A stretch of DNA of 63,678 nucleotides from Clostridiales bacterium (lineage in GTDB: Bacteria; Bacillota; Clostridia; Lachnospirales; Lachnospiraceae), in contig JAJQCD010000022.1 in NCBI GenBank assembly GCA_021202925.1, forward strand, positions 1 through 63,678, in the 5' to 3' direction. A program made the position numbers and the translations under genes. Positions within the stretch are counted from its first letter, which is position 1, and each line of letters opens with the position of its first letter. The notes below the pieces were generated by a model. The model searched no databases. It was given only the letters and a program-made list of their open reading frames with translations, and had not been told where the DNA came from. This document shows positions 1 to 63,678 of this stretch, piece after piece.

Positions 1-2
1 AT

Positions 3-428
3 CTTTTCCGGTATGAGAAGCAGTTTCCGGAATACAATACGAATGATAAGATGCTGGAGTCATTGAAGGCAGAATATGTAGCGATCGGGCAGCGCCTGGA
101 CGAACTGGTACAACAGGGGGTGATTGAGGAATATTCCAAGAAAATCACACAGGAGATGTCCGTGAAGGTGCTGGTGAATCTTGCGGTGAAGTATGACCGC
201 CTGAGAGATGAGGTGAGAGAGGTCATGGGCGGAAAGGTAATCATGACAGAGGCAACCCGGATTTTAAATCAGGGTAAGGCCGAGGGAAAAGCCGAGGGAA
301 AAGCCGAGAACCTGCTTGAGAATCTGCGGGCTCTGATGGAAACGATGGCGCTGACGGCAGAGCAGGCGCTGGCGGCATTGAAGGTGCCGGAGGATCAGTA
401 TTCGAAATATCTGTCGATGTTGAAGTAA
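3..428 (+). CDS. C-terminal part of an Rpn/PD-(D/E)XK transposase-like protein (5' end outside window)
   Basis: The reading frame is open from base 3 (LFRYEKQFPEYN...), so an apparent ATG at 51 is internal and the gene enters from the left. About 141 residues are visible: a helical region, then a charged linker with three GKAE units (273-308), then a helical tail ending in YLSMLK. C-terminal AEGKAEG-type repeats are typical of the Rpn (recombination-promoting nuclease) or PDDEXK transposase-like proteins that are abundant in Lachnospiraceae. The nuclease core is not in the window, so the assignment rests on the tail alone. An alternative is a related hypothetical protein with the same coiled tail. 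Confidence 0.45.
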   Translation, partial: LFRYEKQFPEYNTNDKMLESLKAEYVAIGQRLDELVQQGVIEEYSKKITQEMSVKVLVNLAVKYDRLRDEVREVMGGKVIMTEATRILNQGKAEGKAEGKAENLLENLRALMETMALTAEQALAALKVPEDQYSKYLSMLK

Positions 429-466
429 GAACGTCAGACAGAGTAAAACAGAATCGTGTGAGGATG

Positions 467-499
467 GAAAAGGAGGCTGCGTGACAGTAGCTTCTTTTT
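467..499 (+). terminator. Intrinsic terminator after the Rpn-like gene
   Basis: A GGAGGCTGC / GTAGCTTC hairpin with G-U pairs and small mismatches is followed by TTTTT (495-499), about 40 bases after the stop codon of the preceding gene. Confidence 0.6.
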
Positions 500-552
500 C
501 ATATTGTTAGCGGAGGTATGACAAAACATATCATATTGGTTCAGGGCAGATC

Positions 553-594
553 AAAACACCTCCGGACTATTCCGATATCTGGAATAGCCGGAGG
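553..594 (-). terminator. Intrinsic terminator of the minus-strand hydrolase gene
   Basis: Arms CCTCCGG-CTATTCC (559-573) and GGAATAG-CCGGAGG (581-594) form a 14-bp stem with one bulged base. On the minus strand it is followed by TGTTTT (A run at 553-556). It lies 10 bases beyond the end of the 604-2580 gene. Confidence 0.75.
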
Positions 595-603
595 TATTCC
601 GGA

Positions 604-2580
604 CTATGCGTTCTTTGAATGGATTGCCAGATAGGTCAGGCAGCCGACAATTACCACAATCCCGATCACAATGAGGGAATAAACCAGCGTGGTGCCGGAA
701 TATACGGTACCGGGGGTATGGACACGAATTTCGCAGATGGCCCATTCGTTGATTGCTGCGACGATGCCGCACAGGAGGCCGCCCAGATACGGGTTACCTG
801 TTTTCTGATATATCAGCCTGCATACCAGAATCGCAACGAATACAAAGCCAGGGAAGGCGTAAACGGCCGTTGCGGCGCCGGCCAGTCCTCCGAACATGGG
901 GTTCGATCCGGTGGCCTTGAAAATCCCATATACGTAGCAAAGAATAAACAGAGTGGGAATGGCGGCAATCAGGCTGATTAGCAGGTTGGCCAGCCATCTC
1001 CATCTGCCCAGGGCGCGGCTGAAATTGAAGGCGTTGACATTGATTGACATCACAACATAGTATAGGATATACATGGGGGCGACCAGCAGCATCCCCGGGA
1101 TCCGGTTGGCGCCGAACTTCATGAATCCCCAGTAAATGAAGAGAAAGTTTACGCCAACCAGATAATCAACCGTGAAGACGATGAGAAACATGGCTGCTAC
1201 GGAAATCAGGGCGACGGCAACGGTTTTAAGGAATCCGTTTCTGGTGATGGTAAAACCGACGTCACGCAGGTCAAAATGATGTTTTCTGCCGTAGCATACA
1301 TACCAGACCGTGCAGAGAACGATCACGATCGCTCCGCAGAGCAGGGCAATCAGGCCGCGATAGGTGGGGTATGCGGAGCGGAACAGGGAATCCCGGTAAG
1401 AGGCAATCTTCTCCGCGTTCAGGAAACGGATGACCAGAATACAGAGAATCGTGCCGATCAGCTGAATACTCCAGAACCAGAAATAACCATCACGCCCATC
1501 CACGGCGCGGAGTTCCCGGGGTCCGTTGTCCGCTTCTTTGAAGACAGTTGTCCTGGTCAGGAGAGCGACAGCCAGGGACGCAGTGAACAGAATCAGACCC
1601 ACCAGAGCGAATATCTTAAAAATGTTCCAGACCGTGTAAATATAGTCATTTGCAGAAAGAGTGGTTCCTGTTGGCATGGCGCGGTTGAAGAACTGCAATA
1701 CTCGGTTCATGACCAGGGGCGACCACCAGCTTGCCATGTGGGTTTCATTGGAGACAAATATCTGGCGGGAACCAGTCAGGCCATTGTAATCCTTTTCGTA
1801 GACTGTCTCTGCATCGCGCAGCTCCGGATGATTGGCCGGATCCTCTCCGAAGTACAGGAATGCCTGGGCGCTGTTATTGATGACATATTGCGCCGGGCTG
1901 GAAAGGTTGGCGGCGTATCTGTTCGTGTCATGGGAATAGGTCCCGTTATCATTTGCTTTTTCGGAAAAGAAGAATTCATCGTTCTTATCCGCCAGAACCG
2001 CAACGTCACGTGCGCCGTAAACGTCGGCATAACCGTCGTCATTGCGCACAATGGGATCGCTGTGGATCAGGAAAATGGCTTTTACCACGTTAAGCTCCGC
2101 ATTGTCACACTGCAGGGCTTCTCCTGCCGCTCTGCCGCCGCGGGAATAACCCAGAAGGGAAATCCGGTTTGCGTCTACATAGGGGAGAGAAACCGCATAG
2201 CGCACGGCGTCATAGAGACCACGCCCCTGGGTGAGCCATTCCTCATCCGACAGCGCTTCGGATTCACCCATACCATACATATCAACACCGACCGCGACAT
2301 AACCGCGTCGTGCCAGTTCAATGCAGTAATGTTGCATTTCTTCTTTGTTATTATTCCCGCCGTGCTGGACAAAAATGGTTGCCGCGGGATTTTCCGATGT
2401 TGCGGTTGAGGGAATATACAGATCCATGGCCAAGGTATGCCCAGATTGCGATTCGATGATAACATTCCGGATGTCGGTATCTCCCCAATTGGTCTGCGTG
2501 AGTTTTACGCCGACAATTCCTATCACGATCAGGATCATACCGATGATAATCGGCACATGTTTCACTTTGGTTTTCTTCAT
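604..2580 (-). CDS. Alpha/beta hydrolase fused to a polytopic membrane domain
   Basis: This 658-residue protein starts with an N-terminal membrane anchor (about residues 10-27, rich in I, V and G). An alpha/beta hydrolase domain follows (about 35-300): an oxyanion-loop-like QHGGNNN, a nucleophile elbow GYSRGG with Ser146, and a candidate catalytic His in ETHMASW. The C-terminal half (about 310-655) has roughly eight or nine hydrophobic segments. The hydrolase half resembles the dienelactone hydrolase/peptidase S9-like superfamily; the substrate cannot be told. Anchor plus polytopic tail suggests the enzyme works at the membrane, perhaps outside the cell. An AGGAGG lies just upstream of the ATG. 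The gene is a single transcription unit with its own promoter (2750-2778), a leader terminator (2670-2715) and a 3' terminator (553-594). Such a hydrolase-polytopic fusion is uncommon. Confidence 0.75.
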   Translation of the reverse strand: MKKTKVKHVPIIIGMILIVIGIVGVKLTQTNWGDTDIRNVIIESQSGHTLAMDLYIPSTATSENPAATIFVQHGGNNNKEEMQHYCIELARRGYVAVGVDMYGMGESEALSDEEWLTQGRGLYDAVRYAVSLPYVDANRISLLGYSRGGRAAGEALQCDNAELNVVKAIFLIHSDPIVRNDDGYADVYGARDVAVLADKNDEFFFSEKANDNGTYSHDTNRYAANLSSPAQYVINNSAQAFLYFGEDPANHPELRDAETVYEKDYNGLTGSRQIFVSNETHMASWWSPLVMNRVLQFFNRAMPTGTTLSANDYIYTVWNIFKIFALVGLILFTASLAVALLTRTTVFKEADNGPRELRAVDGRDGYFWFWSIQLIGTILCILVIRFLNAEKIASYRDSLFRSAYPTYRGLIALLCGAIVIVLCTVWYVCYGRKHHFDLRDVGFTITRNGFLKTVAVALISVAAMFLIVFTVDYLVGVNFLFIYWGFMKFGANRIPGMLLVAPMYILYYVVMSINVNAFNFSRALGRWRWLANLLISLIAAIPTLFILCYVYGIFKATGSNPMFGGLAGAATAVYAFPGFVFVAILVCRLIYQKTGNPYLGGLLCGIVAAINEWAICEIRVHTPGTVYSGTTLVYSLIVIGIVVIVGCLTYLAIHSKNA

Positions 2581-2669
2581 ACACTACCTCCTCTTGCTCT
2601 TGTAAAATTTTAGTTTTCCGGAACCGGGATCTGAAGGATGGCACCGCAAGACATGGAGTGTTTTCTGAC

Positions 2670-2715
2670 AAAAAGGCAGGGTCATATACAGCATTTCTGC
2701 TGTGTATAACCCTGC
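2670..2715 (-). terminator. Terminator inside the hydrolase leader (candidate attenuator)
   Basis: On the minus strand an 18-bp stem with two imperfect pairs (2698-2715 with 2676-2693), closed by a four-base loop, is followed by TTTTT (2674-2670). It lies between the promoter at 2750-2778 and the start codon at 2580. No minus-strand gene lies upstream, so it would stop only the hydrolase transcript. No known aptamer is recognised. Confidence 0.65.
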
Positions 2716-2749
2716 TCCATATCTCTGAGTGTATCTTCAATTCATCAAT

Positions 2750-2778
2750 ATTTTATCATAATTGCACAATAATTGCAA
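2750..2778 (-). promoter_or_regulatory. Sigma-A-type promoter for the hydrolase gene
   Basis: Minus strand TTGCAA (2773-2778), 17-base spacer, TAAAAT (2750-2755), in an AT-rich stretch. Predicted transcription start near 2742, giving a leader of about 160 bases. Confidence 0.65.
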
Positions 2779-2887
2779 GAGATGATTTGAAAAGATGAAT
2801 AAAATTGTAAATTTGACGAAATCATATTGATTAAGACGAAAAAAAGAAGATAATAATTGGTGAATTCTTACAAAAAAGAAATAAATG

Positions 2888-2916
2888 TTGAAAAGACTTG
2901 TGCGATGTGGTATGCT
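2888..2916 (+). promoter_or_regulatory. Sigma-A-type promoter of the glp operon
   Basis: TTGAAA (2888-2893), 17-base spacer, TATGCT (2911-2916). The predicted start near 2923 gives a leader of about 108 bases that contains the terminator at 2953-3003. Confidence 0.75.
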
Positions 2917-2952
2917 AATAACAAGTTAAATAAAAGAGAATTGAGAAGATGA

Positions 2953-3003
2953 GTACAGGGTGAAGAAGCAGCAGAAATGTTGTTTTTAATCCTGTACTTT
3001 TTT
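2953..3003 (+). terminator. Leader terminator upstream of glpP (probable GlpP antitermination target)
   Basis: Outer arms GTACAGG (2953-2959) and CCTGTAC (2991-2997) enclose an inner GCAGCA/TGTTGT hairpin with a GAAA loop. TTTTTT follows directly (2998-3003). It lies between the operon promoter and glpP. In Bacillus, GlpP with glycerol-3-phosphate binds leader RNA of glp genes and allows read-through. The match here is by position and architecture and is inferred, not shown. Confidence 0.75.
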
Positions 3004-3031
3004 ATCCCTGAAAGAGGAACGAGGGGCGGTT

Positions 3032-3610
3032 ATGAATCAGAGACTATTTGACGCGATGGAAGCCAGTCCGGTCATCGCGGCGGTGAAAGATTTTAACGGA
3101 TTGGAAAAATGCTGCGCGGTTGAGGATGTTAAGGTTGTATTTATTTTGTTTGGAGATATCTGTAACATTGGCGGCATTGTGAAACGGATCCAGGAAGCAG
3201 GAAAGATTGCCATGGTGCATGTGGATCTGATCGCCGGGCTGGATTCCAGGGAGGTGTCGGTGGATTTTATCAAAGAGCAGACTGGCGCCGATGGGATCAT
3301 TTCCACGAAGCAGGGACTGATCCGGCGGGGGATGGAGCTGGGAATGTACACGGTACTGCGGATTTTTGTTCTGGATTCCCTTTCGCTGAGGAATGTGGAT
3401 GGGCTGGATCATCAGTATGTTGGGGCAAAGCCGGATTGCATGGAGATTCTGCCGGGCGTGATGCCTAAAATTATCCGGCGAATCTGCAGAAAAAGCCGGA
3501 TTCCGGTGATTGCGGGAGGACTGATTACCGATAAGGAGGACGTCATAGGGGCGCTCTCGGCGGGAGCGATTGCGGTCTCATCGACTAATTATGATGTATG
3601 GGAAATGTGA
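3032..3610 (+). CDS. glpP: Glycerol-3-phosphate-responsive antiterminator GlpP
   Basis: This 192-residue protein has the normal length and the TIM-barrel-like sequence of GlpP: SPVIAAVKD near the N-terminus, LFGDICNIG, MVHVDLIAGL, TKQGLIRRG, ILPGVMPKII and IPVIAGGLITDKEDV. The family binds glycerol-3-phosphate and leader mRNA to prevent early termination of glycerol genes. A GAGGGGCGG ribosome binding site precedes the ATG. It is the first gene of the glp operon, and a terminator in its own leader suggests it controls its own synthesis together with glpK and glpO. About 115 bases separate it from glpK, with no obvious terminator. Confidence 0.92.
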   Translation: MNQRLFDAMEASPVIAAVKDFNGLEKCCAVEDVKVVFILFGDICNIGGIVKRIQEAGKIAMVHVDLIAGLDSREVSVDFIKEQTGADGIISTKQGLIRRGMELGMYTVLRIFVLDSLSLRNVDGLDHQYVGAKPDCMEILPGVMPKIIRRICRKSRIPVIAGGLITDKEDVIGALSAGAIAVSSTNYDVWEM

Positions 3611-3631
3611 CTGAAGCAGGGGAAACGGTTC

Positions 3632-3645
3632 GGAAAGCGTTTTTC
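3632..3645 (+). promoter_or_regulatory. Possible degenerate cre (CcpA) site between glpP and glpK
   Basis: GGAAAGCGTTTTTC matches 11 of 14 positions of the TGWAANCGNTNWCA consensus. Glycerol genes are common CcpA targets, but three mismatches make this weak. Confidence 0.25.
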
Positions 3646-3726
3646 TGCACGGATCGATACTGCGCAGGAAAATGACATCTGGAAGAGAAGATATGTTAAT
3701 ACTAAAAACAGAGGAGGAATCATCAT

Positions 3727-5235
3727 ATGGCAAAATATGTCATGGCATTGGATCAGGGGACAACCAGTTCGCGCTGCATTCTGTTTGATCACAGCGGAAC
3801 GATCTGCAGTCTGGCGCAGAAGGAGTTTACGCAGATTTTTCCACAGCCGGGATGGGTGGAGCATAATCCAATGGAGATCTGGTCTTCTCAGCTGTCGGTT
3901 ATTATGGAGGCCATGGGAAAGATTGGCGCGCATTACAGCGATATCGCGGCGATCGGAATTACCAACCAGCGGGAGACCACAATTATCTGGGATAAGGAAA
4001 CCGGAGAGCCGGTTTACAATGCGATTGTCTGGCAGTGCAGAAGGACAGCGGATCGAATTGAGAAGTTGAAAGCAGACGGGATGGCGGAAAAGGTAACTGC
4101 CCGTACCGGACTGATCCCCGACGCTTATTTTTCCGGAAGTAAGATTGCCTGGATTCTGGATCATGTGGAAGGAGCGCGGGAGCGCGCAAAAAATGGGAAG
4201 TTGCTGTTCGGTACGGTAGACACCTGGCTGATCTGGAATCTGACGAAGGGGTGTATTCATGTGACGGATTACACAAATGCGTCCAGAACCATGCTGTTCG
4301 ATATTCATAAAAAGACGTGGGACAAAGAAATCCTGGATTATTTTGACATACCGGAGTGTATGCTTCCGGATGTCAAACCGTCCAGCTGTGTCTACGGTTA
4401 CACATCTTCCGATGTGATCGGGGGAAAGATTCCGATTTCCGGAGCGGCAGGTGATCAGCAGGCGGCTCTGTTCGGGCAGTGCTGTTTTGAAGCCGGGGAA
4501 ATGAAGAATACCTATGGCACAGGCTGTTTCCTGCTTATGAATACCGGAAGCAAGGCGGTGCGGTCGGAGCATGGGCTGATTACGACGATTGCGGCCGGGA
4601 CGCCGGATGAGTTCTGTTATGCGTTGGAGGGAAGCGTATTTGTCGCGGGAGCTGCAGTACAGTGGCTGCGTGACGAGATGAGAATGGTTCGCTCTGCTTC
4701 GCAGACGGAGGAGTACTGTACAGCGGTTCCGGATACTGGCGGGGTTTACGCAGTTCCTGCTTTTGCCGGATTGGGGGCGCCTTATTGGGATCAATATGCA
4801 CGGGGAACCATTGTCGGCATTACCAGGGGAACGACGAAGGAGCAGTTTATCCGGGCGATCGTGTGCTCGATGGCCTATCAGGTATATGATCTGATCGAGG
4901 CGATGTATCAGGATGCGGGTATAGAACCTGGAGGGCTGAAGGTTGATGGGGGTGCTTCCGTGAATAATTTTCTGATGCAGTTCCAGTCGGATATTCTGAA
5001 TCTTGATATTGAACGTCCGGAGTGCATCGAAACGACCGGACTGGGAGCGGCCTATCTGGCTGGTCTGGCAGTGGGCTTCTGGAAGGGGAAAGAGGATATA
5101 CGCAACAACTGGAAGATGGATCGGCGATTTGAAAGCCAGATGGATGAGGAGACGAGAAAAAGCCTGGTGAACGGCTGGAAACGGGCGGTTCGATGTGCTA
5201 TCGGCTGGAGCTCGGATCAGGAGGCAGATCGTTGA
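3727..5235 (+). CDS. glpK: Glycerol kinase
   Basis: Full-length 502-residue FGGY kinase. The N-terminus carries the ATP-site signature [49 protein letters not shown] and the C-terminal [11 protein letters not shown] follow. It phosphorylates glycerol to glycerol-3-phosphate with ATP in the cytoplasm; the product is also the GlpP effector. GAGGAGG lies about 10 bases before the ATG. The downstream oxidase gene begins 27 bases after the stop, so the two are co-transcribed. No glycerol facilitator gene is present in the operon, so uptake must be encoded elsewhere or be passive. Confidence 0.96.
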
Positions 5236-5261
5236 GGACTGAAATGGAGGCAGAAAACAGC

Positions 5262-6695
5262 ATGGAAAAGTTGCTTTATGATGTGGCGATCATCGGAGCC
5301 GGGGTAACCGGATGCTCCATCGCCAGGGAACTTTCGCGGTATGACCTGCGGGTCTGTGTTCTTGAAAAGGATGAGGATGTCTGTTCCGGAACATCCAAGG
5401 CGAACAGCGCCATTGTTCACGCAGGTCATGATGCGGAATCGGGATCCATGAAAGCGAGATTTAATGTGGAGGGAAGCCGGATGATGCCGGGGCTGGCGAA
5501 AGAACTGGATTTTGATTTTATACAGAATGGCTCGCTGGTCCTCTGTTTTGCCGATGTGGATCGACCGGCCCTGGAAGAGCTTTATGAAAAGGGAAAGAAA
5601 AATGGTGTGGAAGGTCTGACCATTCTGAGCGGAGAAGAGGTGCGTCGGCTGGAACCGAATGTGTCGGATCGGGTTGTGGCGGCGCTTTATGCACCGACGG
5701 GCGGAATTGTTTGTCCTTTTGGACTGACAATTGCGATGGCAGAGAATGCCTGTGACAATGGTGTGGAATTTCAATTTCTGACCAGGATTGAAGAAATCCG
5801 GAAAATGGAAGACGGATATGAACTGAAGACAAACCGGGGAACGGTAACAGCCAGGTGTGTCGTCAATGCGGCCGGCGTGTATGCGGACGCTTTTCACAAC
5901 ATGGTCAGTGGGAAAAAGATTCACATCACAGCGAGAAAAGGAGAATATTGCCTGCTGGATAAAGAGGCGGGTGCGCATGTAGGACACACGATCTTTCAGT
6001 TGCCGGGAAAGCTTGGCAAAGGTGTGCTGGTGACGCCCACGGTGCATGGAAATCTGTTGCTGGGACCGACTGCGAGAGACATCAATGACAAGGAAGGGAC
6101 CGATACGACCGCGGAGGATCTGGCGGAGGTTCAGGAGAAAGCGACGCTCAGCGTGAGAGGTATTCCATTCCGTCAGGTAATTACATCCTTTGTCGGCTTG
6201 CGCGCCCATGAGGACAGCGATGATTTTGTGGTCGGAGAGGCAGAGGATAGCGAGGGATTTTTCGATGCGGCGGGGATTGAGTCGCCGGGACTTTCCAGCG
6301 CTCCGGCGATCGGTGTGTATCTGGCCGGATTGATCGCGGAAAAAACGGAGGCGAAAGCGAAGAACGACTGGCATGGAAAACGAAAAGGGATTGTAAAACC
6401 AGGAGAGATGAGCCGGGAAGAACGGGCCGCGTTGATCCGGGAGCATCCGGAGTATGGATCCATCGTTTGCCGTTGCGAGGGAATCAGCGAAGGAGAAATC
6501 CGCGACGCGATTACCCGTACTCTGGGAGCGACGTCGTTAGATGGCATCAAACGTCGGGTGCGTCAGGGAATGGGACGCTGTCAGGCAGGATTCTGTACGC
6601 CAAGGGCAATGGAAATTCTTGCAAACGAACGAGGCATTCGAATGGAAGAAGTCTGCAAGAATGTACCCGGCTCGGAAATGCTGATAGGTGAATGA
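5262..6695 (+). CDS. glpO: FAD-dependent glycerol-3-phosphate dehydrogenase/oxidase with BFD-like [2Fe-2S] domain
   Basis: The chosen ATG (MEKLLYDVAIIGAG) has GGAGG 11 bases upstream, giving 477 residues. The N-terminus has the FAD-binding IIGAGVTGCS motif, and SGTSKANSAIVHAGHD is typical of the GlpD/GlpO/GlpA DAO family. After about residue 400 a C-terminal domain carries the cysteine set CRC...GRCQAGFC of BFD-like [2Fe-2S] domains. This architecture is found in clostridial GlpA-like proteins, which work with the neighbouring NAD(P)/FAD oxidoreductase and the DUF1667 protein. It probably oxidises glycerol-3-phosphate to dihydroxyacetone phosphate and passes electrons to those partners. The true electron acceptor is not shown by sequence, so GlpO is a convenience name; GlpA is equally defensible. 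Confidence 0.88.
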   Translation: MEKLLYDVAIIGAGVTGCSIARELSRYDLRVCVLEKDEDVCSGTSKANSAIVHAGHDAESGSMKARFNVEGSRMMPGLAKELDFDFIQNGSLVLCFADVDRPALEELYEKGKKNGVEGLTILSGEEVRRLEPNVSDRVVAALYAPTGGIVCPFGLTIAMAENACDNGVEFQFLTRIEEIRKMEDGYELKTNRGTVTARCVVNAAGVYADAFHNMVSGKKIHITARKGEYCLLDKEAGAHVGHTIFQLPGKLGKGVLVTPTVHGNLLLGPTARDINDKEGTDTTAEDLAEVQEKATLSVRGIPFRQVITSFVGLRAHEDSDDFVVGEAEDSEGFFDAAGIESPGLSSAPAIGVYLAGLIAEKTEAKAKNDWHGKRKGIVKPGEMSREERAALIREHPEYGSIVCRCEGISEGEIRDAITRTLGATSLDGIKRRVRQGMGRCQAGFCTPRAMEILANERGIRMEEVCKNVPGSEMLIGE

Positions 6696-6708
6696 GGAGG
6701 ATCAGGAC

Positions 6709-7974
6709 ATGGAAAAGCATGATATTGTGATTATTGGCGGAGGTCCGGCCGGTCTGGCTGCGGCCGTGGCGGCCAGAAAAGCTGGCATTCAGGATATCCT
6801 GATTCTGGAACGCGACAGCCGTCTTGGCGGCATTCTGAATCAGTGCATCCATAACGGTTTTGGTCTTCACACCTTTCGGGAGGAACTGACCGGTCCGGAA
6901 TACGCAAATCGTTATATCCGGATGGCAGAGGACGAAGGGATTCCTTACCGGCTGAATACGATGGTTGTGGATATCAACGAGAAAAAAGAAGTGACCTTTA
7001 TTAACCGGGAGGATGGGATGACAACCATTCAGGCTAAAACTGTGATTCTGGCGATGGGATGCCGGGAGCGTCCCAGAGGCGCATTGAATATCCCCGGATA
7101 TCGTCCGGCAGGAGTGTATTCTGCGGGAACGGCCCAGCGGCTGATGAATATAGAGGGTTTTCATGTCGGAAAAGAAGTTGTGATCCTGGGTTCCGGCGAT
7201 ATCGGACTGATCATGGCAAGACGAATGACCCTGGAAGGAGCAAAGGTAAAAGTGGTCGCGGAACTGATGCCCTATTCCGGCGGACTCAAACGAAATATTG
7301 TACAATGCCTGGATGATTATGGGATTCCGTTGAAACTGAGCCATACCGTCGTGGAAGTACATGGAAAGCAACGTGTGACGGGCGTTACAATCGCGGAAGT
7401 TGACGCCAACCGCAAACCGATCCCCGGAACAGAAGAATATTACAGCTGCGACACGCTTCTTCTCTCGGTCGGTCTTCTGCCGGAGAATGAACTGACAAAA
7501 GGCGCCGGCATAGAAATGAACCGTGTCACCTCCGGTCCAAATGTCAATGACCAGCTTGAGACCAGCATCGAGGGGGTCTTCGCCTGTGGAAATGTACTTC
7601 ATGTTCATGATCTGGTGGACTATGTGTCGGAGGAAGCAACACTTGCAGGAACGAATGCCGCTGCCTGTGTACGTCACTCCGAACACAAAACCCCTTCCCA
7701 TCCGGTTGTGCTTTCAGCGGGGGATGGCGTCCGCTATACGGTGCCGCAGACTATGGATATTGCAAATATGAACGACCAGGTTGTGGTTCGTTTCCGTGTA
7801 GCTGATGTATATCGGGATCGTTCCATCAGCATCTATTACGACGGCGTACGCGTGGCGCACCGAAAGAAAAAGGTGATGGCGCCTGGCGAGATGGAGCAGG
7901 TAATTCTGAAAAAAGAAGATCTGAACCGTTATAACGATCTGAAAGAGATTGTGATTGGCACGGAGGTAGAATGA
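6709..7974 (+). CDS. NAD(P)/FAD-dependent oxidoreductase of the glp operon (GlpB-like role)
   Basis: The protein has 421 residues. GAGGAGG lies just before the ATG at 6709. It carries a pyridine-nucleotide-disulfide oxidoreductase fold: N-terminal FAD motif IIGGGPAGLAAAVAA, ILERDSRLGGILNQCIHNGFG, a second dinucleotide fold VILGSGDIGLIMARRMT, and the FAD/NAD signature GVFACGNVLHVHDLVDYV. The gene sits between the glycerol-3-phosphate dehydrogenase and the DUF1667 gene, the usual clostridial order. The likely role is electron transfer from the dehydrogenase to NAD(P) or another carrier; this is inferred from context. It is separated from its neighbours by 13 and 1 bases. Confidence 0.85.
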   Translation: MEKHDIVIIGGGPAGLAAAVAARKAGIQDILILERDSRLGGILNQCIHNGFGLHTFREELTGPEYANRYIRMAEDEGIPYRLNTMVVDINEKKEVTFINREDGMTTIQAKTVILAMGCRERPRGALNIPGYRPAGVYSAGTAQRLMNIEGFHVGKEVVILGSGDIGLIMARRMTLEGAKVKVVAELMPYSGGLKRNIVQCLDDYGIPLKLSHTVVEVHGKQRVTGVTIAEVDANRKPIPGTEEYYSCDTLLLSVGLLPENELTKGAGIEMNRVTSGPNVNDQLETSIEGVFACGNVLHVHDLVDYVSEEATLAGTNAAACVRHSEHKTPSHPVVLSAGDGVRYTVPQTMDIANMNDQVVVRFRVADVYRDRSISIYYDGVRVAHRKKKVMAPGEMEQVILKKEDLNRYNDLKEIVIGTEVE

Positions 7975-7975
7975 A

Positions 7976-8341
7976 ATGAAGCAGAAAGAACTGATTTGCA
8001 TTGGCTGCCCGATGGGGTGTGCGCTTGTCGTGGAATGGGATGGGAAACAGGTCGTTAGCGTAACGGGAAATACCTGCCCCCGGGGCGATGTCTATGCGAG
8101 AAAAGAAGTAACCAATCCGACACGGATTGTGACGTCTTCGGTATGTGTTGACGGAGGAGAACTGAAAATGGTTTCCGTCAAGACGAACGAAGATATTCCG
8201 AAAGATAAAATTTTCGAAATTATGAACGAAATTCGCAAAACAACCGTAAAGGCACCGATTCAAATCGGTGATGTGATTTTGTCGAACGTGGCCGGAACTG
8301 GAGTCGATGTTGTGGCGACAAAACATGTAGCGAGCATATGA
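7976..8341 (+). CDS. DUF1667 protein, third subunit of the glycerol-3-phosphate oxidising module
   Basis: A 121-residue protein with an N-terminal CIGCPMGC cluster and a later CPRG, which suggests a small Fe-S or zinc site, followed by a compact domain (TRIVTSSVCVDGGELKMVSVKT). DUF1667 proteins are almost always the last gene of clostridial glp operons beside the GlpO-like and FAD/NAD oxidoreductase genes. The start is one base after the upstream stop, with GGAGG shared, so translation is probably coupled. Biochemical function is not known; a small electron-transfer subunit is an inference. Confidence 0.85.
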   Translation: MKQKELICIGCPMGCALVVEWDGKQVVSVTGNTCPRGDVYARKEVTNPTRIVTSSVCVDGGELKMVSVKTNEDIPKDKIFEIMNEIRKTTVKAPIQIGDVILSNVAGTGVDVVATKHVASI

Positions 8342-8703
8342 AAGGTGATTCACGCCAGGAACGATGTTGGGGTCAGGCATTTTTGATCCTAACGAAGAGA
8401 TGAATTAATTTTGGTTGTCAATTATGTTACGTCAGTTTCTTACGAGATCAGTAAAAGTAACGAATGTTCAACAGATAAAGGAAATTTATTCCGCCGTGCA
8501 GGCAAAAGGTGCTGCACGGCGGTTTTTTGGTGTCGATTAATGACGGAACGGGTCAGCCGGATAATCGTCCGGCCTGTGGTTTTAGCAGAACGAGGTTTAC
8601 GAAAATTTTACAGACAATTTAATAAAACGATAGCCATTTAGTATTAAATTTTATGTGTCGGGAAGATGTCTGAGACATCGTGAGAATAAAAGGAGGAAGT
8701 GAT
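8342..8703. other. Intergenic region between the glp operon and the secreted phosphodiesterase gene
   Basis: It contains a weak GU-rich hairpin (about 8364-8392), the strong glp terminator (8491-8528), a small CCGGA/TCCGG hairpin near 8550-8565, and an AT-rich stretch (8595-8655) likely to hold the promoter of the next gene, though no good -35/-10 pair stands out. A 76-codon open frame here spans the terminator and looks non-coding. No tRNA or known riboswitch was seen. Confidence 0.5.
8491..8528 (+). terminator. Intrinsic terminator of the glp operon
   Basis: A perfect 11-bp stem CCGCCGTGCAG (8491-8501) / CTGCACGGCGG (8512-8522) is followed by TTTTTT (8523-8528). Confidence 0.92.
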
Positions 8704-11700
8704 ATGAGGTTTCAAACAATCAGAAGGAAGCTGGCGACCTGTCTGGTATTAACCATGACGGCAACCAGTCTTGCTCCTTCGGCTGCTTTTGCGGTCTCAT
8801 CCGACGATTATTCATACTGGATTCTTGATGAAGATGAAGGCTATGAGGATGAGGATACCGCATCAGACAGCAATGCAACCAGTAGTAATGCAAGCAGCAG
8901 CAACGCCTCGACAGCGACAGCTTCAAATTTGCTGCTGGAAGAGGAGGAAGCGACTCCTTCCGACGCGATTGCAGAGGCAGTGAAGTCGTTTAACCGAGAA
9001 TTCGCGTTTGTCGACCAGAGTGGGGATGAGATTGATGATGAGGATCCCAGCATCCCGGAAACGGGGGATGACGATTTCCCGTACCTGAGTACCACGAGGG
9101 AACGAACCAAGGGTCAGATTGATCTTGCGGATTACGATTATGAGGAAAAAGAGTATTTCATTTCAGGCACAGCGAATACCTATGACAGTGACGGGGATCA
9201 GTTGGCCACGTCGAGCGATGCGGATTATGTGGATCGCATTATAGTCTTCCGTCCAATTGATTCGGGAGATTTCAACGGCAAGGTATATGTGGAGATCCTG
9301 AACGCCAGCAGTAATGTGGATCTGCCGGATATCTGGAGAAGAAGCTATGATTTCTTTATGCGTGAAGGTTATATCTATATTGGCGTGACGTCGAAGGAAG
9401 GAAATGTCAATTCCCTGAAACGCTTCAATGAGGACAGATATGACGCGCTCACATGGGAAGACAATGGCGTGATCTGGGATATTCTCGGACAAGTGGGAAC
9501 AGCCCTTAAGCGTGGCGGTTCTCCGATGCTTTACGATACAGAGACGGCAGAGAATTGTTATCTGATCGGGCAGTCTCAGTCGGGTATGTATGTGAATGGG
9601 TTCAGTGACTGGTTTGGCGACGCCAACTGGCTGGTCGATGAGGCGACAGCCGAGATGCTGGAGTCGTATGAGGATGTAGAAGCACTGGAAGATGCAGAGC
9701 ATATTTACGATGGTATCCTGAATGTGGTAGGCGCAATGGCGCATGTGACTCCGGAGGCGGGATGGGATATGACCCAGAGACCGATTGAGGCGTCGGATAT
9801 TCCGTTTATTCTGGTTGTCGGTGAGAACGACTACAATCCGGATAACATCAGAGAGGATTCGGATGAAGAGGGCGACCTGTATCGCTCGTATGTCTTTGCG
9901 GGTGGTGCGCATTCCAGCAAAATCTTCAAACCGGATATGATTGATGAAATCCAGCTTCAGGCAGGCAGACCGGCGGGTGAATATCCGTCCTTTGTCCTGG
10001 ATGAAGAGACAAAGCGCATGAATAGCGCAACGGATTTCAACATGGATGTATTTGTCAATGCGGCGTTAAAGCATCTGGATGAGTGGGCGGAGGGAGAAGC
10101 AGCTCCTTACGGCCCCAGCGCGGATGAGATTGACGGAGAAATGGTTGCCAGCGGTTATTATGAGGTATTCAAACCGGAACGGGATGAGTATGGCAATATG
10201 ACGACGGGTATCCGCTCTCCGCAGATTACGGTTCCGGTAGCCAGATATTACGGTGGCGCCAATGGCGTTTACAGTACGGATGGCGGATCCATGGTTTATC
10301 TGGATGACGATACGCTGAACAGTCTTTATGAAGACAGAGATGATTATCTGGCCAAATATGCAGCGGCACTGGATGAGATGATCAATGAGGGCTGGATCCT
10401 GGAAGAAGACAGGGCTTTGATGATGGAAATCGCAGAAACAGAGCCGGTGTTGGGACAGGAAGGCAGAAACGATCAGACCATTGAAGAAACGATGGCTCAG
10501 ACAGTGAGTGCGGATCGAACCGGTATAGTGACCGGAACGACGGCCGGCGGCATTTCCTACGCGGACAGAGAGTATCTGACCGAAGGCGAAGCCAATCTGT
10601 ACGGTGTGGCAAGAAGTACCGCTTTGTATATGAGAAGATGGTATTCTATGCCATATACCAACTATATGAGAATTGCGATTCCGGACAATTTTAATGGTGA
10701 GGTTGTTCTGGATCTGGTATTCTCCGGAGACACAGAAAAGAATATTGATGAGTATATGGACGCCGGACAGGCATATGTAGCGATTGCAGCGGATCCTGAT
10801 GCAGCTTCTGAAAACGGTGGAAACTGGGAGATCATGAAGTATGCGGACGAGCCGGCTTCTGGTTCTTTGAGTGGGCCGGTAGAGGAAGAAGGCCTGCTGT
10901 GGGATATCATCAGCCAGACGGTGACGACCCTTATGGATGGCACTCTGGTTTCAGGCGCAACGAGTGTGACGCTGGGGATCGATGAATCGGATGCGGATTA
11001 TGTCTACACATATGCCATGTATTTTGGCGATTTTGATGCATATCAGGCAAACGTCATGGATCTGAGCGGCGCGTCAGTGGTAGCTCTGAACAGCATGGAC
11101 GAGGCATATGATGAAAATGCTGTGATTGTGGAGGCGCTGAGTGCCTGGGCTGACAATCTGTATGAGCCGGATACCACGATTGCACTGCCGGCGACGATTG
11201 TATGGCCGGCGGATACGACGGCGAGGGAGACGGCAGGGAAGGAAGTCCGTCCGAATACCATGATCGTTGCTCTGGATGCGTCTCTGAAGGTTTCCACATT
11301 GGATGGGCAGCTGATTTCAGACGATCTGGCTTCTTATCTGCTTGGAACCAAGGATACCGCATTGACGGCATTCTATTTAAGTGACAAGGCGACGGCGGAT
11401 GCATTTTCGGCGTTCTGTACTCAGTACGGAGTGAACGATGTGATTGCGCTTGCCAGCGTGGAGAACGCGGCCTGGGTGGACAGCATCTGTGATGCAAATA
11501 CCGGTGTGATCGGAGCAGTTGATTTCACGGGCGCGGGTCTGGATACCTCTCAGGATGACCTGTACAGCATTGTCACCGGAACCAATGGCGCACATGCAAA
11601 GATTGCCATCATCCCGGAGGATATCGCAACCTATGATTCCCTTGATTATCTGCACAAGATGGTGATTTCTGTGTGGGTAGAGACATCGGCGGATGAGCGG

Positions 11701-13830
11701 GCAATTTATACGCAGCTGACCAACGGTGCGAATGGTATTGTCTGCACCGATTATGAGGCTGTGAATAATGCGATCGAGTCCTTTGATGATGTGACGACGC
11801 TTCTGCGTCACTCGGAGATCGGCGGACATCGCGGAATGCCGAGCAGCTATATCGAGAACACGATCCGCAGCTGGCAGGGAGCCATTGATGCGGGCGCTGA
11901 CGTGATTGAGAATGATATCCAGATCAGTGCGGATGGCGAGATCTTTATCCTGCATGATGATGATGCGGAGAGACTGTTCAACCGTGCGGATATCACCGAC
12001 ATCGAAGCGTTGACGATGGATGAGATTCGGGCATTAACATTCAATATGGATGAAGACGAGCCGAATTCTGTCCTGAATTCCAACAATACGAACCGCACCC
12101 AGTCTGGGCGCGAGGACACGGTTCTTACCTATGATCCGGATGTGGATTACATCCCGACTCTGCGTGAGTTCTTTGAGGCGTTTAAGGATCAGGATATCCT
12201 CTTCTTCATCGAGATCAAGACGGAGAAGCCGGAAATCGTGGAGCCGTTTAAGGAACTCTGCGAGGAAATGGGCGTATCCGACCGTGTGGTAGTCATTACC
12301 TTCCAGGATGGATACTCCAATAACAGCTATCAGTATTATTCGATTGACAGCGATGTGATGGCGGAGATGCAGCGGGTATGGCCAGAGTGCTCTCTTGGCT
12401 ATCTGGGAATGGATGGATATTCCAATCCGAGTCTCAGTGCGATCATCGCGAACAACGACGGTTTGACCGGTGAAGCGTTTGGCACACTTTACAAACAGCT
12501 TCAGGTCTACAACAGTACATATCATAATGCTTATCAGCTGATGAGCAATGATGTGATCCATGCAGGACGCCATCGCGGTCTATTGGCGAATCCATGGACC
12601 TATAACAGCGAATCTGCGTTTGCGGAAGGATACCTGGGAGGCATTTACTCCCTGACAACGAATTTCTCCAACTGGGCGACGGATCTGCCGGTAGAGATTC
12701 AGGTGGAGGATACGACAGTAGCGGCCGGAAGCGATCCGCTTACATTCAGCGTAATTGCGCAGAATGGAGATGTGATTGCGAATCCGGAAGGAATTTCACT
12801 TGTGACACTCAGTGGACCGGAAGTTACCTACAACAGTGACGGTACGGTAAGCGCCAGTGAGACCGGAGAGTCTCTGGTGATGATCCGCCTGGATCAGACC
12901 CTGGATATCAATGGTTATGATCTGGAAGGCAGCGGTGTTGATACTGCTTATGCGCGTTATTCCAATCCGTTTGTGCTGACAGTAACGGCGGCAAGTGAAG
13001 AACCGGATGAGCCAGTGACTCCAGATGAACCGGTAACTCCGGATGACACGGATGACACGGACAACACGGACAACACGGATGACACGGACAACACGGAAAC
13101 GGTAGATATCAGGGCGCTGGCGGCTGCGATTGAAACTGCAAATGGATATAATAACAGCCGTTTGTACACAACGACAACCTGGAATGAAATGCAGACAGCT
13201 TTGGTCAATGCGAAAACTGTTCTGGCGCAGGCGAAAGCCGGCATGGCGGATCAGGATGCGGTAGACGCGGCGACAGCAGCCCTGACAGAGGCAATCGCCG
13301 GGCTGAAGAGACGTTTCAGCGGCGGTTCCGGAAGCAGCGGAAGCAGTGGCGGTTCCGGAAGCAGTTCGGCCGCAGGCGGAAGCTGGATAAAGGATAACAC
13401 CGGGTGGTGGTACCGCAATCCGGACGGAAGTTATCCGGTAAGCAATTGGAAGCTCATTAATAGCCGGTGGTATTATTTCGGCGGAGATGGCTACATGAAG
13501 ACCGGATGGGTTCTTGACGGGAATGTATGGTATTATCTGGATGCAGCGGAAGGTCATATGCTGACTGGCTGGCATCAGGATCCGAATGATGGCTGCTGGT
13601 ACTATCTCGATCTCTCTACCGGTGCAATGCTGACCAGTTGGCAGAACATCAATGGCAGCTGGTATTTCTTCCATGATGTCGCACCGGCCGAGCCGACCTG
13701 GACCTATGAAGAGAGCAGCCATACCTGGAGATATACCAATGCGGCGTATCGCCCATATGGTTCCATGTATGCATCTGAGAGCACACCGGATGGCTATTCG
13801 GTAGGAAGCGATGGAGTTCGGGTTCCGTAA
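8704..13830 (+). CDS. Large secreted multidomain protein: hydrolase-like repeats, glycerophosphodiester phosphodiesterase domain, cell wall-binding repeats
   Basis: AAAGGAGGAAGTG fixes the start at 8704 (MRFQTIRRKL), giving 1708 residues. A signal peptide is cleaved near AFA-VSS. An acidic Ser/Asn/Ala linker follows, then an alpha/beta-hydrolase-like domain with nucleophile elbow GQSQSG (Ser291). A second region (about 620-800) repeats its layout but has IDESDADY where the nucleophile should be. Next come a degenerate phosphodiesterase-like segment ending in GANGIVCTDY and a GDPD domain keeping HRG (His1042, Arg1043), E-N-D (Glu1069, Asp1071) and His1084. A Pro/Asp/Thr linker, a FIVAR-like helical segment, a Gly/Ser linker and aromatic GWW/WYY wall-binding repeats (from about residue 1560) complete it. 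It probably releases glycerol-3-phosphate from glycerophosphodiesters or teichoic acid outside the cell, feeding the upstream glp operon. The hydrolase substrate is unknown. Confidence 0.85.
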   Translation: MRFQTIRRKLATCLVLTMTATSLAPSAAFAVSSDDYSYWILDEDEGYEDEDTASDSNATSSNASSSNASTATASNLLLEEEEATPSDAIAEAVKSFNREFAFVDQSGDEIDDEDPSIPETGDDDFPYLSTTRERTKGQIDLADYDYEEKEYFISGTANTYDSDGDQLATSSDADYVDRIIVFRPIDSGDFNGKVYVEILNASSNVDLPDIWRRSYDFFMREGYIYIGVTSKEGNVNSLKRFNEDRYDALTWEDNGVIWDILGQVGTALKRGGSPMLYDTETAENCYLIGQSQSGMYVNGFSDWFGDANWLVDEATAEMLESYEDVEALEDAEHIYDGILNVVGAMAHVTPEAGWDMTQRPIEASDIPFILVVGENDYNPDNIREDSDEEGDLYRSYVFAGGAHSSKIFKPDMIDEIQLQAGRPAGEYPSFVLDEETKRMNSATDFNMDVFVNAALKHLDEWAEGEAAPYGPSADEIDGEMVASGYYEVFKPERDEYGNMTTGIRSPQITVPVARYYGGANGVYSTDGGSMVYLDDDTLNSLYEDRDDYLAKYAAALDEMINEGWILEEDRALMMEIAETEPVLGQEGRNDQTIEETMAQTVSADRTGIVTGTTAGGISYADREYLTEGEANLYGVARSTALYMRRWYSMPYTNYMRIAIPDNFNGEVVLDLVFSGDTEKNIDEYMDAGQAYVAIAADPDAASENGGNWEIMKYADEPASGSLSGPVEEEGLLWDIISQTVTTLMDGTLVSGATSVTLGIDESDADYVYTYAMYFGDFDAYQANVMDLSGASVVALNSMDEAYDENAVIVEALSAWADNLYEPDTTIALPATIVWPADTTARETAGKEVRPNTMIVALDASLKVSTLDGQLISDDLASYLLGTKDTALTAFYLSDKATADAFSAFCTQYGVNDVIALASVENAAWVDSICDANTGVIGAVDFTGAGLDTSQDDLYSIVTGTNGAHAKIAIIPEDIATYDSLDYLHKMVISVWVETSADERAIYTQLTNGANGIVCTDYEAVNNAIESFDDVTTLLRHSEIGGHRGMPSSYIENTIRSWQGAIDAGADVIENDIQISADGEIFILHDDDAERLFNRADITDIEALTMDEIRALTFNMDEDEPNSVLNSNNTNRTQSGREDTVLTYDPDVDYIPTLREFFEAFKDQDILFFIEIKTEKPEIVEPFKELCEEMGVSDRVVVITFQDGYSNNSYQYYSIDSDVMAEMQRVWPECSLGYLGMDGYSNPSLSAIIANNDGLTGEAFGTLYKQLQVYNSTYHNAYQLMSNDVIHAGRHRGLLANPWTYNSESAFAEGYLGGIYSLTTNFSNWATDLPVEIQVEDTTVAAGSDPLTFSVIAQNGDVIANPEGISLVTLSGPEVTYNSDGTVSASETGESLVMIRLDQTLDINGYDLEGSGVDTAYARYSNPFVLTVTAASEEPDEPVTPDEPVTPDDTDDTDNTDNTDDTDNTETVDIRALAAAIETANGYNNSRLYTTTTWNEMQTALVNAKTVLAQAKAGMADQDAVDAATAALTEAIAGLKRRFSGGSGSSGSSGGSGSSSAAGGSWIKDNTGWWYRNPDGSYPVSNWKLINSRWYYFGGDGYMKTGWVLDGNVWYYLDAAEGHMLTGWHQDPNDGCWYYLDLSTGAMLTSWQNINGSWYFFHDVAPAEPTWTYEESSHTWRYTNAAYRPYGSMYASESTPDGYSVGSDGVRVP
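13042..13095 (+). repeat. Nine-base tandem repeat encoding an Asp/Asn/Thr linker
   Basis: Six units of GAY-RAC-ACG encode (D-D/N-T)n between the ...EPVTPDEPVTP linker and the helical domain of the secreted protein. Such in-frame repeats make flexible wall-spanning linkers and may vary in copy number. Confidence 0.8.
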
Positions 13831-13866
13831 GCGGGTTTTGATGACGCGAAACGATACCGAGCGACG

Positions 13867-13894
13867 TGTCCCGGGCAGAAAACTGCCCGGGACA
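13867..13894. terminator. Strong hairpin after the secreted phosphodiesterase gene
   Basis: A perfect 12-bp stem TGTCCCGGGCAG / CTGCCCGGGACA with an AAAA loop. The nearest T run (TTTTT) begins about eight bases beyond the stem, so termination is likely but the shape is not classical. Confidence 0.65.
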
Positions 13895-14001
13895 AATTCA
13901 CTTTTTGACAAAGCAATTGCCAAAAAAGATTGAAAGAGGAAGAATAACATTAAAAATATATCGAAATTTACCCAATTAATGCTTGCATATTCGCAAAAAT
14001 A

Positions 14002-14285
14002 ATGGTAAAATTCATGACTATGGTTGCCGCAAATGTGTTTGGTTATTATATGACGTGGATCAATCTGCCCAGGATCGTTGCGACTGCTATGCTGGGGCTG
14101 ACATCGAACAAGTATATTTTCCTCCTGGCCTGCAATGTAATCCTGTTGATTATGGGTATGTTCCTGGAGGGCGGAGCCGCTCTGATGATTGTGTTGTTGA
14201 TCCTTACATTCTGTCCGGTATTGATTACCTGCGTTCCGGATCTGTTGTATGGTGCTACCGGTTGATGTGTGGGCTAAGTGTGTGA
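14002..14285 (+). pseudogene. Remnant of a TRAP transporter large permease (DctM)
   Basis: Frame 14002-14265 reads VAANVFGYYMTWINLPRIV...LLACNVILLIMGMFLEGGAALMI, which matches a late membrane segment of DctM-type permeases. There is no ribosome binding site or N-terminal two thirds. After the GATG codons the frame is lost, and the expected continuation (LMCGLSV) appears in another frame before a stop at 14285. No DctP or DctQ partner is nearby. The piece is therefore a decayed 3'-internal fragment. Confidence 0.7.
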
Positions 14286-14311
14286 TCAGTCGAACAGGAA
14301 TCGTGTGAAAG

Positions 14312-14359
14312 AAAGAGCAGAGAAATAAAGTATTTTGAAAAGACTTCTCTGCTCTTTTT
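14312..14359 (+). terminator. Intrinsic terminator after the TRAP permease remnant
   Basis: A 13-bp stem AAAGAGCAGAGAA (14312-14324) / TTCTCTGCTCTTT (14345-14357) with a 20-base loop and a run of five T. It is probably the original terminator of the decayed transport operon. Confidence 0.8.
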
Positions 14360-14467
14360 GTGTAAAAGACGGGCTGACAGGAAATAAGGGAGTGGGAAGC
14401 GCGATGACCTGCAGGCAGGAGATAAGTGTGGAAAGAAAAGCCTTAGGGTAAGGAGGAAAACGGATTG

Positions 14468-15271
14468 ATGGACAGGCAGGAACTTTTGAAAAATACGGAA
14501 CTTTTTGTGTTGGATATGGACGGAACCTATTATCTTGATTCGCAGATTCTGGATGGTGCGCTTGATTTTCTAAAACAGGTGGAACGGCAGAAGAAGCGGT
14601 ACATTTTTTTTACAAACAATTCGTCGAAATCGCCCAGAACGTATATTGATAAGCTGGCAAAAATGGAAACGTATATTACCAGAGACCAGATTATGACTTC
14701 AGGCGATGTGATGATCGAGTATCTGAAAACATATTATCCGGGGAATACCGTATATCTGCTTGGAACCCCGGATCTGAAGGAGATGTTCAGAGAGAGAGGA
14801 ATTCTGTTGACAGAAGATATGCCGCAGGTTGTGGTGGTAGGTTTTGATATGACGCTTACATATGAAGGGCTTTCCAGAGCCTGCACATATATTCGGAACG
14901 GTGCAGAATTTCTGGCGACTCATCTGGATATTAACTGCCCGGTAAAGGATGGTTTTATCCCGGATTGCGGAGCGATGTGCGCGGCTATTTCTCTGTCAAC
15001 CGGAAAACAGCCAAGATATGTGGGTAAACCGTTCAAAGAAACGGTGGATATGATACTGAAGGTGACGAATATAGAGAGGGAAAAGATCGCTTTTGTAGGT
15101 GACCGTATCTATACGGATGTGAAGGCCGGAGTTGCCAATGGCGCGCGGGGGATTCTTGTCCTTTCGGGAGAGACGAAACAGGAGGATCTGGCAACATCGG
15201 ATGTGGTACCGGATGCGGTATTTGCGGATTTAAAAGAGATGGGAGAACTGTTGAGAAGTATGCAGGATTGA
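14468..15271 (+). CDS. HAD superfamily IIA phosphatase (NagD-like)
   Basis: A 267-residue protein with HAD motif I VLDMDGTYYLD (nucleophile and acid/base Asp), motif II FFTNNSSKS, a cap domain between, a motif III Lys in VGKPF, and motif IV FVGDRIYTDVKAG. This is the IIA (NagD/phosphoglycolate phosphatase-like) subgroup, which dephosphorylates small sugar or nucleotide phosphates in the cytoplasm; the substrate cannot be read from sequence. AGGAGG lies at 14451-14456. A TTG at 14465 directly precedes the ATG at 14468 and could equally serve as start. The gene stands alone and converges on the riboflavin operon. Confidence 0.88.
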   Translation: MDRQELLKNTELFVLDMDGTYYLDSQILDGALDFLKQVERQKKRYIFFTNNSSKSPRTYIDKLAKMETYITRDQIMTSGDVMIEYLKTYYPGNTVYLLGTPDLKEMFRERGILLTEDMPQVVVVGFDMTLTYEGLSRACTYIRNGAEFLATHLDINCPVKDGFIPDCGAMCAAISLSTGKQPRYVGKPFKETVDMILKVTNIEREKIAFVGDRIYTDVKAGVANGARGILVLSGETKQEDLATSDVVPDAVFADLKEMGELLRSMQD

Positions 15272-15299
15272 TGCCATGCGATATACAGTTGTTCAGATC

Positions 15300-15340
15300 G
15301 CAAACGGGCCGGGGGATGAAGAATCCTCCGGTCCGTTTGC
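15300..15340. terminator. Hairpin between convergent HAD and ribH genes
   Basis: An 18-bp stem with two G-U pairs (15300-15317 with 15323-15340) and a five-base loop lies in the 88-base gap between convergent genes. No T run follows on either strand, so it may act as a weak bidirectional terminator or mRNA 3'-end stabiliser. Confidence 0.5.
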
Positions 15341-15359
15341 GTGAACAGGGGCGAATGCA

Positions 15360-15827
15360 TTATGCCTGCATCTCACGGATCAGATTGACCATCTCGACCG
15401 CGCCCTGCGCGCATTCAAAGCCCTTGTTGCCGGCTTTGCTTCCGGCGCGTTCGATTGCCTGTTCGATGTTTTCCGTGGTCAGGACGCCAAAGAGTACCGG
15501 CACGCCGCTTGCCAGACTGACCTGCGCAATGCCCTTGGAAACCTCTGCGCAGACGTATTCATAATGGCTGGTGCTGCCGCGGATGACGGCACCGAGCGCG
15601 ATCACCGCGTCATACTTGCCGCTGTCGGCCATCTTTTTTGCGATCAGGGGAATTTCGAACGCGCCCGGAACCCAGGCAGTTTCGATGTCGTCATCTTCCA
15701 CGCCGAGATGGGTCAGTCCGTCGAGGGCGCCGCCGAGCAGTTTGGATGTGATAAATTCATTGAAACGGGATACGACAATCCCCACCCGGATCTTGCCGGA
15801 TACCAGCTTTCCTTCGTAAGTCTTCAT
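15360..15827 (-). CDS. ribH: 6,7-dimethyl-8-ribityllumazine synthase
   Basis: A 155-residue protein of standard length. It has VSRFNEFIT near the N-terminus, VPGAFEIP, the [15 protein letters not shown] segment that binds 5-amino-6-ribitylaminouracil, and [16 protein letters not shown]. It condenses that pyrimidine with 3,4-dihydroxy-2-butanone 4-phosphate, the penultimate step of riboflavin synthesis, and usually forms a 60-subunit capsid. It is the last gene of the FMN-controlled rib operon; its ATG overlaps the ribBA stop by four bases, which suggests translational coupling. Confidence 0.97.
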
Positions 15828-17056
15828 TGTTTTGAATCTCCTTCCGTCATATAGTTTAAATAATGGCCCATGCGGGTCTGCTTGGTCTTCAGGTAGAACA
15901 GGTCGTAGGCCGTGGCGGCCATCTGGATCGGTACCCGCTGGATGATCTCGATTCCGTAGCCGGACAACTGGTAAATTTTGTCCGGGTTGTTCGTCAGCAG
16001 GCGCAGAGTGTGTACGCCAAGGCTGCGCAGGATCTGGGCACCGATGTAATATTCACGCAGGTCTCCGGCAAAGCCGAGTGCGAGGTTGGCGTCCAGGGTG
16101 TCCATGCCTTCATCCTGCAGCCGGTAGGCTTTCAGCTTGTTGACGAGACCGATGCCGCGCCCTTCCTGGCGCATGTAGAGCAAAATACCGCGCCCTTCTC
16201 TGGCGATCTGGCGCATGGCGGCTTCGAGCTGCTGACCACAGTCACAGCGGAGGGAACCGAATACGTCGCCGGTCAGGCATTCTGAGTGAACCCGGCACAG
16301 CACATTCTGTCCATCTCCGAGATTGCCCATAACCAGGGCAATATGGTGCTCACCGTTGAGACGATTGACAAAGCAGTGGGCGGTGAAGTCGCCGTATTTG
16401 GTCGGCATCTTCGTCACAGAGACGCACTCAGTCAGATCGTCATATACCTTCCGGTATTCCTGCAGCAGCCGGATGGTGGTGAAGGTCAGTCCCCATTTGT
16501 CTGCGAAGGCGTGCAGCTCGTCGGATCGCATCATGGTGCCGTCGTCCCGCATGATTTCACAGCAGAGGCCGCAGGGCTTTTGTCCGGCCAGCCTTGCCAG
16601 ATCCACGGTCGCCTCCGTATGGCCATTGCGATCCAGCACGCCGTTTTTTCTGGCGACCAGCGGGAACATGTGACCCGGGCGGCGGAAATCCTCCGGTTTT
16701 GCGTGTCCATCGACGCACATGCGTGCGGTATAGCCACGTTCCGCGGCGGAGATGCCGGTGCTGGTATGCACATGATCGACGGATACGGTAAATGCCGTCT
16801 CGTGGTTGTCCGTATTATTGGCGACCATCTGTGGGAAGCGGAGACGGGCGGCCAGTTCGGCACTCATCGGCATGCAGATCAGGCCTTTTGCATGGGCGGC
16901 CATGAAGTTGACATGTTCCGTGGTGGCAAATTCCGCCGCGCAGATCAGATCGCCTTCGTTTTCCCGGTTCTCATCATCCGTGACCAGGACAAGCTTTCCG
17001 TTCCGGATGTCCTGGATTGCTTGGATGACGGATGAAAAGTCGGTTGCTGTGTTCAT
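15824..17056 (-). CDS. ribBA: Bifunctional 3,4-dihydroxy-2-butanone-4-phosphate synthase / GTP cyclohydrolase II
   Basis: A 410-residue fusion. The N-terminal RibB domain has the acidic [14 protein letters not shown] motif and [28 protein letters not shown]. The C-terminal RibA domain has the zinc cysteines in [20 protein letters not shown] and the conserved [10 protein letters not shown]. It makes both riboflavin precursors, from ribulose-5-phosphate and from GTP. A GGAGGG site precedes the ATG; the start follows ribE immediately and the stop overlaps ribH by four bases. Confidence 0.97.
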
Positions 17057-17737
17057 TTATATCCCTCCTGTTCGATAAAGAAATTCCTTTGTAATGCCGC
17101 CGGCTGGCGTGGATACGGGTGGCTGTGGGACATCCACTGTGATCGGTGGATCGCCGCCAAGCAGCTTTTCCACATATTTTCCAATCACATCATTTTCCAG
17201 ATTGACCGGATTGCCTATCTTTTTAAAGGGAAGAATGGTGTTCTGGATGGTGTGGGGAATGACGGAAACGGCGAAGCTCTGCCCGTCTGTTCTTGCCACA
17301 GTCAGACTGATGCCGTCGATGGCGACGGAACCTTTCTCCACGATGTAACGCAGGATGGACGGCGCAGCCTGGATGGTATACCAGACGGCGATGCCATCGT
17401 TGCGGATATCGGTGATTGTTCCGGTGCCGTCGATGTGTCCGGAGACAATATGCCCGCCGAAACGGCCGTTTAACGGCATGGCGCGTTCCAGATTGACGCG
17501 GGTTCCGGCGCCTGCTCCTTTGAGAGAAGTGCGGGATACGGTCTCATACATGACATCAGCGGTGAAGGTGTCGGAGGTGCGGGAGGTGACGGTCAGGCAG
17601 ATTCCATTGACGCAGATGCTGTCTCCAATCTTCGCGTCATTTAACACGGTTCGGGCAGCAATGGCGATGGCGAGCGCGTTGCCCTGTCGGCGGACAAAGC
17701 GGACAGAGCCGACTTCTTCTATGATTCCCGTAAACAA
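17057..17737 (-). CDS. ribE: Riboflavin synthase alpha subunit
   Basis: A 226-residue protein starting MFTGIIEEVG, the family hallmark, with two similar lumazine-binding barrels (DSICVNGICLTV in the first, GSVAIDGISLTV in the second) and the GGHIVSGHIDGTG motif. It dismutates two lumazine molecules to riboflavin. The start lies 19 bases inside the end of ribD, and the stop abuts ribBA, so the four rib genes form one translation-coupled unit. The tail past the second barrel (VDVPQPPVSTPAGGITKEFLYRTGGI) is slightly longer than usual. Confidence 0.96.
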   Translation of the reverse strand: MFTGIIEEVGSVRFVRRQGNALAIAIAARTVLNDAKIGDSICVNGICLTVTSRTSDTFTADVMYETVSRTSLKGAGAGTRVNLERAMPLNGRFGGHIVSGHIDGTGTITDIRNDGIAVWYTIQAAPSILRYIVEKGSVAIDGISLTVARTDGQSFAVSVIPHTIQNTILPFKKIGNPVNLENDVIGKYVEKLLGGDPPITVDVPQPPVSTPAGGITKEFLYRTGGI

Positions 17738-18825
17738 GGATAGGTCACCTCGCTTTCAATCAGATAATCCTCTCCAAGCCGGGTCAGCCGGGCATGGTTC
17801 AGAAGAAAGGCTTCTGACGGGGAATGGACGCCCTCTCCACTGATGGGGGAGACGGCTTCCTGTCCGCCAAAGAGCTTTGGTGCGATATAGGCCTGGACGC
17901 GTGTGACAATCTGTTGCTCCAGTGCGCTCCAGTTCAGCTGTGCGCCGCCTTCTAACAGAACGCTGTCGATGCCGCGCGCGCCAAGCTCTGCCATCAGCTG
18001 CCGCAGATTGACGTGACCGCTCCATTCGTCCGTGCAGATGATCTGGCAGCCATGGTCGAGATAGCTTTGCTGCCTTGCCGGGTCGGTTTCGCATGTGGCG
18101 AGGATTGTCGGCACTTCGTGGGCGGTCTGGATGACGGTAGCAGTTTCCGGGGTGCGCAGATGGGTGTCGCAGATGATGCGAACCGGGTTCTTCGCACCGG
18201 GAATCCGGCAGGTCAGTTGCGGATTATCGTGAATCACCGTTTCTACGCCGACCATAATGCCGGCACAGAGAAGGTGGGTTTCCTGAACATGCGCACGAGC
18301 CTTTTCTCCCGTAATCCACTGGGACTGGTGCGTGCGGGTTGCGATGCGTCCGTCCATTGTCATGGCGTATTTCATAATGACGTAAGGCTTCCGCTCGCGG
18401 ATATAGTGGTAAAAAATCCGGTTCAGTTCCAGGCATTCTTCTTTCAGAATTCCGATATCCACCTGAATTCCATGTTTTTTCAGAATTTCCACGCCTTTTC
18501 CCGCGACCTTCGGATTGATGTCGAGCGCACCGACAACGACCCGGGCGAGCCGGTGTTCAAGGATTGCCTCTGTGCAGGGGGGAGTTTTGCCGTAGTGGCA
18601 GCACGGTTCAAGGGTCACATAGAGGGTTGCGCCTTCGGCAGATTCCGTCAGCGAAGCGAGCGCTTCACGTTCTGCGTGCGGACCGCCGTAGGATTTGTGG
18701 TAGCCTTCGCCGATGATCCGACCATCTTTGACGATGACCGCGCCGACCATCGGATTCGGGTTGACATGGCCGGCCCCCTTTTTGGCCAGGTCCAGCGCAC
18801 GGCGCATATAATCGATGTCATTCAA
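17719..18825 (-). CDS. ribD: Bifunctional pyrimidine deaminase/reductase RibD
   Basis: I place the start at TTG 18825 (M-NDIDYMRRALDLAKKG), with AAGGAGG 11 bases before it, giving 368 residues, the usual length. The frame stays open further upstream, but that stretch is riboswitch and terminators. The deaminase half has the zinc motif HAE (GGPHAEREAL) and PCCHYGKTPPC. The reductase half has KYAMTMDGRIAT and LLEGGAQLNWS. It catalyses the second and third steps of riboflavin synthesis. It is the first gene of ribDEBAH. An ATG at 18807 is an alternative start but lies too far from the ribosome binding site. Confidence 0.94.
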   Translation of the reverse strand: MNDIDYMRRALDLAKKGAGHVNPNPMVGAVIVKDGRIIGEGYHKSYGGPHAEREALASLTESAEGATLYVTLEPCCHYGKTPPCTEAILEHRLARVVVGALDINPKVAGKGVEILKKHGIQVDIGILKEECLELNRIFYHYIRERKPYVIMKYAMTMDGRIATRTHQSQWITGEKARAHVQETHLLCAGIMVGVETVIHDNPQLTCRIPGAKNPVRIICDTHLRTPETATVIQTAHEVPTILATCETDPARQQSYLDHGCQIICTDEWSGHVNLRQLMAELGARGIDSVLLEGGAQLNWSALEQQIVTRVQAYIAPKLFGGQEAVSPISGEGVHSPSEAFLLNHARLTRLGEDYLIESEVTYPCLRES

Positions 18826-18861
18826 AACTGCAATCGCCTCCTTTTTGCTGATATCCCGGAT

Positions 18862-18893
18862 AAAAAATGCCCCGGGACTTGCGTCTTGGGGCA
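18862..18893 (-). terminator. Second terminator in the ribD leader
   Basis: On the minus strand TGCCCC-aa-GAC, GCAA loop, GTC-cc-GGGGCA (18893-18868) is followed by TTTTTT (18867-18862). It lies between the first riboswitch terminator and the ribD ribosome binding site, so the leader has two terminators in series. Confidence 0.75.
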
Positions 18894-18925
18894 GGGAGAA
18901 AGCGGGTTCTGTTAGTATGGCAAAC

Positions 18926-18958
18926 AAAAAACCCTGGAATATATCAGATATTCCAGGG
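18926..18958 (-). terminator. Expression-platform terminator of the ribD FMN riboswitch
   Basis: Minus strand CCCTGGAATAT (18958-18948) pairs perfectly with ATATTCCAGGG (18942-18932) and is followed by TTTTTT (18931-18926), just downstream of the aptamer. Its GCCCT could instead pair with AGGGC at the 5' edge of the aptamer to form an antiterminator. Confidence 0.9.
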
Positions 18959-18982
18959 CGATGAATGCACAACAAAAAAATA

Positions 18983-19090
18983 TCTTCTTTCATCCAGACT
19001 ATACTGTCGGCTTCGGAATCACACCGAATCATGCCTTGCGGCTCGTGGGCTGTACCACCGGTAGGGACTTGCACCCTGCCCTGAAGATTA
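18983..19090 (-). promoter_or_regulatory. FMN riboswitch (RFN element) controlling ribDEBAH
   Basis: The minus strand carries the conserved RFN blocks in order: AGGGCAGGGTGCAAGTCCC, TACCGGTGGTA, GCCCACGAGCC, ATTCGGTGTGATTCCGAAGCC, GACAGTATAGTCTGGATGAA and AGAAGA. Promoter upstream, two terminators downstream. Bound FMN is expected to cause premature termination. Confidence 0.96.
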
Positions 19091-19105
19091 ATTGAACTGA
19101 CTTTA

Positions 19106-19134
19106 AGTATACACACGGAACCGGTGTCTGTCAA
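19106..19134 (-). promoter_or_regulatory. Promoter of the riboflavin operon
   Basis: Minus strand consensus TTGACA (19129-19134), 17-base spacer, TATACT (19106-19111). It lies about 25 bases beyond the malic enzyme stop codon, with no terminator between. Confidence 0.88.
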
Positions 19135-19158
19135 TAGCATGTTTTGGTGCGTGTTATT

Positions 19159-20346
19159 TCAGAGGATTTCTGCGTAGGGAATCCGGCTGATTCCTTCGGC
19201 CTCCGCTTGCTTTGCCACCGCATTGGCGACTGCAAGGACGGCACGCCGGTCAAAGGCAGACGGGATCACATACTCCGGTGTGAGTTCCTCTGGCGGGATT
19301 ACATCCGCAATCGCGTGCGACGCGGCGACCTTCATCGCTTCGGTGATGTCTCTGGCGCGCACGGCGAGGATGCCCTTGAAGAGTCCGGGGAAGACCAAGA
19401 CATTGTTGATCTGGTTCGGATAGTCGGAACGACCACTGCCAACAATGGCCGCGCCGCCGGCTTTCGCTTCTTCCGGCATGATCTCCGGAACTGGGTTGGC
19501 CATGGCAAAGACGATGCCCTGGTTCATTGTGGCAATCATTTCTTTCGTGACCAGGTGAGGCCGGGATACGCCAATAAAAATGTCGGCGTTTACCAGCGCG
19601 TCCGCGAGTGTTCCGTGCTCTCTGCCTGTGTTGCTGATGTGGGAGATTTCTTCCTGGCCGGAGTTGAGCCCTTCATTTCCTTCGCAGATCATGCCGTTCA
19701 CATCGCACATGATGATGTTGCCGAAGCCCATGTTAATCAGATGCTTGCCGATTGCCACGCCGGCTGCACCGGCGCCGTTGATGACGACACGGAGCGTTCC
19801 CATTTCTTTGTGCGTCACCTTTACCGCGTTTAAGAGCGCTGCGCCGACGACAATCGCCGTGCCATGCTGGTCGTCGTGGAAGACCGGAATATCGCAGACT
19901 TCCTTCAGCCTGCGTTCGATCTCAAAGCACCGGGGCGCTGCAATGTCCTCCAGATTGATGCCGCCGAAGCTTTTGGAGATCAGGGCGATCGTCTGAACGA
20001 TGGTGTCTACATCTTTGGAGTCTATGCACAGTGGGAATGCGTCCACATCGGCAAAGGTCTTAAAAAGGGCGCATTTCCCTTCCATGACCGGCATGCCTGC
20101 GGACGGGCCGATATCACCAAGCCCGAGTACGGCGGTACCGTCGGTGATCATGGCAACCAGATTGCCCTTGCGGGTGAATTCATAGGCGCGATCCTCATCC
20201 TCTGCGATCAGCAGACAGGGCTCCGCCACGCCTGGCGTATATGCGATGGAGAGTTCCTCGCGGTTTGTTATGGGAGCGCGGGAGATCACTTCGATCTTTC
20301 CCTGCCATTCCCTGTGCTTTTCGATTGCAAGCTGTTTTTTATCCAT
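19159..20346 (-). CDS. NAD(P)-dependent malic enzyme (short bacterial type)
   Basis: A 395-residue protein with the MaeB/YtsJ-type catalytic core and no phosphotransacetylase tail. The N-terminal half has the conserved [54 protein letters not shown] and [11 protein letters not shown] metal/malate segments. The NAD(P) fold [17 protein letters not shown] follows, then [10 protein letters not shown]. It decarboxylates malate to pyruvate, giving reduced cofactor. GGGAGGA precedes the ATG. The gene has its own promoter (20618-20646) and an unusually long structured leader. With no terminator before the rib promoter, read-through into the riboflavin leader is possible. Cofactor preference cannot be told safely. 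Confidence 0.94.
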
Positions 20347-20611
20347 CAGAAAGTCCTCCCTGGTATGGTTACATGTTGTCTGGAATTATTGTAATGCAGA
20401 TGAAGAATTCCGTCAACCAAAGAAAATGAAAAAAAGAAGCGGCTGCTGGCAGCTCCTTTCGGATGCTGCGGGGAAAGACACAAAGAGAAAGAGCTGCCTA
20501 TCCCCCACAGAAGGCAGCTCCCGGTCACGATCAGAAACCGTTACACAATACAGCTTTCTGGTATCCCCCATACCAGACGTAAGGAAGGCTTCTCTCTTTC
20601 CAACTCTTACA
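20347..20611 (-). promoter_or_regulatory. Long structured 5' leader of the malic enzyme gene (candidate riboregulator)
   Basis: About 265 bases lie between the predicted start and the ATG. Hairpin 1 (20558-20576) has seven perfect pairs around a five-G loop. Hairpin 2 (20491-20520) has eight perfect pairs around a 14-base loop. On the minus strand both contain the 9-mer TGGGGGATA (20562-20570, 20499-20507). The strand of hairpin 2 complementary to GGCAGCTC could instead pair with a copy at 20448-20455, so mutually exclusive folds exist. A seven-T run (20435-20429) lies downstream. No known riboswitch consensus was recognised. Confidence 0.55.
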
Positions 20612-20617
20612 TGTCTA

Positions 20618-20646
20618 AATATAACATTTTTTCGGGCTGACGTCAA
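20618..20646 (-). promoter_or_regulatory. Promoter of the malic enzyme gene
   Basis: Minus strand TTGACG (20641-20646), 17-base spacer, TATATT (20618-20623). It places the transcription start near 20611. Confidence 0.78.
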
Positions 20647-20845
20647 GTGCGTTTTGTGCAATCTGGGCAAAAATATGGGCAGGGCCGGGAAAAAACACAT
20701 AAAAATGTATATAAGAACAGGAATGACGGGTCATCTGCATAGATTTTTCGCAAAATGTGCAGACTGAACATGGAAGTCCCGCCGGAGCGCATGGCGGATT
20801 GCGTGGCGGTTCCGGTGGAATACGCGAAAAGGAGCGGAATGTGAG

Positions 20846-22270
20846 ATGGCATTTTCAAAGAATCTGACGGAAAATATGGAATATATGAAGCGGATTCTGG
20901 CGGCGGAACGAAATTTTGATATCGTCTGTCGTGTACTGGAGGTGGGAGGAAGGAAGGCCTGCGTGTTTTTCGTGGACGGGTTTACGAAGGATGAGGTTCT
21001 TCTGAAAATCTTTCAGGGATGGTCCGGAATCAATACGGCGGATATGCCGCAGGATGCGCAACGCTTTTGCGAACAATATCTGCCATATGGGGAGATTGGC
21101 CTGACCGACAGGGAGGATGAGGCGATTGTCAAACTGCTGACCGGCGTTTCCTGTGTGTTTGTGGACGGGTATGACGCATGCATGACAATCAACTGCCGAT
21201 CCTATCCGTCGCGGGGCGTGGAAGAGCCGGATAAGGATAAGGTGCTGCGTGGGTCACGGGATGGCTTTGTAGAGACGCTGGTCAGCAATGCGGCGCTGAT
21301 CCGGCGGAGAATCCGGGATCCGAAGCTGGTGATGGAGTGCGTGTCGGCGGGGGAAAGCTCACATACAGACATTGCACTCTGCTATATGCGCGGACGGGTG
21401 GATGAAGACCTTCTGGTGAAGGTACGGGAGCGGATTGCAGATTTGCGCGTGGATGCACTGACAATGAATCAGGAGAGCCTGGCGGAGTGCATTTACCCGC
21501 ACAAATGGTATAATCCGTTCCCAAAGTTTAAGTTTTCAGAACGGCCGGATACGGCCGCGGCCTGCATTCTGGAAGGGAATCTGGTCATTCTCGTGGATAA
21601 TTCCCCGGCGGCGATGGTACTGCCATCTTCGGTATTCGATATTATTGAGGAGGCGGATGATTATTATTTCCCGCCATTAACCGGCACCTACCTGCGTCTG
21701 TCGAGGCTGGCGACAGCTCTGCTGAGCCTGCTGCTGACGCCGGTCTTTCTTCTGCTGATGATGCACGCGGATGGATTGCCGGAAAGTCTGGCGTTTTTAC
21801 GGCTGGCGGATGAGACGCATGTGCCATTGCTGGTGCAGCTGCTGATTCTGGAATTCGCGATTGACGGACTGCGGCTGGCCGCGGTCAATACGCCGAATAT
21901 GCTGACTACACCGTTGAGCGTCATCGCGGGTATTGTGCTGGGGGAATACTCGGTCAAGTCCGGATGGTTCAACAGCGAGACGATGCTGTATATGGCGTTT
22001 GTGACGATTGCCAATTACAGCCAGTCGAGCTTTGAACTGGGATATGCGCTGAAATTTATGCGGGTTCTGCTGCTGATTCTGACCGCTTTGCTTGATGTGT
22101 GGGGATTTGCGGCAGGCGTGCTTCTGGTGATCGCTGCGATTGCCTTTAACCGGACCATTGCGGGGAAAAGCTATATTTATCCGCTGATCCCGTTTCGTTG
22201 GAGTGAACTGAAGAAACGGCTGTTCCGGGGTCGGCTGCCGGTGAAGGAAAAGAACAGGGAGGATGCTTGA
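20846..22270 (+). CDS. Spore germination protein of the GerA family, SpoVAF-like
   Basis: A 474-residue protein. A soluble N-terminal part of about 285 residues ends in PHKWYNPFPKFKFSERPDTAAACILEGNLVILVDNSP, the conserved GerA/SpoVAF signature. About five membrane segments follow (from RLSRLATALLSLLLTP). GerA-family proteins sit in the inner spore membrane and form the receptor or the SpoVAF/FigP-type channel that helps germination. Length and the WYNPFPKF motif favour SpoVAF over a three-gene receptor A subunit, and no GerB or GerC genes are adjacent. AAGGAG lies 12 bases upstream of the ATG. Forespore expression (sigma-G) would be expected, but I see no convincing sigma-G promoter. Confidence 0.85.
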   Translation: MAFSKNLTENMEYMKRILAAERNFDIVCRVLEVGGRKACVFFVDGFTKDEVLLKIFQGWSGINTADMPQDAQRFCEQYLPYGEIGLTDREDEAIVKLLTGVSCVFVDGYDACMTINCRSYPSRGVEEPDKDKVLRGSRDGFVETLVSNAALIRRRIRDPKLVMECVSAGESSHTDIALCYMRGRVDEDLLVKVRERIADLRVDALTMNQESLAECIYPHKWYNPFPKFKFSERPDTAAACILEGNLVILVDNSPAAMVLPSSVFDIIEEADDYYFPPLTGTYLRLSRLATALLSLLLTPVFLLLMMHADGLPESLAFLRLADETHVPLLVQLLILEFAIDGLRLAAVNTPNMLTTPLSVIAGIVLGEYSVKSGWFNSETMLYMAFVTIANYSQSSFELGYALKFMRVLLLILTALLDVWGFAAGVLLVIAAIAFNRTIAGKSYIYPLIPFRWSELKKRLFRGRLPVKEKNREDA

Positions 22271-22334
22271 CAGAGGGGCGAGGGCAGTAGATAATAGAGG
22301 CAGCGTTTGAAAAAGGAATGATGGAGGGAAGCAT

Positions 22335-22514
22335 ATGGCGGTGATACCAAAGGATCCGTTGATTCTGCTCAGTTATCTCAATACGCAGCTTCGTGATCGC
22401 TATGCGTCGTTGGAAGCATTGTGTGAGGATATGGGGCTGGAAGCCATGCAGATACGGGAGAAGCTGGCGGCGGTCGGTTTCAGTTATGATGAGGAAAAGA
22501 ACCAGTTCCGTTAG
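22335..22514 (+). CDS. DUF4250 family small protein
   Basis: A 59-residue protein (MAVIPKDPLILLSYL...FSYDEEKNQFR) with GGAGGG just before its ATG. The IPKDP-LLSY-N-LRD-Y-S...LCEDM pattern and the YDEE-NQF ending match the DUF4250 family of short Firmicutes proteins. It looks like a small helical, perhaps DNA-binding-like fold, but the function is unknown. It lies between the germination protein and a membrane protein on the same strand, so it may be co-transcribed with either. Confidence 0.8.
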   Translation: MAVIPKDPLILLSYLNTQLRDRYASLEALCEDMGLEAMQIREKLAAVGFSYDEEKNQFR

Positions 22515-22535
22515 AAGACCGACCGGAGGCAGCTT

Positions 22536-23039
22536 TTGCAGTGGTGCGGATGTATAATTTGCGCGTGGCTGGCGCATATTATCCGTATGAGACGGGTAAG
22601 AAGATTTTTTACGGATTTTTGCAGATGCGGGATGGCCGGCTGGTGCCTGGAGGTGCTGGCAACGTCGGCGGAGTCTGTCCTGGCAGGAGACTGGAGGCTG
22701 ATGGGACGGACCTCGCTTTTGATGTTTCCCATTTATGGATGTGGGGCGGTTCTGCCGCGGATTGCGGAATGGGTGGATGACTGGATCGGAGAAGGATTTG
22801 CGCATCCGGTCGATCAGATGATTCGCCACGGTATGCTGTATATGGTGCTGATCTTTGTGGGAGAATACGCTTCCGGGTCGTGGCTTCGCAGCCTGGGGGT
22901 GTGTCCCTGGGATTATACGGGAACTTGGGCGAGTGTGGGCGGGCTGATCCGCCTGGATTTCGCGCCAGTCTGGTTCGGAACCGGACTGCTGTTTGAAAAA
23001 ATTGTGCAAAGCGCAGCGAAAGAGTATGTGAAACGATGA
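22536..23039 (+). CDS. Putative ABC-transporter type IV membrane protein (PF06541, CmpB-like)
   Basis: A 167-residue membrane protein. The C-terminal WDYTGTWASVGGLIRLDFAPVWFGTGLLFEK is characteristic of PF06541, a family of uncertain function seen mainly in Firmicutes. About four membrane segments are visible. GGAGG at 22525-22529 lies six bases before a TTG at 22536, which I take as start. The first recognisable family sequence begins around MRRVRRFF (ATG 22587), which lacks a ribosome binding site. A terminator follows the stop. Confidence 0.72.
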   Translation: MQWCGCIICAWLAHIIRMRRVRRFFTDFCRCGMAGWCLEVLATSAESVLAGDWRLMGRTSLLMFPIYGCGAVLPRIAEWVDDWIGEGFAHPVDQMIRHGMLYMVLIFVGEYASGSWLRSLGVCPWDYTGTWASVGGLIRLDFAPVWFGTGLLFEKIVQSAAKEYVKR

Positions 23040-23054
23040 AAAAGAGTGGAAAAA

Positions 23055-23089
23055 GCGGGGAAGACAGCTTGTTTTTGCCCCGTTTTTTT
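23055..23089 (+). terminator. Intrinsic terminator
   Basis: GCGGGG (23055-23060) pairs with CCCCG (23078-23082), with an interior CAGCTTG-type loop, followed by seven T (23083-23089). It ends the germination/DUF4250/PF06541 group. Confidence 0.78.
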
Positions 23090-23203
23090 AATATACTAAA
23101 TGAGAGTACGCAAGTGCGAAGCAATCGGCTTTCCTGTGAGGCGAAGCGCTGTGACAGCGAAGCATAGCCGGTTGTGATTAATCCATGACAAGGGGCGAAT
23201 AGA

Positions 23204-23986
23204 ATGGCAGGTTTGTTTCTGATCGGAGTGTTTCTGGGGGGATTTTTGCTGATCAGCACGGGTCCGTTGCTGATCGCGGAGAAGCTGGTCTGGAAGGAGA
23301 AGCCGAAGCGTTGGCAGGAGTATTGTCTGAAGGTGGTGCAGGGTGAGTTTCACTGTCTGCTGCGTGTCGCCGGGGTGACGATTACCGTGAAGGGGCAGGA
23401 GCATATTCCGGAGGAACCGGTTCTTTATGTGGGGAACCACAGCAGCTACTTTGATATTCTGGTTGGCTATGTGACTGTGCCGGGACTGACCGGTTTTGTC
23501 GCGAAGAAGGAACTGGAGAGGGTTCCCGGGCTGGCACAGTGGATGCGGAGCGTCAATTGCCTGTTTCTGGATCGGGAAGATATCCGGGCGGGACTGGCGA
23601 CGATCCGGCATGGGATCGAGAAGGTGAAGAATGGCGTGTCAATCTGGATTTTCCCGGAGGGGACGAGGAATATGGGAGAGGATCTGACGAGGCTTCTTCC
23701 ATTCAAGGAGGGCAGCTTAAAGATCGCGGAGAAGGCCGGATGCCCGGTGGTTCCGGTGGCGATTACCGGGACTCCGGACGTCTGGGAGAAGCATTTGCCG
23801 TGGATTCATTCTTCTCATGTGACCATCGAATATGGGGAACCAATTTACATAAAAAAGCTGCCGCCGCAGGAGAGGAAGCATGTGGGGGCATATGCGCAGT
23901 CTGTGATTGAGGAGATGCTGCGAAAGGAACAGAAGGAACGGAGGAATGAAGGGTATGGACCTACAGGAATGCAGAAGAGAGCTTGA
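23204..23986 (+). CDS. plsC: 1-acyl-sn-glycerol-3-phosphate acyltransferase
   Basis: A 260-residue protein with an N-terminal hydrophobic segment and the four acyltransferase motifs: NHSSYFD (catalytic HX4D), the GFVAKKEL region, IFPEGTRN, and PVVPVAITG. It adds the second acyl chain to lysophosphatidic acid at the membrane in phospholipid synthesis. The weak AAGGGGCGAAT site lies about eight bases before the ATG. The 3' end overlaps the pheA start by 32 bases, an odd pairing of lipid and aromatic amino acid genes that is probably translation-coupled. Confidence 0.92.
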   Translation: MAGLFLIGVFLGGFLLISTGPLLIAEKLVWKEKPKRWQEYCLKVVQGEFHCLLRVAGVTITVKGQEHIPEEPVLYVGNHSSYFDILVGYVTVPGLTGFVAKKELERVPGLAQWMRSVNCLFLDREDIRAGLATIRHGIEKVKNGVSIWIFPEGTRNMGEDLTRLLPFKEGSLKIAEKAGCPVVPVAITGTPDVWEKHLPWIHSSHVTIEYGEPIYIKKLPPQERKHVGAYAQSVIEEMLRKEQKERRNEGYGPTGMQKRA

Positions 23987-25079
23987 CCGGATTGACCGGA
24001 CGATTGTGGAATTGTTTGAACAGAGAATGGCGGTCTGCGGTGAGGTGGCCGCGTCAAAGATCGCTTCCGGCAAGGCGGTGTACGACGCGGCGCGGGAGGA
24101 GCAGAAGCTGGACACGGTCGAACACCTGGCGCATGGAGATTTTAATCCGGCAGCGGTACGGGATTTGTTTACTCATATGATGTCCGTCAGCCGACATTAT
24201 CAGTACCGGCTTCTTGCCGAACACGGCGTAAAGCCGGGGCTCGGTTTTGAGAGGGTTGCCGGGCTGGATACGTCCGGCGCCAGGATTGTGTATCAGGGAG
24301 TGGAAGGCGCTTTCAGCCATGCGGCGTCGCTCAAGTATTTCGGCGACGATGCGGATTTGTATCATGTGGAGACCTTTGAGGCGGCCGTGCGGGAGGTAGA
24401 AGAGGGCCGTGCGGATTATGGTGTGCTTCCGATTGAAAATTCGTCGGCCGGAGCGGTTGTCGATATGTATGATCTGCTGAGCCGTTATCAGACTTATATT
24501 GTGGGAGAGATTTTTCTGCCGGTGAGCCATGCGCTTCTGGTGGGGCCGGATACCCGGCTGGAAGACATCCGGACCGTATATTCTCACCCACAGGCGCTGA
24601 TGCAGTGTTCTTCTTATCTGAACAGCCAGGGATGGAAGCAGGTCTCCTGTCTGAATACCGCCATGGCGGCCAAAAAGGTCCTGGAAGATGGGGACCGGAT
24701 GCAGGCGGCAGTGGCGAGTGAGATTGCCGGCAGGCTGTATGGTCTCTGTGCGTTAAAGACTTCGATACAGAACAGTCAGGGAAATACCACGCGTTTTGTG
24801 ATTCTGTCGAAGCGAGCGGTTTACTGCGAGGACGCGGGCCGCATCAGCATCAGTTTTGAAATTCCGCACCGGAGTGGTTCCCTGTACAACATTCTGGGGA
24901 ATTTTGTCTTCAATGGCGTCAATATGGCGCTGATTGAGTCGCGGCCGATTCCGGGCCGGAACTGGGAATACCGGTTCTTTGTAGATGTGGAGGGGAACCT
25001 GGATCAGGCGTCGGTTGTCAACGCATTGACGGGAATCGGTGAGACGGCGCAGAATCTGCGGATTTTGGGGAACTATTGA
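23955..25079 (+). CDS. pheA: Bifunctional chorismate mutase / prephenate dehydratase
   Basis: I chose ATG 23955 (MDLQECRRELDRIDRTIVELF), ten bases after GGAGG; 374 residues. Residues 1-85 are an AroQ-type chorismate mutase with the conserved Arg and Lys pattern. Residues about 100-280 are prephenate dehydratase (YQGVEGAFSHAAS, VLPIENSSAGAV, SHPQALMQCSSYL, NTTRFVIL). The C-terminus is an ACT domain with GSLYNIL and the phenylalanine-binding ESRP. It converts chorismate to phenylpyruvate and is expected to be feedback-inhibited by phenylalanine. It lies in a four-gene run with plsC, ppx and ppk1. Confidence 0.96.
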   Translation: MDLQECRRELDRIDRTIVELFEQRMAVCGEVAASKIASGKAVYDAAREEQKLDTVEHLAHGDFNPAAVRDLFTHMMSVSRHYQYRLLAEHGVKPGLGFERVAGLDTSGARIVYQGVEGAFSHAASLKYFGDDADLYHVETFEAAVREVEEGRADYGVLPIENSSAGAVVDMYDLLSRYQTYIVGEIFLPVSHALLVGPDTRLEDIRTVYSHPQALMQCSSYLNSQGWKQVSCLNTAMAAKKVLEDGDRMQAAVASEIAGRLYGLCALKTSIQNSQGNTTRFVILSKRAVYCEDAGRISISFEIPHRSGSLYNILGNFVFNGVNMALIESRPIPGRNWEYRFFVDVEGNLDQASVVNALTGIGETAQNLRILGNY

Positions 25080-25096
25080 AAAAGGAGGCAGGCGGT

Positions 25097-26656
25097 ATGA
25101 TACGCACATTTGCGGCGATCAATGTGGGTGCGTTTGAGCTGGCGCTGGGGATTTATGAGATATCGGACAAGAACCGGATCCGCCCGGTTGATTTCATCAA
25201 GCACATGATTGCCCTGGGAAGCGACACGTATTACGAAGGCAAGATCAGCTATCAGCTGGCGGAGGAATTGTGTGACGTCCTGGAGGATTTCTCCCGGATC
25301 ATGAAGGGCTACCAGGTGGATGATTACCGGGCCTATGCGACGAGTGCGCTGCGGGAGGCGCGCAACAGCCAGATCATCATCGAGCAGGTTCGTGTGCGCA
25401 CCGGGATTGAGATCCGGGTGATCAGTAATTCGGAGCAGCGGTTTTTAAGCTACAAGGCGGTGGCGGCCAGAGACGAGGAGTTTACCAATATTATCCAGCA
25501 GGGTACGGCTATTGTGGATATGGGCTTCGGAAGCCTGCAGATTTCGCTGTTTGACAAGGACTGCCTGGTGGCGACGCAGAATCTGCCCCTGGGAGCAGTC
25601 CCAATGAAGGAGACGCTGGCCCGGGCCCGTGTTTCCGTGGAAACGGAGCGGGCGCTTGCCCGGGAGATGGTGGATAATGAACTGGTTACCTTCCGGAAGA
25701 TGTATCTGAAGGACCGGGATATCCGCACGCTGATCGCGGTCGGGGAACCGATCATGATGCTTTATTCCAAGACAGAGGCGTGGAAACAGAGGTCGCCGTT
25801 GTCGCTCGAGGAGCTTGGCGTCGTGTTTGAACGGGTTCGCAGCATGACCAGAGAACAGATTGAGGATGCGTTTGACGTCAATGCGGACTACGCGGCGATG
25901 TTGATGCCGACGGCGGTAATTGTCCGGCGGCTTCTGGAGATTACCGGCGCAGAGAAGATCTGGGCGTCCAGAACCCGGCTGGTTGACGGCATTGCGGCAG
26001 AGTACGCGGAGGATAAAAAACTGCTGAAGCTGAATCATAACTTTGCCAATGATATCATCGTAACCTCCCGGAACCTGGCAAAGCGGTACAAATGCTATAT
26101 GCCGCATGTGCAGGCGGTGGAGGATGCGGCGTTGAAGATTTTTGATGCGCTGAAGAAGTATCACGGCATGAAGGCGCGGGAACGATTGCTTTTGCAGATC
26201 GCGGTCAATCTTCACTCCTGCGGGAAATTCGTGACCATGCGCTATGCGAATGACTGCGCGTACAATATCATCATGTCAACGGAGATCATCGGGTTGTCTC
26301 ATCTGGAGCGGGAGATCGTGGCGAATGTGGTGAAGTACCATGAACAGAAATTTGAATATGACGAGGTGGAGTTGTCGGCCAGCCCGACGCATGACCGGTT
26401 CCGGCAGTCGGAGGAGAGCGTGATCTTAAGAATTGCGAAACTGACCGCGATTCTGCGCCTGGCCAATTCCATGGACCGGAGCCATCTGCGCAAGCTTCAG
26501 GACGCCAGAGTTTCTCTGAAGGAGAATCAGCTGATGATTACGACCGGATATCCGGATGATCTGACCCTGGAGGCGATGTCGATCGCCGAAAAGGGAGATT
26601 TCTTTGAGGAAATATTCGGGGTGCGCCCCGTGCTGAAGCAGAAAAAGAGGGGATGA
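25097..26656 (+). CDS. ppx: Exopolyphosphatase / guanosine pentaphosphatase family protein (Ppx/GppA) with HD domain
   Basis: AAAGGAGGCAGG places the start at 25097 (MIRTFAAINVGAFELALGIYEI), giving 519 residues. The N-terminal half is the ASKHA Ppx/GppA fold (YATSALREARN, IVDMGFGSLQISLF). The C-terminal third is an HD-type helical domain (LLLQIAVNLHSCG..., VVKYHEQ). It probably hydrolyses polyphosphate or pppGpp. The usual DIGSNS phosphate motif is altered here to NVGAFE, so activity on the standard substrate is not certain. Immediate neighbourhood with ppk1, six bases downstream, supports a polyphosphate role. Confidence 0.86.
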   Translation: MIRTFAAINVGAFELALGIYEISDKNRIRPVDFIKHMIALGSDTYYEGKISYQLAEELCDVLEDFSRIMKGYQVDDYRAYATSALREARNSQIIIEQVRVRTGIEIRVISNSEQRFLSYKAVAARDEEFTNIIQQGTAIVDMGFGSLQISLFDKDCLVATQNLPLGAVPMKETLARARVSVETERALAREMVDNELVTFRKMYLKDRDIRTLIAVGEPIMMLYSKTEAWKQRSPLSLEELGVVFERVRSMTREQIEDAFDVNADYAAMLMPTAVIVRRLLEITGAEKIWASRTRLVDGIAAEYAEDKKLLKLNHNFANDIIVTSRNLAKRYKCYMPHVQAVEDAALKIFDALKKYHGMKARERLLLQIAVNLHSCGKFVTMRYANDCAYNIIMSTEIIGLSHLEREIVANVVKYHEQKFEYDEVELSASPTHDRFRQSEESVILRIAKLTAILRLANSMDRSHLRKLQDARVSLKENQLMITTGYPDDLTLEAMSIAEKGDFFEEIFGVRPVLKQKKRG

Positions 26657-26662
26657 TTGGAT

Positions 26663-28822
26663 ATGGCAGAGAATACGATGAATTTTGAAGATCCGAAGAA
26701 TTATGTCAATCGCGAGATGAGCTGGCTGGAGTTTGATTTTCGCATTCTGAATGAAGCGAGAGACAAGTCGATTCCACTGTTTGAGCGGCTGAAATTCCTG
26801 AGCATCACCGCATCGAACCTGGATGAGTTCTTTATGGTGCGCGTGGCGTCGCTGAAGGATCAGGTGCATGCAGGGTACAAAAAGCCGGATATTGCCGGGC
26901 TGCGTGCGGAGGAGCAGCTGACGCTGATAGGAGCCAGAACGCATGAACTGGTGAATCTGCAGTATTCGACCTATAACCGATCCCTGCTCCCGGCGTTGAA
27001 GCAGCAGGGACTGATTGTGGTGTGGGAACATGAGAATCTGACGGAGGACGAGGGAAGGTTTGTAGACCGCTATTTCCAGAAGGAGGTCTATCCGGTGTTA
27101 ACGCCCATGGCGGTGGATTCGTCCCGCCCGTTCCCGCTGATCCGCAACAAGACGTTAAATATCGCGGCGCTTGTGAAGAAAAAGGATGAAGAGGACGCGG
27201 ATCTGGAATTCGCAATGGTTCAGGTTCCTTCCGTACTGCCGCGTATCATCGAACTGCCGCGGGGGGAAAACGGAGAGCGCAAGGTGATCCTTCTGGAAGA
27301 GATCATGGAACGCAACATTCAGGATCTGTTCCTGAACTACAGAATTGTTTCGGCGCATCCGTTCCGCATCATGAGAAACGCGGATTTTGACATCGATGAG
27401 GAAGATGCGGAAGACTTGCTGGAGGAGATCCGCAAGAAACTGAAGAGACGGCAGTGGGGCGAGGTGATCCGCCTGGAAGTAGAAGAAAAGGTGGATAAGC
27501 GTCTGTTAAAGATCCTCAAGCGGGAACTGGAGGTGGAGGACGAGGCGATCTATGAGATCGACGGACCGCTGGATCTGACCTTCCTGATGAAGATGTATGG
27601 CCTGTCAGGCTTTGACCATCTGAAGGCGGCTCCTTATACGCCGCAGCCGGTTCCGGCGCTGATGAACGACGACGATATTTTTACCAATATTCGCAGGGGC
27701 GATATCCTGCTCCATCATCCGTACCAGACCTTTGATCCGGTGGTGGAACTGATTCAGAAGGCGGCGAAGGATCCGGATGTGCTGGCCATCAAACAGACGC
27801 TTTACCGCGTAAGCGGCCATTCGCCGATTGTAGCGGCGCTTGCGGAAGCAGCGGAGTCCGGCAAGCAGGTATCGGTGCTGGTCGAACTGAAAGCGCGTTT
27901 CGACGAGGAGAACAACATCATCTGGGCCCAAAAGCTGGAGAAGGCGGGTGCCCATGTCATCTATGGCCTGGTGGGTCTGAAGACGCACTGCAAGATTGCG
28001 CTGGTGGTTCGCCGGGAAGAGGATGGCATTCGCCGCTATGTCCATCTGGGAACCGGCAATTACAACGATTCCACGGCGAAGCTGTACACGGACTGCGGAA
28101 TGCTGACGTGTCATCCACAGTATGGCGAGGATGCGACGGCCGTGTTCAACATGCTGTCCGGCTATTCGGAACCGGCGACGTGGAACAAGCTGGTGGTGGC
28201 GCCGCTGTGGCTGAGAGGGCGCTGCCTGAAGATGATCCGCAGAGAGACGAGCCATGCGCGGGCCGGCAGAGAAGTGCATATTATGGCGAAGATGAATTCG
28301 CTTTGTGATAAGGAGATCATTGCAGCACTGTACGAGGCCTCGTGCGCGGGTGTGAAGATTGAGATGGTGATCCGCGGCATCTGCTGCCTGAAGGCAGGGG
28401 TTCCGGGGCTTTCCGAGAATATTCAGGTTCACTCGATCGTGGGCAACTTCCTTGAGCACGCCCGGATCCTTTATGTGGAGAATGACGGCAGCCCGGAGGT
28501 CTATATGGGCAGCGCCGACTGGATGCCGAGGAATCTGGATCGGCGTGTGGAGATCATGTTCCCGGTGGAGGACGAGACATTGAAGGAGCAGGTCATCCAT
28601 ATCCTGGAGGTCCAGTTGGCGGACAATGTGAAGGCGCATGTTCTGCAGCCGGACGGCACCTATGAGAAGATTGATAAGCGCGGCAAGACGCTGGTCCTGG
28701 CGCAGGATCAGTTCTGCGAAGAGGCGATTACGGCCGCGCAGGCCGCCCGAGGGAATGAGGACGTACACAACACCAGAGTCTTTATTCCGGCTGAGGCGGA
28801 GCCGGGGCGGACCGAGGGGTAA
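26663..28822 (+). CDS. ppk1: Polyphosphate kinase 1
   Basis: A 719-residue protein of standard length, start ATG 26663 after AGAGGGGA. It begins with YVNRELSWLEF-type sequence, has the N-terminal, head and two phospholipase D-like C-terminal domains. Histidines equivalent to the E. coli phospho-sites are His442 (GLKTHCKIAL, followed by HLGTGNYN) and His599 (NFLEHARILY). It polymerises ATP gamma-phosphate to polyphosphate reversibly. Adjacent ppx provides the opposing hydrolase. This is the last gene of the plsC-pheA-ppx-ppk1 run. Confidence 0.96.
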   Translation: MAENTMNFEDPKNYVNREMSWLEFDFRILNEARDKSIPLFERLKFLSITASNLDEFFMVRVASLKDQVHAGYKKPDIAGLRAEEQLTLIGARTHELVNLQYSTYNRSLLPALKQQGLIVVWEHENLTEDEGRFVDRYFQKEVYPVLTPMAVDSSRPFPLIRNKTLNIAALVKKKDEEDADLEFAMVQVPSVLPRIIELPRGENGERKVILLEEIMERNIQDLFLNYRIVSAHPFRIMRNADFDIDEEDAEDLLEEIRKKLKRRQWGEVIRLEVEEKVDKRLLKILKRELEVEDEAIYEIDGPLDLTFLMKMYGLSGFDHLKAAPYTPQPVPALMNDDDIFTNIRRGDILLHHPYQTFDPVVELIQKAAKDPDVLAIKQTLYRVSGHSPIVAALAEAAESGKQVSVLVELKARFDEENNIIWAQKLEKAGAHVIYGLVGLKTHCKIALVVRREEDGIRRYVHLGTGNYNDSTAKLYTDCGMLTCHPQYGEDATAVFNMLSGYSEPATWNKLVVAPLWLRGRCLKMIRRETSHARAGREVHIMAKMNSLCDKEIIAALYEASCAGVKIEMVIRGICCLKAGVPGLSENIQVHSIVGNFLEHARILYVENDGSPEVYMGSADWMPRNLDRRVEIMFPVEDETLKEQVIHILEVQLADNVKAHVLQPDGTYEKIDKRGKTLVLAQDQFCEEAITAAQAARGNEDVHNTRVFIPAEAEPGRTEG

Positions 28823-28908
28823 TTGCCGGAAAAAATTCCCATATTTGTATGAAAAAATTAAGGCATTTGGTGTCATTTTATGCTAAACTGAATACAAGGT
28901 GCGAAAAT

Positions 28909-28932
28909 AGGGGAAAGGCATATCTTTCCCCT
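28909..28932 (+). terminator. Hairpin between ppk1 and the response regulator gene
   Basis: A perfect nine-bp stem AGGGGAAAG / CTTTCCCCT with a six-base loop. Only TGTTTCAT follows, so it is either a weak terminator for the ppk1 operon or part of the leader of the next operon. Confidence 0.45.
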
Positions 28933-28992
28933 GTTTCATATAAAAATGTTTCATATGAAAATGGATAAGGACGATGCGAGGAGGAAACCAAT

Positions 28993-29697
28993 ATGGCGGA
29001 TATCAGTATACTGGTTGTGGATGACGAAAAGGAAATTGCTGATCTGGTAGAAATCTATCTGGTCAGTGACGGGTATCAGGTATTCAAGGCGTCAAGCGCC
29101 CAGGAGGGGCTTGCGATTCTGGAAAAGGAAGAGATACAGCTGGTGCTTCTGGACATTATGATGCCCGGAATGAATGGACTGGAAATGTGCAAGAAAATCC
29201 GTGAGACGAATAATATTCCGATCATCATGTTAAGCGCGAAATCGACGGATCTGGACAAGATTCTGGGCCTGGGTACCGGGGCGGATGATTATGTCGTGAA
29301 GCCGTTCAATCCACTGGAACTGACGGCACGGGTGAAGTCTCAGCTGAGGCGATATACACAGTTCAATCCAAACAGCAATCTTCATGAGAACGCACGCAAT
29401 GAGATCAGTATCCGGGGGTTGACGATCAACAAGGACAACCACAAAGTGACCGTATTCGATGAGGAAGTAAAGCTGACGCCGATTGAATTTGACATTCTGT
29501 ATCTGCTTGCCTCAAATCCGGGCAAGGTATTCAGTACCGATGAGATTTTTGAAAAGGTATGGAACGAGAAGGTTTATGAGGCGAATAACACGGTCATGGT
29601 ACATATTCGTCGTCTGCGCGGCAAGATGAAAGAGGACGAACGGCAGGACAAGATCATTACTACCGTCTGGGGGGTAGGATACAAAATTGAAAAATAA
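28993..29697 (+). CDS. OmpR/PhoB-family response regulator (VanR-like)
   Basis: A 234-residue protein with a GAGGAGG site. The receiver domain has the acidic VVDDEKE pocket, phospho-acceptor Asp54 (LLDIMMPG), a Ser/Thr-Ala SAK motif and KPFNPLEL. The C-terminal winged helix (LTPIEFDILYLLASNPGKVFSTDEIFEKVW...VHIRRLRGK) binds DNA. It opens a five-gene overlapping run with a histidine kinase, a large extracytoplasmic protein and an ABC transporter. It probably autoregulates this run; no direct-repeat operator was confidently seen. Confidence 0.93.
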   Translation: MADISILVVDDEKEIADLVEIYLVSDGYQVFKASSAQEGLAILEKEEIQLVLLDIMMPGMNGLEMCKKIRETNNIPIIMLSAKSTDLDKILGLGTGADDYVVKPFNPLELTARVKSQLRRYTQFNPNSNLHENARNEISIRGLTINKDNHKVTVFDEEVKLTPIEFDILYLLASNPGKVFSTDEIFEKVWNEKVYEANNTVMVHIRRLRGKMKEDERQDKIITTVWGVGYKIEK

Positions 29698-30832
29698 GGG
29701 CAGCAGCAGGAGTGATTTTTCCCATCGCTTTCATACCAGAGTGGTCGCCAACATCATTTACAGTGCGCTGGCTGCCTGTCTGGTGGAGGTGTTCCTGGTG
29801 GTCAACCTGGGCGTGCTGGCCGATTATGCCAGGACCGCTGAGTGGGACAATGCGCTTCTTTCCATGATATATCAGTCGAATGTCATCATCGTGCTGGGAT
29901 ATGTGCTGCTGGGAGTGATTGTATTTTCGGTGATCTTTCTTCTGCTTCAGGAGAAATCGGTCGCGTATATCAGCCGCATTTCAAAGGCGATGGAGAGCGT
30001 GTCAGAGGGTGATTTAAATACCAGCGTGGAGGTGATCGGCGACGACGAGTTTTCGTCCATGGCAGAGAATCTGAACAAGATGGTCGAGGATATTCGTAAG
30101 CTGATGGACAGGGAGCGGGAATCGGAGCGGACGAAAAACGAACTGATTACCAACGTAGCGCATGATCTGCGCACGCCGTTAACTTCCATCATCGGATATC
30201 TGGAACTGCTTTCCGGGAATGTGCGTCTGCCCGAGGAAATGCAGCGGAAGTACATAGAGATTGCCTACAGCAAATCGAAGCGTCTGGAGAAGCTGATTGA
30301 AGACCTTTTTGGTTTTACGAAGATGAATTATGGGAAGATTTCCATGCATATGGCGAAAGTGGACGTGGTGAAACTGCTCAGCCAGCTTCTGGAAGAGTTC
30401 TATCCCAATTTTGCGGATAAGGGTTTATCTTACGAACTGCAGAGCAACATCCCGGCGAAGACCATCACCGCTGACGGGAATCTGCTGGCGCGGCTGTTTG
30501 AGAATCTGATCAACAATGCGATTAAGTATGGGGCAGACGGCAAGCGCGTGCTGGTAAAAGTATTTGCGGAGGACGAGATTGTCCGGGTATCGGTGACCAA
30601 TTACGGATATGTGATTCCGGAGGAGGAACTGCCGTTGATCTTTGACAAGTTCTACCGGGTTGAGCGTTCCCGCTCGAGCAGCACCGGCGGAACCGGGCTG
30701 GGGCTGGCGATTGTGAAGAATATCGTCGATATGCACGGAGGAGACATTACGGTGAAGAGCGATTTGAACGGAACGGTATTTACGGTGACTCTGCAGGTGA
30801 ATTTTGATATCAATCGGGAGCATTTCGGATGA
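29687..30832 (+). CDS. Sensor histidine kinase with very short extracytoplasmic loop
   Basis: A 381-residue kinase whose TTG start overlaps the response regulator by 11 bases. Two membrane segments (about 15-36 and 57-78) are separated by only about 20 residues. A HAMP-like linker follows, then the H-box VAHDLRTPLTS (His159), N-box NLINNAIKYG, G-boxes and GGTGLGLAIV. The tiny loop is typical of intramembrane-sensing kinases such as BceS, which take their signal from an associated ABC transporter. That fits the ABC genes just downstream. Its stop overlaps the next start as ATGA. The kinase domain also resembles VanS, an alternative family assignment. Confidence 0.9.
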   Translation: MKNKGSSRSDFSHRFHTRVVANIIYSALAACLVEVFLVVNLGVLADYARTAEWDNALLSMIYQSNVIIVLGYVLLGVIVFSVIFLLLQEKSVAYISRISKAMESVSEGDLNTSVEVIGDDEFSSMAENLNKMVEDIRKLMDRERESERTKNELITNVAHDLRTPLTSIIGYLELLSGNVRLPEEMQRKYIEIAYSKSKRLEKLIEDLFGFTKMNYGKISMHMAKVDVVKLLSQLLEEFYPNFADKGLSYELQSNIPAKTITADGNLLARLFENLINNAIKYGADGKRVLVKVFAEDEIVRVSVTNYGYVIPEEELPLIFDKFYRVERSRSSSTGGTGLGLAIVKNIVDMHGGDITVKSDLNGTVFTVTLQVNFDINREHFG

Positions 30833-33369
30833 CGGACAGGACAGAGAAAGGCGGGGTGAAGACATTGAACGTCCGGATTCACAGATTCGCTTTGTGGTTG
30901 GATTGTGTCAGACTGTCGGGAAAAAGGATCGGCGGGATCCTGCTTCTTGGTGGTCTGGCTTTTTGCGCATTCGCTTTCCCGGTCTATGCGGGTACAGCGG
31001 ATACCGGAGCGGCGTCTCCATCCACTGCCGGAAATCAGCTGGCACAGGTCACCATGGATGTGGAGGTTGGCTACGATGATACGGCGAAGGGAGGGCGCTA
31101 TCTGCCGCTCACTGTTACGATTGGCAACCGGCGGGAACAGACGCTGGAAGCGGTTCTGCAGGTGAAGTCGGAGGAATCCGATCAGACTGTCGTGCAGTAT
31201 GAATATCCGATTGTGACGGAGGCCGGATCGGAATCAGAGAGCAGGTATTATATTCCGCTTGGGATTAATGCGAATAAGCTGTTTCTGACGCTGGCGGATC
31301 CATCCGGCAACGTGATTCTGAAGCAGACGGCCAGTCTGAAGGTGAGCCGTGATGTGCCGGAACTGTTTATTGGCATTTTGTCGGACCATCCGGAACGGCT
31401 GTTGTACCTGGATGGGGTTGGGATCCGCTACAGCACCCTTCGAAGCCGGACGTTTGAACTGGACGATGGCGATTTTCCGGAGGATGCAATCGGGCTGGAT
31501 CTGCTGGATGTGCTGGTGGTGAATGATTACAAGCTCAGGGATCTGTCGGAGATGCAGACGGCGGCGATCATGGATTGGGTCTACAGCGGCGGTGTGCTGA
31601 TCCTGGGGACGGGGGAACGGGTCGATGACACGCTGGGGCGCTTTGCGCCGGAGCTGCTCGATGATTCTTATGGGTCGCCAGGTTTGCGGCATATCAATCT
31701 GGGTGAAAATTACCGGCTGGAGAATGCGGGTGACGGCATGCTGGCGATCTCCTGTGTGGATATCCCTTTACATGGCGGCAATGTGGTCCTTTTGAGCAGC
31801 GGTGTGGCGCTTCTGACGGTGGCGGCCAAGGAGCAGGGACTGATTGCAGTCGCCGGATTTGATCTGGGAGATATCGCGGAGTTCTGCGAGGAGCATTCCG
31901 GTTATGTGGACCATATGTTTACCACGCTGATGGGAGAAAACCGGATCAATCAGCTGGCGGAACTGGTTTACAGCGGCAATTCATCCAAGTTCTGGTCGGT
32001 TCAGAGTCTGATTAACACCGGTGATGTGGAAAAGCTGCCCAATCTGGGTGCTTATGTGGCGGTTGTGCTGATCTATCTGATTCTTCTGGGACCGGGACTT
32101 TACCTGTTTCTGGCAGACCGGGAACTGCAGATTTATTATCGTCGCAGTGCGGCAGTGCTTGCGGTAATTTTTTCCGGAATTATTTATGTTATGGGTATAC
32201 CGACGCGGTTTCGGTCGACTTTTTTCACCTATGCGGCGGTTCAGGATGTCACGGATGATTACGTCACGGATACCACTTACGTCAATGTCCGTAATCCGTA
32301 TAACCAGCCATACACGGTTGCGTTTGCGCCGGATTATTCGATCCTGCCGATTACGCGCAGTACGGGTGACGCAGGGACGTCGGCGTTCAGTGAGGATGCG
32401 GACTGTCAGATCATCGTTACCTACGGAGAGAAGGAAACGCTCATTCAGGGACAGAATATCGCGGCCTTCGCACCGCGTTATTTTCAGCTTGAGCGCAAGC
32501 AGGAGAACGTTGACGGCATCGGACTTTCCGGTGAAGTGAATTACTTTGAAGGAAAGGTCAGCGGGTATCTGACGAACAATTTTCCGTATCCGCTGGAAAA
32601 TACGGCCCTGATTCTGTATGGAACCATGATGCAGATCGGGCGGATGGAGCCGGGAGAGACGAAGGATCTGAGTGAATTTGAACTGCTTCGTTTTCCGCTT
32701 GGCAATTCTTATGTGGTGGCGGATCGGATTTCCGGGGAGAGTGAGTATCGGATGACGGACATCAGCGACAGCCAGTATCTGCTGGCAATGGAGCGGTCGA
32801 ATATGCTGCGTTTTTATCTCGATACATATCTGAACGGGTATACGGCAGACGGGCGTGTGCTTGCGTTCAGCCTGGAAAAGGAGGAGACGCAGTTTCTGCA
32901 ATCGGATGCGGCGGAGACATATGGCCTGACGATGCTGACGGAACTGATCGCGGTCAATGCGTCTCAGAATTCGATGATTTATCGCTCTGCGTTGATGAAG
33001 ACGCCGCGCGTAATCACGGGATCCTATGATTCTGCGAACAATTCGATGAGCGGGGCAGAGCCGCTTGCTCTGGAATATCAGCTGGGGGAGGACATCGAGG
33101 TGGAGAGTCTGACCTTTGAGACGGTATCGGAGGTCTTTCTGGAGGGGGAGAATTACACGGAGGCATTTACGGGAAGCGTCTATTTTTATAACTACGCGAC
33201 CGGAAATTATGACCGTATGGATCCGATTGGAAAGACCATGAATGTGGAGGAACTGCAGTCCTTCCTGTCGCCGGCGAACACGCTGACGGTCCGCTATGTA
33301 TATGACGGGGGAGGAAATTACGGACAGATTCAGCTCCCGATGCCAATGGTTGCGGGGAGGGAAAAGTGA
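30829..33369 (+). CDS. Large membrane-anchored extracytoplasmic protein of unknown function, ABC-associated
   Basis: This 846-residue protein has no close family that I recognise. A signal/anchor segment lies at about residues 33-55. An outer domain includes a glutamine-amidotransferase/GldG-like stretch (LLDVLVVNDYKLRDLSEMQTAAIMDWVYSGGVLILGTG). Two membrane helices lie at about 405-427 and 440-456. A second outer domain of about 390 beta-rich residues runs to the C-terminus. The GATase-like fold without a catalytic Cys resembles the non-enzymatic ligand-binding domains of GldG-type ABC partners. The ATG overlaps the kinase stop; the stop overlaps the ATPase start. The role may be stimulus binding or substrate capture for the transporter; this is inference from gene order. 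Confidence 0.6.
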   Translation: MTDRTEKGGVKTLNVRIHRFALWLDCVRLSGKRIGGILLLGGLAFCAFAFPVYAGTADTGAASPSTAGNQLAQVTMDVEVGYDDTAKGGRYLPLTVTIGNRREQTLEAVLQVKSEESDQTVVQYEYPIVTEAGSESESRYYIPLGINANKLFLTLADPSGNVILKQTASLKVSRDVPELFIGILSDHPERLLYLDGVGIRYSTLRSRTFELDDGDFPEDAIGLDLLDVLVVNDYKLRDLSEMQTAAIMDWVYSGGVLILGTGERVDDTLGRFAPELLDDSYGSPGLRHINLGENYRLENAGDGMLAISCVDIPLHGGNVVLLSSGVALLTVAAKEQGLIAVAGFDLGDIAEFCEEHSGYVDHMFTTLMGENRINQLAELVYSGNSSKFWSVQSLINTGDVEKLPNLGAYVAVVLIYLILLGPGLYLFLADRELQIYYRRSAAVLAVIFSGIIYVMGIPTRFRSTFFTYAAVQDVTDDYVTDTTYVNVRNPYNQPYTVAFAPDYSILPITRSTGDAGTSAFSEDADCQIIVTYGEKETLIQGQNIAAFAPRYFQLERKQENVDGIGLSGEVNYFEGKVSGYLTNNFPYPLENTALILYGTMMQIGRMEPGETKDLSEFELLRFPLGNSYVVADRISGESEYRMTDISDSQYLLAMERSNMLRFYLDTYLNGYTADGRVLAFSLEKEETQFLQSDAAETYGLTMLTELIAVNASQNSMIYRSALMKTPRVITGSYDSANNSMSGAEPLALEYQLGEDIEVESLTFETVSEVFLEGENYTEAFTGSVYFYNYATGNYDRMDPIGKTMNVEELQSFLSPANTLTVRYVYDGGGNYGQIQLPMPMVAGREK

Positions 33370-34331
33370 TGCTGCGGCTCGAAAAGCTGAAAAAAACATT
33401 TGGAAATGATCACGCGCTGGATGGGCTGGATATGGAGATTGCCGACGGCTCTCTTTATGGTTTTGTGGGACCGAACGGAGCGGGAAAGACGACGACGATC
33501 CGGATCATAGCCGGTCTTCTGTCACCGGATGGCGGACGGCTGGAAATCGGCGGCTTCGACGCGGCTGACAGTCCGGCGCGGATAAAGAGACTGATCGGGT
33601 ATGTTCCGGATTATTTCGGCGTGTACGACAATCTGAAGGTCACGGAATACATGGAGTTCTTCGCGGCCTGTTATGGAATGGAGGGCTATAAGGCCCGCAG
33701 ACGGGCGGAGGTGCTGCTGGAGCAGGTGGGGCTGGGTGATAAGAGGGATTCTTTTGTGGATGAGCTTTCCCGGGGAATGAAACAGCGGTTAAGTCTGGCC
33801 CGTGCGCTGATTCATGATCCGCAGCTTCTGATCATGGATGAACCGACGGCGGGGCTGGATCCCCGCACCAGACTGGAATTCCGGGATATGGTGATGGGAC
33901 TGCATGAACAGGGCAAGACGATTCTCATCAGTTCGCATCTGCTGACGGATCTTTCTGAACTGTGTACGGATATTGGCATCATTGATGCCGGGAAGATGAC
34001 TTTAGAGGGAAGTGTCCGGGAAATTCTGGAGCGGATTTATACATCGAAACCTCTTGTGATCACAATACAGGACGATCTGACAACCGCCATGCGAATCCTG
34101 AAGGATGAGCCGCTCGTGCAGACGATTACCGTGAAGGGTTCTGACATTATGGTGGAGTTTGCCGGAGACAGCGGCCAGGAATGCGATCTGTTGAAACAGA
34201 TGATCGACAATGGGGTAAGGGTGCGTGGGTTTATGAGAGAGCAGGGAAGTCTGGAGACGGTCTTTATGCAGATTACGAGCGGCGAGAAAGAAAGGGTGGT
34301 GCTGTCCTATGAAACGGAATCCGATTTATAA
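33369..34331 (+). CDS. ABC transporter ATP-binding protein (ABC-2 type, GldA/CcmA-like)
   Basis: A 320-residue protein; ATG 33369 overlaps the previous stop (TGATG) with GGGAGGG upstream. Walker A GPNGAGKTT, Q-loop region, ABC signature variant LSRGMKQRLSLARAL, Walker B LLIMDEPTAGLD and the H-loop Ser-Ser-His (ISSHLLTDLSEL) are all present, so it should be active. A C-terminal extension of about 90 residues (KPLVITIQDDLTTAMRIL...) is typical of ABC-2 exporter subunits. It pairs with the permease encoded next, whose start lies 23 bases inside this gene. Confidence 0.92.
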   Translation: MLRLEKLKKTFGNDHALDGLDMEIADGSLYGFVGPNGAGKTTTIRIIAGLLSPDGGRLEIGGFDAADSPARIKRLIGYVPDYFGVYDNLKVTEYMEFFAACYGMEGYKARRRAEVLLEQVGLGDKRDSFVDELSRGMKQRLSLARALIHDPQLLIMDEPTAGLDPRTRLEFRDMVMGLHEQGKTILISSHLLTDLSELCTDIGIIDAGKMTLEGSVREILERIYTSKPLVITIQDDLTTAMRILKDEPLVQTITVKGSDIMVEFAGDSGQECDLLKQMIDNGVRVRGFMREQGSLETVFMQITSGEKERVVLSYETESDL

Positions 34332-35256
34332 AAGGGAAGCCATGGTCAGCGCAAGGAGCTTTCGGCTGGCGTTGGTGCTGATGATTTTCAGCGGCATCCT
34401 GGCGGTGGTGGCGCTTCTGAACATGTATTCGACATTGGCACAGGTACGCCTGACGGCTGAAATCCAGTATACGAGTTTTCTGGATCTGTTTTTGTTTATT
34501 ACGATTCTGGAGTTTGCGATGCTGGTGCTGATCATGCCGGCGATCACGGCGGGCAGCATCAGCGGGGAGCGGGAACGTCAGACACTGGAGCTGTTGATGA
34601 CGACGGAACTGACGCCGCATGAGATTGTGCAGGGGAAACTGATGGGGGCGCTCTCGACGATGGGACTTCTGGTTGCTTCCGGTTTTCCGATCCTGGGCAT
34701 TGTGTTTGTTTATGGTGGAGTGACCGTTCCGGATATTGGCCTGCTGATTCTCTGCTATATGGTGGCGGCGCTTTTCATGGGCAGTCTTGGAATTGCCTGT
34801 TCTGCCATATGCAGGAAGACCACGATGGCTACCGTCATGACATATGCGCTTCTTGGATTTCTTGTTCTCGGCACCTATGGTATCAATCAGTTCGTCTGGT
34901 ATCTAAACGGAATGCAGACAGACACATATCTGACAGCTGCCGGACAGGCAGCGGAGCAGGCGACGTCGGGAGGGTTTCTGTATTTGCTTCTGGCTAATCC
35001 GGCGTCGACCTTTTTGCTGGTGATTTCCGGAATGACCGGGCGGGAGCCGATCACGGAGGCCGTGACCAGCTGGTTTGGCAGTCGCAGCCAGAACTGGATT
35101 CTGACGGACTGGATTGGGATCAGCCTGTTGCTTCAGGTGGTGTGCGCGGCGCTTTTCTTCCGGGTTGCCGTGTGGGCGGTCAGGGTCAGAAAAACACCGG
35201 CCCGGAGGAAAAACCGAAAAAAGTTTACGGTTGCCGATGACAGGAAAATAGAGTAA
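34309..35256 (+). CDS. ABC-2 type permease
   Basis: A 315-residue membrane protein with about six hydrophobic segments and the ABC-2 signature region PAITAGSISGERERQTLELLMTTELTPHEIVQGK between the second and third. It resembles GldF/NosY-like permeases. Its start overlaps the ATPase by 23 bases, so one coupled unit encodes the transporter. Substrate is unknown. The basic C-terminal tail (RVRKTPARRKNRKK) is cytoplasmic. Confidence 0.9.
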   Translation: MKRNPIYKREAMVSARSFRLALVLMIFSGILAVVALLNMYSTLAQVRLTAEIQYTSFLDLFLFITILEFAMLVLIMPAITAGSISGERERQTLELLMTTELTPHEIVQGKLMGALSTMGLLVASGFPILGIVFVYGGVTVPDIGLLILCYMVAALFMGSLGIACSAICRKTTMATVMTYALLGFLVLGTYGINQFVWYLNGMQTDTYLTAAGQAAEQATSGGFLYLLLANPASTFLLVISGMTGREPITEAVTSWFGSRSQNWILTDWIGISLLLQVVCAALFFRVAVWAVRVRKTPARRKNRKKFTVADDRKIE

Positions 35257-35345
35257 AATAAAGGTAATCGCTCGGGGCGGCTTTTCGGCATACATGACGA
35301 AGAAGAGCCGTCCGGAACAGAAAAAGAGAAGGAAGGTACATAGCT

Positions 35346-35765
35346 ATGAAGGATGTCAATTGCGCGTATTGTATGCAGGGGGAACTGGTGGCGGCATTCG
35401 GTTATCCGGTCTGTCAGATGGATTCCGGGTATCTGTATCTGTTTAAGGAGCAGAGCCATCCGGGACGTGTGATTCTGGCCCACAACAAGCATGTCAGTGA
35501 ACTGATTGAGCTGACGGATGAGGAGCGGAATCAGTATTTTGCGGATGTGGCGAAGGTTGCCCGTGCGATTCATAAGGTTTTCCAGCCGGATAAGCTGAAT
35601 TACGGCGCCTATGGTGATACGGGTCATCATCTTCATATTCACATGGTTCCGAAGTACAAGGACGGCCCGGAGTGGGGCGGCGTCTTTGCGATGGATCCGA
35701 AGCAGATCCGGGCAACCGATGAGCAGCTCGAAGAGATGGCGGAGAAGATTCGGCAGGCTCTGTAA
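35346..35765 (+). CDS. HIT family protein
   Basis: A 139-residue protein with the histidine triad HHLHIHMVP and an N-terminal CAYC that may bind zinc. HIT proteins hydrolyse nucleoside phosphoramidates or dinucleoside polyphosphates; the exact substrate is not evident. GAAGGAAGG precedes the ATG. Just upstream (35274-35318) an imperfect GGGCGGCT/AGCCGTCC inverted repeat may terminate the ABC operon. Confidence 0.92.
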   Translation: MKDVNCAYCMQGELVAAFGYPVCQMDSGYLYLFKEQSHPGRVILAHNKHVSELIELTDEERNQYFADVAKVARAIHKVFQPDKLNYGAYGDTGHHLHIHMVPKYKDGPEWGGVFAMDPKQIRATDEQLEEMAEKIRQAL

Positions 35766-35793
35766 GTACGGAGTGTCTGAATCAGAAGTACAG

Positions 35794-35861
35794 ATGTCTC
35801 TCATAATCGCATATCCTGTAGAAAAGATCAATCATTCAGGAGAGACGATTATGAGAGACAT
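35794..35861 (+). repeat. Perfect 16-bp inverted repeat enclosing the start codon of the M15 peptidase gene
   Basis: ATGTCTCTCATAATCG (35794-35809) is exactly complementary to CGATTATGAGAGACAT (35846-35861). The 36-base loop carries the CAGGAGAG ribosome binding site and the start codon (35851-35853) lies within the right arm. No T run follows, so translation control fits better than termination; a protein operator is also possible. Confidence 0.85.
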
Positions 35862-36606
35862 TTCTTTATGCCATCCGCGCCTGCAGAAGCTGGCGGCGCA
35901 GCTGGTATCGGAGGCCGGGAATCAGGGATTTGCGATCGCGATTGGCGAGACGCTGCGCACCACGGAGGAGCAGGATGCACTTTATGCGCAGGGACGGACA
36001 AAACCCGGCAGCATTGTTACCAATGCGCCGGGGAGCAGTTACAGTTCGTATCATCAGTGGGGGACTGCGTTTGACATTTACCGTGACGACGGGACGGGAG
36101 CCTACAATGAGAGTGGGGATTTCTTTGAACAGGTGGGCGCGATCGGTGTCAATCTGGGTCTGGAGTGGGGAGGAAACTGGAAGTCGATTGTAGACAAACC
36201 GCATTTCCAGCTTCCGGACTGGGGAAGTTCCATTGCCGGAATCAAGAAGCTTTATGCCACTCCGGCGGAGTTCATGAAGACCTGGGGAACCATATCCCCC
36301 GACCAGAAGGAGGAACAGGCGGAAACGCGAGTAGGCTGGATTCGTAACGCGACCGGCTACTGGTATCGTCATGCGGACGGAACCTGGCCGGCCGACAAAT
36401 GGGAGACGATTCATCATCACTGGTATCTGTTCAATAAGGACGGATATATGTGTACCGGCTGGCATCGGTGGGACGGGTCTGCCGTGGATCCCGCAGACGG
36501 GAGCGGGGACTGGTATTATTTCGACGCGACGCCGGATGGACCGCTGGAAGGAGCCTGCTGGCATAGTCGGGAGAGCGGGGCGATGGAAATCTGGTATGTA
36601 GAGTGA
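35851..36606 (+). CDS. Endolysin-like M15 peptidase with cell wall-binding repeats
   Basis: A 251-residue protein without a signal peptide. The N-terminal M15 (VanY/L-Ala-D-Glu endopeptidase, PF13539-like) domain has zinc ligands His68 and Asp75 (YHQWGTAFD) and His118 (KPHFQ). The C-terminal 80 residues are aromatic wall-binding repeats (TGYWYRHADGTWP, HHHWYLFNKDGYMCTGW, GDWYYFDATPDG). It should cut stem peptides in peptidoglycan. Lack of a signal and this domain order are typical of phage lysins, yet no holin or phage gene is near. Domestication from a prophage, or release by lysis or a non-classical route, are possible. Its start codon is inside a strong hairpin. Confidence 0.88.
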   Translation: MRDISLCHPRLQKLAAQLVSEAGNQGFAIAIGETLRTTEEQDALYAQGRTKPGSIVTNAPGSSYSSYHQWGTAFDIYRDDGTGAYNESGDFFEQVGAIGVNLGLEWGGNWKSIVDKPHFQLPDWGSSIAGIKKLYATPAEFMKTWGTISPDQKEEQAETRVGWIRNATGYWYRHADGTWPADKWETIHHHWYLFNKDGYMCTGWHRWDGSAVDPADGSGDWYYFDATPDGPLEGACWHSRESGAMEIWYVE

Positions 36607-36624
36607 ATCGCCGGACGGGGGCGG

Positions 36625-37353
36625 TCAGTCGTGCCTTTCCTCCGGGTTGTCCCAGGTTTCGCAGAAACGGGCCGCAAAGGACGGCTCGCGGCCTGCCGCA
36701 TACAGGTGTGAGGTATCTCCGAAGGCGTTCATGCGGAAGGAAGCGATGCCCTTGCGGCGCTCCTCTGTGAAAAGCGAGGTGACGGAAGAAGGCGCGGCGC
36801 AGACACCGTGCCAGATCGGCATCGGAGCGATGTTGAGCAGATGGGAAAGCAGCACACATTCCACGCCGAAATGGCAGAACAGTGCAAGGACACTCCGATT
36901 GGGCTGCACGACCCGGTAATAATCCTTTTCGCGTATGTAGCCATGCCGGGCGAGCAGTGCGTCCAGGGAACCGGTTACCTCGCGGTAGGCGTCTCCAACG
37001 TGCCCTTCGCGCATGATGTCAGTCTCGGACCAGTGGTCCCGGTCAAAGTAACGCGGTTCTTTTGTCCAGTCTGCGGGGAGCCAGTCCCATGCGCTGGTCG
37101 AATGCGGGCGGTCGGGGCGGTCAATCACCGGATCGAACTCCCGTAGCCAGCTGAGTGTGACGGCGTCGGCGTTAAATTTCTTTAAGGTACAGGACGCCGT
37201 GTCCTGTGCGCGCCCGAGGGGCGAGACATAGAAGGCGTCAATCTTCGTTTTTGCCAGACGTTCGGAGAGAAGTTCCGCTTCCTTCCAGCCGGTTGGCGTC
37301 AGGGAATCAATTGTATAGTCTGGATCTGCGTGACGGATGATCAGTATTCTCAT
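36625..37353 (-). CDS. Histidine phosphatase (phosphoglycerate mutase-like) family protein
   Basis: A 242-residue protein with the catalytic RHADPDY N-terminal motif, SPLGRAQDTA, a probable Glu/Asp partner and the second His in FCHFGVEC. This is the branch of small-molecule phosphatases; substrate unknown. CAGGAG lies 10 bases before the ATG. It converges on the M15 peptidase gene, leaving only 18 bases, and diverges from ktrB. Confidence 0.88.
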   Translation of the reverse strand: MRILIIRHADPDYTIDSLTPTGWKEAELLSERLAKTKIDAFYVSPLGRAQDTASCTLKKFNADAVTLSWLREFDPVIDRPDRPHSTSAWDWLPADWTKEPRYFDRDHWSETDIMREGHVGDAYREVTGSLDALLARHGYIREKDYYRVVQPNRSVLALFCHFGVECVLLSHLLNIAPMPIWHGVCAAPSSVTSLFTEERRKGIASFRMNAFGDTSHLYAAGREPSFAARFCETWDNPEERHD

Positions 37354-37512
37354 GGTGCATTCTCCTGTTGTAATTGGTTGTTGATTCTTCTTATTCTAGC
37401 ACGAGGCGAAGAAAACGGCAACTTTTGTCTGGAAAAGAAATCCGACGATTCCGGAGGTATGGATCAGAAGACGTTGCCGGAATCATGATAAATCATGTTC
37501 ATTTGCCGGAAA

Positions 37513-37542
37513 TTGTGCTACAATGAGGACGAATGCTACAAT
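37513..37542 (+). promoter_or_regulatory. Possible tandem promoter of ktrB within an 18-bp direct repeat
   Basis: TGCTACAATGAG occurs at 37516-37527 and again at 37534-37545. Each copy holds a TACAAT -10-like hexamer (37519-37524, 37537-37542). TTGTGC (37513-37518) lies 18 bases before the second. Confidence 0.4.
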
Positions 37543-37562
37543 GAGCGTGGAGAGGAGCGGGT

Positions 37563-38861
37563 ATGAAAACTTTTTTTCAGCGGCAGTCACCGGTGCGGCT
37601 GATTGCACTTGGCTTTGTTCTGACGATATTGGCAGGCTCCCTGTTGCTTTGCCTGCCATGCAGTGTGAAGGAAGGCGTGACGCTGCCTTACATTGATGCG
37701 CTCTATACGGCAACGAGCGCGGTGTGCGTGACCGGACTGGTTGCGGCAGACGCAGGAGATACCTTTACGGCTCTGGGGCAGTTCTTTCTGGGACTATTGA
37801 TCCACATTGGCGGCCTGGGCGTGACTTCTGTCGGCGCGGGCGTGATTATTGCGATGGGCGGCCGGGTGAACCTCAAGGGGCGCAGCCTGATCCGGGAGGC
37901 GATGAACCTGGATTCGGGGAAGGGAATTGTACATCTGGTAAAGGATGTTTTCGTGACAACTGTAATCTTTGAGGGGATTGGCGCTGCACTCTGTTTTCCT
38001 GTCTTCCTGCGGAACCATTCGCTGCCGCGGGCACTGGGGATCAGCGTGTTCCATTCGGTTGCGGCGTTTAACAATGCGGGATTTGATATTCTGGGAAATA
38101 TGCAGAGCCTGATTCCCTACCGGGATGATGTGCTGTTGAATCTGGTTACCTGTGTACTGATCTTTTTTGGCGGAATCGGGTTCCTGGTGATCCGGGAAAT
38201 GCGGACAAAGCGGCTGCAGTGGAAGCGATATTCCATGCACGCGAAGGTGGTTCTTTCGATGAGCCTGTTTCTGATTGTTGCGGGTACGCTGTTGTTCCGG
38301 CTGACGGAGAATATGACCTGGCTGGAGGCACTGTTTCAGAGCGTCTCCGCGCGGACGGCCGGTTTCTCCACGTATTCGATCGGGGAACTTTCGAATGCAG
38401 GACTGATTGTGATGATTCTGCTTATGTGTATCGGAGCCTCGCCGGGGTCGACTGGAGGCGGCATCAAGACAAGTACGCTGCTGGTGCTGGTTCAGGGAAT
38501 CCGCTCGGCGGCAACGAATGAGTCGGAAAAGGCGTTTCGCTATGCGATTCCCAGAGACGCGTTCCGAAAGGCTGCCGTGATTGCACTGCTGGCTCTTACG
38601 GTAGTGATCACCGGAACCTATCTGCTGTCGATTCTGGAGCCGCAGCTGGCGCTGCGCGACGTGCTTTTTGAAGTGGCCAGCGCGTATGGCACCGCAGGGC
38701 TTTCCACGGGGATTTCTCCCGGTCTTGGCGTTGGCGCGAAGCTGGTGTCGATTGTGATTATGTATATCGGAAGACTGGGGCCGCTTACGGTTGTCTCACT
38801 CTGGCACTTTTCGAGGGGTGAGCGCATTCATTTCCCGGAGGGAAACATCGCAATCGGCTAA
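37563..38861 (+). CDS. ktrB: Potassium uptake transporter membrane subunit KtrB/TrkH family
   Basis: A 432-residue protein with about eight to ten helices and four P-loop-like selectivity segments (TSAVCVTGL, NNAGFD, SARTAGFSTY, YGTAGLSTG). Each supplies a Gly to the filter. It moves K+ (often with Na+) across the membrane under control of the KtrA ring encoded next. GGAGAGGAG precedes the ATG. No c-di-AMP (ydaO) riboswitch is seen upstream, although one often controls these genes. Confidence 0.94.
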   Translation: MKTFFQRQSPVRLIALGFVLTILAGSLLLCLPCSVKEGVTLPYIDALYTATSAVCVTGLVAADAGDTFTALGQFFLGLLIHIGGLGVTSVGAGVIIAMGGRVNLKGRSLIREAMNLDSGKGIVHLVKDVFVTTVIFEGIGAALCFPVFLRNHSLPRALGISVFHSVAAFNNAGFDILGNMQSLIPYRDDVLLNLVTCVLIFFGGIGFLVIREMRTKRLQWKRYSMHAKVVLSMSLFLIVAGTLLFRLTENMTWLEALFQSVSARTAGFSTYSIGELSNAGLIVMILLMCIGASPGSTGGGIKTSTLLVLVQGIRSAATNESEKAFRYAIPRDAFRKAAVIALLALTVVITGTYLLSILEPQLALRDVLFEVASAYGTAGLSTGISPGLGVGAKLVSIVIMYIGRLGPLTVVSLWHFSRGERIHFPEGNIAIG

Positions 38862-38943
38862 AAACAAATGGTGCCGCCGGGAGTGGCCAAAGCGGTGACA
38901 CAGATGGACAGAACGTGTGAAAATGACGGGAGGAAGGCAGAAA

Positions 38944-39621
38944 ATGTTTGGAAAAAAACAGGTGAATGGGACAACCTATGGAATCGTGGGGCTGGGACGC
39001 TTCGGAAGGGCGCTTGCCATGGAACTGGCAGCCACAGATGCAGAACTGATTGTTCTTGACCGGAACGAGGATAAGGTGCGGGAGATTCGGGAACTGACGG
39101 AGAATGCCTATGTGGTGCACAACCTGGATCGGAAGACGTTGGAGGAGACGGGAATTCAGAACTGTGATGTGGCGGTTGTCTGCATTGGAGAGCAGATGGA
39201 TACTTCCATTCTGACGACGCTGAATCTGGTTTCCATGGGGATTCCGAAGGTAATTGCCAAGGCGGCCAGCGCCGAACACGGAATCATCCTGGAAAAGCTG
39301 GGCGCGGAGGTCGTCTACCCGGAACGGGATATGGCCATTCGCCTCGCAAACCGTCTGGAGATCGTGCGCGCACTCGACATTGTCCAGCTGAGCGAGAAAC
39401 TGAATATCACGAAGATTCACGTGCCGGAGCCGATCATCGGGAAGACCGTGGTGGACGCGAATCTTCGTGCGCAGTTCGGACTGAACATCATCGCTGTGGA
39501 GAACAATGGAAAGGTGCTGGAGATCGTTGGCCCCGGTTATGTGTTCCGCAAGGACGACATTCTTTTCCTCGCCGGGAGCAAGGAAGGACTGATGAAGATG
39601 AGCGAATGGTCGAATTCGTGA
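38944..39621 (+). CDS. ktrA: Potassium uptake regulatory subunit KtrA (RCK domain protein)
   Basis: GGGAGGAAGG places the start at 38944 (MFGKKQVNGTTYGIVGLG), 225 residues. An N-terminal RCK_N Rossmann domain has GLGRFGRALA and an acidic residue at the end of beta-2 (VLDRNEDKV) to bind ATP/ADP or NAD. The C-terminal RCK_C domain (from about 140: ITKIHVPEPIIGKTV) is the usual c-di-AMP-binding region. It forms an octameric ring that gates KtrB. 82 bases separate it from ktrB. Confidence 0.95.
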   Translation: MFGKKQVNGTTYGIVGLGRFGRALAMELAATDAELIVLDRNEDKVREIRELTENAYVVHNLDRKTLEETGIQNCDVAVVCIGEQMDTSILTTLNLVSMGIPKVIAKAASAEHGIILEKLGAEVVYPERDMAIRLANRLEIVRALDIVQLSEKLNITKIHVPEPIIGKTVVDANLRAQFGLNIIAVENNGKVLEIVGPGYVFRKDDILFLAGSKEGLMKMSEWSNS

Positions 39622-39658
39622 GAGGGCAGGTGTTTTCCCTCGTGGATCAAACGGTCGG

Positions 39659-40450
39659 TCAGGCTTCCCAGTTCCGGATTTCCATCAGCCCCGGCACCAG
39701 TACTTTGGCGCTGGTTTCCAGGATGATGCGTCCTTTTTCAGCCGAGGCCCCGGAGGGATCGCCGCCGATGCCGATTGGTTTGCCGTCTGCAGTTTTCCAG
39801 TCCTCGGAGACCCAGCCAATGGAAACATTTCCATAGGGTTTTAAGGTGGTATTGTCCTTGAAAGCAGTGGGGATTCCGGCCTCTGAGGTCTCCAGTTTTA
39901 CTAGGGACTCATCGACTGCCATGACCATGGAAGTCTCCATTTCGCCGCCATGGAAATCCCAGACATTGCCGGGGGAGATGGTGGCGACGACGTCCGGATG
40001 GCTGAATGCGCCGGAGGAGAGGATGAATGGAGAGATGCCGAGCTCGCTGCGAAGCTCCCGGCTGAGTACCTGGACAATGGGGGCGTTTCCACCGTGACAG
40101 ACCAGGAATGCGATTTTCCGAAATCCGTGGTGAGCCAGGCTGACACAGATATCATACAGGACATGATAATAGGTGTCCGGCTTCAGCGTGATGGAGCCGC
40201 AAAAATTGCGGTGTTCGGTACTTAAGCCCACCGGAATCACCGGGAAGATTAACATCGGGAAATCCGGATCAACGGCTTCCAGTTCCTTTTTGAGATAAGA
40301 GGTCATCGCTTCTGCGATGATATCATCGGTGCCCAGGGGAGCCTGATTGCCATGCTGTTCGAGGGCGCCCAGAGGAATGAGGACGATGGTGTGCGCACGG
40401 TCAACCCCTTCCATCTCCAGACGGGTGAGGTCGCGGTAGTTACGGATCAT
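39659..40450 (-). CDS. Creatininase-family amidohydrolase under FMN riboswitch control
   Basis: A 263-residue protein with the family metal site: LGALEQHG (Glu, His), GTDDI (Asp), CHGGN (His) and GGEMETSM (Glu). The family includes creatininase, the MftE peptidase and the archaeal FAPy deformylase ArfB of flavin/deazaflavin synthesis. It follows ribU by 34 bases, with AGGAGG before the ATG, so it belongs to the second FMN-riboswitch transcript. This context suggests an amide hydrolysis in flavin salvage, repair or breakdown; the substrate is unknown. The ArfB step itself is not needed, because ribBA encodes a bacterial GTP cyclohydrolase II. Confidence 0.85.
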   Translation of the reverse strand: MIRNYRDLTRLEMEGVDRAHTIVLIPLGALEQHGNQAPLGTDDIIAEAMTSYLKKELEAVDPDFPMLIFPVIPVGLSTEHRNFCGSITLKPDTYYHVLYDICVSLAHHGFRKIAFLVCHGGNAPIVQVLSRELRSELGISPFILSSGAFSHPDVVATISPGNVWDFHGGEMETSMVMAVDESLVKLETSEAGIPTAFKDNTTLKPYGNVSIGWVSEDWKTADGKPIGIGGDPSGASAEKGRIILETSAKVLVPGLMEIRNWEA

Positions 40451-40484
40451 GGAATATACCTCCTTAGCATAGTCGTTCGAATAA

Positions 40485-41093
40485 TCAGTATGCAGCGCGT
40501 ACGGCCGGATAGACCAGTTTCAGGCGGCAGTAGAGCAGATACCCGACAAAGAAGTTAAGTGCAAGTTTGACGATATTAAACGGGATCGTTGCCAGGATGA
40601 TAAAGGTCGTCAGGTTGGTGATCGCCGGATTGACAGATGCGACCATGGTTACGACAGCATCGATCGACACGCCCATGGCCTTTGCATAGAGCGGAAGGGT
40701 GATGCAGGCGTTGCAGAAGCAGGAAAACGCAGTGCGGATCAGGACGCTTGCGCTGAGACTGACGAGGACCGCTCTGCGGTCTCTGCCCATGTTCTGATAG
40801 ATCAGCCAGAGTGGGATGACAAAAAGCGCAATGCCGAGCAGGTTTGCCAGTTCGCCGACATACATGGTATTGGTACCGACGGTGATCAGTTTGATGATGA
40901 TTTTGATGGCCTCTACCCAGGCAGCGGAGGCCGGTCCCATCAGAAAGAGCGCGATGACGGTCGGCACGTCGCTGAAATCAACCTTATAAAAAGGCGGCAT
41001 CATCGGCACGGAAAATTCCAGGGACATGAGTACGCCCGCGACGGCGGCCAGCATGGCGGTGGTGATCAGAGTTTGAAGACTGCGGTTTTTCAT
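40485..41093 (-). CDS. ribU: ECF transporter substrate-binding subunit, riboflavin-specific (RibU)
   Basis: AAAGGAGGA precedes ATG 41093 (MKNRSLQTLITTAMLAA), 202 residues, about six helices. It has the S-component N-terminal AAVAGVLMSLEF region and the RibU-like PFYKVDFSDVPTVIALFLMGP segment. It captures riboflavin for the shared EcfAAT module, which is not in the window. Control by an FMN riboswitch and terminator directly upstream supports the specificity. It is followed by the creatininase-family gene. Confidence 0.94.
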   Translation of the reverse strand: MKNRSLQTLITTAMLAAVAGVLMSLEFSVPMMPPFYKVDFSDVPTVIALFLMGPASAAWVEAIKIIIKLITVGTNTMYVGELANLLGIALFVIPLWLIYQNMGRDRRAVLVSLSASVLIRTAFSCFCNACITLPLYAKAMGVSIDAVVTMVASVNPAITNLTTFIILATIPFNIVKLALNFFVGYLLYCRLKLVYPAVRAAY

Positions 41094-41158
41094 GGTAAAT
41101 CCTCCTTTTGGTGGTTCGGGGGATAACACAGTGCAGACGATCGTGGAGGACAGGACAT

Positions 41159-41190
41159 AAAAAAGCCTCACATCCACAGGGATCTGAGAC
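41159..41190 (-). terminator. Expression-platform terminator of the ribU FMN riboswitch
   Basis: Minus strand GTCTCA-g-ATCC, CTGT loop, GGAT-g-TGAGGC (41190-41165), followed by TTTTTT (41164-41159). It lies between the aptamer and the ribU ribosome binding site. Confidence 0.9.
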
Positions 41191-41237
41191 TGTGCGGATT
41201 CATCAAAAACACGTTCAAAAACGTATTCGGATGAAGC

Positions 41238-41352
41238 TCTTCTCTCATCCAGACTGTAACTGTCGGTTCCGGAATTGCACCAGATCAGCCGCCAATGGCG
41301 GGTCGCGGACTGTAACCGCCGGTAGGGAATTGCACCCTGCCCCGAAGAACTG
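41238..41352 (-). promoter_or_regulatory. FMN riboswitch (RFN element) controlling ribU and the creatininase gene
   Basis: The minus strand has the RFN blocks GGGGCAGGGTGCAATTCCC, TACCGGCGGTTACAG, a variable stem (GACCCGCCATTGGCGGC), a GGAACCGACAGT core and GTCTGGATGAGAGAAGA. The aptamer is diverged in sequence from the ribD copy at 18983-19090 but has the same order of blocks. Confidence 0.95.
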
Positions 41353-41374
41353 TTTTATTTTATTTCTGCTTTAT

Positions 41375-41403
41375 ACGTTAGCACAATCAGTGGCAGATGT
41401 CAA
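41375..41403 (-). promoter_or_regulatory. Promoter of the ribU operon
   Basis: Minus strand TTGACA (41398-41403), 17-base spacer, TAACGT (41375-41380). It starts just past the stop of the AAA/PD-(D/E)XK gene. Confidence 0.7.
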
Positions 41404-41421
41404 CTGTCTGCCGAAAAGTCT

Positions 41422-43008
41422 TCAGGCTTTTTCTATCACGCAGGTGTGTTTTTTATCTCCGGCATTTTTATCGTAATTAATGCCAACCAAAAGTAAATTT
41501 CCTGCGTAGTCTTTCATCCTTCCGGCATACCGTTTATCTTTGATCTGTTGGATAGCGCTTTGCGCGGATTTATTGTATTTTAATTCAATAATCATGGCAG
41601 GCTTATCCGTATTTTTTCGTGGGATAAATACGAGATCAGCAAAGCCTTTCCCGGAAGGAAATTCGCGAACGATTTCATAATAGTTTCGTGCGGTATAATA
41701 CGCCAGCATAATCGTGCAGCTCAGGGAATTCTCGTCATTATATTCCAGGATGGATGTACAGGCTTCATGGGAAAGCTCCAATGCTTTCGCCACGGCTGCG
41801 CTGTCGCGGTTGATGGTTGCTTTTAACAGGGATTTGGATTGTGACAGCAGCTGATTGATTTCTGACCAGGAGGTTCCCTTTACCGCGGATTTGAATGAGT
41901 CAGCGACTTCGAGGTTCGGGATATAAACCTCGGAGTTATGTTCGTCATAAGCAAGGTAGCCGAGGTGAATCAACAGTGTCAGCACATCATCCTTACTGTC
42001 AAATGTAGTCATATCATTTTGAAAGGTACTGACATCGACATAGATTCTCTGCCCGCCCAGCATCTGGATAACGGCATCTTTCAATCCGTCAAAATTCATG
42101 CTGATATATTGTTTCAGCGACTCATAGGTCTCTGACTTTGTCCAGTAGCTTCCCAGTTCTTCGTTGGCAATGGCATTGATCACAGAATTTGGATTGTATA
42201 AATGTCGGATTCTGCTGAAAGAATAACCGTCATACCATTTTTGCATACCTTCAAAATCCAGATTGTATTCCGCACAGAGCCCTTGAACTTCATCTTCGGT
42301 AAATCCTATATATTCAGCGAGCTTTAGCGGTTTGGTCATCGTAAATTCCCGGAAGTCTGTCAGGGCAGATTCTGTGCCGTATTTTTTAATCGGGAGGATG
42401 CCGGTCATATAAGCGCCTGCGATGGCAGATTTCATGGCAGGGCCACCCTTAAACATTCCCCGCAAAAACTGGATATAGGATTTTTGTAATTCTTCATTTT
42501 CTTTGGCTTCGCGAAAGAGAGCGTCCCACTCATCAATGATAATAAAGAATTTTTCTTTCGTCCGTTGATTGACACAGATCAAGGCGTCAGGAAGGTATTC
42601 CTCGGATTCATCGATGCAGTCGGGAAATGCTTTTTTTAATTCTTCAATCACTGCAGTCTGAATCGCAGATACGATCATCGATGTACCCTTTGTCTTTGCA
42701 CGGGAAATAAACCATGTAATATCCAGATATATGACATCAAACTGATTGCGGTATGTTTCATAAGTGTCTGCCTGGGAAATCGCCAGTGAGTCAAACAATT
42801 TTCCAGAATCGCAGCTCTTATCATAATAGGCTGACAGCATGACGGCGGCAAATGATTTCCCGAAACGTCTGGGCCGGCTGAAACAGGTCAGATTGGCAGA
42901 AGTCCCGATCGTGCTGTTGATATAGCGGATCAGGTTTGTTTTGTCTATATAAATGCCGCTGCATATCTGACGGAATGCTTCGTTCCCGCAGTTTAAATAA
43001 GTCCCCAT
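41422..43008 (-). CDS. AAA-ATPase-like / PD-(D/E)XK nuclease superfamily protein
   Basis: AAAGGAGA before ATG 43008 (MGTYLNCGNEAFRQI) gives 528 residues. The N-terminal AAA-ATPase_like domain (PF09820) has YIDKTNLI, a P-loop-type SRPRRFGKSFAAVML and a Walker-B-like FFIIIDEWDALF. The C-terminal PDDEXK_9 domain has GKGFADLVFIPRK...PAMIIELKYNKSA, the D...E-x-K nuclease core. Such proteins are extremely abundant in gut Clostridia and Bacteroidetes, often in many copies. Roles in mobility, defence or repair have been proposed, none is settled. Lower GC and different codon use than its neighbours suggest recent acquisition. Confidence 0.9.
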   Translation of the reverse strand: MGTYLNCGNEAFRQICSGIYIDKTNLIRYINSTIGTSANLTCFSRPRRFGKSFAAVMLSAYYDKSCDSGKLFDSLAISQADTYETYRNQFDVIYLDITWFISRAKTKGTSMIVSAIQTAVIEELKKAFPDCIDESEEYLPDALICVNQRTKEKFFIIIDEWDALFREAKENEELQKSYIQFLRGMFKGGPAMKSAIAGAYMTGILPIKKYGTESALTDFREFTMTKPLKLAEYIGFTEDEVQGLCAEYNLDFEGMQKWYDGYSFSRIRHLYNPNSVINAIANEELGSYWTKSETYESLKQYISMNFDGLKDAVIQMLGGQRIYVDVSTFQNDMTTFDSKDDVLTLLIHLGYLAYDEHNSEVYIPNLEVADSFKSAVKGTSWSEINQLLSQSKSLLKATINRDSAAVAKALELSHEACTSILEYNDENSLSCTIMLAYYTARNYYEIVREFPSGKGFADLVFIPRKNTDKPAMIIELKYNKSAQSAIQQIKDKRYAGRMKDYAGNLLLVGINYDKNAGDKKHTCVIEKA

Positions 43009-43186
43009 ATTATAAATCTCCTTTCGCGGCACAGACTATTATGATACTATTTTAGTTGATGGATTTACGCAAGTCAACGTACAATCTGAATATAAAATAA
43101 TTGGTTCCATTTTAACAAAAAGAAAGATATCGGTGTTCGGGAACTGAAGCCGGGAGATAAGATTCTTGTGGAGGCGCTGGTGTGAG

Positions 43187-43213
43187 GGGGATCGTTTTTG
43201 ATGATCCCCTTTT
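43187..43213 (+). terminator. Intrinsic terminator after the gene remnant
   Basis: GGGGATC (43187-43193) pairs with GATCCCC (43203-43209), followed by TTTT (43210-43213), two bases after the remnant's stop codon. It implies that a real gene once ended here. Confidence 0.72.
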
Positions 43214-43271
43214 CATGCAACAATTGGTAATTCACACAAAAAAAATCCGCTTCATTTATTCAAAACGGCAA

Positions 43272-43300
43272 TGGACAAGAGAAATGAGATGGATTATAAT
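43272..43300 (+). promoter_or_regulatory. Promoter of the GH13 amylosucrase-like gene
   Basis: TGGACA (43272-43277), 17-base spacer, TATAAT (43295-43300). Confidence 0.82.
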
Positions 43301-43308
43301 TCCTGAAG

Positions 43309-43322
43309 TGAAATCGATTACA
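43309..43322 (+). promoter_or_regulatory. Consensus cre / LacI-family operator
   Basis: TGAAATCGATTACA fits every fixed position of the CcpA cre consensus TGWAANCGNTNWCA and is near-palindromic about the central CG. It lies 9-22 bases after the -10 box, spanning the expected transcription start, a repressing position. Either CcpA or the LacI-family regulator encoded at 45412-46416 could bind. Confidence 0.8.
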
Positions 43323-43350
43323 CACAGACAGGAAAGGACAAGTGCGACAT

Positions 43351-45255
43351 ATGGGCAGGGTGAATATGGTACAGCCGGATGGAACAATTCATGTTGGGTT
43401 ATTGAGAACAAAGGAAAAGAAAGAGGAGACCTGGCAACGACGCTTCAGGCGCCATGCCGATGAGCTTCGCTGGCTTTACATGGAACTGTATGGAAACGAT
43501 TCCATGTTTGCAGAGCTTTGTGAGGGAATGTGGCAGTTTTATAACGAGAGAAGAAAGACGCTGCGGCAGCGGGACGCAGTGCGTGAAGCGGATCCGGGCT
43601 GGTACCGGCAGAATGATATGCTGGGCATGCAGCTTTATATTGATAATTTTGCCGGGAATATGAAGGGTGTGGAAGCAAGGCTGGATTATATTGAGAAATG
43701 TAATGTCAATTATCTTCATCTGATGCCGTTTCTGGATACGGTGGAGGGGCGTTCGGATGGCGGCTACGCAGTGGCGGATTTCCGGAAGGTACAGCCAAAG
43801 CTTGGCAGTATGGATGATCTGGATGACCTGACGGCGGCCTGTCATGAGCGGGGAATCAACGTCTGCATGGATTTTGTCATGAATCACACCTCGGAGGATC
43901 ACGAGTGGGCGAAACGGGCCCGCGCAGGTGAAGGGGAATACATGAGCCGGTATTTTTTCTTTGACAATCCGTATATTCCGATGTTGTATGAGAAGACGGT
44001 GCCGCAGGTCTTTCCGACGACGGCGCCGGGAAATTTTACCTGGCTGCCGGATATGGGGCATTTTGTGATGACGACCTTTTATCCCTATCAGTGGGATCTG
44101 AATTATAAGAATCCGCGGGTCTTCAACGAGATGATGTACAATTTCCTGTATCTGACAAACCGGGGGATCGACATCATCCGCATTGACGCAGTCCCTTATA
44201 TCTGGAAGGAGCTGAATACCCAGTGCCGGAACCTGCCGCGTGTTCACACGATTGTCCGTATGATGCGTATGATCAGTGAGATTGTCTGTCCGGGCGTGCT
44301 GCTTCTGGGCGAGGTGGTGATGGAGCCGGAGAAGGTGGTTCCGTACTTTGGGACGCTGGAGAAGCCGGAGTGTCATATGCTTTACAATGTGACGACGATG
44401 GCGACAACCTGGCACACGGTGGCGACCCGGGACGTGAAGCTGCTGAAAAAACAGCTGGATACTGTCAATGCACTGCCGAAAAATTATGTGTTTCTCAATT
44501 ATCTGCGTTGTCATGACGACATTGGCTGGGGGCTGGATTATGCGGCATTGCGGGAAGACGGCATGGAGGAACGCGCGCATAAGGCGTACCTGAATGCCTA
44601 TTTTCAGGGGTACGAGGGAGCAAGCAACAGCCGTGGGGAACTTTACAATGCGGATCCGGTGACGGGCGACGCGAGGTTCTGCGCAACGACGGCATCCATG
44701 TGCGGGATCGAAAAAGCTGGGTTTGAAGCGGATGAGGCGGCGATGGAGCGGGCGATCCGCTTTGATGTAACGCTGCACGCTTATATGTTTATGCAGTCTG
44801 GTATTCCGATTCTTTACAGTGGCGATGAGATCGGGCAGGTGAACGATTATACCTACCGGGATGATCCGGTGAAGGCGGAGGATTCGCGTTTTATTCACCG
44901 GGGGAGGATGAGATGGGATCTGGCGGCAAATACAGAGCAGCCGGGAACGGTGGAGGAGCGGCTGTTTCACAGTCTGGATCGGTTGGAGAAAATCCGTCGT
45001 GGAGAGAAGGCGTTCGTCTCTTACGCGGATGCCTGGACGCTGGATACCTGGGATTCGGCAGTGCTGGCGATCGGATGGTATTACGATGACGAGAAGATCA
45101 TCGGCCTGTTCAATTTCAGTGGGGACGACCGGACTGCCTGGATCAATGAGCAGGACGGTTTGTATACCGATCTGATTTCCGGGGAGAGGCTTAAGGCGAG
45201 CGGAGTCGGCGTCCCGGCGTATGGGTTCCGGTATCTGAAGATAAGCTTTTCATAA
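43351..45255 (+). CDS. Amylosucrase-like GH13 enzyme
   Basis: About 634 residues from ATG 43351; GTG 43342 and ATG 43366 are alternatives. The N-terminal helical domain (WQRRFRRHADELRWLYMELYGND) and the (beta/alpha)8 barrel follow the GH13_4 amylosucrase/sucrose hydrolase pattern. Catalytic residues: nucleophile Asp in GIDIIRIDAVPYIW, acid/base Glu in LLLGEVVMEP, transition-state Asp in YLRCHDDIGW; GRSDGGYAVADFR and DFVMNHTS are conserved. It likely acts on sucrose or a related alpha-glucoside in the cytoplasm, transferring or hydrolysing glucosyl units. No signal peptide. A cre-like operator and a LacI-family gene downstream indicate sugar control. Confidence 0.88.
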   Translation: MGRVNMVQPDGTIHVGLLRTKEKKEETWQRRFRRHADELRWLYMELYGNDSMFAELCEGMWQFYNERRKTLRQRDAVREADPGWYRQNDMLGMQLYIDNFAGNMKGVEARLDYIEKCNVNYLHLMPFLDTVEGRSDGGYAVADFRKVQPKLGSMDDLDDLTAACHERGINVCMDFVMNHTSEDHEWAKRARAGEGEYMSRYFFFDNPYIPMLYEKTVPQVFPTTAPGNFTWLPDMGHFVMTTFYPYQWDLNYKNPRVFNEMMYNFLYLTNRGIDIIRIDAVPYIWKELNTQCRNLPRVHTIVRMMRMISEIVCPGVLLLGEVVMEPEKVVPYFGTLEKPECHMLYNVTTMATTWHTVATRDVKLLKKQLDTVNALPKNYVFLNYLRCHDDIGWGLDYAALREDGMEERAHKAYLNAYFQGYEGASNSRGELYNADPVTGDARFCATTASMCGIEKAGFEADEAAMERAIRFDVTLHAYMFMQSGIPILYSGDEIGQVNDYTYRDDPVKAEDSRFIHRGRMRWDLAANTEQPGTVEERLFHSLDRLEKIRRGEKAFVSYADAWTLDTWDSAVLAIGWYYDDEKIIGLFNFSGDDRTAWINEQDGLYTDLISGERLKASGVGVPAYGFRYLKISFS

Positions 45256-45291
45256 AAGAAGCATGGCTGGTAACAGCGGCGAATCAGTTTC

Positions 45292-45320
45292 TTGCGTGGC
45301 GGCCGATTCCTTTGTATAAT
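45292..45320 (+). promoter_or_regulatory. Promoter of the LacI-family regulator gene
   Basis: TTGCGT (45292-45297), 17-base spacer, TATAAT (45315-45320), upstream of the ATG at 45412. Confidence 0.72.
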
Positions 45321-45411
45321 AAAGGCAATGACTGGCATCGATATCATCTGCGGGAACAGGGTATGAATCTCGTGGAAGCGACGATCGCCGGAAGAACGGG
45401 AGGGGCAGCGC

Positions 45412-46416
45412 ATGAATATAGCAGAGATTGCGAAGCTGGCGGGGGTATCGAGTGCCGCAGTTTCACGCTATTTTAACAATGGCTACATTTCAGCGGAAAA
45501 GAAGGAAGCGATCCGTAAGGTCGTGGAGCAGACCGGCTACCGGCCGTCTGTCCAGGCACAGACGCTGCGGACAAAACGAACCAGGATGATTGGCGTGATC
45601 GTACCAAAGATTGCTTCAGTCTCGATTGCGCGGGTCGTTGAGGGTATCCTGTCCGTACTGAACTCCAGCGATTACCAGATGCTTCTTGCGGTTACGGAGA
45701 ACAATCCACAAAAGGAACTGGAATATCTGAGCGCGTTCAGCGACAAGCAGGTAGATGGTGTGATCCTCGTAGCGACGATTCTGACGGCGAAGCATAAGCG
45801 GTTTCTGAAAAAACCGCTTGTACCGGTCGTGGTGGTCGGGCAGGAGATGTCCGGATGCTGCTGCGTCTATCATGACGATTATCACGCAGCCTATGATCTG
45901 ACCAGGTATGTGTTGGATACCGGAAGACGAAAACCGGGATATATCGGTGTGATGCGGGAGGATCAGGCGGTTGGAACGGAGCGTTTGCGCGCGTATCAGG
46001 ACGCCGTGCGGGATGCGGGGTGCGAAGAACGGGCAGACCGCTTTGTGATCGCAGATTTCACCTGGCAGTCCGGCTATGAGAAGGCCGCCGCACTGTTATC
46101 ATTATGTGGCGAACTGGATGCGGTGATCTGTGCGACAGACAGCATTGCGGCCGGTGCGATGAAGTACCTGCGCGATCATGGATACCGGATTCCGGAACAG
46201 ATTCTGCTTGCCGGGATGGGAGATTCAGAGGTGGGACGACTGGCCGATCCGCCGCTTGTGACCGTTCATTTTGCGTATGAGAAAAGCGGGGAACTTGCAG
46301 CCGGAATGCTGCTTCGCGCGATTGGGGCGGAGTCGGCCGAGGTGCAGGGCGTGAGGCTGGGATATGAGCTGATCGGACGGGAAAGGCAGGGGATTTCGGC
46401 TGCTTCTGTGCGGTAG
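45412..46416 (+). CDS. LacI/GalR-family transcriptional regulator
   Basis: A 334-residue protein. N-terminal helix-turn-helix (IAEIAKLAGVSSAAVSRYFNNG) with hinge helix, then a periplasmic-binding-like effector domain (MIGVIVPKIASVSIARVVEGI, DGVILVAT, DAVICATDSIAAGAMKYL). It resembles sucrose-type repressors. GGGAGGGGC precedes the ATG. Its own promoter lies between it and the amylosucrase gene, which it probably controls through the operator at 43309-43322; effector unknown. Confidence 0.92.
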   Translation: MNIAEIAKLAGVSSAAVSRYFNNGYISAEKKEAIRKVVEQTGYRPSVQAQTLRTKRTRMIGVIVPKIASVSIARVVEGILSVLNSSDYQMLLAVTENNPQKELEYLSAFSDKQVDGVILVATILTAKHKRFLKKPLVPVVVVGQEMSGCCCVYHDDYHAAYDLTRYVLDTGRRKPGYIGVMREDQAVGTERLRAYQDAVRDAGCEERADRFVIADFTWQSGYEKAAALLSLCGELDAVICATDSIAAGAMKYLRDHGYRIPEQILLAGMGDSEVGRLADPPLVTVHFAYEKSGELAAGMLLRAIGAESAEVQGVRLGYELIGRERQGISAASVR

Positions 46417-46425
46417 AGCAGAGAA

Positions 46426-46454
46426 TTGACAGAAAACGGCATATTTGCTATCAT
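46426..46454 (+). promoter_or_regulatory. Promoter of the YitT-family gene
   Basis: TTGACA (46426-46431), 17-base spacer, TATCAT (46449-46454). Confidence 0.82.
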
Positions 46455-46496
46455 GGATCGGACGGTTCATTTCATGATTTTGGTGAGGAGGACAGT

Positions 46497-47348
46497 ATGA
46501 ACAGAAGATCGGTGATGCGTGATTATGTGTGTATTGTGATCGGCGCCAGTCTGATGGGATTTGCCATCAAGAATATTTATGATCCGGTGGGACTCGTGAC
46601 AGGAGGGTTCTCAGGCGTTTCGATCATTGTGAAAAGTCAGCTGGGAATCGAGCTGTGGGTGACCAATACGGTGCTGAATATTCCGCTGTTTCTGGCTTCG
46701 TTCTGGATGAAGGGGTGGCGTTTTATCAAGCGGACACTGGTGGCGACGGTGATGCTGTCCGCATCTTTATATCTGATTCCGGAGATTCCTGTTGTGACAG
46801 ACGATTTGCTGCTGGCGGCGCTGTTTGGCGGAATGATCAGTGGCGCAGGTGCAGGCCTGGTCTTTGTCAGTCAGGCGACGACCGGGGGAACCGATATGCT
46901 GGCAGCGCTGATGCAGCGGATATTCCGGCAGTACAGTCTGGTGCAGATCATGCAGGTGCTGGATGCGTTGATTGTGCTGGTTGGCGCAGGTATCTTCGGA
47001 ATTCGCTACGCGCTTTATGCTTTGATTGCGATTTTTGCGGTCACGAAGGTTTCCGACGGCCTGATCGAGGGCATGAGATTTTCCAAGGCAGCGTTTGTGA
47101 TTTCGGAGAAAAGCGAGGAGATTGCGCAGGCGATTCTCTTCGATATGGATCGGGGTGTGACGGGGCTTGACGCGACCGGTATGTATACTGGAACAGCCAA
47201 AAATGTTCTGTTGTGTGTTGTTTCCAAGAAGGAGATTGTGGCGTTAAAGGAACTGATTGCGGCCAGGGATCCGCGGGCGTTTGTAATTGTTACAGACGTC
47301 AGAGAGGTTCTGGGAGAAGGGTTCATTGAAGGGATGGAACTGGCTTAG
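46497..47348 (+). CDS. YitT family membrane protein (DUF161/DUF2179)
   Basis: A 283-residue protein with five or six membrane segments and two YitT/DUF161-type repeats (GASLMGFAIKNIYDP, TGGFSGVSIIV), then a soluble C-terminal DUF2179 domain (GVTGLDATGMYTGTAKNVLLCVV). GAGGAGGAC lies just upstream of the ATG. The family is common in Firmicutes; a transport role is suspected but unproven. Confidence 0.93.
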   Translation: MNRRSVMRDYVCIVIGASLMGFAIKNIYDPVGLVTGGFSGVSIIVKSQLGIELWVTNTVLNIPLFLASFWMKGWRFIKRTLVATVMLSASLYLIPEIPVVTDDLLLAALFGGMISGAGAGLVFVSQATTGGTDMLAALMQRIFRQYSLVQIMQVLDALIVLVGAGIFGIRYALYALIAIFAVTKVSDGLIEGMRFSKAAFVISEKSEEIAQAILFDMDRGVTGLDATGMYTGTAKNVLLCVVSKKEIVALKELIAARDPRAFVIVTDVREVLGEGFIEGMELA

Positions 47349-47401
47349 CGCGATTGCCTGCGTGGAACGGAATAGAAACCAGTGGGAATGGAGAGGAACC
47401 A

Positions 47402-48082
47402 ATGAAGATAATCGCTCATGTACGGACGGGATTTCCGGAGAAATTCGGCATTCCCAGACAGAGCGGTCTGGTGGAGGCTGCGAGGGGAAGGGTGATCTTC
47501 GTGCCGGAGTACCGGAGCGTGGAGGCTGTGCGGGGACTGGACGAGTTTTCCCACATCTGGCTGTTGTGGCAGTTCTCTGTTTCGCATCGGGACAACTGGA
47601 CGGCGACGGTGCGCCCGCCCAGGCTGGGAGGAAAGAAGCGGGTCGGCGTCTTTGCGAGCCGTTCGCCGTTTCGGCCGAATGACATTGGCCTGTCCTGTGT
47701 GCGACTGGAACGGGTGGAGTACGATGACGCGCTGGGACCGGTTTTGTGTGTGGCAGGTGTGGATTTGCTTGACGGGACGCCGGTTTACGATATTAAGCCG
47801 TATATTCCGCTTACGGACTGTCGTCCGGAGGCGACAGAAGGATATACGGAAGAGACGAAGCAGCATGAACTGAACGTGATTTTCCCGGAAGATTTGCTGC
47901 GGATTTATCCGGAGAGTGAGCGGGAAGCGGCAGTGGGGATTCTGGCGCAGGATCCGCGCCCGGCCTATGTGATGGATCCGGAACGGACGTATGGAGTCTC
48001 TTATGCGGGATTCGATATCAAATTTCGCGTAGAAGAAGATGTGCTGACGGTGTGTGATGTGATTCCGTTGGCAGAAAGATGA
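47402..48082 (+). CDS. trmO: tRNA (N6-threonylcarbamoyladenosine 37-N6)-methyltransferase TrmO / TsaA-like protein
   Basis: A 226-residue protein: an N-terminal beta-barrel UPF0066/TrmO domain with IGIPRQSGL-type start (FGIPRQSGLVEAARGRVIF), EFSHIWLLWQFS, and the SAM-binding VGVFASRSPFRPNDIGLS, followed by YDIKPYIP and a C-terminal small domain as in YaeB. It methylates t6A37 of threonine tRNA using S-adenosylmethionine. GGAGAGGAACC precedes the ATG. It converges on a DNA glycosylase gene. Confidence 0.92.
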   Translation: MKIIAHVRTGFPEKFGIPRQSGLVEAARGRVIFVPEYRSVEAVRGLDEFSHIWLLWQFSVSHRDNWTATVRPPRLGGKKRVGVFASRSPFRPNDIGLSCVRLERVEYDDALGPVLCVAGVDLLDGTPVYDIKPYIPLTDCRPEATEGYTEETKQHELNVIFPEDLLRIYPESEREAAVGILAQDPRPAYVMDPERTYGVSYAGFDIKFRVEEDVLTVCDVIPLAER

Positions 48083-48095
48083 CGGAAGACAATAG

Positions 48096-48151
48096 GAAAG
48101 ACGGTTTTTCCGAGCGAATGTGTGCGATCCGCTCAGGAAAGGCCGTCTTTC
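48096..48151. terminator. Long hairpin between convergent trmO and DNA glycosylase genes
   Basis: GAAAGACGG (48096-48104) pairs with CCGTCTTTC (48143-48151), extended by inner TTTCC/GGAAA and GAGCG/CGCTC pairing. It covers the last codons of the minus-strand gene and probably serves both genes. Confidence 0.6.
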
Positions 48152-48666
48152 TTCGTATGGCAGGTATCCGTCAGCAGAGGCGTCAGGTATGCTCCCCACT
48201 CGGCGATGAGCCGTTCCAGGCTGAAGGCGGCGTTGGCCGGGCTCGTCGAGGGGCAGCGGATTGCGGTACGTCCGGTCTGTTTTTCACAATAACGGTGATA
48301 AAGATTCCATGCGGTGGCGCCGTTGACCAGGATGGTCTGAATCCGGGCAGCCTGAAGAATGCGTCCGATGTCATTTGGAACTGCATGCCGGATGGAACAG
48401 TCGCTGGCACCGGTGATGTCGCAGCTTTCGATTACATCCCACAGTGCAATGTGATGGCGGGTAAGCAGGCTTTTTTTATCCTCGATGGAACCGGGAACGG
48501 GTTCATTCAGAAGGTGCGCCAGCAATTTCCAGAAACGGTTCTGCGGATGCCCATAGTAGAAATTGACCTCTCGCGATTTGGGCGAGGGAAAGCTTCCGAG
48601 AATCAGGATTCGGGAGGACTCGTCGTAAAAGGGTTCAAAGGTGTGGGTCAGGTGTTCGTATGGCAT
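48133..48666 (-). CDS. DNA-deoxyinosine glycosylase (uracil-DNA glycosylase superfamily)
   Basis: A 177-residue protein with the N-terminal ILILGSFPSPKSREVNFYYGHPQNRFWKLL, which corresponds to the GSFPS/FYGHPQNRFW motif of the hypoxanthine-DNA glycosylase branch. ALWDVIESCDITGASD and a C-terminal CPSTSPANA segment follow. It removes deaminated bases (hypoxanthine, possibly uracil) in base excision repair. GGAAAAAGC precedes the ATG. It is co-directional with, and follows, the zinc ABC operon by 28 bases, so may share its transcript. Confidence 0.88.
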   Translation of the reverse strand: MPYEHLTHTFEPFYDESSRILILGSFPSPKSREVNFYYGHPQNRFWKLLAHLLNEPVPGSIEDKKSLLTRHHIALWDVIESCDITGASDCSIRHAVPNDIGRILQAARIQTILVNGATAWNLYHRYCEKQTGRTAIRCPSTSPANAAFSLERLIAEWGAYLTPLLTDTCHTKKDGLS

Positions 48667-48694
48667 GTTGCTTTTTCCTTTCTGCTGTTCTCGT

Positions 48695-49501
48695 TCAGTC
48701 TGCGAGTCCCAGGAATTTCTTCACTGTCAGGATTACCACCAGCAGAATCACACCGACCAGAACGATGGTTCCGCCGGGTTTTAAGTCGAGGTAATAGGCA
48801 GAGAAGAGACCAATGATCATGAAGGCGACGTCAAAGACAACCGCATACAGAATGGTCTGACGGTAGCTTTTTCCGAGTTGCATCGCACAGGCAACGGGAA
48901 TCACCATCATGGAGGAGACGATCAGTGCGCCGACGGTTCGCGCAGCGACAGCAACCGTGATTGCGGTCATAATCGTGAAAAGGAAATTGACTGCTCCGAC
49001 CGGAACTCCGGCAAGCCTGGCGCTTCTTTCATCGAGCGCCAGAAAGAAAAGCTCTTTGTAGAGCAGCAGGAACATCAGCAATACTGCCAGGCTGATACCG
49101 GCCACCAGATACATTTCCAGATCGCTGATCGCAACAATGCTTCCGAAGAGAAAGCTGTTGAAGTTCGCGGAGCTTTTCACAAAGCCGGAGAGTACACCGG
49201 CGAGTCCTACGCCTGCGGACATCATGATGGCAATGGACATTTCCGAGTAACGGGGAAGCTTGCACCGGATCGCCTCGATGCCCAGAGAGGCAAGGATACA
49301 GGCGGCGACCGCACCGGCTACCGGATTGATGCCGAGAATCAGACCCAGCGCGACGCCTGCCAGAGATGCATGGGAGAGCGCGTCTCCGATCATGGACAGG
49401 CGTTTGAGGACGATGACGATTCCGATGCAGGGGATGATCATCGCCAGCAGAATGCCGACGATGAAGGCACGCTGCATAAACGCATATTCAAAGATTTCCA
49501 A
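48695..49501 (-). CDS. znuB: Zinc/manganese ABC transporter permease
   Basis: AAGGAGG nine bases before TTG 49501 fixes the start (MEIFEYAFMQRAFIVGILLAM), 268 residues. The frame continues upstream only because it overlaps znuC. About eight helices with the ABC-3 family core MIGDALSHASLAGVALGLILG and a C-terminal RTVGALIVSSMMVIPVACA. It forms the channel for Zn(II) (or Mn) uptake with ZnuC and ZnuA. Last znu gene of the zur-znuACB transcript. Confidence 0.93.
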   Translation of the reverse strand: MEIFEYAFMQRAFIVGILLAMIIPCIGIVIVLKRLSMIGDALSHASLAGVALGLILGINPVAGAVAACILASLGIEAIRCKLPRYSEMSIAIMMSAGVGLAGVLSGFVKSSANFNSFLFGSIVAISDLEMYLVAGISLAVLLMFLLLYKELFFLALDERSARLAGVPVGAVNFLFTIMTAITVAVAARTVGALIVSSMMVIPVACAMQLGKSYRQTILYAVVFDVAFMIIGLFSAYYLDLKPGGTIVLVGVILLVVILTVKKFLGLAD

Positions 49502-50342
49502 GGGGTGCTTCCTCCTTTTCGGGATTCGTGGCGCGTGCCGGGGTTTCAGAGGATTCGGCTTTGCCGGATTTCCTGTGGGTCGACGAGTCTGCCGGGACAG
49601 ATGGCTGTCGTGAAAAACGATTGCCGGTGAATGCCGTGTGACCGGCCGGAGCAATTTTCTTTTTCTTCGGATTGACGTATCGGGCAACGCCGTCGTCCAG
49701 CAGCCAGATATCGTCCACCATGCCGGAGAGCCGCCGCCGGTCGTGTGTGACCATCAGGATTGTCATGCCGCGTTTCTGGTTCAGGGAAGTCAGCAGACGG
49801 TAAAATTCTTCGGTGTTTTTTTCGTCGATACCGGAAGTCGGCTCGTCGAGAAGCAAAAGCCCGGGCTGGCTGACCAGTGCGCGGGCAAGCAGGATGCGTT
49901 GCTGCTGGCCGCCGGAGAGGTTGCCGATCAGGCGGTTTTCGTAGTCTTCCATGCCGACTTCGCGGAGCGCCTGGCGAACCTGTTCTTTCTCCTTTTTTCC
50001 CGGAAAACGGAAACGGCCGATCTGTGAGTAAAGATTGGCGGCAACGATTTCTTCGCAGGAGGCCGGGAAATCCCGCCAGGCAGCCATGCCGTTCTGCGGC
50101 ACATAACTGATCTGGTTCCAGCGCCGGAAGGTGCGGATATCCTCATCCATCAGACGGATTTCGCCATTGTCGCGGCCAAGCGGCAGTTCGCCCAAAATCA
50201 GTCGCATCAGAGTACTTTTGCCGGCACCGTTATCGCCGATCAGGGCAGCGAAGCGTCCCTGGCGGATGTTGCATGTGACGTTCTCCAGAACCTGCGTATT
50301 CCCGTAGGAAAAATGAAGTCCGTCAATTGATATCATGTCCAA
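49488..50342 (-). CDS. znuC: Zinc/manganese ABC transporter ATP-binding protein
   Basis: About 284 residues, start TTG 50342 (AGGTG eight bases upstream) or ATG 50336. Walker A GDNGAGKSTL, signature LSGGQQQRILLARAL, Walker B LLLLDEPTSGID, H-loop VTHDRRR are all intact. The last 60 residues (APAGHTAFTGNRF...) form a low-complexity basic/Ser/Pro extension not typical of the family. Overlaps znuB by 14 bases; 13 bases separate it from znuA. Confidence 0.93.
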   Translation of the reverse strand: MDMISIDGLHFSYGNTQVLENVTCNIRQGRFAALIGDNGAGKSTLMRLILGELPLGRDNGEIRLMDEDIRTFRRWNQISYVPQNGMAAWRDFPASCEEIVAANLYSQIGRFRFPGKKEKEQVRQALREVGMEDYENRLIGNLSGGQQQRILLARALVSQPGLLLLDEPTSGIDEKNTEEFYRLLTSLNQKRGMTILMVTHDRRRLSGMVDDIWLLDDGVARYVNPKKKKIAPAGHTAFTGNRFSRQPSVPADSSTHRKSGKAESSETPARATNPEKEEAPLGNL

Positions 50343-50355
50343 AGTCGTATCACCT

Positions 50356-51363
50356 CTATTTTAATGCTTCCGTGAGGGCGGCAAGGTTGTCCTTCATAAT
50401 GGAGAAGTAATCCTTCCCGGCGCGTTGTTCTTCATCGGTAATACCCTCAAGCGGGTTTAAGACCAGTGTTTCGACGCCGGTTTCGGCGGCTATGGTTTCT
50501 GCTGTCTTTGAGGAACCGAGTTCCTCGAAAAAGATGGCAGACACATTATTGTCGCGCACGAAATCAATGATTTCCGCCATCCTTGCCGGGCCTGGTTCCG
50601 AGTCCGGCGAGAGTCCGTCGATGGCAATCTGATTGAGGCCATACGCGTCGCACAGATAGCCGAAGGCTTCGTGGGAGACCACAATGTCCTTCCTGGAAAG
50701 GGGCGTGAGTGTGTCGGAAAACAGATGATCTAACTCGTCAAATTGCCCGGCATAGAGCGCATAATTGGCGTCATAATACGCTTTGTTGTCCGGATCTGCC
50801 TCGATATAGGCATTACGGATATGCTCCAGTTCGAGCTTTGCGTACCGTGGATTCAGCCATACATGAGGGTCCTGGGATCCCGTTTCATCGGTGCCACCGG
50901 TGCGCAACGGAATCCCGTCTGACGCCTCCAGAATGACCAGGTTCGGATTGGTCAGGGTGCCAAGGACGCTGTCGATCCAGTGTTCCAGCCCCGCACCATG
51001 ATAGAGGAACAGGTCGGCATTCTCCAGGGCGGCGATATCACTTGCCGAAGGCTCCCAGTCGTGTGGTTCGGTTCCGGAAGGAACCATGCAGAGTACGTTG
51101 GCTTTGTCGCCGCCGATTTTTACGGCGAAATCATACATGGGATAAAAGCTTGCCACGACGCGCAGCCGGGCGGCTTCTTCGGATGAATCGGCAGTTTCTA
51201 TCTCGATGGACTTGTCAGAATGGATATCTGTGTTCGTGGAGCCCGAACAGGCTGTAAGAAACAGGAGCGAACAGACAACCGTCAGAATCCGGATCACGTG
51301 GGAAACCATGCTTCTTTGCTGCCGCTTCTGGCGATTGTTCTGAGCGAATGTTGAGTGTGTCAT
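50356..51363 (-). CDS. znuA: Zinc-binding ABC transporter lipoprotein
   Basis: A 335-residue cluster A-1 solute-binding protein. A basic N-terminus and hydrophobic stretch end in the lipobox LTAC. Metal ligands are in PSGTEPHDWEP (His), GAGLEHW (His), VVSHEAFGY (His) and a late Glu/Asp. The His-rich loop of many ZnuA proteins is absent, so Mn or Zn are both possible; the upstream Zur-like gene favours zinc. AAAGGA lies about 12 bases before the ATG. Second gene after zur. Confidence 0.92.
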   Translation of the reverse strand: MTHSTFAQNNRQKRQQRSMVSHVIRILTVVCSLLFLTACSGSTNTDIHSDKSIEIETADSSEEAARLRVVASFYPMYDFAVKIGGDKANVLCMVPSGTEPHDWEPSASDIAALENADLFLYHGAGLEHWIDSVLGTLTNPNLVILEASDGIPLRTGGTDETGSQDPHVWLNPRYAKLELEHIRNAYIEADPDNKAYYDANYALYAGQFDELDHLFSDTLTPLSRKDIVVSHEAFGYLCDAYGLNQIAIDGLSPDSEPGPARMAEIIDFVRDNNVSAIFFEELGSSKTAETIAAETGVETLVLNPLEGITDEEQRAGKDYFSIMKDNLAALTEALK

Positions 51364-51381
51364 AAGGGACTATCCTTTCTT

Positions 51382-51912
51382 TTAAACTCGGGGGAGTCGC
51401 GCATCCGTTGCGGCTCGGGAATGTGCTGTTTCATGGTTACAACAGGGGCAGGATGCGGGCGACGCCTCTTTTATGGCGGTCCGGAATCCAGGGGTGTCCC
51501 TGGCAGTGGTTTCCCGGCATTCGTCGCAGTATCCATAGAGAATCAGGTACTGGCCGGCCAGGGAGAATCCATGCGCGGCACGAATATGAGCGGCAAAGCT
51601 GTCCAGCATGTCGCATTTGAGCGGGAGAACATGACCGCAATTCAGACAGACCAGTTTTCCCGGTTCGCTGTGGCTTTCCTCTCCCAGATAGCGGTATTGA
51701 GCTTTGGAGCCATTCACAGAAGGGATCTTGATCACCAGTCCGTCCTGGGTCAGTCGGTCGAGTGCGCGGTAGACGGTCGTCTGCCCGACCTGCAGTCCCT
51801 GCCCGTGAAGATAATCGATCAGCTGTTCTACTGTCAGGAACGCATCCTGCATTTTCAGTCCGTCCAGAATCAGCTGTTGCTGTTTTGTACGGTATCTGCC
51901 ACGTTCTGCCAT
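51382..51912 (-). CDS. zur: Fur-family metal-responsive repressor, probably Zur
   Basis: GGGAGGGA before ATG 51912 (MAERGRYRTKQQQLIL) gives 176 residues. Winged helix with VGQTTVYRALDRLTQDGLVIK, then CLNCGHVLPL and YGYCDECRE zinc-site cysteines. An extra C-terminal SCPCCNHE adds more Cys/His and is unusual. First gene of the zur-znuACB unit, whose promoter carries an inverted-repeat operator, so it should repress itself and the transporter when zinc is ample. Confidence 0.9.
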   Translation of the reverse strand: MAERGRYRTKQQQLILDGLKMQDAFLTVEQLIDYLHGQGLQVGQTTVYRALDRLTQDGLVIKIPSVNGSKAQYRYLGEESHSEPGKLVCLNCGHVLPLKCDMLDSFAAHIRAAHGFSLAGQYLILYGYCDECRETTARDTPGFRTAIKEASPASCPCCNHETAHSRAATDARLPRV

Positions 51913-51937
51913 GAAAGTATTCCCTCCCATCACAAAA

Positions 51938-51958
51938 TGAAAATCGTTTTCGTTTTCA
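51938..51958. promoter_or_regulatory. Probable Zur operator
   Basis: TGAAAA (51938-51943) and TTTTCA (51953-51958) form an inverted repeat around a nine-base centre. It lies directly downstream of the -10 box of the zur-znuACB promoter, overlapping the transcription start. It is not the Bacillus Zur consensus; assignment rests on symmetry and position. Confidence 0.65.
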
Positions 51959-51959
51959 T

Positions 51960-51988
51960 ATTATAGGCAGGCACCATGCCTTTGTCAA
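51960..51988 (-). promoter_or_regulatory. Promoter of zur-znuACB
   Basis: Perfect minus-strand TTGACA (51983-51988), 17-base spacer, TATAAT (51960-51965). Confidence 0.92.
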
Positions 51989-52135
51989 GCGTTTTGTCGG
52001 AATCTCCGGCAGCTGTTCCGGAATATTTTTTAATCCAAACCTTACATTTCCGTGCGCACAGATTTAACATTTTCACCCTATATTGGCAGTGTTGAGTCAA
52101 ACTCTATTTTCAAAAAAGGGAAAGAGGAATAAGAA

Positions 52136-53689
52136 ATGAAGAAAACGAAAGTTGTGGCATGTGTACTGGCTGGTGTGCTGGCTCTGGGCGCAGGCAGCGT
52201 GTGGGCGGCAACGGAACATTACAATGATTCGAGTGCAGTCGGTGGCTCGGACGCCTGGAATGCTTATGTGGCGAACTGGGATAATCTGGCGACGGATTTC
52301 ACGAAGGTATCGCTGACACCTGGTTCGGTGGGTTCTCAGTTGAATTTCGCCTGGTACAATGTTGGTGCGGAGGGAAGCCCGGTGGTTTACTGGGGAACGG
52401 ATCCGGCGAATCTGCAGTCGGTAAGCGGTACCTCGGCGCGCGTGGATTCCAGCCTGACGGGCGGTGTGGATTACTGCTATAATTATGTGACCGTGACCGG
52501 CCTGGAGGAGAACACCACCTATTATTATGCAGTAAATAAGAGCGGGGCGGTTTCCGATGTGGAAATGTATCAGACCAGGGATTTTGACAATGTGAAGATT
52601 CTTTATGTAGGCGATCCGCAGATCGGCGCTTCCAAGGGACAGCCGCAGGGCGAGGGAAAGCTGGCCGCAGATTCCGGAACAGCGAATACCGCGGCAAGAA
52701 ACGATGGATTTGCATGGAACCGTACCCTGCAGTATGCGGCCGCGCAGACACCGGATCTCAGCTTTGTGATTTCCGCGGGTGATCAGGTGAACAAGACCGG
52801 TAAGGCGAAAGAAGAAGAGTATGCTGCTTATCTGGCGCCGGAGGTGCTGAAGCATCTGGCAGTGGCGACGACGATCGGCAATCATGATTCGCTGAATCCG
52901 GATTATTCGTACCATTTCAATAACCCGAATACGACCGGACTGGGTACGACGCAGGCCGGTGGCGACTATTATTTCTCTTATGGCGATGGACTGTTCATTA
53001 TGCTGAACACAAACAATTACAATGTAGCGGAGCATAAGCAGGCGATCGCGCAGGCGGTAAACAGCTTCCCGGATGCATCCTGGCGTGTGGTGACCATTCA
53101 TCAGGATATTTATGGCACCGGCCTGGATCATTCGGATACCGACGGTATGATTCTGAGAACACAGCTGACGCCGATTTTCGACGAGTATGATATCGATGTT
53201 GTGCTGCAGGGGCACGACCATACCTATAGCCGTTCCAAGATTCTGTACGGTGATGGACAGACGCATGGAAGCTATTCATTCAGCCTGAATGAGGCAGGTG
53301 ACGATTATGACTGGGATCATGCATACAACAATGGAACCGGTGAGAGTGTTGCACTGAATCCGGAGGAGGGCGATACCGCTGCCGAAGCTGCGCTGGCCGC
53401 ATTTAATGAGGACAACCGCTGCTATACCATTGAAAGCGCGAATCAGAGCAGCGTAACCGATCCGAAGGGAACACTGTATATGACAGCGAATTCCGCTTCT
53501 GGTTCCAAGTACTATGAGCTGATCAGTTCTCAGCAGGATTACATTGCGAACCGGAGTCAGAACTGGCTGCCGAGTTACTCGATCATTGAAATGAATCAGA
53601 GCAGTTTCCGCATTACCACTTATCAGATTACGGATGCAGGGAATGTCGAGCAGATTGACAGTACCTTCACGATTCAGAAGACGAACTGA
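52136..53689 (+). CDS. Secreted purple acid phosphatase-like metallophosphoesterase
   Basis: A 517-residue protein with a signal peptide (MKKTKVVACVLAGVLALGAG...VWA). An N-terminal fibronectin-III-like/purple acid phosphatase domain (about 60-150) precedes the calcineurin-like core: GDPQIG, SAGDQVN, TIGNHD, TIHQDIY and QGHDHTYSR supply the dimetal ligands. It should hydrolyse phosphomonoesters outside the cell for phosphate scavenging. GGAAAGAGGAA precedes the ATG. The upstream region has TTAACA and a TATATT -10-like box with a poor -35, which would fit activation by PhoP, but no full Pho box is seen. Confidence 0.88.
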   Translation: MKKTKVVACVLAGVLALGAGSVWAATEHYNDSSAVGGSDAWNAYVANWDNLATDFTKVSLTPGSVGSQLNFAWYNVGAEGSPVVYWGTDPANLQSVSGTSARVDSSLTGGVDYCYNYVTVTGLEENTTYYYAVNKSGAVSDVEMYQTRDFDNVKILYVGDPQIGASKGQPQGEGKLAADSGTANTAARNDGFAWNRTLQYAAAQTPDLSFVISAGDQVNKTGKAKEEEYAAYLAPEVLKHLAVATTIGNHDSLNPDYSYHFNNPNTTGLGTTQAGGDYYFSYGDGLFIMLNTNNYNVAEHKQAIAQAVNSFPDASWRVVTIHQDIYGTGLDHSDTDGMILRTQLTPIFDEYDIDVVLQGHDHTYSRSKILYGDGQTHGSYSFSLNEAGDDYDWDHAYNNGTGESVALNPEEGDTAAEAALAAFNEDNRCYTIESANQSSVTDPKGTLYMTANSASGSKYYELISSQQDYIANRSQNWLPSYSIIEMNQSSFRITTYQITDAGNVEQIDSTFTIQKTN

Positions 53690-53705
53690 GAGGGAATGGC
53701 TGCAA

Positions 53706-54872
53706 ATGCGGGATATTCGAAAGAATGTTTTCAAATATGTGATCGCTGCGCTCGTCGCAGCGATCCTCTCTGTCTGGGTGTATGAACTGAATCAGATGAC
53801 AAAAACGCAGCTGGTCAACCGGACCGGCCAGAGCTTTGAGACGGGCGTGGTGACAGAGATTCTTCAGGATAATATTCAGGAAAACGGGACGAGAGTCGGG
53901 CAGCAGACAGTCGTCGTGCATATGACGAGCGGAGTAAAGCAGGGAGAAGATCTGCTGACGACAAGCAGTTCCGGTTACCTGTTCGGTGCAGCGTGTACGG
54001 TTGGAATGAAAGTAGTCGTGATTCAGAGCGTTGCCGGAGATACAGTCGTAAATGCGGTCTATTCCATGGATCGGTCTGTCATTGTGGTCGGCTTTATCGT
54101 CTTGTATCTGGCTGCGTTGATTTTTGTCGGGGGATGGCAGGGCGCGAAAGGGGCGCTGGGGCTGATTGCTACGTTTGCGGCCATTCTTCTGATCTATCTT
54201 CCCATGGTGTACCTGGGGTATTCCCCGTTCTGGACGGCGGTGCTGATCTGTGTGCTGACAACGGCGGTGACCATGTATCTGATCGGAGGTGCGACGAGGA
54301 AAACTCTGTGCGCGGCAGCCGGAACGATTGCCGGGGTTTGTATCGCCGGAATTACGGCGACGATCTTTTCCCATATGACCGGAATCACCGGCTGGAATGT
54401 TTCCGATATTGAGAGTCTGTTCACACTCTATGAGACGAACAATATTCAGGTTGGCGGCCTGCTGTTTTCCGGCCTGCTGATCAGTGCGCTTGGAGCGACG
54501 ATGGATGTTGCCATGTCTGTTTCCAGTGCCATGAAAGAATTATGCGATCAGAATCCGGCAATTACCCGCCTGGAACTGATGCGTGCCGGGATGCGGGTTG
54601 GCCGGGATATGATGGGGACCGATTCCAATACACTGATTCTTGCTTTTGCAGGGAGCAGCGTTTCCATGCTCGTACTGGATTACGCATACAATCTGCCCTT
54701 TCTGCAGATCATCAATTCCAATAATATCGGCATCGCGATCATGCAGGGATTGTCCGGAAGCTTTGGCATTGTTCTGAGTGTGCCGGCTACGGTTGTGCTG
54801 GCAGCATATATTTATAAAGCGGAGAGAAAACCGAGTCCCATGCCGCTCACAGATATTCAAAAAAACAGTTGA
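53706..54872 (+). CDS. YibE/F family membrane protein
   Basis: ATG 53706 (MRDIRKNVFKYVIAALVAAIL), 388 residues, GAGGGAA about 11 bases upstream. An N-terminal anchor and short outer beta domain (TGQSFETGVVTEIL...VVVHMTSG) precede about seven helices with the YibE/F core (GGLLFSGLLISALGATMDVAMSVSSAMKEL). Function unknown; metal or phosphate-related transport has been suggested for relatives. Only 16 bases follow the phosphatase gene, so the two may be co-transcribed. Its stop overlaps the -35 box of the first tRNA promoter. Confidence 0.9.
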   Translation: MRDIRKNVFKYVIAALVAAILSVWVYELNQMTKTQLVNRTGQSFETGVVTEILQDNIQENGTRVGQQTVVVHMTSGVKQGEDLLTTSSSGYLFGAACTVGMKVVVIQSVAGDTVVNAVYSMDRSVIVVGFIVLYLAALIFVGGWQGAKGALGLIATFAAILLIYLPMVYLGYSPFWTAVLICVLTTAVTMYLIGGATRKTLCAAAGTIAGVCIAGITATIFSHMTGITGWNVSDIESLFTLYETNNIQVGGLLFSGLLISALGATMDVAMSVSSAMKELCDQNPAITRLELMRAGMRVGRDMMGTDSNTLILAFAGSSVSMLVLDYAYNLPFLQIINSNNIGIAIMQGLSGSFGIVLSVPATVVLAAYIYKAERKPSPMPLTDIQKNS

Positions 54873-54897
54873 CAGGACTCTGTTTATGCGGTACAAT
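54869..54897 (+). promoter_or_regulatory. Promoter of the first tRNA-Lys gene
   Basis: TTGACA (54869-54874, overlapping the yibE/F stop), 17-base spacer, TACAAT (54892-54897). Confidence 0.85.
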
Positions 54898-54944
54898 AAG
54901 GCTTGTGTTGCGGAGATGACAAAGCGACGCAGATTTTATTGGAA

Positions 54945-55017
54945 GCGCCCTTAGCTCAGTTGGTAGAGCAGTAGACTCTTAATCTATTTGTCCAGGGTTC
55001 GAGTCCCTGAGGGCGCA
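54945..55017 (+). tRNA. tRNA-Lys(CTT), copy 1
   Basis: Complete cloverleaf: acceptor GCGCCCT/AGGGCGC, D-arm GCTC-AGTTGGTA-GAGC, anticodon stem GTAGA/TCTAT with loop CTCTTAA (anticodon CTT, Lys AAG), T-arm CAGGG-TTCGAGT-CCCTG, discriminator A. CCA is not encoded. Confidence 0.97.
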
Positions 55018-55022
55018 GGAGG

Positions 55023-55062
55023 ACACCGGTTTTGCAGGATGATTGCAGATCCGGTGTTTTTT
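55023..55062 (+). terminator. Terminator after the first tRNA-Lys
   Basis: ACACCGG (55023-55029) pairs with CCGGTGT (55051-55057), followed by a T run to 55062. Confidence 0.85.
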
Positions 55063-55116
55063 GTATCTTCAGAAAGACGGGTGTGCGTTTGTATTTGAAA
55101 AAATACAAGAAAAAGC

Positions 55117-55145
55117 TTGATTTTTGAAAAAAAAAGATGTAAAAT
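55117..55145 (+). promoter_or_regulatory. Promoter of the second tRNA-Lys gene
   Basis: TTGATT (55117-55122), 17-base A-rich spacer, TAAAAT (55140-55145). Confidence 0.7.
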
Positions 55146-55207
55146 AAAAAAGTCCTGATTAAGAAAAATTTAAGAATTCAGGATCTGAAGTTGGCATGAT
55201 GAAGGAA

Positions 55208-55280
55208 GCGCCCTTAGCTCAGTTGGTAGAGCAGTAGACTCTTAATCTATTTGTCCAGGGTTCGAGTCCCTGAGGGCGCA
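55208..55280 (+). tRNA. tRNA-Lys(CTT), copy 2
   Basis: Identical over all 73 bases to the copy at 54945-55017, with the same GGAA just upstream. It has its own promoter, so the two are separate units. Confidence 0.97.
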
Positions 55281-55301
55281 TCAAAGGTTCCGCTTTTGTA
55301 G

Positions 55302-55338
55302 ACACGAAGAGCTGTGGGGGCGGGGCTTTTTTTCGTGT
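55302..55338 (+). terminator. Terminator-like hairpin after the second tRNA-Lys
   Basis: ACACGAA (55302-55308) pairs with TTCGTGT (55332-55338), enclosing a GC-rich AGC...GCT stem and seven T (55327-55333). Confidence 0.55.
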
Positions 55339-55369
55339 AACATCTTTGTAATATTTCACGGTTTGAACA

Positions 55370-55398
55370 TTGAAAGCTGTGTCGAAATATGGTAGAAT
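55370..55398 (+). promoter_or_regulatory. Promoter of the NlpC/P60 lipoprotein gene
   Basis: TTGAAA (55370-55375), 17-base spacer, TAGAAT (55393-55398). The leader of about 170 bases contains the palindromic element. Confidence 0.72.
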
Positions 55399-55422
55399 AA
55401 AAAACGATTGTTCGGATGTTTG

Positions 55423-55548
55423 TTTATAGTGAACGACAAAATTCTTTTGCCATTCACTATAAATGATGCGCACTGACGCACGAGGAATGGCAGCTTACGC
55501 TGCCTCGCGTCAGGCGCAAAGTAAAACGACTTACGTCGTTTACTATAG
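55423..55548 (+). repeat. Cluster of nested palindromes (REP-like element or structured leader RNA)
   Basis: Hairpin A: TTTATAGTGAA (55423-55433) / TTCACTATAAA (55453-55463), perfect 11 bp. Hairpin B: 55467-55518, TGCGC-CTGACGC...GGCAGC / GCTGCC...GCGTCAG-GCGCA, a long nested stem with small bulges. Hairpin C: AGTAAAACGAC (55520-55530) / GTCGTTTACT (55535-55544), one bulge. In addition ATAGTGAACGAC (55426-55437) can pair with GTCGTTTACTAT (55535-55546), with one G-U, closing the cluster into a multi-branch fold that excludes A and C. No coding potential. Confidence 0.75.
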
Positions 55549-55577
55549 CATGAGGAAGTGGGGTCAGAGATTATTTG

Positions 55578-57188
55578 ATGACTGGTACATATCAGAGTTG
55601 GAAAAGAGCAGTTGTTTGTCTGGGGATCATGCTGGCGGTTGCCGGGATGTCCGGGGGCTGCCAGAGCGGTGTACAGACTGTGGAGACTGAGGCGGAGACA
55701 ACAACGGAGGAGGGAATCGTACTGATGGAGGAGACACTGCCACAGACGGCAGCGGATGAGACGGTCATGGCGCTCTCGCCGGATGGACCGCTTCTTCCGT
55801 CGGTGGCGGGGGTTGATGCCGAATATTCGGAGCCGATCCCGGATTATCTGCGGTATGGCGACAGCCATCCGATTGTATCCAAGCTGCAGCAGCGGCTGAT
55901 GGATCTGGGTTTTATGGACAATGATGAGCCGACGGATTATTTCGGGGAAGTGACGCAGAGTGCAGTAAAGATTTATCAGAGACAGAACAGCCTGACACAG
56001 GACGGCATCGTCGGACCGGAGACACTGGAAGCGATTCTTGCGCCGGATGCCAAATATTATGCGGCGCAGAACGGGGATCAGGGAGATGATATCCGACGAA
56101 TTCAGACCCGTCTGTATGAGTTGGGTTATCTGGCCAGTGAGAATCTGGTGACAGGCAATTTCGGAGACAGTACCGAGTCGGCAGTGATGAAGCTGCAGGA
56201 ACTGAATGGCCTGACCGAGGACGGCAAGGTCGGGAGACAGACGATGAATCTGCTCTACAGCGATGAGATTAAGGCAAATTTGCTTTCTTACGGCGAGAAG
56301 AGTGAGATCGTCCTGGCAGCGCAGGAACGTCTGAAAGAACTGGGATATATGACGACAGATCCGGATGGCTCCTATGGCAATGATACGGTGGCGGCGGTGA
56401 AGCAGTTTCAGTCGCATAACGATCAGGTCGTGGATGGCTATCTGGGACCGTCGACCCGCGTGGCGCTGATGAGTTCCGATGCGAAGCCGAACAGCCTGCG
56501 GCTGGGTGACAGCGGGGATACGATTTCGAGCGTACAGAATAAGCTCAGTGAACTGGGGTATCTCAGTAAGGCGAATGTAACCGGGTATTACGGAGAGGTG
56601 ACGGAAAGCGCAGTTAAGCGTTTTCAGAGTACGAATGGACTCAGCTCGGACGGTACGGTCGGAGTGATGACCATGGCAAAGCTGACGAGCGGCAGCGCGA
56701 GACGGGCTCCGTCTAATTCGGGCAGTTCTTCCTCAGGCAGTTCCTCCTCCGGGAGCAGTTCCTCCGGCAGTTCATCGAGTAAGAGCAGTGGCGGCAGCAC
56801 GAGTATCCCGAATACCGGGACCGCTTCCGGAGGTGCGAGTGCCCTGATTTCGGTGGCCAGTTCGAAGATCGGTTGTCCGTATGTGTGGGGCGCCAAGGGT
56901 CCGAATTCGTTTGACTGTTCCGGCTTCGTGTACTGGTGTTTAAAGCAGGTCGGCGTCAATCAGAGTTATATTACGTCGTCTGGCTGGAGAAATGTGGGAC
57001 GTTACACGAGAGTCAGCAGTTTTTCTGATCTGCGGGCGGGCGATATTATTGTGGTCAGTGGTCACGTTGGGATTGTGGCCGGTGGCGGTACCGTGATTGA
57101 TGCGTCGTCGAGCGGCGGCAGGGTCGTACATCGATCGTTAAGTTCCTGGTGGGCGAATAATTTTATTGTGGGATGGCGGATTTTCTGA
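55578..57188 (+). CDS. Secreted NlpC/P60 peptidoglycan hydrolase with four PG-binding repeats
   Basis: ATG 55578 (a TTG at 55575 directly precedes it), 536 residues. A hydrophobic N-terminus ends at SGGC, a plausible lipobox. Four PG_binding_1 repeats follow (about 95-380; each has the LQ-L--LGY/F...G--G--T--AV--FQ pattern). A Ser/Gly linker of SSSSG units precedes the C-terminal NlpC/P60 domain with catalytic Cys (NSFDCSGF), His (VSGHVGIV) and a third polar residue in VVHRS. It should cut peptide bonds in peptidoglycan during growth or spore-related remodelling. The leader carries the nested palindrome cluster. The ribosome binding site is weak, which fits control in the leader. Confidence 0.92.
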   Translation: MTGTYQSWKRAVVCLGIMLAVAGMSGGCQSGVQTVETEAETTTEEGIVLMEETLPQTAADETVMALSPDGPLLPSVAGVDAEYSEPIPDYLRYGDSHPIVSKLQQRLMDLGFMDNDEPTDYFGEVTQSAVKIYQRQNSLTQDGIVGPETLEAILAPDAKYYAAQNGDQGDDIRRIQTRLYELGYLASENLVTGNFGDSTESAVMKLQELNGLTEDGKVGRQTMNLLYSDEIKANLLSYGEKSEIVLAAQERLKELGYMTTDPDGSYGNDTVAAVKQFQSHNDQVVDGYLGPSTRVALMSSDAKPNSLRLGDSGDTISSVQNKLSELGYLSKANVTGYYGEVTESAVKRFQSTNGLSSDGTVGVMTMAKLTSGSARRAPSNSGSSSSGSSSSGSSSSGSSSSKSSGGSTSIPNTGTASGGASALISVASSKIGCPYVWGAKGPNSFDCSGFVYWCLKQVGVNQSYITSSGWRNVGRYTRVSSFSDLRAGDIIVVSGHVGIVAGGGTVIDASSSGGRVVHRSLSSWWANNFIVGWRIF

Positions 57189-57204
57189 TGCTTTCCTCTG
57201 CCTG

Positions 57205-57251
57205 AAAAAAGAACCCCATGGAAGGCTGGATCGAACAGCTTTTCAAGGGGT
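57205..57251. terminator. Bidirectional terminator between the NlpC/P60 and histidine kinase genes
   Basis: ACCCC / GGGGT arms with an inner AGCTG/CAGC stem. On the minus strand it is followed by TCTTTTTT (57210-57205), giving a good terminator for the kinase; the plus-strand side has only TATTTGTTT. Confidence 0.65.
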
Positions 57252-57263
57252 ATTTGTTTACAC

Positions 57264-59564
57264 TTATTCGACAATGGGGAAGCCGATGATTACCTTGAAA
57301 AGATCGCCGTCGATGATGATCTGGAAGGTTCCTTTCTGAAGCCTGGTCAGGCTCTGGGCAATCGACAGACCAAGACCGCTTCCCTCTGTGGTTCGCGATA
57401 CGTCGCCGCGGACAAAGCGTTCGGTGAGTTCGTCTGCGTTGACGTTGAGCGGAACATCGGAGACATTTTTGATCGTGAAAAAGACGGTATTGCCTTCCCG
57501 GATCAGGTCGGTATAAACGCGGCTGTGCTGCATGGCGTATTTGTAAGCGTTGTTGTACAGGTTTTCAAGCACGCGCCAGAGCCTGCGTCCATCGGCCATG
57601 ATCGAGATGCTTTCATCCGGGAGACTGGATACCAGTTCCAGCTGGCGTTCAGCAAATTTTTCTTCAAATTCACCGTTGGTCTGCCAGATCATTTCAACCA
57701 GGTTGAGTCTGACCATGTCAAGCTTCAGGTTGCCGGAACTTGCCTTGGAGACCTCAACCAGGTCTTCCGTCAGGTTTTTCAGGCGCTGGGACTTCTGGTC
57801 AAGGACATTCAGGTATTCTCTGGCTTTTTCACCCGGAAGATTCTCCCGTTTCAGGAGATCCACATAACTGATGATCGAGGTCAGTGGGGTCTTGATATCA
57901 TGCGAGACGTTGGTGATCAGGTCGGCTTTCATCCGTTCGCTGCGGATCTGTTCCTGGAGCGCCTGCTCAAGGCCGGTGCCGATGCTGTTGATCATATGAC
58001 CCATCTTCAGCTCCTTACCGGTCAGACCATCCAGGTCCATCTGGTAAGCGGTGTCCCCGCTGGAAATCATGGAGATGGCGTCGGCAATCCGGTCTTCCTG
58101 CGTGGAGGTGGAATATAGCCTGCGGAAGGTGATGAAGTCCAGCGTAATCAGCCCGAGGATCAGGATAACGGCAATCAGTCTGGCAACCGGGTACCGCAGG
58201 AAATGAATGGCGACGGCGGTGAGCCCGATTCCGGCGATCTGTGCAGCGATAAAGGCGACATACATACAGAAAAGCCGGCGGGAGAAGGTGCTGTCAGTAA
58301 AGTACATTTCCAGATCCGAGAGAGTCTGATGGATCAGACTTCCTTTCCAGAGCTGGTGGCATTTGTAACGGCGCAGGAGGCTGAACGCGGCGATCATACA
58401 GCAGCCATAGATGATGATGATCCTCATCATCCGTTCGGCGAATTCCCAGTGTTCTTCACCAAGCAGCAGATGAATCAGCGGATAGCCGACTTTCTCGCCG
58501 AGAAACAGGGCAAACAGGGTGCAGAGCGCAGTCATGAAAATGCAGTTTTCCGTGGCGATGGTATCAAAACCATGCATATAAGGCGTCTTACGATCCGCGG
58601 TGCGGTATCCGGAAACCAGGACCAGATAATAGAGCGTAACGAGACAGCCGATGATGCCGATGAGAATGCCTGCCAGGCCTTCGAAAAAGTGTTCGCGCAT
58701 CTGCTGGTATTCGATGGACTGATCGGCGTAAGTATCACTCTCTGTATAATTAGTGTCGACCGCTGCGATGATGTAATAGCTTTCGGAATCAGAAACGTTG
58801 TTTCTTTCCATGGAGACGGCCACATTTTTGGGAATCTCAGAGAGATTCGTGTCGATAATGATGGATTCGCTGTCCAGGAAACAGTAGCGTCCCAGTGCTT
58901 TAAGTTCATCGGAGGTTCGGTCTTCGGCATTGGTATACATGGCGTCGATGGCTTCTCCGTCCTCATCCTGATAAACCACCTGGAAATAAAAGTTGGACGG
59001 ATTGACCATCATCCGGTAATGGACAATGTAATATTCGCTCAGGCATTCCAGCACTTCTTTGGAAAGATCCAGAAGGGACATGTATGCGTCACCGGGTTCG
59101 CTTAAGGTCGCATTCGGATCATAGGCCCGCCAGTTGACGTACTGATCCCGGGTCGTCGAGGCATTGTCATAGATGAACAGGTCATTGACGACTTCAAACT
59201 GATCATTCAGATAAAAGCCCTGACTCTTGGCGTAGCGCAGAACCTCCTCCAGCGTGTAGATAATTTCCGGGTTATCGTTACGTGCGACGGAGAACATGGG
59301 GGAGGAGAGATCCAGCACGCCGTCCAGTTCGAATACATCCCGATAAGCGACATATTTGAGAACGTGGTCGAGATCTTCCTGGAACTGTTGCTGGAACGCT
59401 TCGGAGTCCTCATAGCCGCTGTCGGTCAGCCAGGAGAGACCGGAACCGATCTGGTTGTTCATGTACAGAAAGCTGATGCCGCAGACGGCCAGGGTCAGGA
59501 AAATAAGGTGCAGGATTACGGCAATGTTCTTGCGAATCTGCAGGGAATCATTCTTAAGCTTCAT
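57264..59564 (-). CDS. Sensor histidine kinase with large extracytoplasmic domain and multiple membrane segments
   Basis: A 766-residue kinase. A first helix (about 14-34) is followed by a roughly 255-residue outer domain, then six or so helices (from FEGLAGILIGIIGCLVTLYYL to LIAVILILGLITLDFITF), a HAMP-like linker, H-box NVSHDIKTPLTS (His555), N-box NLYNNAYKYA, and a GSGLGLSIAQSL ATP site. An outer sensor joined to a polytopic region is less common than the two-helix form and suggests a ligand or envelope signal. It lies 12 bases downstream of its cognate response regulator gene. Ligand unknown. Confidence 0.9.
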   Translation of the reverse strand: MKLKNDSLQIRKNIAVILHLIFLTLAVCGISFLYMNNQIGSGLSWLTDSGYEDSEAFQQQFQEDLDHVLKYVAYRDVFELDGVLDLSSPMFSVARNDNPEIIYTLEEVLRYAKSQGFYLNDQFEVVNDLFIYDNASTTRDQYVNWRAYDPNATLSEPGDAYMSLLDLSKEVLECLSEYYIVHYRMMVNPSNFYFQVVYQDEDGEAIDAMYTNAEDRTSDELKALGRYCFLDSESIIIDTNLSEIPKNVAVSMERNNVSDSESYYIIAAVDTNYTESDTYADQSIEYQQMREHFFEGLAGILIGIIGCLVTLYYLVLVSGYRTADRKTPYMHGFDTIATENCIFMTALCTLFALFLGEKVGYPLIHLLLGEEHWEFAERMMRIIIIYGCCMIAAFSLLRRYKCHQLWKGSLIHQTLSDLEMYFTDSTFSRRLFCMYVAFIAAQIAGIGLTAVAIHFLRYPVARLIAVILILGLITLDFITFRRLYSTSTQEDRIADAISMISSGDTAYQMDLDGLTGKELKMGHMINSIGTGLEQALQEQIRSERMKADLITNVSHDIKTPLTSIISYVDLLKRENLPGEKAREYLNVLDQKSQRLKNLTEDLVEVSKASSGNLKLDMVRLNLVEMIWQTNGEFEEKFAERQLELVSSLPDESISIMADGRRLWRVLENLYNNAYKYAMQHSRVYTDLIREGNTVFFTIKNVSDVPLNVNADELTERFVRGDVSRTTEGSGLGLSIAQSLTRLQKGTFQIIIDGDLFKVIIGFPIVE

Positions 59565-59576
59565 AAATCTCTCCCG

Positions 59577-60272
59577 CTATTGTTTTTCTACCTTATAACC
59601 CACGCCCCAGACGACTTTCAGATAACGGGGCTCACGGGGGTTGATCTCGATTTTTTCGCGGATATGGCGGATGTGTACGGCTACCGTGTTGTCCGCGCCG
59701 ATGGCTTCTTCGTTCCAGATCTGTTCGTAGATTTCATCGATGGAAAAAACCTTGCCCGCATTCTTGACCAGGAGCAGAAGAATGTTGTATTCAATGGGCG
59801 TCAGCCGGATGGGCTCATCGTCCACCCAGACTTCCTTTGTGTCATCGTTAATGACAAGGCCGCCGCATTTGAACACCTGATCGCTGGCCTGCTGAGCCAG
59901 GTTGCCAAGCTGGGTGTAGCGACGAAGCTGGGATTTGACGCGGGCAACCAGTTCAAGCGGATTGAAGGGCTTGGAAATGTAGTCGTCTGCGCCGATATTG
60001 AGTCCGAGAATTTTGTCCGTGTCTTCTGATTTGGCCGAAAGAATGATGATCGGTATACTGCTGTTCTCCCGCACCTTCCGTGTGGTACGGATGCCGTCCA
60101 GGCCGGGCATCATCACGTCAATGATCATCAGATCAACGGTCTGTTTATCCAGAATCTCGAGCGCTTCGTAACCGTCGTAAGCCTTCAGAACCTGGAAACC
60201 TTCTCCGTTCAGGTAAATGTCGATGGCGTCGACAATCTGTTTGTCGTCATCGCATACTAAAATTGTCTGCAT
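59577..60272 (-). CDS. OmpR/PhoB-family response regulator
   Basis: CAGGAGG before ATG 60272 (MQTILVCDDDKQI), 231 residues. Receiver with phospho-acceptor Asp52 (IIDVMMPG), Lys in SKPFNPLEL; C-terminal winged helix (LTPIEYNILLLLVKNAGKVFSIDEIYEQIW). The receiver and wing resemble the other regulator at 28993-29697 closely, so the two pairs may be paralogues. Forms one operon with the kinase gene that follows. Confidence 0.94.
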   Translation of the reverse strand: MQTILVCDDDKQIVDAIDIYLNGEGFQVLKAYDGYEALEILDKQTVDLMIIDVMMPGLDGIRTTRKVRENSSIPIIILSAKSEDTDKILGLNIGADDYISKPFNPLELVARVKSQLRRYTQLGNLAQQASDQVFKCGGLVINDDTKEVWVDDEPIRLTPIEYNILLLLVKNAGKVFSIDEIYEQIWNEEAIGADNTVAVHIRHIREKIEINPREPRYLKVVWGVGYKVEKQ

Positions 60273-60311
60273 GTCAAACCTCCTGTCTGTATTTGTGTTC
60301 GCTATCACGAA

Positions 60312-60346
60312 AAAGAGCTTCTGCCGCGGTCAGCAGAAGCTCTTTT
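60312..60346. terminator. Strong bidirectional terminator
   Basis: A 12-bp perfect stem AAGAGCTTCTGC / GCAGAAGCTCTT with T runs on both strands. It ends the kinase-like gene at 60356-61114 and insulates the two-component operon. Confidence 0.9.
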
Positions 60347-60355
60347 CCCCGGTGG

Positions 60356-61114
60356 TTATTCGTATTCGAAAATCTCCTCGAGGCATTGCCGCAGAAGCTC
60401 GGCTTCCTCCGGACGGTGTTTGGTGAGCTGAGCGGAAGCGACAATTGGCAGCCACTGTTCAATATAACGCCGGTCCGTGCCGGTCTTCCGGCAGTAAATG
60501 GACACATACTGATCGGCAATCTCCTTGCTTCTCAGGCAGAGCAGCTGATAGGTTCTCGCCACATCGGCACCGGCATTGCCCTGGGTTGCGTGAACCCAGT
60601 CAAGGATGTACATTCCGCTGCCATCATCAGCGACAATGATATTTTCCGGCTGGAAATCTCCGTGGCAGAGCTTGTCACGCTTTGGTGTGCTTTCCAGACG
60701 GGTCTGAAGATCATAGCGTGTTGCCCGATCCAGTTCAGTCAGTTCACTGATCTGACGCGCCATCTTGTCCTTCATCTTTGTCAGCAGCGGGCAGCGTTTT
60801 TCGTGGATGGAGATTTGCAGATCAGACATCTCGTCCAGATATTCATCAATCCGATCCGGATTCTCATCCATCAGCTGCTGCAGGGTCTTGCCATAAATGA
60901 ATTCTTTTTTGATTGCCCAGCGCCCGTCTCCCTCAACCGTAACGGCCAGAGTCGCCGGAATCAGGATCCCTCCGATTTCCTCAATCCTGGCCGTGGTTAA
61001 TGCTTCGTTTAATACTTCCGATTTCGGAAAACCCTCGCAGAAAACCTTGATCGCCAGATGTCCATCACGGTAAACCTCTTTGGTTGAACTGCGGGATACC
61101 AATTCTCTTGCCAT
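60356..61114 (-). CDS. Aminoglycoside phosphotransferase / choline kinase-like protein
   Basis: A 252-residue protein with the small-molecule kinase fold: an N-terminal lobe Lys (HLAIKVF), Glu-type hinge region (EFIYGKTLQQL), the catalytic loop LCHGDFQPENI and metal Asp in YILDWVHA. It resembles the TIGR02172-like APH subgroup seen in Firmicutes; it may phosphorylate a sugar, amine or lysine residue, not necessarily an antibiotic. AGGAAGGAG lies about 8 bases before the ATG. Confidence 0.85.
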   Translation of the reverse strand: MARELVSRSSTKEVYRDGHLAIKVFCEGFPKSEVLNEALTTARIEEIGGILIPATLAVTVEGDGRWAIKKEFIYGKTLQQLMDENPDRIDEYLDEMSDLQISIHEKRCPLLTKMKDKMARQISELTELDRATRYDLQTRLESTPKRDKLCHGDFQPENIIVADDGSGMYILDWVHATQGNAGADVARTYQLLCLRSKEIADQYVSIYCRKTGTDRRYIEQWLPIVASAQLTKHRPEEAELLRQCLEEIFEYE

Positions 61115-61169
61115 AGAAACGTCTCCTTCCTCTCACAGCGCTGTCATGTGCATGGGACAGCCTGCTTTT

Positions 61170-61199
61170 ATTATACCGCAAAAGCGGGGGAAATGTCAC
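61170..61199 (-). promoter_or_regulatory. Promoter of the APH-like gene
   Basis: Minus strand GTGACA (61194-61199), 18-base spacer, TATAAT (61170-61175). It overlaps the upstream hairpin at 61179-61209. Confidence 0.65.
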
Positions 61200-61209
61200 C
61201 CCGCTTTTG
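61179..61209. terminator. Hairpin overlapping the APH-like gene promoter
   Basis: CAAAAGCGGGG (61179-61189) / CCCCGCTTTTG (61199-61209), perfect 11-bp stem. It can terminate glgB transcription on the minus strand (arm ends in TTTTG). Confidence 0.6.
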
Positions 61210-61225
61210 TGTAAAATTTGTTCAT

Positions 61226-61280
61226 GATTCCGGGCGATGGCCTTTCGGTATTGATAACGAAAAAGACATCGTCCGGAATC
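61226..61280. terminator. Large hairpin downstream of glgB
   Basis: GATTCCGGGCGATG (61226-61239) pairs with CATCGTCCGGAATC (61267-61280), 14 positions with one G-U, enclosing a 27-base loop. No T run follows; it probably caps or protects the glgB 3' end. Confidence 0.5.
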
Positions 61281-61294
61281 GGATGGTTGTGTAA

Positions 61295-63214
61295 TTAATT
61301 GAATCGTAATACAGCCGCGCCGTACGCTGGCAGAGGAAGTGGAACGGAGTAAGGCTGGCCGTCGCATTCCTGTTTTTTGGCGCGAAGAACCGGCGGCTTG
61401 TCCGGCGATTTGTAAAGGCCGTGCTCGTTGTCCAGAATCAGCGTGTAGCTGCCGCGTTTCGGCACGCCGACGCGGTAATCCGGGCGTGCGACCGGCGTGA
61501 AATTGCAGACAAAGAGCAGACTCTTCCGGTGGTCGTGAGCGTAACGGATGAAGCTGAAGATGCTTCGGTCCCCGTCGTTGGCATTGACCCACTGGAATCC
61601 GTCCCAGTCGTCATCGGACTCAGAAAGGCAGGGGTATTTGCGATAGAGATGAAGCAGGTCGCGGAAGTAGTTCTGCAGATTTTTGTTCTGCGGTTCCCCG
61701 GCTTCCTCCCAGCTGAGGGCAACCTTTTCATCCCATTCGTGGCTCTGGCCGAATTCCTGTCCCATGAACAGAAGCTTCTTGCCCGGGTGGCCGATCATAT
61801 AGGTGTAGCCGACCTTCAGGTTTGCAAATTTGTCCGATGGGTAGCCGGGCATCTTATTGAGCATGGAACATTTGAGATGCACGACCTCGTCATGAGACAG
61901 AACCAGAATGTAATTCTCACTGGTGAAATAGGTCAGGCCGAAGGTCATTTTGTTGTGGTTAAATTTGCGGAAATACGGATCCAGCTTCATGTATTCCAGG
62001 AAATCATGCATCCAGCCCATATTCCACTTGAAAGTAAAGCCGAGGCCTCCGTCTTTCGGATCGTGTGTGACAAGAGGCCATGCCGTCGATTCTTCTGCGA
62101 TCATCATCGCGCCGTGTCCGCGCTGGACAATGATCGAGTTCAGATGGCGGAAAAATTCGATGGCTTCCAGGTTCTGATTGCCGCCGTATTCGTTGGGAAC
62201 CCACTGGCCATTCTGGCGCCCGTAATCAAGATAAAGCATGGAGGCGACAGCATCGACGCGCAGGCCGTCTACATGGTATTTGTTGACCCAGTAAAGGGCG
62301 TTGGCGATCAGGAAATTCGATACCTCCTTTTTGCCATAATCGAAGACCTTGGTGCCCCAGTCCGGGTGCTCGCCCTTTCTGGTATCTGCGTATTCATAGA
62401 GCGGTTCCCCGTCAAATTCGGCCAGGCCGTGAGCGTCTCTTGGGAAATGAGCCGGTACCCAGTCGAGGATGACGCCGATGCCCTTCCGGTGCATATAATT
62501 GACGAAATACATGAATTCTTCCGGCGTACCGTAACGGGAGGTGGGCGCGTAATATCCGGAGACCTGATAGCCCCAGGAACCGTCGAATGGATGCTCGGCA
62601 ATGCCCATCAGTTCTACATGGGTATAACCCATCTCCCGGACATAAGCGGCCAGCTCTTTTGCTGCTTCTTTGTATGTGTAGAAGCCGTTCTTCTCCTCAC
62701 GTTCTTTCTTCCTCCAGGAGCCGATATGTACCTCGTAGATGCTGAGCGGAGCCTTGCGGGGATTGGTCTGTTCGCGGGTTTCCATCCATGCCGCGTCCGA
62801 CCACTTGAATCGGGAAGTATCGGCAATGACAGAAGCGGTACCTGGGCGAAATTCCGCGGACTGTGCATAGGGATCGGCCTTCAGCAGGGTGTTCCCGGCC
62901 GCCGTGGTAACGGCAAATTTGTAGATCTGGCCAACGCCAAGGCCAGGTACGAAGGTTTCGTAGATGCCGGAGGTCTCCAGCGTTTTCATGGGCGTGGCTT
63001 CCGAATCCCAGCCGTTGAAATCCCCGACTACACTGACGGCCTTCGCATGAGGCGCCCAGACTGAAAAATAGGTTCCTTTTTGCCCGTCGATTTCCATCGG
63101 ATGGGCCCCCATTTTGTCGTAGATTTCGTAGTGAGTACCCTGGCCGTAAAGATAGCGGTCACTGTCTGTAAGGATGCCAAGACCGACTGATTTTTTCTTT
63201 TTTCTGACTGCCAT
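61295..63214 (-). CDS. glgB: 1,4-alpha-glucan branching enzyme
   Basis: A 639-residue protein of normal length. It has an N-terminal carbohydrate-binding/early-set domain (TYFSVWAPHAKAVSVVGDFNGWD), the GH13_9 barrel with nucleophile Asp in VDGLRVDAVASMLY, acid/base Glu in MMIAEESTAW, and transition-state Asp in LSHDEVVH, and a C-terminal beta domain. It forms alpha-1,6 branches in glycogen. It lies four bases downstream of a probable GH13 gene, co-directional, so the two likely form a glycogen/alpha-glucan operon; no glgA, glgC or glgP is in the window. Confidence 0.96.
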   Translation of the reverse strand: MAVRKKKKSVGLGILTDSDRYLYGQGTHYEIYDKMGAHPMEIDGQKGTYFSVWAPHAKAVSVVGDFNGWDSEATPMKTLETSGIYETFVPGLGVGQIYKFAVTTAAGNTLLKADPYAQSAEFRPGTASVIADTSRFKWSDAAWMETREQTNPRKAPLSIYEVHIGSWRKKEREEKNGFYTYKEAAKELAAYVREMGYTHVELMGIAEHPFDGSWGYQVSGYYAPTSRYGTPEEFMYFVNYMHRKGIGVILDWVPAHFPRDAHGLAEFDGEPLYEYADTRKGEHPDWGTKVFDYGKKEVSNFLIANALYWVNKYHVDGLRVDAVASMLYLDYGRQNGQWVPNEYGGNQNLEAIEFFRHLNSIIVQRGHGAMMIAEESTAWPLVTHDPKDGGLGFTFKWNMGWMHDFLEYMKLDPYFRKFNHNKMTFGLTYFTSENYILVLSHDEVVHLKCSMLNKMPGYPSDKFANLKVGYTYMIGHPGKKLLFMGQEFGQSHEWDEKVALSWEEAGEPQNKNLQNYFRDLLHLYRKYPCLSESDDDWDGFQWVNANDGDRSIFSFIRYAHDHRKSLLFVCNFTPVARPDYRVGVPKRGSYTLILDNEHGLYKSPDKPPVLRAKKQECDGQPYSVPLPLPAYGAAVLRFN

Positions 63215-63218
63215 TGTG

Positions 63219-63678
63219 TCAAACCTCCCTGATTTTCAGGACAACTCCGGAGTTGCCCGGTAATGTAAGATTCAGTCTTCCGTTTCTGACAGGAATGATG
63301 GTTCCGTCCATCAGGTTCTCCGCCTTTGCGGCGGACAGGGGGACAGGGACGCCGATCATGGCTTCCTCGCCGCCGCTGTTCGCTTCTGTGTTGGCAACCG
63401 TTCGCCTGACCCGGCGTGCGAAAGCATATTGCCGCGTTGTCAGTAACCGTTCCTGGTAACGATCTGCGTGGTACTCTTCACTGAGAGAGAAACCGGTGAG
63501 GCGAATCCGGGCCTCCACCGTGCTTTCCTTCTGTCGACGTCGTGAGCAGCGGCCTTTGTCCGTTCTTCCAGATGCTTGTATTGCTGTAACAGAAACTGAT
63601 AGCGAAGCTGCGCGGCATTCCACTCGTAAATCGAACAGTCGATCAGCGTTGGATCGACCTCCTGCTCAAAGTGGTTTT
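63219..63678 (-). CDS. C-terminal part of a probable GH13 alpha-glucosidase/amylase, with an apparent frame change
   Basis: The final about 60 codons read ANTEANSGGEEAMIGVPVP...LMDGTIIPVRNGRLNLTLPGNSGVVLKIREV, the beta-sandwich tail of GH13 enzymes. Upstream this frame becomes Arg-rich and protein-unlike beyond about 63540. Between 63676 and about 63540 a different minus-strand frame reads DPTLIDCSIYEWNAAQLRYQFLLQQYKHLEERTKAA, which looks coded. The gene therefore seems to shift frame, either a real lesion or an assembly error. The 5' part lies outside the window. Confidence 0.5.

Follow-up and report, generated by a model that had tools for sequence, protein, structure and literature searches.

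The window, a 63,678-nucleotide stretch of a Lachnospiraceae genome (Clostridiales bacterium, GCA_021202925.1), contains a unit of five genes, a response regulator and a sensor kinase followed by a large outer protein (BIG) and an ABC-2 exporter. The kinase belongs specifically to this unit, as supported by its linkage to BIG in every family genome with its orthologue. Gene order, kinase-BIG linkage, a distribution implying an order of acquisition, a conserved promoter box and the same box at GT51 promoters were established by computation. Complex formation, the signal path, activation rather than repression, the direction of transport and any cargo belong to the proposed model, in which we read the unit as a variant of transporter-coupled envelope sensing.

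Organization of the five-gene unit

The unit and its promoter comprise the following features:

28847..28889, + strand: promoter box of the operon promoter, a predicted regulator-binding direct repeat KTAWG-N6-KTAARG with extended -10, TGCTAAACT
28993..29697, + strand: RR, OmpR/VanR-type response regulator, 234 aa (PF00072 and PF00486)
29687..30832, + strand: HK, sensor histidine kinase, 381 aa, TTG start (PF00672 HAMP, PF00512 HisKA, PF02518)
30829..33369, + strand: BIG, outer protein, 846 aa, without Pfam or NCBIfam match
33366..34331, + strand: ABC ATPase, 321 aa, start GTG 33366 or ATG 33369 (PF00005, 4.1e-31)
34309..35256, + strand: ABC-2 permease, 315 aa (PF12679, 1.3e-13)

All five ORFs of the unit lie on the + strand with zero gaps between them, and the overlap at every junction described by the first-pass annotation was confirmed. 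In gene order these overlaps are 11, 4, 4 or 1, and 23 nt, the third being 4 nt with the GTG start at 33366 and 1 nt, as annotated initially, with the ATG at 33369. The 11-nt RR/HK overlap is kept in 25 of the 42 loci having both genes (window included, first-start ORFs); at the other junctions overlaps differ between loci.

RR is the most conserved of the five proteins (73-96% identity to 16 listed relatives). Its best NCBIfam model is vanR_ACDEGLN (323.8 bits, cut-off 350) and that of HK is VanS (309.2 bits, cut-off 400), a likeness to VanR/VanS; since both scores fall below the curated cut-offs, membership in VanRS was rejected. The window HK has two TM segments plus HAMP, and only 20 residues separate its hydrophobic cores (27-45 and 66-84), which bears out the small extramembrane part ascribed to it earlier. 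The sensor part of intramembrane-sensing kinases generally amounts to two TM helices joined by fewer than about 25 residues, a definition that includes the window HK. Over 42 full-length family kinases the core-to-core span is 19-92 residues; it is at most 32 residues in 28 of them and 35-92 in the other 14, and spans of the latter length could bind something.

The permease has 8 hydrophobic segments with a longest gap of 35 residues and no large outer loop, and the FtsX family was absent among its Pfam matches at E<=0.1. With its ATPase, ABC-2 permease and membrane-anchored outer auxiliary protein the unit resembles GldA-GldF-GldG, the ABC system of Bacteroidota gliding/T9SS. Membership was nevertheless rejected, as the ATPase reached 225 bits against the GldA model (curated cut-off 402.6), the permease 32 bits against GldF (288.5), and BIG had no NCBIfam match. 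To our knowledge, no such kinase pair accompanies GldA-GldF-GldG.

BIG, a fast-changing outer protein

BIG is composed of a signal/TM segment (34-52), an Ig-like part (about 74-170), a flavodoxin/GATase-like part (about 175-370, a boundary that we infer), a TM hairpin (410-459, segments 410-428 and 441-459) and a C-terminal outer part (460-846). Because of the signal/TM segment and the hairpin topology, it is predicted to lie mostly outside the membrane.

Besides the lack of family matches, a PDB search with the window protein returned nothing at E<=0.1. Among 50 aligned BIG-type proteins (E<=0.01), DUF7408 matched 8 (best 1.3e-6), DUF4350 matched 7 (best 6.4e-5) and GATase1_like matched 1, the window protein being in none of these sets. 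The initial description of BIG as GATase-like therefore fits some relatives and finds no such match in the window protein itself. The word DUF7408 occurred in no paper of the literature searched. Structure prediction (AF2) and Foldseek on residues 66-385 gave an Ig-like domain only, and a whole-BIG model from two sequences had a pLDDT of 33. Profile matches of BIG to beta-galactosidases in the PDB were weak (best E 0.0092). The residues that are almost invariant in BIG, ten in all, are of the types G, L, W, Y and N; since Cys, His, Ser, Asp, Glu and Lys are all missing from them, an enzymatic role is not favoured. A coiled-coil protein, X500, was rejected as a BIG homologue (hhalign probability 0.9%); its own Pfam search gave no convincing match.

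Linkage of the kinase to BIG

A kinase orthologue (E<=1e-60) was found in 43 of 150 family genomes and BIG adjoins it in 43/43, 42 of these coming from a comparison of kinase matches with loci and one more being G068; an orthologue without BIG occurred in none of the 150 at this threshold. In each of 16 BIG-bearing genomes, the highest-ranking kinase match was the one adjoining BIG. BIG-adjoining kinases of relatives share 42-81% identity with the window HK, per matched stretch, and the other kinase matches in BIG-bearing genomes 27-37% (E<=1e-40). Kinase distances over 38 loci correlated with those of the regulator (0.87), BIG (0.81), permease (0.68) and ATPase (0.40), values inflated by shared ancestry, so that among the transporter parts BIG tracks the kinase best.

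These observations bear on the possible, though rather unlikely, explanation that the kinase perceives a small ligand or the membrane on its own and that BIG-ABC merely serves as its output, working as an export or resistance pump of the kind found in lantibiotic-immunity operons. It is common for an ABC-2 exporter to be nothing more than the output of a kinase encoded next to it. Up to 92 residues lie between the cores in kinases of the BIG unit, a lipid or the kinase's own helices could be sensed while the transporter is merely controlled, and the box at the operon promoter is compatible with plain autoregulation. However, in the 150 family genomes the orthologue (E<=1e-60) never occurred without BIG, and among the transporter parts its distances follow those of BIG best, whereas plain output pumps would usually be exchangeable.

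Distribution and order of acquisition

RR and HK are present at 42 of 55 family loci, and 3 more have HK at a contig edge. The plain RR-HK-BIG-ABC order occurs at 34/55; counting loci that keep a MoxR half, the five-gene order is found at 39, the kinase pair and the MoxR half standing together at five. Pfam confirmed MoxR, DUF58 and BatA at two loci (L057 and L067). Among 60 sampled BIG loci outside the family, the exporter is followed by genes for MoxR, DUF58 and BatA in 33, some of the remaining loci being cut, and an adjacent RR-HK pair was seen in 0/60. MoxR and vWA genes are absent from the window operon. With both halves at five family loci and the pair at none of the 60 others, the kinase seems to have been added late to an older BIG exporter. 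A tree containing 114 BIG relatives also speaks for this order, though its support is moderate, its branches are long and it was rooted at the midpoint.

The expectation that a short-loop kinase would always neighbour BIG found no support, given the 60/60 sampled non-family loci without an adjacent pair and the 14/42 family kinases with at least 35 residues between the cores. Homologues mostly without the kinase, named by the first-pass annotation as counting against its reading, are indeed what is found phylum-wide, but not within the kinase-bearing lineage.

Of 17 uncut loci in the close clade, 10 have SPFH, zinc-ribbon and/or TPM genes behind the permease and on the same strand. Pfam identified TIM-barrel, SPFH, zinc-ribbon and TPM proteins at one such locus (L040) and the last three at another (L032), refuting the Tad277/CpaF/TadB/TadC identities considered for these neighbours. 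We equated them with YdjI, YdjG and YdjH by domain type. In this the loci resemble YdjGHI-PspA, an envelope-stress complex of B. subtilis (PMC8581546); the set is not behind the window unit, and a TPM protein was not found in the window's genome.

Promoter box and candidate regulon

The window box is an 11-bp direct repeat with 0 mismatches to KTAWG-N6-KTAARG. The 260 nt upstream of the operon hold a copy with at most one mismatch at 24 of 42 loci, as against 0 of 2050 shuffles; in L031 a perfect copy lies further upstream than 260 nt, bringing the total to 25/42 leaders. Within 260 nt, 10 of the 42 leaders, L031 and the cut L047 included, have no box within 4 mismatches. Its recurrence in operon leaders implies autoregulation. 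The window leader also has a hairpin at 28910-28931.

A predicted box also lies upstream of GT51 (peptidoglycan glycosyltransferase) orthologues in four genera, with 1 mismatch in G033, G046, G114 and G119 and one extra base in G132, and lipoprotein gene promoters carry it as well. Of 21 intergenic non-operon boxes that are followed by a gene, 17 stand before one starting with a signal or TM segment; among control first genes, the operons' own regulators excluded, 12 of 59 start in this way (Fisher 1.4e-6, a post hoc comparison with a crude signal predictor and GT51 counted three times). An excess of boxes over background was not seen (67 in about 45 Mb of kinase-bearing genomes, 3 in 1.08 Mb of other families), and many of the individual sites may therefore have arisen by chance. 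A GT51 match was not found in the window's genome (E<=1e-45). As judged from these sites, the unit's regulator may control cell-envelope genes.

Comparison with known systems and proposed mechanism

According to PMC3023708, Bce-type kinases have a 3-11-residue loop between two TM and Bce-type permeases exactly 10 TM with a 197-213-residue outer loop; the window kinase (20 residues) and permease (8 segments, no loop of roughly 200 residues) lie outside both. The Bce-type hallmark seen at first stands for a kinase with little outside the membrane, dedicated to an ABC unit, and fails on these two defining features; the idea of envelope sensing is supported by the promoter box at envelope genes. 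By comparison with PMC3023708 and PMC10314905, both kinds of module inherit together an RR, a HAMP kinase with a short outer part and an ABC transporter, the outer part being the least conserved element; unlike in Bce modules, the outer domain of the BIG unit is a separate protein and its kinase looks late-added.

The arCOG01314 (DUF4350) complex, a predicted archaeal secretion or membrane-remodelling complex (PMC5898192), shares with the BIG unit a large outer protein with a GldG/flavodoxin-like domain and Ig-like parts and, with BIG relatives, an adjoining MoxR ATPase and VWA protein. It differs in that BIG is directly followed by an ABC-2 ATPase and permease and has a C-terminal outer half after the TM hairpin, and in that the window unit has the kinase pair in place of MoxR/VWA.

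We give about an even chance to a self-regulating envelope-surveillance system, in which the kinase reads the BIG-ABC complex and the regulator couples exporter supply and wall-building. BIG, ATPase and permease would form an ABC-2 complex whose large outer subunit, with Ig-like and GldG/DUF4350-like domains, would engage a substrate or wall-facing structure. The kinase, almost without outer part, would read the state of this complex via membrane helices. The regulator would bind the 11-bp repeat where it overlaps the -35 region, both at its own promoter and at those of envelope genes (glycosyltransferase, lipoproteins), and would, probably by activation rather than repression, increase the supply of exporter in step with wall-building. 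On this view the exporter would predate the kinase pair, as part of a BIG-ABC-MoxR-DUF58-BatA machine; the pair would have joined within the window's family, the MoxR half being mostly lost afterwards.

It is improbable that BIG-ABC is instead a secretion or surface-assembly machine of the archaeal/bacterial GldG-MoxR-vWA type, its amount tuned to growth by the kinase without stress sensing. The MoxR, DUF58 and BatA/VWA neighbours in relatives match the complex predicted in PMC5898192, but the window lacks the MoxR/VWA half, the plain RR-HK-BIG-ABC order prevails at 34 of 55 family loci, and the box is present at GT51 and lipoprotein promoters. A chance packing of genes without joint function, conceivable in that RR, HK and ABC genes are abundant in bacteria and overlaps common in their operons, can be dismissed given the conserved five-gene order (34 family loci, 39 with MoxR-half keepers), the shared promoter box and the one orthologous kinase.

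Beyond the surveillance reading, we tentatively propose a distinct transporter-coupled two-component class, in which a pre-existing GldG/DUF4350-type ABC machine captured a kinase, the separate, fast-evolving BIG senses in place of the Bce permease loop, and the regulator couples peptidoglycan glycosyltransferase and lipoprotein genes to the supply of the exporter. If true, this would show how an ABC machine of earlier origin captures a sensor kinase, the five loci with both halves being living intermediates. The conserved promoter box would make the regulon of a widespread system testable, and the unit would offer a way into the function of DUF7408/DUF4350-like outer proteins and of the phylum-wide MoxR-DUF58-BatA-ABC operon.

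The five-gene unit and its outer protein

The fully overlapping layout proposed in the first-pass annotation was borne out, with successive overlaps of 11 nt (RR/HK), 4 nt (HK/BIG), 4 or 1 nt depending on the start codon (BIG/ATPase) and 23 nt (ATPase/permease):

28993-29697, + strand, response regulator (RR), first gene of the unit
29687-30832, + strand, sensor kinase (HK), with HAMP, HisKA and HATPase domains after two hydrophobic cores
30829-33369, + strand, 846-residue outer protein (BIG)
33366-34331, + strand, ABC ATPase
34309-35256, + strand, permease, last gene of the unit

BIG, alone among the five, had no Pfam or NCBIfam match at E≤0.1, and no PDB match at this threshold (nearest two at 0.22 and 0.35). 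A single BIG match was present in the window's genome (3.17 Mb, 39 contigs searched). The protein had been guessed to be GATase-like, which fits the domain matches of some relatives, though the window protein itself gave no such match. Among 50 aligned BIG proteins, window protein included, 8 matched DUF7408 (best 1.3e-6), 7 matched DUF4350 (best 6.4e-5) and one GATase1_like at E≤0.01, the window protein matching none of these; eight further families were each matched by one protein. The archaeal DUF4350 family is reported to resemble both GldG and the trimerisation domain of beta-galactosidase (PMC5898192). The BIG profile itself matched beta-galactosidases weakly (best E 0.0092). An AF2 model built from two sequences, poor overall, shows a beta sandwich at about residues 74-170; its Foldseek matches include glycosidases and transglutaminases, in their Ig-like parts. 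The near-invariant BIG residues are not of catalytic type. We infer that BIG binds something or serves as a scaffold.

Distribution and gene neighbourhoods

BIG was found in 52 of 150 family genomes, own genome included, by single-sequence search. The 50-row profile (E≤0.001) matched 58/196, 48/291 and 52/299 genomes in order-, class- and phylum-level draws, respectively. These draws include the window's genome and part of its family, and some of the matches are short pieces.

We compared 55 family loci (the window, L031, the single-sequence-search loci and one from a profile search) with 60 from other families, 20 regions each from the order, class and phylum matches. L031 was assumed to belong to the family by closeness; L082 was left out because no BIG was found there, and L096 was counted twice because it carries two BIG genes. 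These lie ~1.9 kb apart, the first without an ABC pair directly behind.

RR and HK precede BIG in 42 of the 55 family loci: 34 are plain RR-HK-BIG-ABC, 5 also carry X500-MoxR-DUF58, mostly with BatA, and 3 are cut by contig ends. HK alone, at a contig edge, occurs in three loci and the kinase is absent from ten. Whether BIG homologues always neighbour a short-loop kinase had been proposed as a check; no adjacent RR-HK pair was observed in the 60 other-family loci, two of which have an HK without RR 1.5-1.9 kb upstream. The complete X500-MoxR-DUF58-BatA set is present in 33 of the 60. Pfam confirmation of MoxR, DUF58 and BatA/VWA_2 covers L057 and L067, the labels elsewhere coming from HMMs built from similar members.

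In many families the gene between those for the permease and MoxR encodes X500 (A4; e.g. L057:11088-12587), a membrane protein with glycine repeats and a likely coiled coil that gave no convincing Pfam match. A separate MoxR and DUF58 pair lies away from the unit in the window's genome (L187 5676-7858, G000:C18). Near the operon end, proteins of 909-922 aa (L098:1450-4215, L103:1099-3828, L107:14974-17700) have a short stretch in common with the BIG profile and perhaps carry the same GATase-like domain.

Ppx and Ppk lie directly upstream of the window unit (25076-28822), a Ppk label being upstream in 14/55 family loci. Of the 17 uncut close-clade loci, window included, 10 have same-strand genes labelled SPFH, zinc-ribbon or TPM behind the permease (Pfam-confirmed in L040 and L032; zinc-ribbon alone in L042). 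By domain type these genes are reminiscent of B. subtilis YdjI, YdjG and YdjH, of which YdjG is a zinc-ribbon and YdjH a TPM protein. The three Ydj proteins recruit PspA to the membrane (PMC8581546). No TPM protein was found in the window's genome. Two tRNA-Lys(CTT) genes lie close together at 54945-55017 and 55208-55280.

Linkage and likely acquisition of the kinase

A kinase search at E≤1e-60 matched 43 of 150 family genomes; 42 of the matches sit at BIG loci already known and the last, in G068, adjoins a diverged BIG. The best match was the BIG-adjacent kinase in all 16 BIG-bearing genomes examined. BIG-adjacent kinases of relatives are 42-81% identical, versus 27-37% for the other kinase matches listed. 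Over 38 complete loci, mean pairwise identities were 70% (RR), 48% (ATPase), 45% (HK), 33% (permease) and 23% (BIG); the regulator is therefore conserved and the outer protein the fastest-changing. HK distances correlated with those of RR (0.87), BIG (0.81), permease (0.68) and ATPase (0.40).

The window HK has hydrophobic cores at 27-45 and 66-84, separated by 20 residues. Among 42 full-length kinases, the separation is at most 32 residues in 28 and at least 35 in 14, including all 5 from loci that also carry the MoxR half, so that the short loop may be the derived condition. The L032 kinase (about 5731-7078, G149) is split into two overlapping ORFs, and therefore a frameshift or assembly error is present there.

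On a midpoint-rooted 114-row BIG tree from a quick IQ-TREE run with SH-aLRT support, which has many long branches and raised warnings on composition, kinase-bearing rows group among the family rows, the main clade with moderate support (90), and the kinase label requires 6 changes. Kinase-less L052, L053 and L122 fall within that clade. In the simplest reading of tree and distribution together, the kinase would have been captured once or a few times in the family and the MoxR half later lost from most units; several gains and losses may be the alternative history.

A predicted promoter box and a candidate regulon

A predicted box lies upstream of RR:

28847-28889, KTAWG-N6-KTAARG-N17-TGNTANNNT

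Its spacing and place over the -35 would fit an OmpR-family activator site. In the 42 operon upstream regions (260 nt each), it occurs without mismatch in 18 and with one in 6, compared to 0 of 2050 shuffled sequences at ≤1 mismatch. It is missing within 4 mismatches from 10, including the cut L047 and L031, the latter having a perfect copy farther upstream. The pattern was drawn by eye from the operon leaders, which are therefore not an independent test; the distant family members L054, L059, L063, L072 and L075, not used in drawing it, have the box. A hairpin (GGGGAAAG...CTTTCCCC, 28910-28931) between box and RR start, with a similar one in L031, is a possible attenuator.

Twelve kinase-bearing genomes contain 67 sites at ≤1 mismatch, versus 17 for the reversed pattern. 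With 3 sites in 1.08 Mb from other families, this total is not above background, which is evidence against a large regulon. The nature of the genes behind the box is evidence for a regulon. Among 66 sites with examined contexts (those inside ORFs of 200 codons or more set aside as non-intergenic), 21 are intergenic, outside the operon and followed by a gene; a further 4 intergenic sites had no recognised gene behind them. A signal or TM start was present in 17 of the 21 genes and 6 were lipoprotein-like, versus 12/59 and 2/59 for control first genes of family loci preceded by an extended -10, and 39/152 and 4/152 when all loci are taken.

Three of the 21 encode GT51, a peptidoglycan glycosyltransferase (PF00912 for the L225 product), with orthologues in 6/16 kinase-bearing versus 1/16 kinase-less genomes. 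The box precedes the GT51 gene at 1 mismatch in G033, G046, G114 and G119, with one extra base in G132 and only at 4 mismatches in G338; kinase-less G003 has none within 2 mismatches. The window's genome has one further site, at 1 mismatch (G000:C4:35148), 30 nt upstream of a gene for a putative lipoprotein.

Comparison with Bce modules

Bce kinases have a 3-11-residue loop and their permeases 10 TM and a 197-213-residue loop (PMC3023708), the kinase being HAMP-bearing and bound to the transporter (PMC10314905). The window unit differs in its 20 residues between kinase cores and in its permease, which is not of this 10-TM, long-loop type. No description of this unit was found among the open-licence PMC papers listed. 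The unit, whose sensing mechanism is an inference, is real and conserved, its evolution and promoter box being more interesting than its overlaps; it may function in the manner of Bce modules although it is not one of them.
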